The notes under the pieces are model-generated. The model ran no database searches and had not been told where the DNA came from. It was given only the letters and a program-made list of their open reading frames with translations. A DNA stretch of 41,182 nucleotides from Bacteroidota bacterium (GTDB lineage: Bacteria; Bacteroidota; Ignavibacteria; UBA10030; SZUA-254): contig JAGVIE010000052.1 in the NCBI GenBank assembly GCA_020056225.1, positions 1 to 41,182 on the forward strand. The letters are read 5' to 3'. Shown here in pieces: positions 1 through 41,182 of the stretch. How positions within the stretch are numbered: the first letter of the stretch is position 1; each line of letters begins with the position of its first letter. Made by a program: the position numbers and the translations under genes.

Positions 1-94
1 ATCTTCTTCTTCTGACTTGTTCTGCTTCCATTTCGGACTTCTCCTTTTCTCTAATATACTGGCTTTTCTCTCTGTCCGAAAATTAGGGGGAAGA

Positions 95-865
95 TCATAG
101 TTTGCTATATGGATGAAATGCCGTAAGGTACCAACCAAAACCTTTTCCTGCAATCCACCACAAGGAAGTAGTTGTTACAGCTGATACTAGTGCAATTCTA
201 TTCGTGATCATTTTACCTGGAATAAACCTGTTAATTATGAAAAACATGACTAAAGCAGGAAGATAGGAAGCAACAGAGGAAATTGATTTAGCGAATTGGG
301 AAAGATTGATGATATCCAGCCCGGGGATTTGCTTCAATAAATTATCGATAACGAGAAACATCCATGAAAACATGTTTGCTACTAGAAAGAGGATCCCAAG
401 AACAATGACGAGAATAATATTCTCTATGATTGTAATAACGACAAGCTTGGTCGGTTTGAGCTTATATATCTGATTCAGTACATGGCGAATTGAACTGAAC
501 ATCGATGCAGATGTCCAAATCAAAATGGCAATACCGTACAAACCGAATGTTGAACGATATTTTATGATATCCCGTATAACAGTTTTGAGAGTTGTGGTAA
601 TTTGCTGGGAGTATGGCTGAGACGGAATTGCGGTATTTAATAACTCATCGATTTTTTGAACAGGTATAATCGACGAATTTATTACAATACCAAGCAATGA
701 CGTAATAAGAAGCAAAAGCGGGATCAGACAGAGAATACCGTTAAATGCAATTCCAGACGAAAGGAATAAGATGTTCTCATCATTCATCTTCGAATACAAT
801 CCTTTGGTATAATAAACTCCCGATTGGTACACTGCAACTGTCATTTTCGTAAACCGCTGTTTCAT
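95..865 (-). CDS. YihY/BrkB-family membrane protein, C-terminus apparently cut short
   Basis: An integral inner-membrane protein of the YihY/BrkB family (once called RNase BN; the true function is unsettled). About 256 residues are visible with five or so hydrophobic segments, beginning with the family's first helix (GIAFNGILCLIPLLLLITSL). The reading frame stops right after HPYSKL. Family members normally continue there with a YGSLG turn and a final membrane helix, so the end is missing. The other frame across 1-95 stays open and reads as a charged tail (NFRTERKASILEKRR), suggesting a frameshift plus deletion. The ATG overlaps the stop of the upstream helicase gene as ATGA, which implies translational coupling. 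The family call is from sequence character; the truncation is an inference. Confidence 0.75.
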   Translation of the reverse strand: MKQRFTKMTVAVYQSGVYYTKGLYSKMNDENILFLSSGIAFNGILCLIPLLLLITSLLGIVINSSIIPVQKIDELLNTAIPSQPYSQQITTTLKTVIRDIIKYRSTFGLYGIAILIWTSASMFSSIRHVLNQIYKLKPTKLVVITIIENIILVIVLGILFLVANMFSWMFLVIDNLLKQIPGLDIINLSQFAKSISSVASYLPALVMFFIINRFIPGKMITNRIALVSAVTTTSLWWIAGKGFGWYLTAFHPYSKL

Positions 866-3084
866 ACTATCTTTAACCGGGCGTATTTCAACATCAAATT
901 TTTCCTGCCTACATCATAAAATTCGACCACGGCTTTCTGAGAATCACCACTTCCGGAAACACGAACGATTTTCCCCTTGCCGAATATTTCATGTTCAACA
1001 ACAGTGCCTTCACTCAGCATTTCATCTGATTGCCCATCGTAATCAGGCTGCTCATCGGTAAAATAATGAGACTCCGATTTTTCTTTCTTCATTCGCCGCG
1101 CTTTAACGCTCGAATCGGCAATTTTTCTTTTCGCCGGCTCTGCCGCGTAATGTTTCGCTATGCTTCTTCTCGTTTCAATCAAGGATGAATCTATCTCGTC
1201 TATAAAGCGAGACGGCGATTGATAACTCATTTCTCCAAATCTAAAACGAATCCGAACATGACTTAAAAATAATATTTTTTTAGCTCTTGTCAGACCAACA
1301 TATAAAAGTCTGCGTTCTTCTTCAAGTGTTTTCCGATCAGGTTCTGCAGAATAAAATGGCAGTAAACCTTCCTCGAGACCTGCAATAAAAACAACGGGAA
1401 ACTCCAGCCCCTTGGCGCTATGGAGCGTCATTAACGTGACTGAATTAAATTTATCTTCCCATCGATCAACATCGGAAACCAGAGTTACATCCTGGAGGAA
1501 ATCTTCCAGCGTTGCTTCTGCATTCTGTTCTGAGAATTCAGTGATTGCCGAAAGTAACTCCTGTACATTTTCCCATCGAGCGATCGCTTCCGGCGTCCCT
1601 TCATCTTTGAAGATGTGAAGTATTCCGATTTCATCTACCAGCGCGCGCGACATTTCGCTTATCGACATCTCTCCCCGCAACCTTTGATATTTCGTAAACA
1701 TTGCGGCAAGAGCGGCGATAGCATTCTTCCCCTTAGCAGATATTCCTGAAATCTCCGGGGCATGTGCGGCTGCCTCAAGAAAACCGAGAGAATTAGAAAC
1801 TGCGAATTTCTTCAGATGATCTACAGCTACCGCGCCTATTCCTCTGCTCGGGTAATTCACTATTCGACGGAAGCTCTCATTATCAGCCGGATTAACTAAC
1901 AAACGGAGATAAGCCAGAACATCTTTTACCTCTTTACGCAGATAGAACTCTACCCCACCGATAATTGAGTAAGGAATACTGTTCTTTCTCAATGCATCCT
2001 CAAGAGATCGCGATTGAGCGTTCGTGCGGTACATGATTGCAAATTCTTTAAACTGAAGCTTGTGTTTCCCGGACTCCTCGAAGATACTCTTGACAATCGA
2101 TCCTCCTTCATCTGCATCGTCATTACAATGCAGTACTGTGATTTTAGCTCCATCGTCATTTTCAGTCCAGAGATCCTTAGGTATCTGATCAACATTATTT
2201 TTGATCAGCCCGTCGGCAGCCTTTAAGATGATTTTTGTCGATCGATAATTTTGTTCAAGGCGAATGATTTTCAGGTCGGGATAATTTCTTTCAAACTCTA
2301 GTATATTGCGGATATCAGCCCCGCGGAATGCATATATACTCTGGGCATCGTCGCCAACAACGCATATATTACGATTTTTTTGCGCAAGCAAATTCACGAG
2401 CACATACTGAGCATGGTTTGTATCCTGATACTCATCAATCAGAATAAACTTAAACCGATCCTGATAGTGTTCAAGGATTTTTTTATGCTGAGTCAATAAA
2501 TCTATCGGTTTTAATAGTAGGTCGTCAAAATCCATCCCGTTATTCTGTTTGAGTCTTTTCCGATATTCATTCCATATCAGCCCGGTTTTTTCTTCGAAAA
2601 TATCCGCAGCTTGTTCCTGATACACTTCGGGGGTAATAAGTTGATTTTTTGCGCCGCTGATTCTTGACAACACTGACCGGGGATTATAATTTTGAGACGG
2701 GACGCCAAGATCATTCATAACGTTTTTGATCAGACTTATGCTGTCCTGAGTATCATAGATCGAAAAATTTTTTCCATAACCAAGCTTCTCACACTCAACA
2801 CGTAATAACCGGGCGAAAATAGAATGAAAGGTTCCCATCCAAAGAGACTTGCTTTTATCACCGACGATCTTGGTTACACGCTCCCTCATCTCGCTTGCCG
2901 CTTTGTTAGTGAATGTTAACGCCAATATCTGATATGCCGGCACGCCGATATTGATAAGATGAGCAATCCGAAAAGTAAGAACTCTCGTCTTCCCGCTCCC
3001 GGGTCCCGCAATAACCATCACCGGTCCCTGGACTGCTTTGATAGCTTCTAATTGTTTTGGATTAACTTGATCTACAAAAGACAT
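862..3084 (-). CDS. pcrA: ATP-dependent DNA helicase, PcrA/UvrD type (superfamily 1)
   Basis: A 3'-5' DNA helicase for nucleotide-excision and mismatch repair and for replication restart. All SF1A motifs are present in order in 740 residues: Q-motif NPKQLEAI near the start, Walker A AGPGSGKT (26-33), TFTNKAA (56-62), Walker B DEYQD (216-220), GDDAQSIYAFRGAD, EQNYRST, the TLHSAKGLEF motif and the EERRLLYVGLTRA motif. The last 50 residues (VVEHEIFGKGKIV onward) form the small Tudor-like C-terminal domain typical of PcrA/UvrD, so the protein is full length. It starts at ATG without a clear Shine-Dalgarno sequence. Its stop overlaps the YihY-type gene by 4 bases. UvrD, PcrA and Rep are hard to separate by eye; the C-terminal domain favours PcrA/UvrD. 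Confidence 0.97.
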   Translation of the reverse strand: MSFVDQVNPKQLEAIKAVQGPVMVIAGPGSGKTRVLTFRIAHLINIGVPAYQILALTFTNKAASEMRERVTKIVGDKSKSLWMGTFHSIFARLLRVECEKLGYGKNFSIYDTQDSISLIKNVMNDLGVPSQNYNPRSVLSRISGAKNQLITPEVYQEQAADIFEEKTGLIWNEYRKRLKQNNGMDFDDLLLKPIDLLTQHKKILEHYQDRFKFILIDEYQDTNHAQYVLVNLLAQKNRNICVVGDDAQSIYAFRGADIRNILEFERNYPDLKIIRLEQNYRSTKIILKAADGLIKNNVDQIPKDLWTENDDGAKITVLHCNDDADEGGSIVKSIFEESGKHKLQFKEFAIMYRTNAQSRSLEDALRKNSIPYSIIGGVEFYLRKEVKDVLAYLRLLVNPADNESFRRIVNYPSRGIGAVAVDHLKKFAVSNSLGFLEAAAHAPEISGISAKGKNAIAALAAMFTKYQRLRGEMSISEMSRALVDEIGILHIFKDEGTPEAIARWENVQELLSAITEFSEQNAEATLEDFLQDVTLVSDVDRWEDKFNSVTLMTLHSAKGLEFPVVFIAGLEEGLLPFYSAEPDRKTLEEERRLLYVGLTRAKKILFLSHVRIRFRFGEMSYQSPSRFIDEIDSSLIETRRSIAKHYAAEPAKRKIADSSVKARRMKKEKSESHYFTDEQPDYDGQSDEMLSEGTVVEHEIFGKGKIVRVSGSGDSQKAVVEFYDVGRKNLMLKYARLKIV

Positions 3085-3245
3085 TTACTTCAAAAATATA
3101 TTTAAAAAAAAGATAAGAAGATTTTTCAAACTCCCAAAATAATATACTGTGATTGCTATGAGTGATAAAAAAATAATCAATTCTCATTGATTATTCTGGC
3201 TGTAATGATATCCGACTTTTTGGTAATTCATTTCATACCACAATG

Positions 3246-3869
3246 TCAAATCATTATGGCTCCCTCGAGACGAAGTAAAAATTCTTTCGTTTTAATTCCA
3301 TAAGCGTAGCCTACGAGTGATCCGTCTGTCCCAATCACACGATGACATGGGATAATAATTGGAAGTGGATTCGCGCCGTTTGCCCTGCCAACAGCCTGGA
3401 ATGCTTTTGGCGCATGCACACGTTTAGCGAGATGCTTATAAGTAATGGTGGAACCGTATTGTATTTTTGCTAATTCTTTCCAGACCTTTACTTGAAACGG
3501 TGTGCCTATTAAGTCGACTGGACATGTAAATTTGGCAAGTCTGCCGTTAAAATATCGTGTAAGTTGATCGATGATATCTTTGTTCTTTGAACGGTTGTCT
3601 GTAATTGCATCTATTTCAAAATGCTGTTTCAACCACTCGAAAAAGTCCTTCCGTGATTCACGGGGAACGCTTACTTTGCATACGCCATTGTCTGTGGAGG
3701 CGACATATATTCTGCCAATGCGGGAATCAAACGATGTGCAGTATATTTTTGTGATTATATCTGTACATCTCCCATCATCGCTCCGATTGTCATCAATCTC
3801 GATGCTTGGTTTTCTCTTTATAGAATATACGGTTCTAGGATATTCTAAAATTGCGGGCTCATCTGTCAT
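3246..3869 (-). CDS. ogt: Methylated-DNA--protein-cysteine S-methyltransferase
   Basis: A suicide repair protein that takes the methyl group from O6-methylguanine (or O4-methylthymine) onto its own cysteine. With the ATG start chosen here (207 residues), the active site is Cys175 in IIPCHRVIG. It is preceded by the DNA-binding helix region (GTPFQVKVWKELAKI, TYKHLAKRV, AVGRANGANPLP) and followed by the LVGYAYG and LLRLEGA elements. An N-terminal RNaseH-like domain (IYCTSFDSRIGRIYVASTDNG) lies before it. The first 40 residues are extra compared with short Ogt proteins. A TTG at 3887 would add six residues; neither start has a Shine-Dalgarno sequence. The neighbouring helicase is also a DNA-repair gene, but a 160-bp gap separates them. 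Confidence 0.93.
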   Translation of the reverse strand: MTDEPAILEYPRTVYSIKRKPSIEIDDNRSDDGRCTDIITKIYCTSFDSRIGRIYVASTDNGVCKVSVPRESRKDFFEWLKQHFEIDAITDNRSKNKDIIDQLTRYFNGRLAKFTCPVDLIGTPFQVKVWKELAKIQYGSTITYKHLAKRVHAPKAFQAVGRANGANPLPIIIPCHRVIGTDGSLVGYAYGIKTKEFLLRLEGAIMI

Positions 3870-4230
3870 AAAATTTTTATCAATCAATAATACACGCGTT
3901 CAGAAAAATTATTTAGTGTATTTCTCACGATTATCATTTTCAATTCTAAAATGAAAATCTCCCCATTGAGTGTTTGACTTAATTTTCCTTGATAAACTTG
4001 AGGAGTGCGTTGAAAGCAGATTCAATTACTAACCAACGTGGCATTATTATAAGCAGAAAGAATTTCAAAAGCAAGATAAAAAGTGAAATAAAAAATATTT
4101 TTATTCCTCAGGTGATGAAAATTTTTGCATGCCAAAAATAAATTAATATATTCTTTTGTGAAACGGCGTGAAACAAAATCTTATAAAAAATAAATGAAGG
4201 CAAAAAATATTTCCGACAGAAAGAAGCACG
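3870..4230. other. Gene-free stretch between ogt and the large outer-membrane gene
   Basis: About 360 bases, clearly AT-rich. It lies upstream of ogt and downstream of the large outer-membrane protein gene, both on the - strand. I see no convincing ORF, hairpin with T-tract, repeat or RNA gene. It probably carries the ogt promoter. Confidence 0.6.
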
Positions 4231-7200
4231 TTAAAAAAATGCTCTAACTTCTGCTTTCCCAACATGAACCGGAGAACGTTTTCCTTCGCTTCGCCCATTA
4301 TAGTTTAATGTAGCCTGGATAAATTTTGTAAGTCGGTATTCCATGCTAAATTGCCATAGCCAGCTTTTACCATCATACTTACCGTCTGTCAATTCGAACG
4401 GAAGGAACAGACCGGCATGCTGAATATTTACTTCCTCTCTTATTATCTCTACACGCGCTTGACCGTGATCTTCAATTGAATAAACCAAACGAATCGATTC
4501 ATCGTTCATATCGGCAGTTGTTGTATCAAAATTAGTCGCACGGGATACACTGACCTTAAAACCAAGCTCTACCTGCTGTTCCGGGCGATATGACCAATCT
4601 GTTGTAACAGCATTTGCGGCGATATTTCTAGCCCGATTACTTACCTGATTTGCTGACAGAATATCCATTTTATTGATATAATCTATCTGATTTGCAATTT
4701 CAGGTATGAATTGCCATCGGAGTCGGACAGATCTTTCACGAGCATACGCCCTTTCATTTTGGGTTGCATACTGCGTTAATCCACGGCGCTGTGTGTACCT
4801 TAAACGTAATGATAGCTCTGAATTATTTTCTAAAAAAAATATATCTTGCGTGTAAAGATTATTCCCGCTAAGAGTAGTTTGATCTGAAAGGAACTTGCTG
4901 AAACGTAAAAAATAAATCTGCTTCCGATCAGGTTCCGTGCTCTTTTCTTCAACCCGGTAATATGACTCGGTCGACAATGTAGATACTGCTTTATTAAACC
5001 ATCCATTTCCTGGTAATATTTTTGCCGGACTGATACGAATTCTCAAGCTCGCTTTAAGATCGATCACCGGTATAAGCTCATCACTCGGAAAGGTAAATGT
5101 AACGTAGTCACCATCGAAACGGCTCAAAGTGAAATCAGGCTGATCGATAAGATGATTCCCATTTTGATCTCCTACGTAAACATAGTTACCTGTGCCTTTA
5201 GGTACACGTTGAAATACCCTTTCCAACTTGGCAGAGCGCTCGGTTACTAATTCATAGAACCAATCCGATTCGATTCCCCTGTCAAACGGATTGACCTGAG
5301 ATTGCCACCGTAGAAGTATTGTCTGAACATCATCATTTTTGCGCTGTTTGAATTGATCTGTAAATTTCCTATTCCGGATTGTAAAGTCAAGACGGGAAGA
5401 AATCGATTTCCATTCTCGCAACTGTGCACTGTAAACCTGAGTAAATGTTCTCGAGGCTCGCTGCAATGTACCCGTATATATTGAATCATCCCACCACCAT
5501 CCCATATCGGCATCCAATGAAACAAGTTGATCCTTACCGATTGAAACACCCGGAGTAATCTGGTTGAAGCGGTAACTTCCATTCAATAAATTATTTTGTG
5601 AGATGCTTCGTGTGGAGAGATTTTCACTCATTGACTTTAAACGTGGGATAATAATGCCGATTGGATATTCGATACATCCGCCCTGCCGTACCCAGCTTCC
5701 GTTCTGATCAATGGTAGTATTACGACTCTTAATATTCTCCATCATATAATCGATTTGCGGTAGCAATTCATCTCTGATTCGGACTGAAGCATCATAACGG
5801 TCTGATGTGAACTTATCGCCACGCTTTATCCGCCCAACACCACCGCCTATATCGACAGCTTGCACAGGTTTGTATTTCAGCGTCCCTTCCCGAATCTCTT
5901 CATCACCACCCAAAGAATCCGCAATATTCCATTTCCGGCTGAACTCCACGTCGTTGATACGGTCGAGCGAAACGAATCGTTTATCGATAAATCGTTCTTT
6001 TAATGTGAGATCGAATGACCCGATCTCGGTCTTTCCGATGCGAACATTTTGCGGATAGTATTGCAATGTAAATTTCACAGCCGACCCATTCAATGCGTTG
6101 TCATTCTTCGACGAGAATTTATTAGGATCAAATTTCATAAAAGCATACTCACCGCTAATCTTTAAATTGTCTGCTATCATTCCATTCAGATCGAAATCGG
6201 TAAAGGTCCGGCTTTGAGGCAATGGCAGATACCTGATCGGAGTATAATTGCCTTGTTTGACGCCTATAAATTCAAAATGACCGATAGATATTTTTTTATA
6301 ATCTCCATTTCCTACACCGACATTGCTGAAGTAAATACTATATATTGCATTCATGGTATCTTCCGGTGCATATTTGTAAATCCGCAATAGGCTATCGGCA
6401 GCGGAAGGAATAGTAACAATTGAATCCATCGCCCGATATTGCCCTTTGCCAGAACCGACTAACTCCACGCCGGACTTCACAGCTTTTGATCGGTCATATC
6501 CTGCCTGGCTAAGAATAACTTTATCTGAATCGCTCAACGTTGCATCAATCGGAGATTTTTCGTTGTCGCTTTCCTGAACAAACATTACATTCAAGTGCCA
6601 CTTATCGTTGAATAGATTTGTCCCCGATTTCGCGGCAAGTAAATTCCGGTTGAATTGACGGTCGCTGTATTCGAAATCCACTACAATCCGCGATCCGCGA
6701 GTGATCAGTCGCTTAGGTGTGAAAGAAATTTCGGATATTGAATAATCTATAATATAATCTGCATTTTCACCTCGAGACATCCGTTCACCATTAACGTAAA
6801 CACGCTCAGTTCCCGCCACGATAATAATCGCGCGATTATTGTTCTCGCCTACGAGCCGGTACGGACCCTGGACTCCATCCAATCCAGGGAATTGATTGGT
6901 TGTGAACTTACCGCGTGCAGCGGCACCCAACAATAAAACATCTCCGCCTATAGCTCCTGCACGATAACTTGCAGTGCCTTCTGCGCCCTGAAGTTTACGG
7001 TTTAAATTTCCAAACTCATTCCCGGAAAGATTCACATTAAAATCTCCCAGCGTTGCGCCAAAGCTTGGACTACGAATATCAACAAAGACCTTATCGACTT
7101 CCTGCAATGTCTGCGTTGTTCCTTCCGGTTGAATCGGTGTGTTTTCATCCGTAAGAGCCGCGATGATATCTATATCGTTGGTAAGATTACCTGACATCTG

Positions 7201-7734
7201 CATGCGGAAACCTGAGTTGAGTGTGAGATCGCGATTGGAACCAAATGTAAAACCACGAACGATGCTGCCGCTTTTCTGGAGATTTGAACTTAGAAGATCG
7301 TCAAACAAAAAAGGGCTGGTGGTTTTAGCGACCGCTTTGGTTACACCCGTTGCCGAATCAATTCTCAATACTTCTACACGATGCCGGTAACTTGGTTTGA
7401 AATTAAACGGCAGTGATTTATACAAAATTGTTATTGTATGTACTAACGTATCTGAGAAAAACCGACTGACCGCAGAACAATTAACTGAAAGAACACCAAA
7501 CCGTGCATTTAGAGTATAGTCACTATCAGGCATCAATTGAAAAGAATCTAATGTTACTATCTCAGAGCCGGGGATGATAAACTGGTTCGGTAATGTATAA
7601 GATGAATCGGGACAATTATGGAAGGTGAAGGCAGTTTGATTGATGGAACCTGACGGCAGTTTCTCACGATGTTGAGCGACCAGTCCAACAATTATACTGA
7701 TAATCAATAAACCGATATTTACTAAGCGAATCAT
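4231..7734 (-). CDS. Large outer-membrane beta-barrel-type protein, function unknown
   Basis: An 1167-residue exported protein I recognise only as a type common in Ignavibacteria-like genomes. Residues 1-20 form a signal peptide (MIRLVNIGLLIISIIVGLVAQ). The N-terminal third contains phrases such as SGSIVRGFTFGSNRDLTLNSG, LTDENTPIQPEG, ERVYVNGERMSRG, ADYIIDYS and RLITRGSRIVVDFEYSDRQFNRN. The rest alternates polar and aromatic residues in barrel-like strands. The chain ends in Phe (EVRAFF), as outer-membrane barrels recognised by the BAM complex usually do. No catalytic motif and no T9SS sorting tail is seen. ATG start without a clear RBS. It stands alone, with about 200 bases to the next gene downstream in its own direction's upstream side. 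Location in the outer membrane is a fair inference; the role is unknown. Confidence 0.82.
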   Translation of the reverse strand: MIRLVNIGLLIISIIVGLVAQHREKLPSGSINQTAFTFHNCPDSSYTLPNQFIIPGSEIVTLDSFQLMPDSDYTLNARFGVLSVNCSAVSRFFSDTLVHTITILYKSLPFNFKPSYRHRVEVLRIDSATGVTKAVAKTTSPFLFDDLLSSNLQKSGSIVRGFTFGSNRDLTLNSGFRMQMSGNLTNDIDIIAALTDENTPIQPEGTTQTLQEVDKVFVDIRSPSFGATLGDFNVNLSGNEFGNLNRKLQGAEGTASYRAGAIGGDVLLLGAAARGKFTTNQFPGLDGVQGPYRLVGENNNRAIIIVAGTERVYVNGERMSRGENADYIIDYSISEISFTPKRLITRGSRIVVDFEYSDRQFNRNLLAAKSGTNLFNDKWHLNVMFVQESDNEKSPIDATLSDSDKVILSQAGYDRSKAVKSGVELVGSGKGQYRAMDSIVTIPSAADSLLRIYKYAPEDTMNAIYSIYFSNVGVGNGDYKKISIGHFEFIGVKQGNYTPIRYLPLPQSRTFTDFDLNGMIADNLKISGEYAFMKFDPNKFSSKNDNALNGSAVKFTLQYYPQNVRIGKTEIGSFDLTLKERFIDKRFVSLDRINDVEFSRKWNIADSLGGDEEIREGTLKYKPVQAVDIGGGVGRIKRGDKFTSDRYDASVRIRDELLPQIDYMMENIKSRNTTIDQNGSWVRQGGCIEYPIGIIIPRLKSMSENLSTRSISQNNLLNGSYRFNQITPGVSIGKDQLVSLDADMGWWWDDSIYTGTLQRASRTFTQVYSAQLREWKSISSRLDFTIRNRKFTDQFKQRKNDDVQTILLRWQSQVNPFDRGIESDWFYELVTERSAKLERVFQRVPKGTGNYVYVGDQNGNHLIDQPDFTLSRFDGDYVTFTFPSDELIPVIDLKASLRIRISPAKILPGNGWFNKAVSTLSTESYYRVEEKSTEPDRKQIYFLRFSKFLSDQTTLSGNNLYTQDIFFLENNSELSLRLRYTQRRGLTQYATQNERAYARERSVRLRWQFIPEIANQIDYINKMDILSANQVSNRARNIAANAVTTDWSYRPEQQVELGFKVSVSRATNFDTTTADMNDESIRLVYSIEDHGQARVEIIREEVNIQHAGLFLPFELTDGKYDGKSWLWQFSMEYRLTKFIQATLNYNGRSEGKRSPVHVGKAEVRAFF

Positions 7735-7937
7735 TAAGAGATAGATGAATCGGACTATATAAAATTAAATTTCAAATTAGTAGAAAGCGTTCCATCGATC
7801 TCCATACATTTAAATGCTTTTTGAAAAGTAACGAAATCGTTTATTATATCCAAGAAGCTTATGATATTTTGTTTGAAAATTAAAACGGCGGTTCCCGTAT
7901 GCTGAAGCCGCTGTTAACACAAAAGGATAAGCCGAGT

Positions 7938-10832
7938 TTATTTTGCCAGAAGCATCTTCATTACCTGGGTTACTTTACCAGCACTTAACCGATAAAAATA
8001 AACTCCACTGGGAAGATTGCACGCATCGAAAAGCACTGATTTATATCCGGCAGTCTCTTCGCCATCAATTAATCTTGCGACTTCACGACCAAGAATGTCG
8101 TAGACAGTGAGTTTTATGTATGTATCCTCGCGCAAGGAATATTTAATCGTTGTAGTTGGATTGAAGGGATTGGGATAATTTAATCCAAGCTTGGTTTCTA
8201 TTGGTAAATTTTTTACTGTAGTCAATTTATTCACTTGATTGGAATTTACTGTTACCTTATTTGATGTGACCAGAGGACCTGAGTTTGATGTAACATAATA
8301 GTAAAACGTCGTATAAGCTGTTTCACCGGGACGTTTTACCCATACAGTCACGTCAACAAAATATTGGTCCATAGTGCCTGATATAAGAAGAGATGGTGTT
8401 GCGCCGCAATCCCCGGCACCGTACGCACAAGCATATCGATATACATTGTAAGAACTAAAGCTGCCATTAGTTGTCCATACGAGCATCGGGTGACAATCAC
8501 TCGTTTTAAAATTACAAGGGTCTCCCTCAGCGTTCGAAGATGTCCACGTGAGAGTAATGCTACCTATCGTTGTGAATGTCCAGCTTGTCGACGCTGGTCC
8601 ATCACCAACCACATTATTTGCCAATACTTTCCAATAATATGTTTTACCATTTGCAAGTCCCGACATTGTAAGCAACGTAGGAATAACAAAAGGATTATTC
8701 ACAGCCGGACTACCAAAATTTGGATCATCATCGACGACAACATGATAGCCGGCAGCTTCGGGAACGGAATTCCAGCTTAATGTAACTGTTAGTGGTTGGT
8801 TTGCTGCTCCACTCGATGGATAAACCAGAGTGGGGGCTTGAGATAAAGTATTAATTTTATAGATACCATTATCAGTTGCAGCGCAGAGGGTAGTGGTATT
8901 TCCCGGTTCAGATCGCAGCTCATATATCGGTGTTGGTATTGTGCCTGTTTGATCAACCCAGCTTGTTCCACCATTGCCGGAATAATATATCTTGCTGCCA
9001 TCGTTTGCAACAACTGCAACGTAATTTGCTGAGTTTGGAAAACCTGGACTTTGTACAACACGCTTCAAGGCATCGGTTCGAACTTGTGTCCAGTTCACTC
9101 CAGCATTGACGGTCTTCCATAAACCTGACGCTCCAGCGGAATAGACGGTGTTCGGAACAGCGGAGTTCACAACGAGATCTTTTACGGTTGTTGTGTTAAG
9201 TACTTGTGTGCCTACGCACGGTGTTACTCCATCACATTTCAAAACACCTTCGTTATCCTTAGCAAAATAGGTAGGTCCCGATGCTGTTGCCCATACCACA
9301 TCATTAATAGAGTTTGAACTGTTACCTACAACATGCCCATCTCGACTTGTTGCACTGTATATATGATACATGTTGTTCGTGCCGTCTTTACCCCAAACGT
9401 ATGTATAATCGCTATTCAATGGATCAATCGCGCTCCCTTTGAAGATATTACCGTATCCTTGTGTTGATGATACGTACCATGCACTATAGGTTGCTCCATT
9501 GTCGCTGCTCCTATACAGCGCTGCCTGAGGATTGCTGGGATTGATTAGACCGGCAGCAAACAGGGAGCTATTATTCCGGATGATATGTTCACCTCGGAAG
9601 TTTGAAAGTTCGGTTATACTCCACTGCGTACCGTTATAATAACCGAGACTATCGTAACTGGCTGAGACAGTCCAATAGTTGTTTCCAGAAATTGCAATGG
9701 ATGATAGCGGCATCCTTCCAAGTCCGTTATCAACTTTTGTCCAGTCAGTTCCTCCGTTAGTAGTCTTCCACACCGTATTATTAGTTGTTGCATACATCAG
9801 GTTTTGATTGCTGCCGGCAATGGAGAATGTAAGTATATTTTTATCGTAGAGATCGGGCGAAACATTTGACCAGTCGTTGCCGGAGTTCGTGGAGCGATGA
9901 ATACCTTTATCCGAGGCAACGAAAACAAAATTGTTATCTGTACGTACACGAATGGCACTAACTGTAGTTGCGGTGCTCGTAGTTTGGTAGCTACTCTTTT
10001 GAGTCCAGCCAGCACCATAGTCTGAGCGATACAGTTTACCGGTTGATGTGCCAGCGTAAACAAATGGTGTTGTCTGATCTGCAATAGCAATTGCGCGGAC
10101 ATTGAAGTTACCCATGTTCTTTTGTGTCCAGATATCACCGTTGTTAGTTGACTGCCATACCCCCCGTACACTTGCGGTTGTTGTGTTTGGATCACCGCTC
10201 TCGTTTGAGCCGCCTGATGGATCCGAGCCACATGCCCACACATGGTTGCTGCGCGTTCCAGTAACTGGGTATGGTGCAACACCATAAAGATCTGTTGGAC
10301 CGGGCGGAATTGTTGGGTTGCTCCATGATGCACCACCTGTTCCACTTCTCATTATTGAGCTTGCACCATTGACATATTTTCGTCCTAAGTACATTTGGTC
10401 TGTGATCAACGTAGATACGGAAAGACGAAGAGGAAGCATGTTGGATTGCGTCAAGACAGGTTCCCAGATACCAGTCGAGCCACCATTGGCATTTCGCTGA
10501 AGTGATCCTGAAATCCCTACTACCACAACATTTGGAACATCTGGCTTGCATGTAACAACGAGCGGTGATGCAATTTCAACTCCAGTTGCTACCCATGCTG
10601 AGCCGCCATTTATTGATTTGAACAGTACAGATTTATCACACGCATACAATGTCTGTCCATCATTACTGATTGCAATATCATTTACATTGCGTGCTTTGGG
10701 TGGAGCATTTTGATATGTCCATGTCTGGGCTATTGAAAGTGTTGATAAAACAATGAATATAGTAATACATATCCCGAAGGGACGGATTCCAGCAGCAATA
10801 ACCCTGAGCGTTATGTTTTTTATTTGAAACAT
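7938..10832 (-). CDS. Secreted Asp-box/YCF48-like repeat protein with Fn3 domain and T9SS sorting tail
   Basis: A cell-surface or released protein of about 964 residues. A signal peptide ending near LSIAQTW precedes roughly 600 residues of repeated blocks such as FKSINGGSAW, WQSTNNGDIWTQ, HRSTNSGNDW and WKTTNGGTDWTKV, the hallmark of Asp-box/BNR or YCF48-type beta-propellers. A fibronectin type III-like domain follows (APTLVYPSSGA to the SWTFTT block). The C-terminus is a type A type IX secretion signal: NYPNPFNPTTTIKYSL, YDILGREV, LPSGVYFYRL. I start it at the ATG at 10832 because AGAGGA (10842-10847) lies 9 bases upstream; a TTG at 10856 would add eight residues inside that RBS region. Family character is clear; the ligand or substrate is unknown. 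Confidence 0.88.
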   Translation of the reverse strand: MFQIKNITLRVIAAGIRPFGICITIFIVLSTLSIAQTWTYQNAPPKARNVNDIAISNDGQTLYACDKSVLFKSINGGSAWVATGVEIASPLVVTCKPDVPNVVVVGISGSLQRNANGGSTGIWEPVLTQSNMLPLRLSVSTLITDQMYLGRKYVNGASSIMRSGTGGASWSNPTIPPGPTDLYGVAPYPVTGTRSNHVWACGSDPSGGSNESGDPNTTTASVRGVWQSTNNGDIWTQKNMGNFNVRAIAIADQTTPFVYAGTSTGKLYRSDYGAGWTQKSSYQTTSTATTVSAIRVRTDNNFVFVASDKGIHRSTNSGNDWSNVSPDLYDKNILTFSIAGSNQNLMYATTNNTVWKTTNGGTDWTKVDNGLGRMPLSSIAISGNNYWTVSASYDSLGYYNGTQWSITELSNFRGEHIIRNNSSLFAAGLINPSNPQAALYRSSDNGATYSAWYVSSTQGYGNIFKGSAIDPLNSDYTYVWGKDGTNNMYHIYSATSRDGHVVGNSSNSINDVVWATASGPTYFAKDNEGVLKCDGVTPCVGTQVLNTTTVKDLVVNSAVPNTVYSAGASGLWKTVNAGVNWTQVRTDALKRVVQSPGFPNSANYVAVVANDGSKIYYSGNGGTSWVDQTGTIPTPIYELRSEPGNTTTLCAATDNGIYKINTLSQAPTLVYPSSGAANQPLTVTLSWNSVPEAAGYHVVVDDDPNFGSPAVNNPFVIPTLLTMSGLANGKTYYWKVLANNVVGDGPASTSWTFTTIGSITLTWTSSNAEGDPCNFKTSDCHPMLVWTTNGSFSSYNVYRYACAYGAGDCGATPSLLISGTMDQYFVDVTVWVKRPGETAYTTFYYYVTSNSGPLVTSNKVTVNSNQVNKLTTVKNLPIETKLGLNYPNPFNPTTTIKYSLREDTYIKLTVYDILGREVARLIDGEETAGYKSVLFDACNLPSGVYFYRLSAGKVTQVMKMLLAK

Positions 10833-11249
10833 TGTTTGTTTTCCTCTAAAAAACAAATTATTGAGAATAAGTGGATTAATTGCTACATTTGTATGATTTC
10901 GTTATGACACTTCTCGTATTTAGGCAGCAAACCCAGCCATTAGCAGAAGATAAACGATATCACATGGGGCGGCTGTAGCTGTGAGCATTAGCTCCTAAGC
11001 GAGTATGAATTGCGAAGAACAATTTGCTCGCCGGAGAGTTCAGGCACGGCTCACTCCGCCCCGTGTATTTCTAAAGCGATTTCAATTTGCTCGATATATC
11101 CTCCCTTTGATTATGGTTGATTTATCAAATAGTTCAATGTGACAATGTTTCAATGAATCAATTATTTCAACTGTCATTCGTCAATAATACTTTTGTTAAT
11201 CAAAACTCAAAATTCATCATTAAAAACTCATAACTCAACACTAATTTCC
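10833..11249. other. Intergenic region with a long structured element
   Basis: About 417 bases between two - strand secreted-protein genes. The middle holds the long imperfect hairpin described separately (10961-11067). The rest is AT-rich, with short runs such as AACTCAAAATTCATCATTAAAAACTC near the downstream end of the 648-residue protein gene. No coding region is supported. The promoter of the downstream gene (start 10832) should lie here. Confidence 0.6.
10961..11067. repeat. Long multi-helix imperfect inverted repeat, possible structured RNA or REP-type element
   Basis: Six successive nested pairings can be drawn: GGGGCGG (10966-10972) with CCGCCCC (11056-11062); GTGAGC (10981-10986) with GCTCAC (11049-11054); CTCC (10992-10995) with GGAG (11033-11036); GCGAG (10999-11003) with CTCGC (11027-11031); AATTG (11008-11012) with CAATT (11020-11024), closing a 7-base loop. 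Together they make one extended stem of about 100 bases. There is no T-tract after it on either strand. It is not a tRNA. The pairing is seen directly; what it does is unknown. Confidence 0.6.
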
Positions 11250-13184
11250 CTACTTCATTTTCAACACTAACTTCCCCTCCCTTTTCAACTTCACCCAATA
11301 CGCTTGCCCCGGGAAGAGAGTATCGGCTTGAACATAATTAATTCCATCGTAACCATAAAACACCGATTGTATGTTTGCTTCAGGTATCGTTGTTATATTT
11401 TGAACTACTACCGGCGCCGAAAGAGAGCCAATCATGTTCCATCCTTGCTTCAGCGTTATTGTATCATCCCATACCATTTCACCTTCATAATGAACTGTCG
11501 AGTCCGGCTTCGCCCAATATCCAACACCTAAAACCATTGTATCTTTGGAAACATAGTTTTCCTCATACGCGAACATCGAAGGCAATTGATAATACTGATT
11601 CGATTTAACAGGAATTGAGACGAGGTTCCAATAGTTTGCCCGGTATTTAATCGTGTCAATATTCCATCTGCAAGTACCTGTGACTGTAATGCAATCAGGC
11701 GATGTTTGTCCGTTATGATAGAATAATATTTTCCCCGATGATACTCCGTAATGTTTTGGTATGAAGTGAATGTAGAATATTCTTTCCCTTCCCGCTTCTA
11801 CCGTATCGCTTTCCGTTGTCACATTGAAACTCTCGTTATCTGATATCATAGTGCCGATGACAAGCGGATCACTTCCCGGATTAGACACAATGATAGAATC
11901 GGTAACTGTCTGATTCAAGCCGGTAGTGTCCATCTCAAGAAAACCGGTAGCGACTGAAAACTGTGCATTTGTTTGTACGAACTCACCACGCCGATAAAAG
12001 ATACGGAATGTTGAGCCAACTTTTTGACACCATGTTAGATGTACTGCGTGGCCCGAAACAGCAACGCCTCTAAAAAAATCTGTATATGAATCAGGTGTTA
12101 AATCGACGGGAGCGCTATAATGTAATAGCGAATTGTTGGTGGCAGTAGCCGATACATGAAATGTATCATCAATTATATATTCTGTAGCCCAGCTTACCGC
12201 CCTAACATTACCATTTATTGCAGCATCCGGTTCAGTGCCATCCGGCTTTGTTGTTAATTTATTTTCCTGCAGCCAGCTCTTCCCATTATCAATACTTGCA
12301 CGACTTATAATGCTTCCTCCACAGCAACCAAACCATCCATACTTCAAATCCCGCCAGGCGACAAGAAGCTCCGTGCCGCATTTATTTGTGTAACCCGCGA
12401 TTGTAGGAAGATCTGACCAATATATATCGACTGTAGAAAGCACACTATCAATACTCCAGCTTGTACCCAAATCTGTCGATTGTCGGTACTGAATTTCAAC
12501 TGCCGGTGGTATCCACTTATGCTGGACAAGATGGAGCATCCCCGATGTAAGAGCAACTTTTGCATAATCATCGAGATCCTCATTCGTCCGTGTCCACGAG
12601 AATCCACTGTCCTTTGACCGCAAGAGCTTCCATCTCTCGTCCACAGGAGGATACACTAATATAATGCTATCCGCGCTAACTGATCCTGCACTCACTTCTG
12701 ATGTGCGATCCGTTGTAATAGCAGAAACTTGGCTCCAGGTGCTTCCGCCATTACTGCTTGTAATCATATAAATAGGTGGGTAAGAAGCCGTCGCTCCAGT
12801 GAAAAAAATACGAACGTAATTTCCATTTGTGATGAGCAATGGGAAAAGAGCTTGATAAGGATATGTAACTGAGTCAATCAGCAATTCAATCATCTCGGTA
12901 AAATCCAATCCACCATTGATGCTACGCCTATAAGGCAGCCTCACAAAACCATACTCGTGGCGCCACGTCACGTGTACCGTATCATTACCAGTCAAAGCAA
13001 TCTTTGGCTGATACGCATCGTGCATACTATCCGACAACTGTATCGGCGGATACCAAATGATGCTGTTGGAGGTGTCCCCGCCTGACGGACGGGCAGGTTG
13101 AGAAAAGATTGAGATAGGTATAACAATAGTGCAAAACGTAAGGACTAAAGAATATAGTCCAACTCTGTAAAAAAACTCTTTCAT
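11250..13184 (-). CDS. Secreted Asp-box-like protein with ASH-type domain and paired GWN C-terminal module
   Basis: About 644 residues. A signal peptide (LYSLVLTFCTIVIPISIFSQ) leads into a beta-propeller-like part with BNR/Asp-box-like repeats (SSNGGSTWSQ, RSKDSGFSWT, STDLGTSWSI, ASIDNGKSWL). Next comes an immunoglobulin-like segment resembling ASH/HYDIN domains (DSIIVSNPGSDPLVIGT, then FIPKHYG). The C-terminus holds a double module, YWNLVSIPV and then QGWNMIGSLSAPV ... FYGYDGINY ... GQAYWVKLKREGKL, which is also found in the 910-residue protein at 29015. No T9SS tail is visible. The ATG at 13184 is chosen because AGAGGT (13195-13200) sits 10 bases upstream; a GTG at 13196 overlaps that RBS. 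The GTAGA tandem repeat lies about 46 bases upstream of the start. Confidence 0.86.
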   Translation of the reverse strand: MKEFFYRVGLYSLVLTFCTIVIPISIFSQPARPSGGDTSNSIIWYPPIQLSDSMHDAYQPKIALTGNDTVHVTWRHEYGFVRLPYRRSINGGLDFTEMIELLIDSVTYPYQALFPLLITNGNYVRIFFTGATASYPPIYMITSSNGGSTWSQVSAITTDRTSEVSAGSVSADSIILVYPPVDERWKLLRSKDSGFSWTRTNEDLDDYAKVALTSGMLHLVQHKWIPPAVEIQYRQSTDLGTSWSIDSVLSTVDIYWSDLPTIAGYTNKCGTELLVAWRDLKYGWFGCCGGSIISRASIDNGKSWLQENKLTTKPDGTEPDAAINGNVRAVSWATEYIIDDTFHVSATATNNSLLHYSAPVDLTPDSYTDFFRGVAVSGHAVHLTWCQKVGSTFRIFYRRGEFVQTNAQFSVATGFLEMDTTGLNQTVTDSIIVSNPGSDPLVIGTMISDNESFNVTTESDTVEAGRERIFYIHFIPKHYGVSSGKILFYHNGQTSPDCITVTGTCRWNIDTIKYRANYWNLVSIPVKSNQYYQLPSMFAYEENYVSKDTMVLGVGYWAKPDSTVHYEGEMVWDDTITLKQGWNMIGSLSAPVVVQNITTIPEANIQSVFYGYDGINYVQADTLFPGQAYWVKLKREGKLVLKMK

Positions 13185-13230
13185 TGTTATGTGCACCTCT
13201 CAAATACTTGAACATAAACAACTCCCCCGA

Positions 13231-13278
13231 GTAGAGTAGAGTATAGTAGAGTAGAGTAGAGTAGAGTAGAGTAGAGTA
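13231..13278. repeat. Pentanucleotide tandem repeat (GTAGA, about nine units)
   Basis: Nine consecutive 5-base units, GTAGA except for one GTATA variant (third unit), followed by a partial GTA. On the - strand it reads TCTAC and lies about 46 bases upstream of the ATG at 13184, within or beside the expected promoter/5' leader of the secreted-protein gene. It also lies about 150 bases upstream of hisC on the other strand. Such repeats can change copy number by slippage. Confidence 0.9.
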
Positions 13279-13429
13279 ATTTTCCAACTCCACTGCCCCA
13301 CCGGAGTTGGCTCAATATAGTGAATTCTTAGTTTCTTGTCAATAGGTAAATTTTGATTTTCTGATGATTGTTTGCTATCTTTTCAATCATAAAGTAATAA
13401 CTTTTAACCTTAACTCTAAAATCTGTTTT

Positions 13430-14521
13430 ATGCCCCTTGTCCCTCCTTATATCAAGTCGCTTCAACCGTATAAAGCCGGAAAACCTATCGAAGAAGTTAA
13501 ACGGGAATTCGGACTAAAAGATATTATTAAGTTAGCGTCTAACGAAAATCCGCTCGGTTCATCCCCGATGGCGATAAAAGAACTCCGCACACACATCGAT
13601 GGATTGAATTACTACCCGGATGGAGGTTTCGATCTACGTACTGTCCTTGCCGATAAATTCAAAGTAAAAGTCGATAACGTTATTATAGGGAACGGATCGG
13701 ATGGTATCATGTCTTATATCATCAGAACGTTTTTGTGCGATGACGATGAAGTATTGACGACTGAAGCGGCTTTCATCGGCTTTCAGGTTCTTGCGCGTTC
13801 CCGCGGTGTGAAATATCAAACAGTTCCTTATACAAACTGGAGATACGATCTCCCTGCGCTCGCGAAGAAGATCAACAAACACACGAAGATCATCTATCTT
13901 GCCAATCCAAATAATCCGACCGGAACGATATTTACAAAAGTAGAGTTCGACGAATTCTATAAAATAGTCCCTGAACGGGTTCTGATTATTTTAGATGAGG
14001 CATATTTTGAATACGCTCAGGATAACCCGTCGTATCCCGACTCGATGCGTTACCGGTACGATAATGTAATTACACTTCGAACCTTCTCAAAAATTTACGG
14101 GCTCGCAGGTCTGCGGGTCGGTTATGGTTTTGCCCATGAAACGCTTATCGGGAATCTGCTGAAAGTTAAACTCCCTTTCGAGCCGAACACTCTGGCACAA
14201 TCGGCGGCTATCGGAGCGTTAAAGGATACGGATTTCGTACATCGCGCACTTGAATTAAACTCGCGCGGGTTGCCAATTGTAACTGATTCACTCCGAACAA
14301 TCGGAATGAATGTCGCGCCTTCTGAAGCGAACTTTATAATGGTCGAAATGAAATCCGAGGATGAAGTCAATACAATCTACATGGAACTGCTAAGACGCGG
14401 AGTGATAATCAGACCTTTGAAAGCATTCGGTCTCCCCCATTGCATGCGAATCACAATAGGAACGGATGAGCAAAATCAAATACTCATCGCAAAGATGAAG
14501 GAAGTTCTGAACAAAAGATAA
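13430..14521 (+). CDS. hisC: Histidinol-phosphate aminotransferase
   Basis: A PLP-dependent class I/II aminotransferase that converts imidazole acetol phosphate and glutamate to histidinol phosphate in histidine synthesis. The 363-residue protein starts at MPLVPPYI, the usual HisC beginning. An upstream in-frame start at 13364 would add 22 residues unlike the family. Motifs: SNENPLGSSP (37-46), YYPDGG, NPNNPTG (159-165), Asp189 in LDEAYFEYA, and the PLP lysine Lys221 in TFSKIYGLAGLRVGY, with RPLKAFG near the end. It is isolated from other his genes and oriented away from the secreted-protein gene upstream. HisC-like enzymes can also serve aromatic amino acids, so the substrate is probable rather than proven. 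Confidence 0.95.
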   Translation: MPLVPPYIKSLQPYKAGKPIEEVKREFGLKDIIKLASNENPLGSSPMAIKELRTHIDGLNYYPDGGFDLRTVLADKFKVKVDNVIIGNGSDGIMSYIIRTFLCDDDEVLTTEAAFIGFQVLARSRGVKYQTVPYTNWRYDLPALAKKINKHTKIIYLANPNNPTGTIFTKVEFDEFYKIVPERVLIILDEAYFEYAQDNPSYPDSMRYRYDNVITLRTFSKIYGLAGLRVGYGFAHETLIGNLLKVKLPFEPNTLAQSAAIGALKDTDFVHRALELNSRGLPIVTDSLRTIGMNVAPSEANFIMVEMKSEDEVNTIYMELLRRGVIIRPLKAFGLPHCMRITIGTDEQNQILIAKMKEVLNKR

Positions 14522-14652
14522 AATGGACTGATTGCATGAAGCGGCACAGCAGTACCATCAAGTAAATATTTACTAATGTTATGCACTTGGTGTTCCATTT
14601 ACCATTTGGTCGTTTGGAATGTCACACCTGTTGAACTCAACCCCCACCCAAA

Positions 14653-14688
14653 CCCTCCCCCTTCTCTAATTTTAGAGAAGGGGGAGGG
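14653..14688. repeat. Perfect 17-bp inverted repeat between convergent genes
   Basis: CCCTCCCCCTTCTCTAA (14653-14669) pairs perfectly with 14672-14688 across a 2-base TT centre. It lies between hisC (+) and the 257-residue gene (-), so it could end transcription from both sides, although no T-tract follows either arm. The sequence type (CCCTCCCCCTTCTC) is like dispersed intergenic palindromes seen in many bacteria. No coding sequence is seen in 14522-14784. Confidence 0.75.
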
Positions 14689-14784
14689 CAGGGAGAGGGA
14701 TGAGTATTTCTCGGTAACATAAGTTACAATATTGGCTAAGAAAGAAGTTGCGACTCGCCCGCGTAGGAATCGCACCTATATTTT

Positions 14785-15558
14785 CTAATAGAGGAATGTC
14801 CCCAAGAATATTCCGCCATTAATCATAAAACCTCTTCCGCTAACTTTATCCGGCACACCTATAAGATCGTAGTTATCGTCAAGCTTCCACTCGTTGACCG
14901 CCATGCCATTATAACTTACACCAACACGAAGACCAACCCAGCGCAGTACAGCATACTCAATATTCAAAGATGGCTGATATATAAAGAATGATCCGGATAA
15001 CTTACGAGTGTACTCATCTATATTTGGATATGTTAAACTGTATTCATCCCAGATTGTATCCCAGAGTTTGTTGGAATTAATATTACGTGTCATTCTAATA
15101 CTTGTACTGCCGGCACCGAGCATTACACCGAGCGCAACGTCTAATCGGGGAATAACCGGAACCGCATATTCTATTGTCACGCCGCCGAAACCGACAGAGA
15201 GTTCCACATCCCGCCGAATGTTTGTTACCGGATCGTAGGATTTCGACATCATGGATCCACCTGCGCCTAAACCGCCGACCCGAAGATTCGGAACAAGCAT
15301 TATATATCCGTAACCCTGTCCGCCGAGTAACAACATCGGATTGTTACTGAATGTTGCTGCATTCGATTTCTTCAGCATATCATTTATCGGGTTAAGATCA
15401 ATGAACAAGATGTTCTGTGTAAATCCACCCGCACCGCCTATTTTTGCTTGAATACTGTGTTTCGGAGGCAATGGTACTTGTTCTTCATCTTCCTGAGCGA
15501 AGAGCGGGATTTCCAATACGAATAAAATACAAATGCTGGATAGTAACAATCTATACAT
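14785..15558 (-). CDS. Exported beta-barrel-like protein, function unknown
   Basis: A 257-residue protein with an N-terminal signal peptide (MYRLLLSSICILFVLEIPLFAQ). The mature part is rich in Gly and in alternating hydrophobic strands (GGAGGFTQNILF, GGQGYGYIMLV, GLGAGGSMMS, LDVALGVMLGAGSTS, GLRVGVSYNGM). It ends GRGFMINGGIFLGTFLY with a terminal aromatic residue, consistent with a small outer-membrane barrel. A strong RBS (AGGAGA, 8 bases before the ATG) supports the start. It is convergent with hisC and divergent from the DUF1207-like gene at 15686. I do not recognise a named family. Confidence 0.82.
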   Translation of the reverse strand: MYRLLLSSICILFVLEIPLFAQEDEEQVPLPPKHSIQAKIGGAGGFTQNILFIDLNPINDMLKKSNAATFSNNPMLLLGGQGYGYIMLVPNLRVGGLGAGGSMMSKSYDPVTNIRRDVELSVGFGGVTIEYAVPVIPRLDVALGVMLGAGSTSIRMTRNINSNKLWDTIWDEYSLTYPNIDEYTRKLSGSFFIYQPSLNIEYAVLRWVGLRVGVSYNGMAVNEWKLDDNYDLIGVPDKVSGRGFMINGGIFLGTFLY

Positions 15559-15685
15559 GTTCGGTTCTCCTATATGGAATAACAGTCTGAATTTTTGGAA
15601 ATGTAGGAAATTATTTAATCAGTTCCAAAAGAGTTCATAATCAAATTGAAATTCCTTATATTGACTGAAATTCTTTCAGATTGAA

Positions 15686-16564
15686 ATGAAACTATTAGTA
15701 AAATTTATTTTATTCCCGGCATTATCACTTCAGCTTATCGCTCAGGAGAATGAGCGGCAGCCGATGGAGTTTATTTTTCTCCCGAACGGAATCAACTTCG
15801 CTCCGTTGAAAGCACACATCAGTGAGCCGAGGATCGGCGTCTTCAAGTTTCTCGATGACTCAAAAATGAAAGTCGATATCGGAAATACGATTGATGTTTT
15901 TGGATTACAGATTCCGGATGACAGGGTACGATTTTCAGCAGGTATAGATTTTTTTGCTTATGCATTCACTACCGGCGCGCAAGGTCTTCGGCTTCAGATC
16001 GATGCGATCGATGGTTTCTTTGGCGGGAATTTATCTGTTTCAAAATACTTTGATGAGAAAACTATTCAAGCGCGGCTCCGGATACTTCACCACAGCGCGC
16101 ACCTTGTCGATGGGCATTACAATTTAAACACAAATTCATGGCTCGATAACCGCGAGCCGATACCCTTCACAAGAGATTTCGGCGAGTTGGTTCTCGCTTA
16201 CAGAATCGATCGACCGAGCAGAGCCATGCGCTATTATGCAGGATTATCATACGCAACGTTAGTGCGCCCCACTATCGTAAAGCGATTTGCCTATCTTGCA
16301 GGCATCGAGGTTTATTTTTACGACATCATCGGACGAATAGCCGGGCAGAAAACAAATCTATTCTGCGCTTACAACGTCAGCTTAACGGGAATGCCGGGAT
16401 ATTCGGCATCGCATCAGGTTCAGGTTGGAATAAAATTTGGTGAGTGGTACAAAAAGGGTCCGACAATTTATCTCGCTTACTATTCGGGCAGACATATGTT
16501 TGCAGAGTATTTCGACCAACGGCTCAAGACGATTGGGTTAGGTTTTACGGTAGATTTTTTCTAA
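15686..16564 (+). CDS. Exported beta-barrel-like protein resembling DUF1207
   Basis: A 292-residue protein with a signal peptide (LVKFILFPALSLQLIAQ), then FIFLPNGINFAPLKAHISEPRIGVF, which resembles the start of DUF1207 proteins (a LP..... PL.ADPRE-type phrase). Barrel-like strands continue to a final GRHMFAEYFDQRLKTIGLGF and a terminal VDFF. The Phe terminus and strand pattern point to the outer membrane. It diverges from the 257-residue barrel-like gene, with about 125 bases between them. The DUF assignment is from memory of the family and moderately sure; no biochemical role is known. Confidence 0.75.
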   Translation: MKLLVKFILFPALSLQLIAQENERQPMEFIFLPNGINFAPLKAHISEPRIGVFKFLDDSKMKVDIGNTIDVFGLQIPDDRVRFSAGIDFFAYAFTTGAQGLRLQIDAIDGFFGGNLSVSKYFDEKTIQARLRILHHSAHLVDGHYNLNTNSWLDNREPIPFTRDFGELVLAYRIDRPSRAMRYYAGLSYATLVRPTIVKRFAYLAGIEVYFYDIIGRIAGQKTNLFCAYNVSLTGMPGYSASHQVQVGIKFGEWYKKGPTIYLAYYSGRHMFAEYFDQRLKTIGLGFTVDFF

Positions 16565-16616
16565 AGATTGGTTCACCCTCACCCCTTAATCGGGGTTGAC
16601 CAAAAAATGAAAAAGG

Positions 16617-16677
16617 CCAGTGTCATTCCCGAATTCTTCAATCGGGAATCCAGAATTTTGCAAAATCTGGACACTGG
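16617..16677. repeat. Compound palindrome (outer stem enclosing two hairpins)
   Basis: CCAGTGTC (16617-16624) pairs with GACACTGG (16670-16677). Inside are ATTCCCGA (16625-16632) with TCGGGAAT (16642-16649), and CCAGAATTTTG with CAAAATCTGG (16650-16669, one bulge). The fold is a three-way junction. It lies between the convergent DUF1207-like and HD-domain genes and looks like a dispersed intergenic repeat. Confidence 0.75.
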
Positions 16678-16750
16678 ACTCCCAATAAAAACGTTCGGGA
16701 GTGACAGCATGGGTATTCTTATTTCTGATTAACCGGCTCTACCTTCGCCT

Positions 16751-17299
16751 TTACAAACCAAGTTCACCTGAGACGGACTTCATTGCATCAATGACAAACT
16801 GTATATGCTCATCCATCGGCACGCCAAGCTCTTCGCACCCCTTGATAATGTCTTCACGATTCACGTTGGCGGCAAAACTTTTATCCTTGAGTTTCTTTTT
16901 CACTGATGAGACCTGCAGGTCGGCGATTTTATTCGGTCTTACTAAAGAGCAGGCAGTGATGAAACCACACAACTCATCGCAGGCGTAAAGAACTTTTGCC
17001 ATCTGAGTATCCCGCGGAACACCTGAGTAAGTTGCATGACCGAGTATAGCATGGCGAACATCTTCCGGATATCCTTTTTCTTTCAGTATCTCTGATCCTT
17101 TCATCGGGTGATCTGGAGCGGTTGGGAACATTTCGTAATCAAAGTCGTGCAGCAAGCCAACTACAGACCACTTTTCTTCATTCTCATTGTATTTTTTAGC
17201 GTATGCACGCATTGCCGCCTCGACCGCATACATATGTTTTAACAAAGCTTCGTTTTTTGTGTACTCTTTTAAAAGTGTGAGTGCGTCCTGTCGGTTCAT
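16751..17299 (-). CDS. HD-domain protein (HDIG type), putative metal-dependent phosphohydrolase
   Basis: A 182-residue single-domain HD protein. Likely metal ligands are His22 (LLKHMYAVE), His51-Asp52 (GLLHDFDYE), His64 (APDHPMKG), His88 (ILGHATYSG) and the Asp of ACDELCGF. Proteins of this type usually hydrolyse phosphate esters of nucleotides, but the substrate cannot be read from the sequence. It is complete, with a C-terminal helical part (VNREDIIKGCEELGVP). ATG start without a clear RBS. It is convergent with the gene at 15686 and divergent from the + strand accessory island that starts about 280 bases away. Confidence 0.88.
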   Translation of the reverse strand: MNRQDALTLLKEYTKNEALLKHMYAVEAAMRAYAKKYNENEEKWSVVGLLHDFDYEMFPTAPDHPMKGSEILKEKGYPEDVRHAILGHATYSGVPRDTQMAKVLYACDELCGFITACSLVRPNKIADLQVSSVKKKLKDKSFAANVNREDIIKGCEELGVPMDEHIQFVIDAMKSVSGELGL

Positions 17300-17379
17300 A
17301 GTAATTTATTGTAATGATTAAAATGAATGTAATGATTGAAAAGATTAAAAAATTTCATGAGAATTGCAATTCGGGATGC

Positions 17380-17408
17380 TTGACATAGTCACTAATTTTC
17401 ACTATACT
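17380..17408 (+). promoter_or_regulatory. Near-consensus sigma-70 promoter ahead of the accessory island
   Basis: TTGACA (17380-17385), a 17-base spacer, then TATACT (17403-17408). Transcription would start near 17415 and run into the membrane-protein gene at 17577 with a leader of about 160 bases. The leader holds a 14-codon mini-ORF (17420-17464, no RBS) and a stem (ATCCCGAT/ATCGGGAT, 17500-17517) nested in GCTCGCA/TGCGAGC (17494-17500 with 17538-17544). Match to consensus is direct; activity is inferred. Confidence 0.65.
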
Positions 17409-17493
17409 ATGCGAAATTAATGTGGGCGATAATGAAAGAATTATTACTCCACTTGATGCAGTGATGTATCCACCCAAATCGGGAGAGCCGTTC

Positions 17494-17544
17494 GCTCGCA
17501 TCCCGATGTATCGGGATACTTCCCGCATCACGTTATGTGCGAGC
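17494..17544. repeat. Nested palindrome in the leader of the accessory island
   Basis: GCTCGCA (17494-17500) pairs with TGCGAGC (17538-17544), enclosing an 8-bp hairpin ATCCCGAT-GT-ATCGGGAT (17500-17517). The right arm is preceded by CACGTTATG (17529-17537), which recalls the right-hand end of integron attC sites, but the matching left-hand AAC end is not found at the expected place. Confidence 0.55.
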
Positions 17545-17576
17545 AGCCTGCATCGTTAAAATGAAGAGATGAAAGT

Positions 17577-18089
17577 ATGAGTCGAGTCTACACTTATCCA
17601 TCAATACTCGTAGTGCTATCTTTGGTTGTCTGGCTGTTCTACAATCCTCTTTTAGCTTCATGGGTTTTCCTTGTGATCGCATACGGCGTCTTTGTGTTGC
17701 TTTTACTCTATGACCGTGGTGCAAAGCCGCACGTAGATACAACTCGCTGGACAAAAGACGAGAGTCGAGTCATTCAGAAGTACCATATTTTCATCCGGGG
17801 ACCACTCACTTCTCAGATTGCCAGTGCCAACCTCAACATCTTTCGCATCTCGGTTCTTATATGGGTTCCTTTGCTTCTCTGGAAAGGTCTGCTGATTCAA
17901 TCTGCCCTTGCCGCGTTGTTCTATTTCCTTCCTTTCTCACTGACAAAGAAGTTGGAACCGTTTAACCCAGCAGTAAAGGATAGATTTCAATATCGGACTG
18001 ATGCAATGAAACAACTTGCCGGCGATAAGCCGAACGAGCTCGATACTCTGAGGGAGGTTCTGGAGAAGATGAGAGCGGGTAACCATTGA
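17577..18089 (+). CDS. Small integral membrane protein, function unknown
   Basis: A 170-residue protein with two adjacent hydrophobic helices at the N-terminus (YPSILVVLSLVVWLFY, LASWVFLVIAYGVFVLLLLY). A soluble stretch follows (RWTKDESRVIQKYHIFIRG), then one or two further helices (ISVLIWVPLLLWKGLLIQSA, LAALFYFLPFSLT) and a charged C-terminus. No known domain is recognised. It is the first gene after the strong promoter at 17380 and precedes the AbiV-family gene by 61 bases, so a link to phage defence is possible but not shown. The start ATG follows an AAGAGATGAAAGT stretch that gives only a weak RBS. Confidence 0.75.
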   Translation: MSRVYTYPSILVVLSLVVWLFYNPLLASWVFLVIAYGVFVLLLLYDRGAKPHVDTTRWTKDESRVIQKYHIFIRGPLTSQIASANLNIFRISVLIWVPLLLWKGLLIQSALAALFYFLPFSLTKKLEPFNPAVKDRFQYRTDAMKQLAGDKPNELDTLREVLEKMRAGNH

Positions 18090-18150
18090 TAGGATGCCGG
18101 CACATACACTACTTAGGTGCAGCGCAACCCGATCGCGAATACTCACCCAT

Positions 18151-18816
18151 ATGAACACATCAAAATTTCGCAGAATGCAGGAACTGGCAATCCAGAATGC
18201 CTTACGACTCCATTTCGACTCAATCGCCCTATACAATCAGCGTTCTTTACCATCTGCTCTTACACTATCGATTCTTGCACTGGAGGAAATCGGAAAGTCT
18301 AGCCAAATACACAGGTTCATCGGCGACATCGAGATGTGGCCCAAAGAACAAGTCGAAGAATTCGTTGACAAAGATGCTTTTCTTGACTCTCTCTATAAGC
18401 ATCCGATCAAACAAAAAGCCTTCGTACAGGATTTGCTATTCGTCTTCCCCAAAAACTTCTTGCGTAAACTAGAGAACAAAAAACTGGACACCCTGAAACA
18501 GAACTCAATGTACGTCGGATTCCAATGGAAGAAAGGGAAACCCGATTTCAGCGGTCGATTGAGGTCGCCTTTGTCGGTTCGAGATAGCAATCCGCGATCA
18601 TTCATCACAGTTGTCAATGACTATCTGATAGTTTTAACGCACTCGATAATAAAAGGAGTCCAAGCTTGGGACACACCCAACAAGAAAAACATTTTCAACG
18701 ACCAACTTTTGGAGCGTCTCAAGTCTTCTTGGAAAAACAGAGGAAGGTTGAGTCGGACAAGGCTGAAGTGGCTCGATGATTTCGCGATGCAAAATAAATC
18801 TGCATTGTTTGTTTAG
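18151..18816 (+). CDS. AbiV-family abortive-infection protein (HEPN fold)
   Basis: A 221-residue protein whose N-terminal helical region (ELAIQNALRLHFDSIALYNQRSLPSALTLSILALEEIGKSSQIH, residues 11-54, shown here in part) matches AbiV. In lactococci AbiV causes abortive infection by shutting down translation after phage entry. The LALEEIGK phrase (42-49) is the most typical element. The C-terminal half (MWPKEQVEEF ... RLKWLDDFAM) is not characteristic. The ATG at 18151 is preferred; an upstream in-frame start at 18094 would add 19 poorly conserved residues. It is flanked by other accessory genes, including a second HEPN-type protein. Role in this organism is inferred from the family. Confidence 0.7.
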   Translation: MNTSKFRRMQELAIQNALRLHFDSIALYNQRSLPSALTLSILALEEIGKSSQIHRFIGDIEMWPKEQVEEFVDKDAFLDSLYKHPIKQKAFVQDLLFVFPKNFLRKLENKKLDTLKQNSMYVGFQWKKGKPDFSGRLRSPLSVRDSNPRSFITVVNDYLIVLTHSIIKGVQAWDTPNKKNIFNDQLLERLKSSWKNRGRLSRTRLKWLDDFAMQNKSALFV

Positions 18817-18881
18817 GTACGGTTACGCTGCGCCTAACACGTTCCATGAACAACTATCGAAACAATTTGAAAGGTGAGTAC

Positions 18882-19649
18882 ATGAGCAATAAAAAATTAG
18901 GTTCACATCCTCTCATCCACTTATTAATGAACGACATTAAGCCCCTGACTGAGAAGGCTGCAGAGCTACTTACTGCAGTGGTTAAAAAGAAAGGCCGCTT
19001 CCAAAAGATTAGAAAACCGAGTCGCTTGAATTGGCCAGATTCATACTATCATAGTGTATTCTATCATGGTATGAATCTGATAAACGCAATTGATCGTCTC
19101 AATGAGATCAAAGTCTTTCTATCTTCTTTTCCAACAAAAAAACGATACGAAAAGCAGGGTGTTTCGCAAGACAAATGGATTCGTTATCACTATGCTAATT
19201 TCGTTGTTACAGTCTTCAGTCTATATGACATCTCATTGATACTGACTAGTTTCGTGTTCCGTCTTGGGATTCCAGAAAGCAAGTGTAAAACTGACGTCAT
19301 TGTAAAGAATGCTTGGATCTCCGGTACCAAGGTCGAAACTACACTTGTCGAACTTGACAAGATAGTCAGGCCCTTTCGTGAACCGAGACACCTTCATGTT
19401 CACCGAGGCCAAATCCCTGAATTAGAACAATTGGATGAGTTGGGGTTGATCAGTTTTGCTCAACTACGCTCAAAACCGATAGTCCCGGCAAGGACTTTGA
19501 GAATCGCTTATTCCCTCGCCATTCGCGACATTCTTAATAATATGGATCCAGAGATAGAAAAACTGACTTATGCAATTTGGAATCTTTTTGATGCACTATT
19601 TCCAACCTACGAACAACATAGCAAAGCAGCACACAAATTCGGGCTGTGA
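18882..19649 (+). CDS. HEPN-domain protein of the Cthe_2314 type
   Basis: A 255-residue, largely helical protein with a probable HEPN RNase signature, Rx4H, at Arg169-His174 within REPRHLHVHRG. The surrounding layout (an SYYHSVFYHGMNLINAIDRL helix, then FVVTVFSLYDISLILTSFVFRLG) resembles Cthe_2314-like HEPN proteins. HEPN proteins commonly act as toxins or RNases in defence and toxin-antitoxin systems. The ATG at 18882 is chosen because AAGGTGAG (18871-18878) is just upstream; an earlier ATG at 18846 lacks an RBS. A GCCTAAC motif (18832-18838) lies between this gene and the AbiV-family gene. Family assignment is moderate; no partner antitoxin was recognised. Confidence 0.65.
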   Translation: MSNKKLGSHPLIHLLMNDIKPLTEKAAELLTAVVKKKGRFQKIRKPSRLNWPDSYYHSVFYHGMNLINAIDRLNEIKVFLSSFPTKKRYEKQGVSQDKWIRYHYANFVVTVFSLYDISLILTSFVFRLGIPESKCKTDVIVKNAWISGTKVETTLVELDKIVRPFREPRHLHVHRGQIPELEQLDELGLISFAQLRSKPIVPARTLRIAYSLAIRDILNNMDPEIEKLTYAIWNLFDALFPTYEQHSKAAHKFGL

Positions 19650-19666
19650 CAAAGTAAGTTTGGCGG

Positions 19667-19706
19667 CTTCTGCTAACAACGTTGCTTTACGCCGGACGTT
19701 TATGCA
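19667..19706. other. attC-like fragment after the HEPN gene
   Basis: TGCTAAC (19671-19677) and, 20 bases on, CGTTTATGC (19697-19705) recall the left (RYYYAAC) and right (GTTRRRY) ends of integron recombination sites. The segment sits 18 bases after the HEPN gene's stop, where a cassette attC would be. The right end has an extra T and the arms do not pair well, so this is at best a decayed or divergent site. A small hairpin CACAAG/CTTGTG follows at 19751-19769. Confidence 0.25.
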
Positions 19707-19785
19707 CCATCTAAATTAAAATTGTCATATTAACATGAGTCTTATTAAATCACAAGGTATCTTCTTGTGCAACCCTCTCCCGACA

Positions 19786-19826
19786 AGTTGTAGAAATCAG
19801 AAAGTTTGATTATGTTTTATATGAAA
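19786..19826 (+). repeat. 41-bp direct repeat, copy 1
   Basis: Identical over 41 bases to 20293-20333 (both begin AGTTGTAGAAATCAG and end TTTTATATGAAA). The two copies flank the isoprenylcysteine-methyltransferase-like gene. The second copy forms the leader of the toxin-antitoxin pair. Confidence 0.95.
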
Positions 19827-19893
19827 CGAGAATTATATCCGGATAAAATCAAAAACAGTTAACCGTGTCCTCATTTTCATACTGCCCACGTTC

Positions 19894-20274
19894 GTGCTCT
19901 TACCTTGGATCATCCTGCGTTTGCTGTCAAAGTTTCCGCATGACCTCATGTCGTACATGGGCATTGCTCTCATCCTCCCCTCGTTTGTACTTTTGCTTAT
20001 TGCGTTTCATCAACTTGGAAATTCTTTCGCGGTGAACGCGAAGGCTAAAGAACTCGTGACAAACGGGTTATATGCAAAGATCCGTCACCCGATGTATGTC
20101 TTCCAAATACTGCTGTTTCTGGGATTTGCAATGATTACCCGTGACGTCATCGCCTATGGGTTCTTTATTTTAGCGCTCGTTTTTGTGGCTTGGCGGGTCC
20201 GCATTGAGAATCGAATTCTTGAAGAAAAATTCGGCGACGCATACAGGGCGTACCGCGAACAGGTATGGTTCTGA
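19894..20274 (+). CDS. Isoprenylcysteine carboxyl methyltransferase (ICMT)-like membrane protein, N-terminus uncertain
   Basis: A 126-residue protein of the ICMT/PEMT-type membrane methyltransferase family, whose members use S-adenosylmethionine. Key features are the NGLYAKIRHPMY motif with RHPxY, two following hydrophobic helices (FQILLFLGFAMI, YGFFILALVFVAW) and the IENRILEEKFGDAYRAY C-terminal motif. The start shown is a GTG without an RBS. The frame is open upstream to 19825 but has no ATG. An ATG at 19821, inside the 41-bp repeat, opens another frame that ends after 13 codons, so the 5' end may be frameshifted or lost. The gene lies between two identical 41-bp repeats, which suggests it was inserted there. 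Substrate is unknown. Confidence 0.6.
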   Translation: MLLPWIILRLLSKFPHDLMSYMGIALILPSFVLLLIAFHQLGNSFAVNAKAKELVTNGLYAKIRHPMYVFQILLFLGFAMITRDVIAYGFFILALVFVAWRVRIENRILEEKFGDAYRAYREQVWF

Positions 20275-20292
20275 TGTCATATGCACGGCGAG

Positions 20293-20333
20293 AGTTGTAG
20301 AAATCAGAAAGTTTGATTATGTTTTATATGAAA
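20293..20333 (+). repeat. 41-bp direct repeat, copy 2 (leader of the toxin-antitoxin pair)
   Basis: Identical to 19786-19826. After the repeat the sequence continues GGAGATAAAGGAGAAATATT to the antitoxin ATG, giving two GGAG-type ribosome-binding motifs. Copy 1 continues differently (CGAGAATT). The repeat probably carries the promoter/operator of the toxin-antitoxin pair, which would place a second such promoter ahead of the ICMT-like gene. Confidence 0.9.
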
Positions 20334-20353
20334 GGAGATAAAGGAGAAATATT

Positions 20354-20578
20354 ATGACGGTTCAGCAAATAGAAAAACAGGTGTTAAAATTAGATGCTAA
20401 TTCTCGTGCAAAGCTTGCAAGCAAGCTTCTATCGAGTCTAGACGAACTTTCCGATGTTGAGAATGAAAAATTATGGGCGGAAGAAGCTATGCGTCGACAC
20501 AATGAGCTAATAGGCAGTAAAGCGAAATCAAGGTCAGCCGAAGTTGTATTCAAAAATGCGCGGACTAGATTGAAATGA
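20354..20578 (+). CDS. Type II antitoxin, addiction-module component (TIGR02574-like)
   Basis: A 74-residue protein whose sequence (TVQQIEKQVLKLDANSRAKL, LLSSLDE, EKLWAEEAMRRHNEL) matches the small antitoxins annotated as addiction-module component TIGR02574, usually paired with RelE/ParE toxins. The acidic middle and basic, flexible C-terminus suit toxin wrapping, and the protein normally represses its own promoter. Two GGAG motifs lie upstream, the nearer about 9 bases from the ATG. The stop overlaps the toxin ATG as ATGA, which couples their translation. Confidence 0.85.
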   Translation: MTVQQIEKQVLKLDANSRAKLASKLLSSLDELSDVENEKLWAEEAMRRHNELIGSKAKSRSAEVVFKNARTRLK

Positions 20579-20871
20579 TTAAAGCTGTTTCATTTCACGA
20601 ATTGGCAGAGTTAGAGTTGTATGAAGCAGCGAAGTATTATGGATCCAAAGTGTCAGGTCTCGGATTAGCTTTTCTCTCCGAAGTTAAGCGGGCAACAAAA
20701 GCAATTCAACAAAATCCCGAATCATCCCCACGAATATTCAAAGCTGTTCATCGAAAATTATTACGGCGTTTTCCGTACAGCATAATGTACTCAATCATAG
20801 ATAACTCAATTTATATATTGGCAATAGCAAATCATAAGCGGCGTCCGTTCTATTGGCAAAATCGGAAATAA
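20575..20871 (+). CDS. Type II toxin of the RelE/ParE superfamily
   Basis: A 98-residue protein with the RelE/ParE fold signature: an N-terminal strand and helix (VSFHELAELELYEAAKYY), a helix with LGLAFLSEVKRA, and C-terminal strands with LLRRFPYSIMYSI and the ILAIANHKRRPFYW ending. RelE-like members cleave mRNA on the ribosome; ParE-like members poison gyrase. The HKRRPFYW tail is typical of the ParE/RelE group annotated beside TIGR02574 antitoxins, but the exact target cannot be decided by eye. It overlaps the antitoxin gene by 4 bases and ends the accessory island. Confidence 0.87.
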   Translation: MIKAVSFHELAELELYEAAKYYGSKVSGLGLAFLSEVKRATKAIQQNPESSPRIFKAVHRKLLRRFPYSIMYSIIDNSIYILAIANHKRRPFYWQNRK

Positions 20872-20926
20872 TTTTTATCTACCTAATCAGTAATCCAAAT
20901 CTGATTAAGCAAACCAACCTTACCTC

Positions 20927-21667
20927 TCAACTCAAATCCCCCAACACAGGTCTCACTACAATCTCATCGACCACAACATCATCAGGCATCTGGTAAACGG
21001 AGAGGATTGCCTCGGCAACACTTTTTGCTTTCATCATGCGGTAGGAATACTTCACACGCACTTTGGGATTCCAGATACCGGTCGAGGTTGCACCGGGGAA
21101 GACATTCACTACTTTAATATTGTACTGCTTTAATTCTTCGCGCAATACTTTTCCAAATCCCTCCATGCCTGCTTTTGAGGCAGTGTATGCAGTTGAATTT
21201 ACGAATGTCTTCTTCGCAGCCATTGAAATGATATTGAATATCCATCCCTCCTTCCGCTTCACCATCGAAGGAAGTGCTTCCTTTGTACAGGCAACCTGTC
21301 CGATCAGGTTGGTCGATATAATTTTCTCAAAATCTTTAAGCGGCGTATCGATGAACGGCTTGAACGACGTTATGCCTGCATTATTCACAAGAACATCAAC
21401 ATCTCCAACTTTCTTCTGGATTTGACGGTGTACGGTTTGGATGGATTTAGTCTGAGTAATATCAAGCGGAAACGAATATGCTCTGCCGCCTAACTTTATA
21501 ATTTCTTTTACGGCAGAGGCGAGGTCTTTTTTATTCCGCGCGGATAGACATACTTCGCAACCGAGGAATGCAAATTGTTTAGCAATCTCACGACCGATAC
21601 CGCGGGATGCACCCGTTACCCACACAACGGGACGATGGATTATGACCTCTTGCTTTTTATTCTTCAT
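20927..21667 (-). CDS. Short-chain dehydrogenase/reductase (SDR)
   Basis: A classical SDR of 246 residues using NAD(P)H. Visible are the nucleotide-binding TGASRGIG motif, the NNAG motif (LVNNAGITSF), the catalytic Ser in NIISMAAKK, and the Tyr-Lys pair in STAYTASKAGMEGF. ARNKKDL after the second strand hints at NADP. The ATG at 21667 gives the usual start, a few residues before VVWVTGASRG. An upstream in-frame start at 21754 would add 29 residues that fall inside the MITE-like element. No RBS is seen. It is convergent with the toxin gene. The substrate is unknown; 3-ketoacyl reductase-like and sugar or alcohol dehydrogenase roles are all possible. Confidence 0.9.
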   Translation of the reverse strand: MKNKKQEVIIHRPVVWVTGASRGIGREIAKQFAFLGCEVCLSARNKKDLASAVKEIIKLGGRAYSFPLDITQTKSIQTVHRQIQKKVGDVDVLVNNAGITSFKPFIDTPLKDFEKIISTNLIGQVACTKEALPSMVKRKEGWIFNIISMAAKKTFVNSTAYTASKAGMEGFGKVLREELKQYNIKVVNVFPGATSTGIWNPKVRVKYSYRMMKAKSVAEAILSVYQMPDDVVVDEIVVRPVLGDLS

Positions 21668-21698
21668 ATTCAGAAACTGTCGAATTATTATTGAATGT

Positions 21699-21846
21699 AT
21701 GGGGCTGTCCATAAAATAAAAATTCTTGTCTGCCTGAGCTTGTCGAAGGCTCATTTCCTTTCACTTTCACATTTCGACAAGCGTTCGACTGAGCTCACGC
21801 CGAAGTCTCAATGTGACACCCTTTTGGATTTATTGGACAGCCCCAT
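21699..21846. mobile_element. MITE-like element with 13-bp terminal inverted repeats
   Basis: ATGGGGCTGTCCA (21699-21711) and its exact reverse complement TGGACAGCCCCAT (21834-21846) bound 148 bases with no gene. GGGGCTGTCC ends are typical of IS5/IS1182-type transposons, so a non-autonomous derivative is plausible. Inside, GCTTGTCGAA (21738-21747) pairs with TTCGACAAGC (21773-21782). It lies immediately upstream of the SDR gene (start 21667) and downstream of folE. Confidence 0.65.
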
Positions 21847-21873
21847 CTTTTTCCAATCGTTTTAGACCCTTCG

Positions 21874-21890
21874 TCCCGCTCAAAGCGGGA
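21874..21890. repeat. Small GC hairpin (TCCCGC/GCGGGA)
   Basis: TCCCGC (21874-21879) pairs with GCGGGA (21885-21890) across 5 bases, in a CCTTCGTCCCGC ... GGATTCAGGGTGAC context typical of dispersed intergenic repeats. Similar TCCCGC/GCGGGA cores occur in the REP-like hairpins near 31900 and 32730. Confidence 0.5.
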
Positions 21891-21898
21891 TTCAGGGT

Positions 21899-21933
21899 GA
21901 CATAAGGAAACTTCTCAGAAGTTTCCTTATGTC
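21899..21933 (-). terminator. Perfect 17-bp hairpin overlapping the folE stop codon
   Basis: GACATAAGGAAACTTCT (21899-21915) pairs exactly with 21917-21933 around a single C. The folE stop codon (21927-21929) lies in the arm nearer the gene. It could end the pterin/peroxiredoxin transcript or protect its 3' end, but it lacks a U-tract and is only moderately GC-rich. Structure is certain; terminator function is inferred. Confidence 0.5.
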
Positions 21934-22502
21934 AATTTACTGCTGATAAGTTTGAGGAATTCATTCCGAGTGCGTTCATCATCGCGGAATGAACCGAGCA
22001 TGGCGCTTGTGGTAGCAACCGAATTCTGCTTCTCCACACCGCGCATCATCATACATAAATGCCGCGCTTCGATCACGACTGCAACGCCGTCAGGTTCGAG
22101 CGTCTGGAAAAGTGTATCGGCAATTTGCTGTGTCATTCTCTCCTGCACCTGAAGCCGACGGCTGAATACTTCCACTAATCGGGGTATTTTGCTTAACCCG
22201 ACTATCTTTCCGCTCGGAATATATGCAACATGCGCTTTTCCGTAGAACGGCAGAAGGTGATGTTCACACATCGAGAAGAAATCTATATCTTTCACGATTA
22301 CCATCTCGTCGTACTTCTCTTTGAACACGGCGCCGTTCAGAAGTTTTTTCACATCCTGCCCATAACCACTGGTGAAATACTCCCACGCTTTGGCAACCCG
22401 CCTTGGCGTTTGGATTAGTCCTTCGCGGTCGGGATTCTCACCTATCGATTCTAAAATATCTCTTACTGCGTTTTCGATTTTTTCAGGATTTCTTTTTTTC
22501 AT
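21927..22502 (-). CDS. folE: GTP cyclohydrolase I
   Basis: Opens the ring of GTP to make 7,8-dihydroneopterin triphosphate, the first step to folate and to queuosine. The 191-residue protein has the zinc ligands Cys79 and His82 in [11 protein letters not shown] and Cys150 in [11 protein letters not shown], plus the family blocks [35 protein letters not shown] and the [12 protein letters not shown] end. It is full length for a bacterial type IA enzyme. Its ATG overlaps the end of the QueD/PTPS gene by 4 bases. A FolE product is the substrate of that neighbour, so the two form a coupled pterin step. Confidence 0.97.
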
Positions 22503-22909
22503 CTTTCACCCCGATACTCGGCATAGTTGTTCGGTGTTTCATAGACTTTTATTGAATACAGCTTCCCTGCCGGAATTTTTGAAGCGAGAATATTCCAGAA
22601 TACCACGCAGAGATTTTCCGCCGTGGGAAGAATTCCCTGCAGGAAATCGACATCTATATTCAAATGTCTATGATCAACTTTTTCCAGAATTTCATTTTCG
22701 ATAATCTCGGATAATTTTTTCAGATCGAGTATCATCCCGGTATCTTTATTCGGTTCACCGGCAACGGTTACTTCAAGTTCATAGTTATGTCCATGCCCGT
22801 GAGGGTATGCGCACTTGCCGTAAATCTCGAAGTTCTCCTTCTCGGAGAACTTCGGATTATACAGTTGATGCGACGATGAAAAATGTTCTTTACGCGTCAG
22901 GTAGATCAT
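22499..22909 (-). CDS. queD: 6-carboxytetrahydropterin synthase / PTPS-family protein (QueD-like)
   Basis: A 136-residue PTPS-family enzyme acting on dihydroneopterin triphosphate. Zinc ligands are His14 (FSSSHQL), His39 and His41 in [12 protein letters not shown]. The catalytic Cys33 is in [14 protein letters not shown], Asp79-His80 in KVDHRHLN, and the pterin-binding Glu124 in [14 protein letters not shown] Cys at position 33 separates it from the folate-type PTPS-III, which has Glu there. QueD (queuosine) is the likely role; a tetrahydrobiopterin-type PTPS cannot be excluded. The ATG directly follows the stop of the peroxiredoxin gene (TAAATG), and folE overlaps its end. Confidence 0.9.
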
Positions 22910-23515
22910 TTATTTCTTCAATGCCTCGTAAACTTTACCAACAAGCTTCGCGCCGGGCTTTAAAGTCTTATCGCCTAGTTCCCACTTTGCGGGACATGCT
23001 TCGTTTGGATGCTCAGCCAAATAAATATTCGCCTTAACCTTGCGAAGCAATTCGTCGGCATTACGTCCGACGTCATTATAATTAATCTCTGAACCTACAA
23101 GTACTCCATCAGGATTTATGATGAAGGTGCCGCGAAACGCCTGGCCTTTTTGCTCATCATAAACACCGAACATCCTTGAGACATTTCCGGTCGGATCTGC
23201 GCCCATTAGATATTTCACATTCTTCAAAAGTTGTTCAGCTTGTAACCAACCAAAATGTGTATGTTTTGTATCTGTGCTAACCGAGATAACTTCTACCCCG
23301 AGATCTTTGAGTGTTTTATGAATATTTGTCAGATCAGCCAATTCGGTCGGGCATACAAATGTGAAATCCGCCGGATAGAAAAACAGTACCGTCCACTTTT
23401 TCTTTTTCTTGATCGACTCCAAAGTTATCTCAGCAAAATCGCTTTTGCTTGGATCGAATGTTTCTAATTTAAAGTTGGGAACATTATCCCACAATCTTAA
23501 TTGTGTATTATCCAT
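22910..23515 (-). CDS. 2-Cys peroxiredoxin, AhpC/Prx1 type
   Basis: A thiol peroxidase reducing hydrogen peroxide and organic hydroperoxides. The peroxidatic Cys55 is in FYPADFTFVCPTE and the resolving Cys174 in HPNEACPAKW. The YF-type C-terminal extension reads GKVYEALKK. With 201 residues it is full length. The first residues (DNTQLRLWDNVPNFKLETF) are slightly unlike typical AhpC. Its stop is immediately followed by the queD ATG, and the BCP gene lies 27 bases upstream, so it is in one transcription unit with them. The reductant partner (AhpF or thioredoxin) is not in the window. Confidence 0.94.
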   Translation of the reverse strand: MDNTQLRLWDNVPNFKLETFDPSKSDFAEITLESIKKKKKWTVLFFYPADFTFVCPTELADLTNIHKTLKDLGVEVISVSTDTKHTHFGWLQAEQLLKNVKYLMGADPTGNVSRMFGVYDEQKGQAFRGTFIINPDGVLVGSEINYNDVGRNADELLRKVKANIYLAEHPNEACPAKWELGDKTLKPGAKLVGKVYEALKK

Positions 23516-23542
23516 TTATTTTCCTTTGTGTATGTTATTGAT

Positions 23543-24004
23543 TTATAGTAAAACTTTTAGTATCTCATCGACATGACCATCTACTTTGACTTTCGGAAAG
23601 ATGTGAATAATCTTCCCCTGTTCGTCGATGATGAATGTCGTCCTCTCGATGCCCATGTAAGATTTCCCCATAAACGATTTATTCTTCCATACGCCATACG
23701 CTTTGATAACTGCTTTCGACTCATCGCTCAGCAGGGGAAAATTCAAATCGTACTTCTCGGTAAACTTTTGATGCGATTTTACAGCATCGGCACTGATGCC
23801 GAATACAACCGCGCCTTTCTTTTTCACTCGAGCAAGATTGTCGCGGAATGAACATGCTTCTTTCGTGCATCCGGGCGTATCGTCTTTCGGATAGAAATAG
23901 AGAATCACTTTCTTCCCTATAAAGTCGCCCAGAGAAATCTCTTTCCCCTCCGTCGAGAGGAGTGTAAATGAAGGTGCTTTATCGTTTATTCTAAGTGATG
24001 CCAT
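23543..24004 (-). CDS. bcp: Thioredoxin-dependent peroxiredoxin, BCP/PrxQ type
   Basis: A 153-residue bacterioferritin-comigratory-type peroxidase. The peroxidatic Cys46 and resolving Cys51 are in the typical DDTPGCTKEACSFRD motif, followed by VVFGISADAVKSHQKF and the KYDLNFPLLSDE motif. The conserved IERTTFIID strand completes the thioredoxin-like fold. The five-residue Cys spacing implies an intramolecular disulfide reduced by thioredoxin. It sits 27 bases upstream of the 2-Cys peroxiredoxin gene and 75 bases downstream of the third peroxiredoxin gene. Confidence 0.95.
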   Translation of the reverse strand: MASLRINDKAPSFTLLSTEGKEISLGDFIGKKVILYFYPKDDTPGCTKEACSFRDNLARVKKKGAVVFGISADAVKSHQKFTEKYDLNFPLLSDESKAVIKAYGVWKNKSFMGKSYMGIERTTFIIDEQGKIIHIFPKVKVDGHVDEILKVLL

Positions 24005-24079
24005 ATAAATCCATTTTTATGTTATGCATCTTATCAACAGTTAATTGACAATTGAAAATTGATCGTTAATAATTGACCA

Positions 24080-24550
24080 TTAAAATGAAGCCAATGCTTT
24101 GCTAATTTCCTCGTATGGTGGTTCGACTCCGGCATTTTCGGTAACCCACAAGTACTTTACGATACCGGTTTTATCAAGCACAAACACGGCACGCTTGGAT
24201 GTGGTGTAACCTTTCACACCCGCAAAATTTTCATACACGCCACAAAATTTCTTGCTTACCTCCATTGTAAGATCGCTCAGCAACGGAAATGTCAGCTTAT
24301 TAGTATCGGCGAATGCTTTATTTGTAAACGGTCCATCTACACTTATACCTACAACCTGCGCGTTCATGCTGTTAAAGTTCGCCATCGCGTCGCGTAAAGC
24401 ACAAAACTCTTTCGTGCAAACTCCAGTGAATGCGCCGGGGTAGAATGCAAGAATTGTTTTTCGATTCAGGAATTCAGATAAGGTTCGTTCTTTTCTATCT
24501 GTGTCCACCAATTTAAAATCCGGTGCTTTTGCTCCTACAGTAATTGCCAT
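24080..24550 (-). CDS. Peroxiredoxin (AhpE/redoxin-like)
   Basis: A 156-residue thioredoxin-fold peroxidase. The peroxidatic Cys45 and a second Cys50 lie in FYPGAFTGVCTKEFCALRD. VVGISVDGPFTNKAFAD and LTFPLLSDLTMEVSKKF match the redoxin family, as does the RAVFVLDKTGIVKY strand. It resembles AhpE-type or the PGAFTGVC (Prx5-like) proteins rather than BCP. A clear RBS (GGAG, 6 bases before the ATG) supports the start. It is the third peroxiredoxin in a row; msrA lies about 200 bases upstream. Confidence 0.92.
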   Translation of the reverse strand: MAITVGAKAPDFKLVDTDRKERTLSEFLNRKTILAFYPGAFTGVCTKEFCALRDAMANFNSMNAQVVGISVDGPFTNKAFADTNKLTFPLLSDLTMEVSKKFCGVYENFAGVKGYTTSKRAVFVLDKTGIVKYLWVTENAGVEPPYEEISKALASF

Positions 24551-24757
24551 AATATTCTCCTTGTTTGATATGTTTACTTATTCAAATTAATCTGACAGCA
24601 GATCCTCATGTGTCAGTCCATTTATGCCGATTAGATGAATCATTTCGAGAAAAAGATTCCGCTTTTCATAAGAATTTCCGATTAAAAATATGAATTCCCT
24701 TCGTGAAATGCAAAACCATACCTATCGGCAAACTATTGGACTATTATCAGAAAATCT

Positions 24758-25423
24758 TCAATCCTTTTTCAGCTTCGCCTTGAATACTTTTTCGAATTTA
24801 TCCAGCTTGGGTCGAATTACTAACATACAGTAAGGTTTATTTGAATTTTCGTTGTAATAATTCTGATGATAATTTTCAGCTTTATAAAACTCCTTGAAGG
24901 GATTTATCTCCGTTATAACCGGATTCTCGAACGTGTGTTCATCGTTCAATTTCTTTTTATAAGCTTCGGCAAGCTCTTTCTGTGTTTCATTATGATAGAA
25001 GATCGCAGAGCGATACTGCGTTCCGACATCAGCACCCTGCTGATTCATCGTAGTCGGATCATGACTCATCCAGAATGCTTCCAGCAATTCATCATACGAT
25101 ATTTTTTTTGAATCATATGCTATCTGGCATACTTCCGCATGACCGGTTTTACCGGAACAAACATCTTCATACGAGGGATTCTTGGTCTGACCTCCAGAAT
25201 ATCCGGAACTCACCGATACAACACCTTCAAGTTTCTGAAATACAGCTTCAACACACCAGAAACATCCCGCCCCGAAAGTAGCGGTATCGAGCGGAACATT
25301 AGAAGTTAAATTCGTCATTGTTGTTTTTTTCCTGATATTGTTTTGTTTCGATAACAAGACCGTTAAAAATAGAGCTACTGCCAGAATAATAAAAACGGTC
25401 AATATGATAGATTTTTTCATCAT
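24758..25423 (-). CDS. msrA: Peptide-methionine (S)-S-oxide reductase, membrane-anchored or exported
   Basis: Reduces methionine-S-sulfoxide in oxidised proteins. The catalytic motif is GAGCFWCVEAVF, with Cys54 as nucleophile and Cys57 nearby. The family blocks YSGGQTKNPSYEDVCSGKTGHAEV, HDPTTMNQQGADVGTQYRSAIFY and AENYHQNYY are present. Residues 5-24 are a hydrophobic segment followed by KQNNIRKK, so the enzyme is likely anchored facing the periplasm. It has 221 residues. The start has two adjacent ATGs (25423 and 25420) and no clear RBS. It heads a - strand group with three peroxiredoxins. No msrB is seen in the window. Confidence 0.95.
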   Translation of the reverse strand: MMKKSIILTVFIILAVALFLTVLLSKQNNIRKKTTMTNLTSNVPLDTATFGAGCFWCVEAVFQKLEGVVSVSSGYSGGQTKNPSYEDVCSGKTGHAEVCQIAYDSKKISYDELLEAFWMSHDPTTMNQQGADVGTQYRSAIFYHNETQKELAEAYKKKLNDEHTFENPVITEINPFKEFYKAENYHQNYYNENSNKPYCMLVIRPKLDKFEKVFKAKLKKD

Positions 25424-25537
25424 AATTCTTGAAGGAATAAGTTATACTGAGATGAAAACAAGAATTTATGTCAGGAAGTTTCATCTAAACAGAGATCGAA
25501 CATTAAATATAAAATCAGCACCGATCCTGCTATAGCA

Positions 25538-26101
25538 TCAAAGGAATCCTACATGCTCGAATAATATTTTCAATCCAATCCCGATAAGGATTATTCCGCC
25601 AATAATTTCAATCTTGCGGGAAAACAAATATCCCAAATGTTTTCCTAATCCTACTGCTAAAAACGATAGAAGAAATGTCACAAGTCCGATTATGATGACC
25701 GGATAGATGATTGCAATATTCAGAAATGCGAAGCTTACACCGATAGCCAATGCGTCGATGCTCGTGGCTATCGACAGCATCATGAGTAAATAAATACTTA
25801 ACTGCGGAATATCCTTTTCTGTAGATTTTATTTGCAGTGATTCATAAATCATTTTGGATCCGATCAGTACAAGCAACCCGAATACTATCCAATGATCGAC
25901 ACCGACTATCAAGTCCCTCAATCTGCGTCCTGCCGCCCAACCGATTACCGGCATGATTGCCTGAAATATTCCAAAGAATATCCCGATAACAAGTCCATTA
26001 TGAATCTTCAGCGATTTGATAGTGAGTCCGAGACTGATCGCAACAGCGACAGCATCCATCGATAAGCCAAGCGCGATCAATAATATTGTAATTAAGTCCA
26101 T
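25538..26101 (-). CDS. mntP: Putative manganese efflux pump
   Basis: A six-helix membrane protein of 187 residues in the MntP (DUF204) family, which exports Mn2+. Acidic residues in the helices are typical: Asp16 in GLSMDAVAVAISLG and the Asp of TSIDALAIGVSFAF, related as the two halves of an internal repeat. GWAAGRRLRDLI is also characteristic. I see no yybP-ykoY manganese riboswitch in the 675 bases upstream, so regulation is unclear. Manganese handling fits the neighbouring oxidative-stress genes, but they are separated by about 115 bases. Confidence 0.93.
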   Translation of the reverse strand: MDLITILLIALGLSMDAVAVAISLGLTIKSLKIHNGLVIGIFFGIFQAIMPVIGWAAGRRLRDLIVGVDHWIVFGLLVLIGSKMIYESLQIKSTEKDIPQLSIYLLMMLSIATSIDALAIGVSFAFLNIAIIYPVIIIGLVTFLLSFLAVGLGKHLGYLFSRKIEIIGGIILIGIGLKILFEHVGFL

Positions 26102-26192
26102 TTGAAATTGTTAATCCAATTCATTGAATATAGAAGGAAACGATATAACAAACAAGCAATATTCATGGATCTACAGCCAAGCTCTCTGGAAC

Positions 26193-26214
26193 TGTCAGGT
26201 AGAAAGACCTGACA
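26193..26214. repeat. REP-like hairpin (TGTCAGGT/ACCTGACA)
   Basis: TGTCAGGT (26193-26200) pairs with ACCTGACA (26207-26214) and is followed by TCACC. The same family, TGTCAGGTC-4 bases-GACCTGACA-(A/T)CACC, occurs at 31976 and 32806 around the RAYT gene. Confidence 0.75.
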
Positions 26215-26231
26215 TCACCAGCAATGTTGGC

Positions 26232-26379
26232 GGTGTCAGGAGTTTGGTGAGTGTCCGGAAACCCCATAAAACTTGGTAGCCGCAGACTTCATGTCTGCGA
26301 AGTTAAGCCAAGAACGCAATCTGAAGATTGCGGCTACCGGGTTCTCAGACAGTCTCTTTTCTCCTGACACCAACTCCCA
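26232..26379. mobile_element. REP-bounded compound palindromic element, copy 1
   Basis: GGTGTCAGGAG (26232-26242) and CTCCTGACACC (26361-26371) are exact 11-bp inverted ends. Inside, GGTAGCCGCA (26275-26284) pairs with TGCGGCTACC (26329-26338) around two hairpins, GCAGAC/GTCTGC and GCAATCT/AGATTGC, giving a three-way junction. The inner 108 bases (26243-26350) recur at 31778-31885 with about nine differences. The right-hand end TCCTGACACCAACTCCCA matches the DNA at the 3' end of the RAYT gene (32055-32072). This points to mobilisation by that transposase. Confidence 0.75.
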
Positions 26380-26668
26380 CCTAATATTGAGCCATATCAT
26401 TAATAATCATCCAATTATTCAGCGTATTTGTCTTGATTAATGATTCGCACGGTATTATTCAAATTATTCATTTGCTTTTTCTTTTTTAATTGTTACATTT
26501 CATTTTAATAAATGACATAGGTTTTTCAGGCAACATGATAGGGGTATGTTCCTGCAATCTCATAGTCAAAGCAGGGACTCCTAGCTTCGTACCACAATTT
26601 TAATTGCCTCAAATACCAATCGTCTGCAATAACAAGTGATATTAATAGTAAAAATATTTTTAGTGTAA

Positions 26669-26690
26669 TGTCAGGAATTATTTCCTGATA
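26669..26690. repeat. REP-like hairpin (TGTCAGGAA/TTCCTGATA)
   Basis: TGTCAGGAA (26669-26677) pairs with TTCCTGATA (26682-26690, one G-T pair). It is a diverged copy of the hairpin at the RAYT stop codon (32039-32064). Confidence 0.65.
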
Positions 26691-26776
26691 CCACAAAGCA
26701 CTGAACCGACAGTATGGTTAGTTGCGAATCATCTGCAGAGAATATAATACAAACATAATATCTAAGGTGAGTTATA

Positions 26777-27262
26777 ATGTTACACACACAACGAAGAAAT
26801 ATTAGGGGGGAGCAATCCAGAATATTCACAATTAAATCAATAGCAAGCAGAAAGCGCAAGATTGTCGGTCCGCTTTTAATTTCTCTTAATGAGCGAGAAT
26901 GGCAAAAAGCCACCAAAGGAATAAAACTAACTAAACTTAAAGAACCTTCATCTAAACTTTCATTTGATTTTATTAGAATTTTTGGAGGAGGTGGATTGAT
27001 AGTCCCTCAGTTATATCAAAAAAATATGTACCTTGTCATTGATCCCTGCACAGGTACAATATATTATGGAGCTCAAGAGCCAGGTATTGATCCAGGTGCT
27101 ATAAAAATAATTAATCCCAAATGTTTTCCTTTAATCAACCTTAAAACTGGTCAAATTGAATGCTTTGGACACTGTGGTCAATTGGCTAATGGGACGTGTC
27201 AAAGGCTGTGGTGGAAAAGACCATATGGATACAGGGCAATGTGTGCATGCTCAAAAATTTAA
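26777..27262 (+). CDS. Cysteine-rich C-terminus protein, function unknown
   Basis: A 161-residue protein not recognised. The N-terminal 60 residues are basic (QRRNIRGEQSRIF, ASRKRKIVGPLLI). A glycine run (IFGGGGLIVPQ) leads to YLVIDPCTGTIYYGAQEPGI. The last 35 residues hold five cysteines, Cys129-x3-Cys133-x7-Cys141-x14-Cys156-x-Cys158, with Trp-Trp and Arg between them; Cys91 and Cys116 lie before. Such spacing suggests metal binding or disulfides. No signal peptide is evident. The RBS AAGGTGAG is 5 bases before the ATG. It is followed at 228 bases by a 41-residue peptide gene on the same strand. Existence is well supported by the RBS and codon-sized frame. Confidence 0.65.
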   Translation: MLHTQRRNIRGEQSRIFTIKSIASRKRKIVGPLLISLNEREWQKATKGIKLTKLKEPSSKLSFDFIRIFGGGGLIVPQLYQKNMYLVIDPCTGTIYYGAQEPGIDPGAIKIINPKCFPLINLKTGQIECFGHCGQLANGTCQRLWWKRPYGYRAMCACSKI

Positions 27263-27490
27263 AAATGAATACTACAATAAATTGGATTACTTTTATTAAT
27301 CTGGTTTTTACTATGGCATGAATTCATAGGACATCTAAGTATTACAATTTTGATTGAGCATATCGACCAATGACTCCGATGTCTAATTCCCTAATACTTC
27401 TCGATCGTGATGTTCAAGATTGTTCGTAAATTTGAAATAGCAAACATCGTTCGATCAATGATTCCTTTTTACTGTATAGGAGATTATATC

Positions 27491-27616
27491 ATGAAAAACT
27501 TTTTCTTTTCCCTAGTAGCATTGCTCGAAGAATTTATGCAAGAGCTTAGGGGGAAGCTTAGTGAAGAACTGAGGGGTGGAATCATACAGTTCATCGAAAA
27601 TGAAATGCAGGATTAA
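27491..27616 (+). CDS. 41-residue helical peptide, function unknown
   Basis: A short gene encoding MKNFFFSLVALLEEFMQEL and then GKLSEELRGGIIQFIENEMQD. The N-terminal part is hydrophobic and amphipathic; the rest is acidic. An excellent RBS (AGGAGA, 27478-27483, 7 bases before the ATG) supports translation from here rather than from an in-frame ATG at 27407. It sits 28 bases before the beta-helix lipoprotein gene and so is probably in the same operon. No family is recognised. Confidence 0.55.
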   Translation: MKNFFFSLVALLEEFMQELRGKLSEELRGGIIQFIENEMQD

Positions 27617-27644
27617 TTGTCCTAGTTAATGAGGAGAAATAATT

Positions 27645-28985
27645 ATGAAAAAGAATTATCCCAATAATGTGATCGTATTGTTTGTTTCCATGGTCTTTTA
27701 TGCCGTAATCCATGGTTGCTCTCCTCTTTATTCATTTGCGCCAACAGACCAGAGGATCACTTTGGTGTCTCCTATAAACAATCCAATGACGGATGTTGAT
27801 ATCAATCAGGCAATAATACAACTTGGTGGCAATAGGGGTGTAATCTCTCTGACTGGTACATTCATAATAAATCAGCCAATAATAATCGTAAGTAATGTAT
27901 TTTTAATTGGTGAAGGCATTGATAAAACAATATTACAAGCTGATTCCAGATTAACTCAACCCGTTATAACGAATAAAAGCGGTCCACCAGACATAATAGA
28001 TTCAAATATAACAATTGCAAATCTAACGATAATTGGAAACAAGGACGCCTATAGTGGAAAAGGTGATGCCGCCCTTAACAATGATCAACCCTTTGGTATC
28101 TGGTTCACAGCTGGTGAGGGATTGAGGGGGAGATATCCGGTGAAGAATGTAATAATCAAAAGTATTTTCGTTAGGGATATTGCTGAGAAAGGAATAGTAA
28201 TAACCGGTAAAAAAATTATTGTTGATAGTTGTGCTGTATTTAATGTGAACTGGGATGGGATACAATTAACGGGAAGTCACATAACGTTAACTCGTAGTAG
28301 CACTCGACAATGTGGAGACAACGGTGTCGAGATTGAACGGGGAAAACATGTGAGGATTTCCCATTGCTCTTTTAGCCAAGACAGTACTTCGGGACTATTC
28401 ATTAGAGCATCACAGTCCGTTGAAGTTGAAGACTGTATCTCTCAGCATAACGTTTGGCGAGGTTTTTATATTGGAACTTTGGAAAGTACCGAACAATGCA
28501 ATAATATAACACTGCGTCGAGATACTGCAGATTCGAATGGCTATCCGGGAATAGTAATCGAATCAGCCGGAACGGTTGATTTAGTATTTCTGAATAATAA
28601 TGTTGTGAGTAGGAATATCAGCAATCCTATATACGGTAATATGGGTGCAATCCATATTGAACAATTCGTTGCAGGTGGTAGACAGGGTAGGATAAGGCAT
28701 CTAGAGGCAAGGGATAATCGATGTTTCGATAATTTTTCAACCTATCATAATTCAAACTCAGCATTTTTTGTGAAGGGTGCTTCAAGAGTGATTGTGGTTG
28801 GAAATCAATGTTATGACACCCGATCTGCTAAAAAGCAAAAATATGGTTATTATGAAGAGCCTGTAGGGCGTAGTGTACCCGACTGGAATACAATTCAAAA
28901 CAATGATTTTAGTGGGTGTCTATCAAGATCACCTCAGCCGTTAGGTTCACATTCGAGAATGAATCACAATCTTGAACCTAATTGA
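27645..28985 (+). CDS. Right-handed parallel beta-helix lipoprotein
   Basis: A 446-residue surface protein. An N-terminal hydrophobic segment (VIVLFVSMVFYAVIHGC) ends in a lipobox-like IHGC with Cys25. The body is a pectate-lyase/NosD-type beta-helix: recurring short strands such as ITIANLTIIGNKD, VKNVIIKSIFVRDI, IVDSCAVFNVNWDGIQLTGS, VRISHCSFSQDSTSGLFIRAS and VEVEDCISQHNVWRGFYIG. Such proteins bind or cleave polysaccharides. The catalytic residues are not identifiable by eye. RBS GAGGAG lies about 10 bases upstream. It is followed 29 bases later by the T9SS cargo gene at 29015. Confidence 0.8.
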   Translation: MKKNYPNNVIVLFVSMVFYAVIHGCSPLYSFAPTDQRITLVSPINNPMTDVDINQAIIQLGGNRGVISLTGTFIINQPIIIVSNVFLIGEGIDKTILQADSRLTQPVITNKSGPPDIIDSNITIANLTIIGNKDAYSGKGDAALNNDQPFGIWFTAGEGLRGRYPVKNVIIKSIFVRDIAEKGIVITGKKIIVDSCAVFNVNWDGIQLTGSHITLTRSSTRQCGDNGVEIERGKHVRISHCSFSQDSTSGLFIRASQSVEVEDCISQHNVWRGFYIGTLESTEQCNNITLRRDTADSNGYPGIVIESAGTVDLVFLNNNVVSRNISNPIYGNMGAIHIEQFVAGGRQGRIRHLEARDNRCFDNFSTYHNSNSAFFVKGASRVIVVGNQCYDTRSAKKQKYGYYEEPVGRSVPDWNTIQNNDFSGCLSRSPQPLGSHSRMNHNLEPN

Positions 28986-29014
28986 ACGCCTAATATTCAG
29001 AAGGAGATAGTCAT

Positions 29015-31747
29015 ATGAAAAAATCCCTTTTTCTAACACATTTACTAATATTATTTATAACTTATTCATACACTCAAGTATCAATACCAGGCGATTATCA
29101 ATGCTACTCTTGTTCCTTCGACCACATCTCTCCTCTTACCGCACATCAAAGAGATGTGTTAGGGCAACAATTTGTTGTCTTTGGCACGGGAACACTCGAT
29201 ACATTTTACTTTCAGGTCGGGAAAATCAGTTCAGTCAGTCAGCAGGTAAAAATCAGAATCTTTAAATCAATGGTAGGAACACGCTCAGGACCCGGTTTTG
29301 GATCGTACGACGGCGGTACACAGAATTGGGGTTATTATCCCAACGCAAACGATCCCGAAGAGGGTATAACTCCATTCAAGGACATTGCAACAGATACGCA
29401 CTGGGTATCCACAATCAGTGGTTTGACGCCATCGTTTTCACCTCTTGGAAATGAGATTTGGGGATTTGGTGGTTATATTGTAACGCTAATTCCTGATAGT
29501 CTTAACAAGGTTGTTCTCAGTGATCTCGGATTTTCGCCATCGGTGACCGGTGGGGATTCAATTTTCGTAACGATGGAAATTGTTCCTTCGGCCAATCCTG
29601 ATCTTGCCAACGAGTTCATGGTAAGCTGGACTTATTCGAGCATCGTAGCCGTTGATCCAACCGAAATGTGGTTAACGGCAGGCATTTGGAAATTCTACGA
29701 GCATAACGTCGGTACACCGCTCGATGCAAGTGTTCCGGCTGTGAAAGGATGGAGATATATTACCGGAGCGAAGGATGTGGCTCTTCCATACAAGCAATCT
29801 CAACTACCGATCTTCCGATGGTGGTTTGCGATCCATCCCACAGACAACGTGAAACCAAAGATTTATACTGTCACTGATGTTCATAATACATTGAGCACAG
29901 GAAGTCAAACAATCCAATCTGAAATTGTCGATCTCAACGGCACAAATCCTTCATCGGCAGGAGTGAAAAACGCGCGTATAAAGTATGCAAAACAAGGGTC
30001 CGGTGGTGATGAGCATGATGTTGATACTGCTAGCGTATCTATGACTTTTACTGGTCCGGGAAACATTTGGGAAGGCACAATCCCCGGACAAACGCCGGGA
30101 ACCATGGTCTTGTATTGGGTAGAAGCCGCTGATAGTCAGGGATTGTTTGCACGTACGTATCCGATAACCTATCAGGTTCTCAAAATGCAAACGGATTACT
30201 ATGCTTATGATACTTTGTATGATTGGACACCCAAGAATATCAAATCAACTGGTACGGAGATAGAACAATCAGATTTCTTCTATCATGATGGAGGTCAGTT
30301 TGAAGATCAGCCGCCCGTAACAGATAATGGCACCGCGGGACCGTTCTACATCGCTGGTAATCCATTAATTATTTTCGGCGACTCAATGCGTTATGTCTGG
30401 ATTGGTGTGGATGGTGCAATCGCTCTTACGGCATCTCCTACTGACACTCAGCACATAAACATGAACGGATTCTTTGGCTCGCTGTGGAATATACCTCCGG
30501 CTTTTACAGGTGATACCACTAGTTGGATGCCTAAAAATTTCATTGCACCACTTTACATGGATATGAAGCTTGATCCAACTAACATCGGTCATATCTACTA
30601 CAAATGGGACCCCATTAATTTTATCGTCCAGTGGGACTCGATGGAAGTAAGTGAGGATTTACCAGTCTTCTCCAAAGCATCACCGCGTACTCAACCGATG
30701 AGCACCACTCAGCGTGTATCAGCTACATTTCGTGTAATCTTAAATAAAGCAGACGGTAAAATAGAATTTCAGTACGATAATGTTGGGATCGTTTACGAGG
30801 ATTCCGTTATGCACACACTCGTTGGTATCCAAAAAACATCTGACACTACAGAATGGCACTCAACTTCTTGTAATGGTCATCCTACACAATTTAAACCAAG
30901 AGATAATTGGGCAATCAGATTTACACCCACAAAAAGAATCTCAGTTGCTGAGGGGTGGAATATGGTATCCGTATCATATTATTGCGGGGATGAATGTGCT
31001 AAACCCAAACTTTTTCCAACTGCCGTGAGTGATGCATTTATATATGAAGGTAGTTACAAACCTAAAGATATACTAAAAATTGGTGAAGGATTCTGGTTGA
31101 AGTTTAGCAGCGATCAGACCATCCCGATGTACGGTTTTGAAGTTATTCAAGAGTCAATTAAGGTAAAGAGCGGTTGGAATATGATTGGTACCATATCACA
31201 GCCGTTTCCGGTTTCTGCAATTGCTATAGAACCCACGGATATGACAACAAGCGAATTTTTTGGTTACAATGGAACCCAATATGTAACTGCAACCACGTTA
31301 ATGCCGGGGAGTGGCTACTGGCTGAAGGTCAACAAAGATGGCAAATTAATCTTAGACGCTACCCTATTAGCGAGTGTTAATACCAATAGGATTAAAATCG
31401 TACAAACATCTGAGATGCCGCCACCACCACCGGTAGAGATTGGAAATACAACATTATTACCAAGAGAATATAGTCTTGAGTATAATTATCCAAATCCATT
31501 CAATCCGGTAACAACATTAAAATATGGTTTGCCTGTTGCAAGCAATGTGAAGTTGAAGATATATAACACATTGGGTCAGTTAGTGGCTATGTTGGTGGAT
31601 GAAATCCAAGAAGCAGGTTATAAATCGGTTAATTGGAACTCAAGCAACATCGCAAGCGGAGTTTACTTCTATCGCTTAGAGGCAACGAGTCTTTCCAATC
31701 CCAGCAATATTTTTATGCAGGTAAGGAAAATGATAGTTGTGAAGTAA
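29015..31747 (+). CDS. T9SS-exported multidomain surface protein
   Basis: A 910-residue secreted protein. A signal peptide (SLFLTHLLILFITYSYTQ) precedes a beta-rich N-terminal region (ISPLTAHQRDVLGQQF). An immunoglobulin-like segment follows (RIKYAKQGSGGDEHDVD ... YWVEAADSQGLF), then a nidogen/PA14-like region around SMRYVWIGVDGAIALT. The double module RISVAEGWNMVSVSYY ... SGWNMIGTIS ... FFGYNGTQY ... SGYWLKVNKDGKLIL is shared with the protein encoded at 11250-13184. After a Pro-rich linker (PPPPPVEIG) comes the type A sorting domain: NYPNPFNPVTTLKYGL, YNTLGQLVAML, IASGVYFYRLEA. RBS AAGGAGA is 6-7 bases before the ATG. Ligand unknown. Confidence 0.86.
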   Translation: MKKSLFLTHLLILFITYSYTQVSIPGDYQCYSCSFDHISPLTAHQRDVLGQQFVVFGTGTLDTFYFQVGKISSVSQQVKIRIFKSMVGTRSGPGFGSYDGGTQNWGYYPNANDPEEGITPFKDIATDTHWVSTISGLTPSFSPLGNEIWGFGGYIVTLIPDSLNKVVLSDLGFSPSVTGGDSIFVTMEIVPSANPDLANEFMVSWTYSSIVAVDPTEMWLTAGIWKFYEHNVGTPLDASVPAVKGWRYITGAKDVALPYKQSQLPIFRWWFAIHPTDNVKPKIYTVTDVHNTLSTGSQTIQSEIVDLNGTNPSSAGVKNARIKYAKQGSGGDEHDVDTASVSMTFTGPGNIWEGTIPGQTPGTMVLYWVEAADSQGLFARTYPITYQVLKMQTDYYAYDTLYDWTPKNIKSTGTEIEQSDFFYHDGGQFEDQPPVTDNGTAGPFYIAGNPLIIFGDSMRYVWIGVDGAIALTASPTDTQHINMNGFFGSLWNIPPAFTGDTTSWMPKNFIAPLYMDMKLDPTNIGHIYYKWDPINFIVQWDSMEVSEDLPVFSKASPRTQPMSTTQRVSATFRVILNKADGKIEFQYDNVGIVYEDSVMHTLVGIQKTSDTTEWHSTSCNGHPTQFKPRDNWAIRFTPTKRISVAEGWNMVSVSYYCGDECAKPKLFPTAVSDAFIYEGSYKPKDILKIGEGFWLKFSSDQTIPMYGFEVIQESIKVKSGWNMIGTISQPFPVSAIAIEPTDMTTSEFFGYNGTQYVTATTLMPGSGYWLKVNKDGKLILDATLLASVNTNRIKIVQTSEMPPPPPVEIGNTTLLPREYSLEYNYPNPFNPVTTLKYGLPVASNVKLKIYNTLGQLVAMLVDEIQEAGYKSVNWNSSNIASGVYFYRLEATSLSNPSNIFMQVRKMIVVK

Positions 31748-31777
31748 CTTAAATGCGTGGTTGCGTGGTGTCAGAGA

Positions 31778-31885
31778 TTTCGTGAGTGTCCGTAAACCTC
31801 ATAAAACTTGGTAGCCGCAGACTTCATGTCTGCAAAGTTGAGCCAAGAACGCAATCTGAAGATTGGGGCTACCAGATTCTCAAAC
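31778..31885. mobile_element. REP-bounded compound palindromic element, copy 2 (core)
   Basis: Matches 26243-26350 with about nine differences in 108 bases, including the GGTAGCC/GGCTACC stem (31810-31816 with 31867-31873). A GTGTCAG motif lies just before it (31768-31774). It sits 30 bases after the T9SS cargo gene's stop. Confidence 0.75.
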
Positions 31886-31896
31886 ATCCGAGCGTG

Positions 31897-31928
31897 GTGT
31901 CAGTCCCGCTCTGCGGGATTCCTGACAC
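31897..31928. repeat. REP-like hairpin with TCCCGC core
   Basis: GTGTCAG (31897-31903) pairs with CTGACAC (31922-31928) around TCCCGC/GCGGGA. A near-copy (GTGTCGG ... CCGACAC) lies at 32724-32755 on the other side of the RAYT gene. Confidence 0.75.
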
Positions 31929-31975
31929 TGCAAAGCATTAGAGCAATAGTATAGTTTGACTTCACCCTATGTTCA

Positions 31976-31997
31976 TGTCAGGTCACAAGACCTGACA
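31976..31997. repeat. REP-like hairpin (TGTCAGGTC/GACCTGACA)
   Basis: A perfect 9-bp stem with a 4-base loop, followed by TCACC. A shortened copy (GGTC-GGAA-GACC, then TGACAACACC) follows at 32006-32027. Both lie just downstream of the RAYT gene. Confidence 0.8.
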
Positions 31998-32038
31998 TCA
32001 CCAACGGTCGGAAGACCTGACAACACCAAGTACACTGT

Positions 32039-32064
32039 GGTGTCAGGAGTTATTTCCTGACACC
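32039..32064. repeat. REP-like hairpin containing the RAYT stop codon
   Basis: GGTGTCAGGA (32039-32048) pairs with TCCTGACACC (32055-32064). The transposase stop codon is at 32043-32045, so its last seven residues (LVSGNNS, roughly) are encoded by the palindrome. Confidence 0.8.
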
Positions 32065-32615
32065 AACTCCCAATTTGTTGCAACATAAATCAAACTATTA
32101 TCGTCAAGTATATAATTTCTTGCGCTCGAATATTTCCAATCTTCGGGTTCTTTAACTAAGCCCGCTTTCACAGGATTATAATGAATATACTCTATCTTTT
32201 GGCGGAGTACTTTTTCGGAAAATATCACCACATCATCAAAACGATCCATCCACAATTTAAAAACTTGTCCCTTAGACGTAGCTGCATTGGCTTTTAACTT
32301 TGATATCCAACTCGTTTGATTATCTTTCTCAAGCTGCTGCCTTATCTTCGTTGATGTAAACTTTTTAAAATCACGCATGAGATCGGATATACTCTCTCCT
32401 TCCGGCATTGCAATTATAAAATGAACGTGGCTCGGCATTAAAACGTAGGCAAAAAGCGTGGCATGATGTTCCTCAAGCACGTGTCTTATTGAATCGATTA
32501 AAATCAGATAATAAATATCCCCGCAAGAGAAAACAGGATCAAAGTTTACAACAGTCGTCGTAATAAAAAAGGTATTCCCTTGATTACCAAATATTGAGCG
32601 ACCCCTTCTTCCCAT
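32043..32615 (-). CDS. REP-associated tyrosine transposase (RAYT, Y1/IS200-like)
   Basis: A 190-residue single-strand DNA transposase of the HUH/Y1 class, thought to move or propagate REP palindromes. The HUH motif is His63-x-His65 in YVLMPSHVHFII. The catalytic Tyr is in the IEYIHYNPVKAGLV motif (141-154), followed by PEDWKYSSARNY, both typical of RAYTs. It starts at the ATG at 32615; a TTG at 32627 would add four residues, and neither has an RBS. It appears intact, and palindromes of at least three related kinds surround it on both sides. Its 3' end lies inside one of them. Confidence 0.9.
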   Translation of the reverse strand: MGRRGRSIFGNQGNTFFITTTVVNFDPVFSCGDIYYLILIDSIRHVLEEHHATLFAYVLMPSHVHFIIAMPEGESISDLMRDFKKFTSTKIRQQLEKDNQTSWISKLKANAATSKGQVFKLWMDRFDDVVIFSEKVLRQKIEYIHYNPVKAGLVKEPEDWKYSSARNYILDDNSLIYVATNWELVSGNNS

Positions 32616-32696
32616 ATGTTCATTCAATAAACATCAACACCACTAATGTTAGAATGTAAGCTCTGACATCACTTTAGTTATTGCATAATATAGGAG

Positions 32697-32755
32697 CCCT
32701 AGCCTATAATATCAACTAGGGTGGTGTCGGTCCCGCTTTGCGGGATTCCCGACAC
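32697..32755. repeat. Two adjacent hairpins upstream of the RAYT gene
   Basis: CCCTAG (32697-32702) pairs with CTAGGG (32716-32721). Then GTGTCGG (32724-32730) pairs with CCGACAC (32749-32755) around TCCCGC/GCGGGA, a near-copy of the hairpin at 31897-31928. Confidence 0.7.
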
Positions 32756-32805
32756 TAAAAAGTATGAGACCGATCAGCACGGTTCGCTACCGACCTCAGT
32801 ACATA

Positions 32806-32827
32806 TGTCAGGTCGGAAGACCTGACA
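32806..32827. repeat. REP-like hairpin (TGTCAGGTC/GACCTGACA)
   Basis: A perfect 9-bp stem with loop GGAA, followed by ACACC. It belongs to the family at 26193 and 31976 and lies about 50 bases past the end of the DUF2279 gene. Confidence 0.8.
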
Positions 32828-32876
32828 ACACCGATAGATAAAAGACCTTGCATCACCGGCGTTTTTACAATGCCTT

Positions 32877-33842
32877 CTAAAAATACAAACCATACCAGAT
32901 TGTTTTATTTGAAGAGAATTGAACCGCCGGCATTGGGAAATGAATAAAGTTTAGCGCTTCGCCTAATGTTTTGAGAAACGAGGTACTGCGTGGTATAATC
33001 TCCGTCATGTCCAGATCGGGCGCAAGGAAGTATACCCGATGCGGATTCGCGCCAGCAACATCGCGGGCACCATAGCCGAGTGAAAGGCAAAGAAATGAGG
33101 GCCAATATTTTTCCACACTCGTTGGAAGAAGATTTTTAACTTTAACACTCATCCACATTGTTTGTCCCTCATAATCATCCATCATCAAATGTTTCTGTCC
33201 TTTAAATCCGATACCGCCCGGATTGCCGAGTAAATCCGACGGATGGTAACTCAACTTGAGATCGAAATTTTGGAGATAAGGAACATAAAAACGCAAAGGC
33301 AGCCATGCCGCGCCACCCAGATCAGTCAACCAATCGACACGGTCAAATCCCCACGCTGAAAATCCATCCTCTACTTCGACATACGTTTGGAATAACAAAC
33401 CGCCAGCCGCACCAAACCATAATGCTTTTTCATCAGGGACATCTGCCCACTCAAACGATTTACTCATCAGGAATCCAAGAATATATCCTCCGTAAAAATG
33501 CCCGATTTTGTCTACACCCATTCCATAAACCAGATCTTCCTGAAAATGAAAAGGTGCACGGTTATCCCTCCACCAGCCGTTCTGCTGATAAACATGAATT
33601 GCAACCATTGAAGTCAACAGAGTCCCGCTAACCAAAGCCAGACGAGAATAATTAATCTGATGTTCTTGTGACACTAATGATACAACGATGGAATCATCTG
33701 TGCGGCATGTTTGATCGAAATGATATGGAACAGCATCCAAAGAGAGCAATCTATCATCCGATAGCTTCTCAATTGTCTGTGCTTTTGAAAAGGTAAGAAT
33801 AGAAACGGACAATAATAAAAGTTTAACCGCGATTCTTAACAC
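32877..33842 (-). CDS. DUF2279-type exported protein
   Basis: A 321-residue protein with a signal peptide (VKLLLLSVSILTFSKAQ). The middle holds the DUF2279/YfiM-like core: an NGWWRDNRAPFHFQED motif, then the GVDKIGHFYGGYILGF motif and a Gly-rich hydrophobic segment (LWFGAAGGLLFQTYVEVEDGFS) with AWGFDRVDWLTDLGGAA. The C-terminal third is barrel-like and ends WYGLYF. The GTG start lies 12 bases after the stop of the UDP-glucuronate decarboxylase gene, so it is probably co-transcribed with it. The family is of unknown function; a link to envelope polysaccharide is only suggested by position. Confidence 0.78.
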   Translation of the reverse strand: MLRIAVKLLLLSVSILTFSKAQTIEKLSDDRLLSLDAVPYHFDQTCRTDDSIVVSLVSQEHQINYSRLALVSGTLLTSMVAIHVYQQNGWWRDNRAPFHFQEDLVYGMGVDKIGHFYGGYILGFLMSKSFEWADVPDEKALWFGAAGGLLFQTYVEVEDGFSAWGFDRVDWLTDLGGAAWLPLRFYVPYLQNFDLKLSYHPSDLLGNPGGIGFKGQKHLMMDDYEGQTMWMSVKVKNLLPTSVEKYWPSFLCLSLGYGARDVAGANPHRVYFLAPDLDMTEIIPRSTSFLKTLGEALNFIHFPMPAVQFSSNKTIWYGLYF

Positions 33843-33854
33843 CGTTTTTAAATA

Positions 33855-34820
33855 TTATGTAGAAGAATCGGAAGAGAGAATTTTCTTCCGGAAATACTCA
33901 AGCGTCATTTTCAATCCTTCCATTCGGTTGACCTTCGCTTCCCAGCCAAGATATTTTCGAGCTTTAGAAATATCCGGTTGTCGGATTTTTGGATCGTCTT
34001 CCGGCAAATCTTTAAAAATTATTTTACTTTTACTTCCCGTTAACTGTAGAATTTCCTTCGCAAGCTGAAGCATAGGTATTTCGTCAGGATTGCCGATATT
34101 GACCGGATCCAAGATATCCGACATCAGAAGCCGGTGAATACCATCGATCAGATCGCTGACATAACATACACTGCGAGTCTGGCTTCCATCACCGAAAACG
34201 GTAATATCCTCACCGCGAAGCGCTTGAGACATGAAGGCAGGGATTGCCCGGCCGTCATTTATCCGCATGCGCGGTCCATACGTGTTGAAGATGCGGACAA
34301 TTCTTGTCTCAACACCGTGATAGCGTTGATAAGCCATTGTCATCGCCTCGGAGAAGCGTTTTGCTTCATCATAAACACCGCGCGAACCGATCGGGTTTAC
34401 ATTCCCCCAATAGGATTCGGGCTGTGGATGAACCAGCGGGTCTCCATAAACTTCGGATGTCGATGCGATTAGGAACCGCGCTTTCTTTTCCATCGCAAGA
34501 CCGAGAGCTTTATGTGTTCCAAGCGAGCCGACTTTCAATGTTTGGATTGGAAGTTTCAGGTAATCAATCGGGCTTGCGGGTGAAGCAAAATGAAGTACAT
34601 TATGTACCGGTCCATCTATGAATATATAGTTAGTAACATCGTGCTTCACGAACTGGAATCTTTCATTACCAAAAAGATGAGCGATATTCGCAGTATCACC
34701 GGTAATAAGATTATCTATGCAGACTACATGATGTCCTTCGGAGAGGAGACGGTCGCATAGGTGCGAACCGAGAAAGCCCGCTCCTCCTGTGACGACACTG
34801 ACTATCTTTGATGAATGCAT
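33855..34820 (-). CDS. uxs: UDP-glucuronate decarboxylase (UDP-xylose synthase)
   Basis: An extended SDR of 321 residues that oxidises, decarboxylates and re-reduces UDP-glucuronate to UDP-xylose. Motifs: NAD-binding GGAGFLG (12-18), catalytic STSEVYGDP (120-128), Tyr150-x3-Lys154 in RGVYDEAKR, and [10 protein letters not shown] followed by [28 protein letters not shown] is the UXS-specific block. GSRGVYDE differs slightly from the usual GPRSCYDE of characterised UXS proteins, so a related 4,6-type epimerase/dehydratase is a minor alternative. Its ATG lies 3 bases after the stop of the UDP-glucose dehydrogenase gene, which supplies UDP-glucuronate, and this strongly supports the assignment. 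Confidence 0.9.
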
Positions 34821-34823
34821 TGT

Positions 34824-36125
34824 TTATACCCTGCCGATACCAAAATACTCGAATCCTTGTTCCTTCATCACTTTAGGATCATAAATATTTCTTCCATCAA
34901 AAATTACATGCTTTTGCATGAGTTTCTTCATCTTTGAGAAATCAGGTCTGCGAAACTCATGCCATTCAGTAACTACGACTAATGCATCAGCATTTTTCAG
35001 GGTTTCATAATCGGTCTCGCAATACCTGACCGAGTTCCCGAGGTATTGCTCTGCTTCTTTCATTGCAACGGGATCGTATACATGCACAACCGCACCATGC
35101 TTTAGTAATTCTTTGATAATTGTTACCGAAGGCGCTTCCCTCATATCATGCGTATTTGGCTTGAATGAAAGCCCCCATATCGCAATCTGTTTCTTTTTTA
35201 TGTCATTCTTAAAGTATGATAGAATTTTCTTTGTGAACAAAATGCACTGATTTTTATTGACGTGCATGACGGCATTCAGAATATTGAAATCGTATTTGTA
35301 TTGCTCTGACGTCTTCACCAGTGCGCTTACATCCTTGGGAAAACACGAGCCGCCGTAGCCAACACCGGCGAAAAGGAATTGTGGTCCAACACGCGGATCG
35401 CTGCCGACACCTTTTCTGACCATCTCCACATCTGCACCAACCTGTTCGCAGAGGTTGGCAATTTCATTCATGAAAGAAATTTTTGTTGCAAGCATAGAAT
35501 TAGCAGCGTATTTTGTAAGCTCGGAGCTTCGCTCGTCCATCACGATGAATGGATTCCCGGTCCTAATGAACGGTGAGTACAAGTCTTCCATTATTTTTAT
35601 CGCACGTTGACTTGATGTACCAACGACTATACGATCAGGTTTCAGAAAATCCATTACCGCCGCACCTTCCTTCAAGAACTCAGGATTTGAGACAACATCG
35701 AATTCATGCTTTGAATACTCTGAAATTGCCGTACGCACTTTGGCGGTGGTTCCTACGGGTACCGTGCTCTTATTTACAATTACTTTATATCCATTCATAA
35801 CTTTACCAATTTCCCTCGCTACACCTAGAACATGTTCCAGATCAGCTGAACCGTCTTCTTTAGGAGGTGTGGGCAACGCAAGGAAGATTACATTAGTTTT
35901 TTCTACAGCTGTTTTAAGATCACTAACAAAGGATAATCTTTCCTTGTCAATATTTCTCTTTATTAATTCTTCAAGTCCTTCTTCGTAGATGGGAGATTTT
36001 CCGCTGCGAAGCGTGTCAAGTTTATTTTTGTCTTTATCAACACATATAACATTATTTCCGGTCTCAGCAAAACATGTCCCAACTACAAGTCCCACATATC
36101 CTGTTCCGATGACGCTAATTTTCAT
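34824..36125 (-). CDS. ugd: UDP-glucose 6-dehydrogenase
   Basis: Oxidises UDP-glucose twice with NAD+ to UDP-glucuronate. The 433-residue protein has the Rossmann motif GTGYVGLVVG (7-16), NKSTVPVGTT, the NPEFLKEGAAVMDFLKPDRIVVG block, and the catalytic Cys261 in GYGGSCFPKD. The C-terminal domain carries WGLSFKPNTHDMREAPS. It is full length. The decarboxylase gene follows after 3 bases, so UDP-glucuronate is probably passed straight on to UDP-xylose for a surface glycan. The ATG lacks a clear RBS; about 165 bases separate it from the operon at 36292. Confidence 0.97.
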   Translation of the reverse strand: MKISVIGTGYVGLVVGTCFAETGNNVICVDKDKNKLDTLRSGKSPIYEEGLEELIKRNIDKERLSFVSDLKTAVEKTNVIFLALPTPPKEDGSADLEHVLGVAREIGKVMNGYKVIVNKSTVPVGTTAKVRTAISEYSKHEFDVVSNPEFLKEGAAVMDFLKPDRIVVGTSSQRAIKIMEDLYSPFIRTGNPFIVMDERSSELTKYAANSMLATKISFMNEIANLCEQVGADVEMVRKGVGSDPRVGPQFLFAGVGYGGSCFPKDVSALVKTSEQYKYDFNILNAVMHVNKNQCILFTKKILSYFKNDIKKKQIAIWGLSFKPNTHDMREAPSVTIIKELLKHGAVVHVYDPVAMKEAEQYLGNSVRYCETDYETLKNADALVVVTEWHEFRRPDFSKMKKLMQKHVIFDGRNIYDPKVMKEQGFEYFGIGRV

Positions 36126-36291
36126 TATAAATATCCTTTATAGATTTAATTTACGGTGGATTAGCTAAATTATAAGAAATGTATTATATAAATTTTTTCT
36201 GCGACTTACAATTGAATTTTAATCTAATATTAAAAAACCTACAAGAAAAGTTGAATCTACTGAAAAGCTGTAGGATCAGAGTAAAATCTGA

Positions 36292-37017
36292 TTAAATCGA
36301 TGGGATAGTTTTTACTAATTCAGCGACGATTTCCTTCTTTATTTTTCCCATTCGGATAGATGTATCTTTCATAACTTCACATGCGGCGGCTCGCACACAA
36401 ATTACATCAACCCCGGTTTCCCATAATTTAGGTAACTGGTCTCTTTTAATTGAGCCGGCAATCCAAGCTTCTATTTTCATAGAATGACATTTTCTAACGA
36501 ATCTCTCAATATCTTTCAATGAATAATAACTCAGTAAGTCCATCCGCTTTGCTTTATCAAAAGTATCTATCAACACACCTTGTGCGCCAGCATTCAAAGC
36601 AACTTCTTGTGATTGAGTGATAGGATTTAGACATTTTCTAAGTTCTACATCAGCGAAAAAAGCAGGGATAATAATTTTCCATGGATACCAATATTTAACG
36701 TGATGAACTATTGTTTTCAAAACCCTTAATGCTAAAGTAGGATTTAACTCTGCAAGACCTGCTTTTATAATATCCGCACCAGCAAATGCCACCCCCAACG
36801 CTGCCTGAGAAGCAGTACTCCAGATAAATTGTTTTTCACCAATATTTGTAGCTACAAGTCTGTCGAGGGGAACTGCCTCACGAATTGCGTAAATGTTAAG
36901 AGGATATTGGGTACCCAATGCTGAACCTGGATATTCGGCATCGATTATATGAGCGCCACCTTTTACTGCCTCCATTGCTTCATTCTTACCACGAACACTT
37001 ACTAATAATTTTTGCAT
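36292..37017 (-). CDS. MfnB-like protein (DUF556, (5-formylfuran-3-yl)methyl phosphate synthase family), key Lys replaced
   Basis: A 241-residue TIM-barrel protein like MfnB, which in methanogens joins two glyceraldehyde-3-phosphates into a furan precursor of methanofuran. Matching blocks: LLVSVRGKNEAMEAVKGGAHIID (4-26), LVATNIGEK, ASQAALGVAFAGADIIKAGL with Lys86, the DTFDKAKRM segment, and AWIAGS and VDVICVRAA. In MfnB the Schiff-base Lys lies two residues after the first barrel Asp (IIDVKNP). Here the phrase is IIDAEYPGSALG, with Glu28 at that place. The protein may therefore do another reaction or be inactive. It follows the nuclease-like gene by 25 bases, so it is likely the last gene of that operon. 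A hairpin (36275-36292) overlaps its stop. Confidence 0.75.
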   Translation of the reverse strand: MQKLLVSVRGKNEAMEAVKGGAHIIDAEYPGSALGTQYPLNIYAIREAVPLDRLVATNIGEKQFIWSTASQAALGVAFAGADIIKAGLAELNPTLALRVLKTIVHHVKYWYPWKIIIPAFFADVELRKCLNPITQSQEVALNAGAQGVLIDTFDKAKRMDLLSYYSLKDIERFVRKCHSMKIEAWIAGSIKRDQLPKLWETGVDVICVRAAACEVMKDTSIRMGKIKKEIVAELVKTIPSI

Positions 37018-37042
37018 TGTGAGGATATACTTTGAAAGTTAA

Positions 37043-38047
37043 TTACTCCACTCTTGGTTTTATTTTCCTTGCTTTCTTTGAAGGAGCAGAAGGATTTATG
37101 CTTATATCTATTATCTTTATCAGGTTACCATTTCGGTTTTCTTCATCAGGCAAAGTACTTTTTTTCTGATCATCACACCTACCATCAAAAACTATTAAAT
37201 ACCCCTTCTGTGCATCTCGATTTTGTATATAATAAGAAAGTTGTTCAATTCCACTCAATGCATAGTTGATTGTATAATGTCCTCCCAACATTTTTATTTC
37301 AACTATATAATTTTCACCTAAGTATGTTATCACTACATCGATTCTTCCGCCACCAGTCGGAATCTCCTTGAATATATTTCCTGATCCTACTTTTACTCCA
37401 AAATAGAATAAAAGTAACAGTTGAGCAAATTGCTCTGGATTACTTATAAAATTTTTCCCCCTTCGTCCTCCTGATCCTTTCCAAAACTTCTTAAAAAATT
37501 CTGCTTCAACGAGTCTTTTGAATTCAATTAGTTCATCCATAAATGGCTTAGAGGTTGGATGTGGAATCTGAGGAAAATGTCGCAGCATATCTGCAATGCC
37601 TTTTGCTTTTGTAAAATCATCACTCAGTTCCTCCTCAGAACCGTAAATTTCTTTTTGAAGTTCAAATGCCTTACCCTGTAATGTTTCAAACTTCCTTATC
37701 TTGCTGTTTAAAGAAACCGAAAGTTCCTCGATCATCATGCTTAGTTTATCAGAGGGACCAAATACTTTCAGTCTTTCATTTGTTTGAGCTCTTATCTTCT
37801 CTATAGGATATTTTTTCTCTATTTCCTTTCTTTCTGCCCGTTCTATTTCCTTTTTGATACCATCGATTTTTTCTTCTGTATACTGTAATTCCCTTTCACT
37901 TTCTCTCAAACCTATTTCCAACTCCGCTTTTTTAAATGTTTCTAGCGTGCGTGTAATTGTTTTATTAAGTATATGTATCCTGTCCTCCAAAATAGCTTTA
38001 ATATCAAGAAGTTCTTTTAGTTTATTATGCAATCTAATATTTTCCAT
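37043..38047 (-). CDS. Coiled-coil protein with C-terminal PD-(D/E)XK nuclease signature
   Basis: A 334-residue protein. Residues 1-145 are strongly charged heptad-like helices (IHILNKTITRTLETFKKAELEIG, EIERAERKEIEKKYPIEKI), predicted coiled coil. Residues 220-285 carry a restriction-endonuclease-like site: Glu228, Asp237 in GGGRIDVVITYLGEN, Glu250-x-Lys252 in YIVEIKMLG, and Gln269-Leu in SGIEQLSYYI. Such domains cut DNA, or in some proteins act as structural remnants. Nuclease activity is inferred from the motif. The gene starts 14 bases inside the end of the previous gene (38034), as in a coupled operon. No classic partner (helicase, methyltransferase) is seen in the window. Confidence 0.8.
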   Translation of the reverse strand: MENIRLHNKLKELLDIKAILEDRIHILNKTITRTLETFKKAELEIGLRESERELQYTEEKIDGIKKEIERAERKEIEKKYPIEKIRAQTNERLKVFGPSDKLSMMIEELSVSLNSKIRKFETLQGKAFELQKEIYGSEEELSDDFTKAKGIADMLRHFPQIPHPTSKPFMDELIEFKRLVEAEFFKKFWKGSGGRRGKNFISNPEQFAQLLLLFYFGVKVGSGNIFKEIPTGGGRIDVVITYLGENYIVEIKMLGGHYTINYALSGIEQLSYYIQNRDAQKGYLIVFDGRCDDQKKSTLPDEENRNGNLIKIIDISINPSAPSKKARKIKPRVE

Positions 38048-38528
38048 ATGATGATAGTTGGTTATTTAGTTCTTCTATCTTATTTTCGACTTTCCTAATT
38101 TGTTCTTGGGTCTCGGATAGATCCCTCACCATTCCTAACAACTGGACTTCTATCTCACTTCTTGTATTTTGATCAAACGTTTGTGCCATCCGTTTTCTTT
38201 GAACAGCTATACTGTCATTTTGGATATTTTCAAGTTTTTGTAACTCTATTAGTTTATGTGTTTCTCTTTCTATTTCCCTTTTTATATCCTCCTCTCCTAT
38301 TGACTTTATATCCACTATTATATCTGAAGGTTTTTCTAGAAATCTATAAAATTCATTTGGTGGTGTTAGTTGTGACTTAGGAAATTGTAAATGTAGATTT
38401 CTATTATTAGTATCAGATATATGTAGTTCCATTACGAGTTCCTCAGCCGTAAGGATATAATTCGGAGGACTTGACGTGTGTGGGATTACTGGTTTCCCGT
38501 GTTGGACAGTTGTCATTTTTATCTTCAT
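38034..38528 (-). CDS. Coiled-coil protein, unknown (164 residues)
   Basis: Not recognised. Residues 1-90 look globular with beta strands (NYILTAEELVMELHISDTNNRNLHLQF, then PSDIIVDIKSIGEED). The C-terminal 70 residues are a charged coiled coil (EREKHKLIELQKLE-like and VRDLSETQEQIRKVENKIEELNNQL). Its stop overlaps the nuclease-like gene start by 14 bases, and its ATG shares one base with the previous gene's stop (38528). The shared coiled-coil character with the nuclease-like protein may mean they bind each other. It has no signal peptide and no catalytic motif. Confidence 0.7.
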   Translation of the reverse strand: MKIKMTTVQHGKPVIPHTSSPPNYILTAEELVMELHISDTNNRNLHLQFPKSQLTPPNEFYRFLEKPSDIIVDIKSIGEEDIKREIERETHKLIELQKLENIQNDSIAVQRKRMAQTFDQNTRSEIEVQLLGMVRDLSETQEQIRKVENKIEELNNQLSSYGKY

Positions 38529-38977
38529 TATCTCATCATATCATTTGTGAGCTCAATCTTTTCAAGTTTTTCAAGTGCAACTTCTTTCAACTCATCCGAT
38601 AAACTTGTCGAAATACTTACACCGCTCTCGTATGCAGAAAGAATGTCTATAAGGTCTATAGCTATATATCTTAACTCTATCTCGTCTAAATTGAATTTCT
38701 CTTCAATCAGTTTAAGGTCTGCTCCACTAGATTCGTGCCATACTTTCTTCAATGCATCTAAGATTCTTCCTATAACTTCTTTTTGTTGTTCGAAATATAA
38801 GTTATCAAATTTATCTTTTGGCTCAGAAAGTTCCTCTCGTTTATAAATCGTTCGAACTTCGGTCGTCGTTCGAACTTCACTAAATCCTTTCTTATTATTG
38901 TCAGAGGATTTAACTTTTATTTCTTCGATAGTATTTTTCTTCTGGGAATAATAATATTTATTATTTTTTGTTCTCAT
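38528..38977 (-). CDS. Small charged protein, unknown (149 residues)
   Basis: Not recognised. The first 60 residues are polar and basic and probably disordered (NKYYYSQKKNTIEEIKVKSSD, TTTEVRTIYKREELSEP). The remainder is helical: NLYFEQQKEVIGRILDALKKVWHES, LIEEKFNLDEIELRYIAIDLIDILSAYES, SDELKEVALEKLEKIELT. The frame overlaps the upstream 298-residue gene by 4 bases and the downstream gene by 1 base. The pattern suggests an adaptor or regulator, but nothing in the sequence identifies one. Confidence 0.68.
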   Translation of the reverse strand: MRTKNNKYYYSQKKNTIEEIKVKSSDNNKKGFSEVRTTTEVRTIYKREELSEPKDKFDNLYFEQQKEVIGRILDALKKVWHESSGADLKLIEEKFNLDEIELRYIAIDLIDILSAYESGVSISTSLSDELKEVALEKLEKIELTNDMMR

Positions 38978-39870
38978 GAAATAGCCTCTTGGTTGAGATA
39001 TTTAATAATATGTTCACGTTCCCATATTCTAAAAATCTCAAAGAAATTTTGAAGATAAAGAACTCTTAAATTCACTTTTCGCACTGTTTTCCAATAAAGC
39101 TCTGCTTGGAGCAACTCTGGATTTGGGTAGTAAGGTACAAATACCAAAGCATTTCGCTCATCACTAGTGGGAATCCTTAATAAATCCACTCCGAGATCGT
39201 GCATCGTTGTGGTTCCGATATGCCCTGCGGATAATATGGAGAGATAGAATTGAATATTTTCGTATCCCATCTCTATTTTTCCATCAAAATAAATAGGATT
39301 ATCATTAGAATCCCACATTGTGATAGGTTTAAACCTTTTACCATACACTTTCTGAAATATTGTTCTAAAAAATAAGGAAAATAGAATAGCTTTCAACGCA
39401 AATTTTGACCAATAAAATTCTCCAAGATGTAAGTATATATCAATATTTTCTTTTTTTACTTTAAGTAACCTGCTGATATCCCCAGAACAGATGCCTCTTA
39501 ATTCTGAACTATCTTTTCCGTTATAAGTAATTACATCTTGTGCAATTTTATCTAATTCCAGCGAACTATAAAGTTCTTTTCCCACCTCAACATTTTCCCC
39601 TTTTAATTTATAAAAATTTCTCTGTCTATTAACAGGTTCAGTATTATAGAATATTTCTGATAATGTAGACTCCCAAATCATCTTCATCCGATTTTTTAAT
39701 TCTTTCTCCCTTTTTTCATAATTGTTAACTTTGCACCTTGAGAGCGACTCCCACCTTCCTGTCAGGAGGATATATAAAATATTAGAGCATAATTGAAGAA
39801 CCGAACATGGTTTTTTAATGAGTTCTTGGAGCTCATTAATATTGCGCACCAAATTTACTTTTTTATCCAT
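38974..39870 (-). CDS. Unknown protein (298 residues) in the nuclease operon
   Basis: Not recognised. It is soluble-looking with hydrophobic helices (PCSVLQLCSNILYILLTGRW, FALKAILFSLFFRTIFQKVYGKRF) and a beta-rich middle (GKIEMGYENIQFYLSILSAGHIGTTTMHDLGVDLLRIPTSD). The end is again helical (LYLQNFFEIFRIWEREHIIKYL). Conserved-looking clusters are GHIGTTTMHDLG and EFYWSKFALK. It overlaps the upstream nucleotidyltransferase-like gene by 16 bases and the downstream gene by 4, supporting a single operon. No catalytic family is assigned. Confidence 0.7.
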   Translation of the reverse strand: MDKKVNLVRNINELQELIKKPCSVLQLCSNILYILLTGRWESLSRCKVNNYEKREKELKNRMKMIWESTLSEIFYNTEPVNRQRNFYKLKGENVEVGKELYSSLELDKIAQDVITYNGKDSSELRGICSGDISRLLKVKKENIDIYLHLGEFYWSKFALKAILFSLFFRTIFQKVYGKRFKPITMWDSNDNPIYFDGKIEMGYENIQFYLSILSAGHIGTTTMHDLGVDLLRIPTSDERNALVFVPYYPNPELLQAELYWKTVRKVNLRVLYLQNFFEIFRIWEREHIIKYLNQEAIS

Positions 39871-41177
39871 TGTACGGGAGTCTCCTCTATTTCTCTTTTA
39901 ATGATACTATTAGGTTTGTAACTTTTATATATTTCGCATCCCGAATGAACAACAGAATTCTTTCCAATTTTCCTGCTTGGTTCTACTATGGTTCCCATAC
40001 CGAGTTTTACATTATCTCCAATGATGGCACCAAATTGCGTCTTATGCCTTGCTTCTATGATTTCCGTATAAAAAAGTTCCGGTTCACGGTTTTCAGGTTC
40101 TTTCAATCCGATGTTCTTCAAGTTTTGACAAGGTATAATAACATGATAACTAATACCTGCGCTTTTTCCTATAATGCTAAATGTGATTGAAGAATTTGAT
40201 AATACAATAGCTTTTTCGAGAAGGATGCAGTGTTCTATGTAACATGATGGATAAATCTCTACCTTCTTTTTTAATGTTGACCATTTTATAGTCGAATTTT
40301 CTTCAATTTTACAACCTTCGTCAATTACACAAACACCTTCTATTACAACTCCTTTTTGAATTTTTAGTTTAGTACCAATAGGTTTAATGATCGAACTTAA
40401 TAAGGGTTTATCAATAGGTTCGCTCAAAGCATTCGATAATGTCTCATCAGTAGGTTTATCATTCTTTAATATTACTCCATCAGCTTCAACCTCAATATTC
40501 TTAACTAATATGATTTCTTTGCCGATAAACTGTTTTAGTTTTTCATAAACATTTTGAGGAAGGACTATTTCATAACCACTATCTTTTAAATTAGGGTGAT
40601 CTCCTTTTACTTTCCCTCGTACACTTTCATAATTGTAATAATGTTCCTGAATCTCATTCAAAAAGATAGTGGAGTTTTCTATTAATTCCCATGGATAATT
40701 AATATCTATCCATATATTTTCCTTTTCTAACTCACTATCTATATTTCCCTTCAATATATTTTTGTCTTTCTTAGGTATCCCACAGATAGCTCCTATTTGT
40801 GAACTATCCCATCTTGTTATTACTTCCCTCACAACATTATTTAAATGAGTATGCCGAAGATCCCCTTTCATTTTTTCTTGCATTCCTTCAAACTCTTCCC
40901 AACCCTTAGGATTAAATACAAGTACCCCTGCTTTAAGTAACGGGTACGCACCATTCTTAATATCTCGGAGCTCTATCTCAGGATAAAATGGTGCTGGGAT
41001 AAAATCTAAAATTGCCTCACCGTTTATAAAAAAATAATCAGCACATTCCGAATCTTCATCCACCTTATGCCACTTATTAGGATCTACTACAGCAACGCTT
41101 CTTCGATTTCTGGTTAAATATTTACAATCTTTCTGCTTCTCATACTCGGTAAGATAATCCACAAATCCAAGAATCAT
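39855..41177 (-). CDS. Left-handed beta-helix (hexapeptide) sugar-nucleotidyltransferase-like protein, possibly cut by the window edge
   Basis: At least 440 residues. The C-terminal 200 residues contain hexapeptide repeats of a left-handed beta-helix (KLKIQKGVVIEGVCVIDEGCKIEE, YPSCYIEHCILLEKAIVLSNSS, FGAIIGDNVKLGMGTIVEPSRKIGKNSVVHSG), as in GlmU-type bifunctional enzymes. The middle phrase WIDINYPWELIENSTIFL resembles the PWDLL segment after the nucleotidyltransferase domain. DYFFINGEAIL recalls the FCB GlmU-like family (TIGR03991), but the usual N-terminal nucleotide-binding loop is not visible. The ATG at 41177 is 5 bases from the window edge and the frame stays open (TGG codon before it), so the true start may lie outside. 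Function in the operon is unclear. Confidence 0.72.
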   Translation of the reverse strand: MILGFVDYLTEYEKQKDCKYLTRNRRSVAVVDPNKWHKVDEDSECADYFFINGEAILDFIPAPFYPEIELRDIKNGAYPLLKAGVLVFNPKGWEEFEGMQEKMKGDLRHTHLNNVVREVITRWDSSQIGAICGIPKKDKNILKGNIDSELEKENIWIDINYPWELIENSTIFLNEIQEHYYNYESVRGKVKGDHPNLKDSGYEIVLPQNVYEKLKQFIGKEIILVKNIEVEADGVILKNDKPTDETLSNALSEPIDKPLLSSIIKPIGTKLKIQKGVVIEGVCVIDEGCKIEENSTIKWSTLKKKVEIYPSCYIEHCILLEKAIVLSNSSITFSIIGKSAGISYHVIIPCQNLKNIGLKEPENREPELFYTEIIEARHKTQFGAIIGDNVKLGMGTIVEPSRKIGKNSVVHSGCEIYKSYKPNSIIKREIEETPVQWIKK

Positions 41178-41182
41178 CCACG

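What the first reader, a model, noticed from the sequence alone, without database searches (positions are those of the whole stretch)
17380..20871. Accessory cassette-like island of defence-type genes behind one strong promoter
Seen: TTGACA-17-TATACT at 17380 precedes five to six short + strand genes: membrane protein, AbiV-type, HEPN-type, ICMT-like and a toxin-antitoxin pair. Known: AbiV, HEPN proteins and toxin-antitoxin pairs are common cargo of integron cassettes and defence islands. Inference: a CALIN-like or former integron array, or a defence island; the membrane protein at 17577 could be a new defence component.
Basis: partly seen in the sequence, partly recalled or inferred. Interest (0 to 1): 0.6.

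Follow-up and report, generated by a model that had tools for sequence, protein, structure and literature searches.

The report
Relic of an unusual integron
A small cluster of defence-like genes in a groundwater bacterium sits on the remains of a gene-collecting machine (an integron), and relatives of that bacterium seem to run the machine with an integrase that lacks the part thought to be essential.

Summary
The genes and the promoter are as described. No attC is detectable in the window. Comparison still supports a former integron array. In relative G001 the same site keeps the promoter and leader (88% over 102 nt), but different genes follow, with attC sites; an ICMT fragment and the toxin-antitoxin pair at the far end are shared. 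The leader is the last codons of an integrase gene: G001's leader matches the 3' end of intact int C52 of the window's genome (86% over 94 nt). The AbiV gene has cassette-type complementary ends (15 of 18; 0 of 200 shuffles). The surprise is the integrase: an IntI relative without the I2 'additional domain'. Of 27 such loci with at least 650 nt downstream, 18 have attC sites there; all 71 sites at E<0.01 lie on the integrase's strand. Twelve of the 14 genomes have no IntI over cut-off. Their attCs mostly lack the single-base L-helix bulge of IntI arrays of the same order (4 of 46 against 15 of 17). Capture of cassettes by this integrase is inferred, not shown.

The parts
16751..17299 (-). HD-domain gene, left border of the locus
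   Evidence: PF01966 E 3.1e-10; orthologue in 35 of 40 relatives searched
17377..17478 (+). conserved promoter and leader
   Evidence: 88% over 102 nt with G001 HD locus; a 65-nt part 83% identical in G009, there beyond the OMT gene
17380..17408 (+). TTGACA-17-TATACT promoter
   Evidence: same hexamers and spacing in L172
17437..17481 (+). stub of the 3' end of an I2-less integrase gene (RIITPLDAVMYPPKS)
   Evidence: tblastn with C52 int C-terminus 60% over 15 aa, E 0.001; in G001 RIINPLDAAMHQPKTK 94% over 16 aa, E 1.3e-7; DNA 82% over 39 nt here, 86% over 94 nt in G001
17480..17540 (+). hairpin element ending in an R'-like site GTTATGTGC (17532-17540); start of cassette 1
   Evidence: bottom strand of 17440-17575 folds with z -3.4; related elements elsewhere in the genome, several at contig ends
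17577..18089 (+). 170-aa hydrophobic protein gene, function unknown
18091..18108 (+). possible cassette-1 end, complementary to 17532-17549 (13 of 18, weak)
   Evidence: 15 of 200 shuffles as good
18112..18129 (+). start of the AbiV cassette
   Evidence: complementary to 18821-18838, 15 of 18; 0 of 200 shuffles as good
18151..18816 (+). AbiV-family gene
   Evidence: PF18728, TIGR04498
18821..18838 (+). end of the AbiV cassette with R''-like GCCTAAC
18836..18887 (+). gene leader shared with two contig ends that carry the hairpin elements (C27, C60)
   Evidence: 92% over 52 nt, E 3e-18; 93% over 41 nt, E 2.5e-13
18882..19649 (+). HEPN_Cthe2314 gene (alternative start 18846)
   Evidence: PF18730 E 4.1e-8
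19668..19691 (+). CTAACAACGTT junction, possible collapsed attC (weak)
   Evidence: motif is not specific to arrays
19786..19831 (+). 46-nt direct repeat, copy 1
   Evidence: 98% to copy 2
19894..20274 (+). PEMT/ICMT-type methyltransferase gene; only its last 23 codons remain in G001
20293..20338 (+). 46-nt direct repeat, copy 2, just upstream of the toxin-antitoxin pair
   Evidence: a similar stretch precedes the pair in L172
20354..20578 (+). antitoxin gene, Unstab_antitox
   Evidence: 89% identical in G001
20575..20871 (+). ParE-type toxin gene
   Evidence: 86% identical in G001
20927..21664 (-). short-chain dehydrogenase gene, right border
   Evidence: PF00106 E 1.8e-57

Best explanation
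The island is a decayed cassette array on the relic of a chromosomal integron of an unusual type. Shown: a conserved promoter and leader, a stub of the 3' end of an integrase gene, replacement of the promoter-proximal genes between two genera while the distal ICMT fragment and toxin-antitoxin pair stay, attC sites between the replaced genes in the relative, and cassette-type complementary ends on the AbiV gene. Also shown: the integrase type has intact copies in this genome (C52, C59) and in relatives, has no I2 domain, keeps R146, K174, H238, R241, H264 and Y273 in all 12 aligned proteins, and is followed in most testable loci by an attI-like site and attC arrays in its own direction. Inferred: the I2-less integrase captures circular cassettes by recombining the folded single strand of attC with a site just behind its own stop codon; new cassettes enter promoter-proximally and old ones drift away from the promoter. 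In place of extrahelical L-helix bases and I2, the choice of strand may rest on the unequal unpaired spacers of the hairpin and on a conserved mispair in the outer stem (A opposite C on the top strand, T opposite G on the bottom strand). At the window locus the integrase gene was lost apart from its last codons, so the array is frozen behind the promoter unless C52 or C59 acts in trans.
For: Locus; L172 attCs 93.9 bits (a training site) and 37.3 bits (held out, E 3.1e-5); AbiV ends. Integrase: 27 aligned rows without the I2 insertion that 10 IntI rows carry (some rows are partial); TIGR02249 230-243 bits against a cut-off of 265, matched in two pieces; invariant residues; closest solved structure by sequence and by fold is integron integrase 2a3v. 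Arrays: model R1, 13 of 17 pairs with changes on both sides; attC in 18 of 27 loci with at least 650 nt downstream, 17 of them with a site not used for training, 71 sites on the integrase strand and 0 on the other at E<0.01; controls 494 kb with matches at E<0.01 only in L175, which itself holds an I2-less integrase, and in L174, the HD locus of G013, and 232 kb around 30 XerD-type and 10 IntI genes with none at E<=1. Site behind the integrase: cassette-start matrix score 10 or more in 20 of 33 downstream stretches, 17 of them reached by 0 of 50 shuffles. Cassette ends: 45 cassettes, start against own end 7.02 of 10, against others' ends 3.73, 0 of 10000 permutations. No IntI over cut-off in 12 of the 14 genomes with such arrays.
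Against: No attC in the window. The integrase stub is short (15 aa, E 0.001 in a small search), and stronger only through G001. Only the AbiV gene has significant complementary ends; HEPN 72, ICMT 189 and toxin-antitoxin 200 of 200 shuffles do as well. The 'collapsed attC' motif is not specific: 34 in 401 kb of array loci, 26 in 524 kb of controls. Nine of 27 testable I2-less loci have no attC at E<0.01 (L204, L205, L223, L233, L236, L270, L274, L275, L276), among them the complete chromosome G209. Thirteen of 33 stretches behind the integrase lack the attI-like site; the XerD control of that test had one usable locus and says nothing. G019 and G238 also hold IntI. Looser count of bulges: any left-only bulge in the inner stem, 25 of 70 I2-less sites against 16 of 17 IntI sites. 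NCBI literature and databases call I2 necessary for capture (PMC7790495, passages).
Confidence: 0.7

Rival explanations
1. Ordinary accessory hotspot: the HD-OMT interval gains and loses genes by unrelated events, and AbiV, HEPN and toxin-antitoxin genes gathered as in any defence island.
For: No attC in the window; AbiV and HEPN families are defence-type; the toxin-antitoxin pair is not demonstrably a cassette.
Against: Integrase stub with G001's att region at the same site, attCs in G001 at that site, complementary ends of the AbiV gene, a gene leader shared with array contig ends.
Confidence: 0.2
2. The arrays are made by ordinary IntI integrases, present in other strains or lost since; the I2-less recombinase is a neighbour with another job.
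For: IntI occurs in 22 of 98 genomes of the order and co-occurs in G019 and G238; I2 is held necessary for capture (passages of PMC7790495 and PMC9668308).
Against: 12 of 14 genomes with these arrays have no IntI over cut-off; sites begin right behind the I2-less gene, all in its direction; the attC model finds nothing at E<=1 in 10 IntI loci; L-helix bulges differ.
Confidence: 0.2
3. The I2-less recombinase moves genes by double-strand recombination between direct copies of a site, like Xer with dif modules; hairpins are incidental.
For: The protein aligns end to end with Xer and XerA, and Xer lacks I2.
Against: Inner stem pairs covary, 13 of 17; each cassette's start matches its own end and not others', as expected if a folded site of each circle is used.
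Confidence: 0.15
4. The I2-less integrases are IntIs that lost I2 secondarily and are dying with their arrays.
For: Seven-odd degraded copies exist (stops or partial frames).
Against: IntI forms one clade (100/100) inside an I2-less assemblage with Xer outside; I2-less rows form one side of a branch in 0 of 200 bootstrap trees; catalytic residues invariant in 12. Long branches (about 2 changes per column) to IntI and to Xer make the rooting uncertain.
Confidence: 0.15

Closest known systems
Chromosomal integron with the integrase transcribed toward attI (Treponema type; PMC3607928, passages)
   Same: Integrase gene, attI-like site behind it, cassettes in the same direction, attC between genes
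   Different: The integrase here lacks I2; attC L helix mostly without the single-base bulge. That Treponema IntI has I2 is recalled, not tested
CALIN, cluster of attC sites lacking an integrase (PMC9024848, passages)
   Same: The window array has no integrase of its own
   Different: No attC is detectable in it, so by the definition it is not a CALIN; an integrase stub and promoter remain
IntI integron integrase (TIGR02249, 2a3v)
   Same: Best solved-structure relative; SAM-like and catalytic domains; conserved catalytic residues
   Different: I2 insertion missing; below the family cut-off
CTXphi hairpin integrated by XerCD (described in PMC4792948, passages)
   Same: Recombinase without I2 and a folded site without extrahelical bases
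   Different: Here the system has its own integrase, attI-like site and gene cassettes

Membership tests
Complete integron at the window locus | intact integrase gene at the locus | tested here: not met
   only about 15 codons of the 3' end
Complete integron at the window locus | attC sites between genes | tested here: not met
   filters off
CALIN at the window locus | two or more attC without integrase | tested here: not met
Integron platform in relatives with I2-less integrase | integrase followed by attC array in one direction | tested here: met
   18 of 27 testable loci, 71 sites, one strand; not met in 9
Integron platform in relatives with I2-less integrase | cassette ends complementary to each other | tested here: met
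   45 cassettes, 0 of 10000 permutations
Integron platform in relatives with I2-less integrase | attI-like site at the integrase | tested here: met
   20 of 33 stretches
Integron platform in relatives with I2-less integrase | integrase catalyses attI x attC recombination | not testable with these tools
   needs a bench assay
IntI | I2 additional domain around patch III | tested here: not met
IntI | family score over TIGR02249 cut-off 265 bits | tested here: not met
   230-243 bits in 4 of 4 proteins
XerC or XerD | score over TIGR02224 or TIGR02225 cut-off | tested here: not met
   176-195 against 335, 179-191 against 330; separate from Xer in the tree
Xer dif (pdif) module | genes flanked by short dif-like sites without hairpin | tested here: not met
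   sites are long covarying hairpins
AbiV | AbiV profile match over cut-off | tested here: met
   function not tested
ParDE-type toxin-antitoxin | adjacent antitoxin and ParE genes with profile matches over cut-off | tested here: met
   Pfam; TIGR02574 stays below its cut-off

The most novel reading that the evidence does not exclude
A self-contained class of integron in Ignavibacteria and kin works with an integrase that never had I2: it captures cassettes from folded attC sites whose strand is chosen by an asymmetric loop and a conserved outer-stem mispair (A.C on top, T.G on bottom) instead of extrahelical bases. It would be a living form of the stage before I2, from which IntI arose.
Probability: 0.4. 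Interest if true: 0.93.

Novelty: new variant of a known kind. Interest (0 to 1): 0.75.

Why it matters
The I2 domain is described as necessary for cassette capture and as found in no other protein, and the lack of intermediates is named as a limit (PMC7790495, passages); PMC4792948 (passages) calls I2 and attC a chicken-and-egg paradox that functional intermediates could solve. Integrases without I2 that sit at the head of attC arrays are candidates for such intermediates and can be assayed directly. If integron searches demand the I2 region (recalled for the IntI definition; PMC2426708 passages say matches had to contain the additional domain), these platforms are filed as CALIN or missed. 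The window island itself is modest: a frozen remnant that shows how an array can outlive its integrase behind a kept promoter.

Tried and rejected
AttC in the window by covariance model: none. A loose arm-pairing scan gave hits all over the window, including outside the island, so it is no evidence there. Single-strand folds of the junctions 18085-18165, 18805-18885 and 19650-19760 are not better than shuffles (z 0.9, -1.0, 1.3). 'Collapsed attC' motif: not specific. The idea that the promoter is the integrase's own: the upstream regions of the intact int C52 and of G001:C100 show no match to it, so dropped. Cassette ends for HEPN, ICMT and toxin-antitoxin: no signal. 46-nt repeat as sign of a cassette: unresolved; it looks like the leader of the toxin-antitoxin pair copied upstream of ICMT. 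XerD control for the attI-like site: only 1 of 30 loci usable. Structure model of the I2-less integrase: mean pLDDT 79.5, pTM 0.59, so only the nearest fold is used.

Rows dropped: the truncated attC L226:10839 and matches at E>=0.01 are left out of the strand count; attC pairs more than 2500 nt apart or without a readable GTT/AAC core are left out; L183, L192 and L205 are missing from the alignment; integrase loci with under 650 nt downstream (6 of the 30) are not in the 27. Further weak or broken I2-less matches (for example G001:C168, G030:C54, G012:C193) were not followed.

Literature: ten searches found no paper that I recognised as describing integrons with I2-less integrases. The library is open-access PMC only and no preprints, so absence from print is not claimed.
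Full report
What is in the window. The window is contig C23 of a 3.5 Mb genome, completeness given as 100%; its nearest named relatives by the HD protein are Ignavibacteria groundwater genomes (86% to JACQYX010000257). The promoter and the six genes are present. In sequence, the HEPN protein holds FREPRHLHVH, which fits the R-x4-6-H motif of HEPN nucleases (motif recalled). The first gene has no family match.

The locus in relatives. I fetched the HD locus of 11 genomes of the same family and compared it with the window. In 7 (L170, L173, L175, L176, L177, L179, L180) an O-methyltransferase gene lies next to HD. In G001 (L172) the following lie between HD and that gene: the same promoter and leader; a YCF48-like protein with a secretion tail; an attC; a gene stretch interrupted by N; a CreD gene; an attC; the last 23 codons of the ICMT gene; the toxin-antitoxin pair (89% and 86%); and a scrap of the SDR gene's end. 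The window has the same frame with other genes: membrane protein, AbiV, HEPN, whole ICMT, toxin-antitoxin. The promoter-proximal genes changed and the distal ones stayed, as in an integron. L171 and L174 (G007, G013) share 138 nt at 79% in this flank and each has a 25-28 nt match to an integrase 3' end (E 1e-4, weak); L174 also holds an attC 72 bits strong, pointing away from HD. A part of the promoter region stands beyond the OMT gene in G009, there with no integrase behind it. The window's genome has no good OMT match.

The stub. The leader of G001 is 86% identical over 94 nt to the 3' end of the integrase gene C52 of the window's genome and to the DNA behind it (108 bits), and encodes RIINPLDAAMHQPKTK followed by a stop. 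The window's leader is 88% identical to G001's and encodes RIITPLDAVMYPPKS (E 0.001). The promoter does not resemble the regions upstream of the intact genes C52 or G001:C100.

Cassette traits in the window. The AbiV gene is bounded by 18112-18129 and 18821-18838, complementary in 15 of 18 positions, 0 of 200 shuffles as good; the second ends in GCCTAAC. The first gene's ends are weak (13 of 18, 15 of 200), the rest show nothing. The leader of the HEPN gene is 92% identical over 52 nt to the start of contig C27 and 93% over 41 nt to that of C60; both contig ends carry the hairpin elements, and C60 also a decayed integrase 3' end (by eye). No attC stands in the window.

Arrays elsewhere in this genome. 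C15 (end), C61 (start) and C24 (start) hold small genes in line with attC sites; cargo includes a TIR protein, an HSDR_N protein and a MauJ-domain protein. Many contigs end at the hairpin elements, so the array is probably one region broken in assembly (inference). Integrase genes C52 and C59 lie at contig starts; behind the C52 stop comes GTTATGTGCAATGC and the beginning of another gene. The two other phage-integrase matches, C51 and C27, are XerD- and Xer-type.

The integrase. C52, C59 and their relatives match TIGR02249 (integron integrase) in two pieces with the I2 region missing, 230-243 bits against a cut-off of 265; NF040815, named 'site-specific tyrosine recombinase/integron integrase', is over its cut-off for 3 of 4. 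In an alignment of 39 rows the 10 IntI rows carry the I2 insertion; the 27 I2-less rows (some partial) and 2 Xer rows do not. At E<=1e-40, 25 of 60 relatives have a match; at E<=1e-70, 16 of 395 genomes of the phylum. IntI over cut-off occurs in 22 of 98 genomes of the order and not in the window's genome. In a tree of 53 proteins IntI is one clade (100/100), a core of 22 I2-less rows is another (97/98), five I2-less rows fall beside them unresolved, and Xer is apart (100/100). The picture fits a gain of I2 inside this group; long branches leave the rooting open. All six catalytic positions named above are invariant in 12 aligned proteins (positions known from the family, recalled).

Arrays behind I2-less integrases. 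A covariance model from 19 sites, 7 of whose donor loci hold an I2-less integrase, has 17 pairs, 13 with changes on both sides. In 41 loci it gave 98 matches at E<=1. Counting E<0.01, 17 of 24 loci with at least 650 nt behind the integrase have sites there; a later search added L208 (positive) and L204 and L205 (negative), so 18 of 27, and 71 sites, all on the integrase strand. Negative loci: L204, L205, L223, L233, L236, L270, L274, L275, L276; L274 has two matches at E 0.03-0.04. Controls: 494 kb of other loci with sites at E<0.01 only in L175 (which holds an I2-less integrase) and L174, and 232 kb around Xer and IntI genes with none at E<=1. The last figure also means that the model does not see the attCs of IntI arrays. 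Behind the stop codon a matrix of 40 cassette starts scores 10 or more in 20 of 33 stretches, for example GTTATGTGCCATTGCC, GTTAACTGCAATTGCC. Of the 14 genomes with such arrays, 12 have no IntI over cut-off; G019 and G238 have one.

Cassette rule and site anatomy. In 45 cassettes between neighbouring sites, the first bases match the cassette's own end (7.02 of 10 positions) and not others' ends (3.73), 0 of 10000 permutations. In the 35 with good ends, position 11 matches in 11% while its neighbours match in 83-94%; in 26 of 35 the start has A where the end would need G, so the top strand has A opposite C and the bottom strand T opposite G. Ten IntI cassettes of the same order do not show this. 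A single-base bulge in the first ten positions of the L helix, the place of the classical extrahelical base, is found in 16 of 17 IntI-array sites and 6 of 72 I2-less sites (4 of 53 held out). Because the model has no bulge there, I repeated this with a scan blind to bulges: 15 of 17 against 4 of 46. Counting any left-only bulge further in, it is 16 of 17 against 25 of 70, so the difference concerns the first position, not bulges in general.

Reading. The window island is a remnant of one of these platforms. The platform type, an integron whose integrase has no I2, is the real find. PMC7790495 and PMC4792948 (passages seen) treat I2 as necessary and its origin as a puzzle; PMC9668308 and PMC2426708 (passages) use the additional domain to define IntI. 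Co-directional integrase and array is already known from Treponema (PMC3607928, passages), and complete integrons in Ignavibacteriae are mentioned in PMC9024848 (passages), without saying which integrase. Whether the I2-less integrase itself moves cassettes is not shown by any of this.

Noticed in passing
C59:6101-6267, C60:8-106, C61:2382-2499, C15:21071-21185 and 24366-24486, C24:1384-1471, C4:144356-144454: ORF-less hairpin modules with a shared core, often at contig ends, that begin after an ACGTT and end in GCGTTA; they may be ORF-less cassettes or a palindromic element that targets attC and attI.
   Followed up: partly
cassette ends in L225, L226, L227, L231, L272 and others: Conserved mispair at position 11 of the outer stem, A opposite C on the top strand and T opposite G on the bottom strand, in 26 of 35 cassettes.
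   Followed up: partly
19786-19831 and 20293-20338: 46-nt direct repeat, 98%, around the ICMT gene; the second copy looks like the leader of the toxin-antitoxin pair.
   Followed up: partly
L174:8405-8545 and flank: G013 carries an attC and a possible integrase-stub at its HD locus although its intact integron is on another contig (L226).
   Followed up: partly
L226:7439-7601 and 8190-8420: Parts of one cassette of G013 appear twice in the array, as if an internal deletion had made a second, shorter copy.
   Followed up: no
L159:1638-2135, L159:2573-3346: TIR-domain and HSDR_N proteins as cassette cargo in the window's genome.
   Followed up: no
L270 (G209, single-contig chromosome): An I2-less relative (44% identity) with no attC in 19 kb downstream; it marks the limit of the group with arrays.
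   Followed up: no
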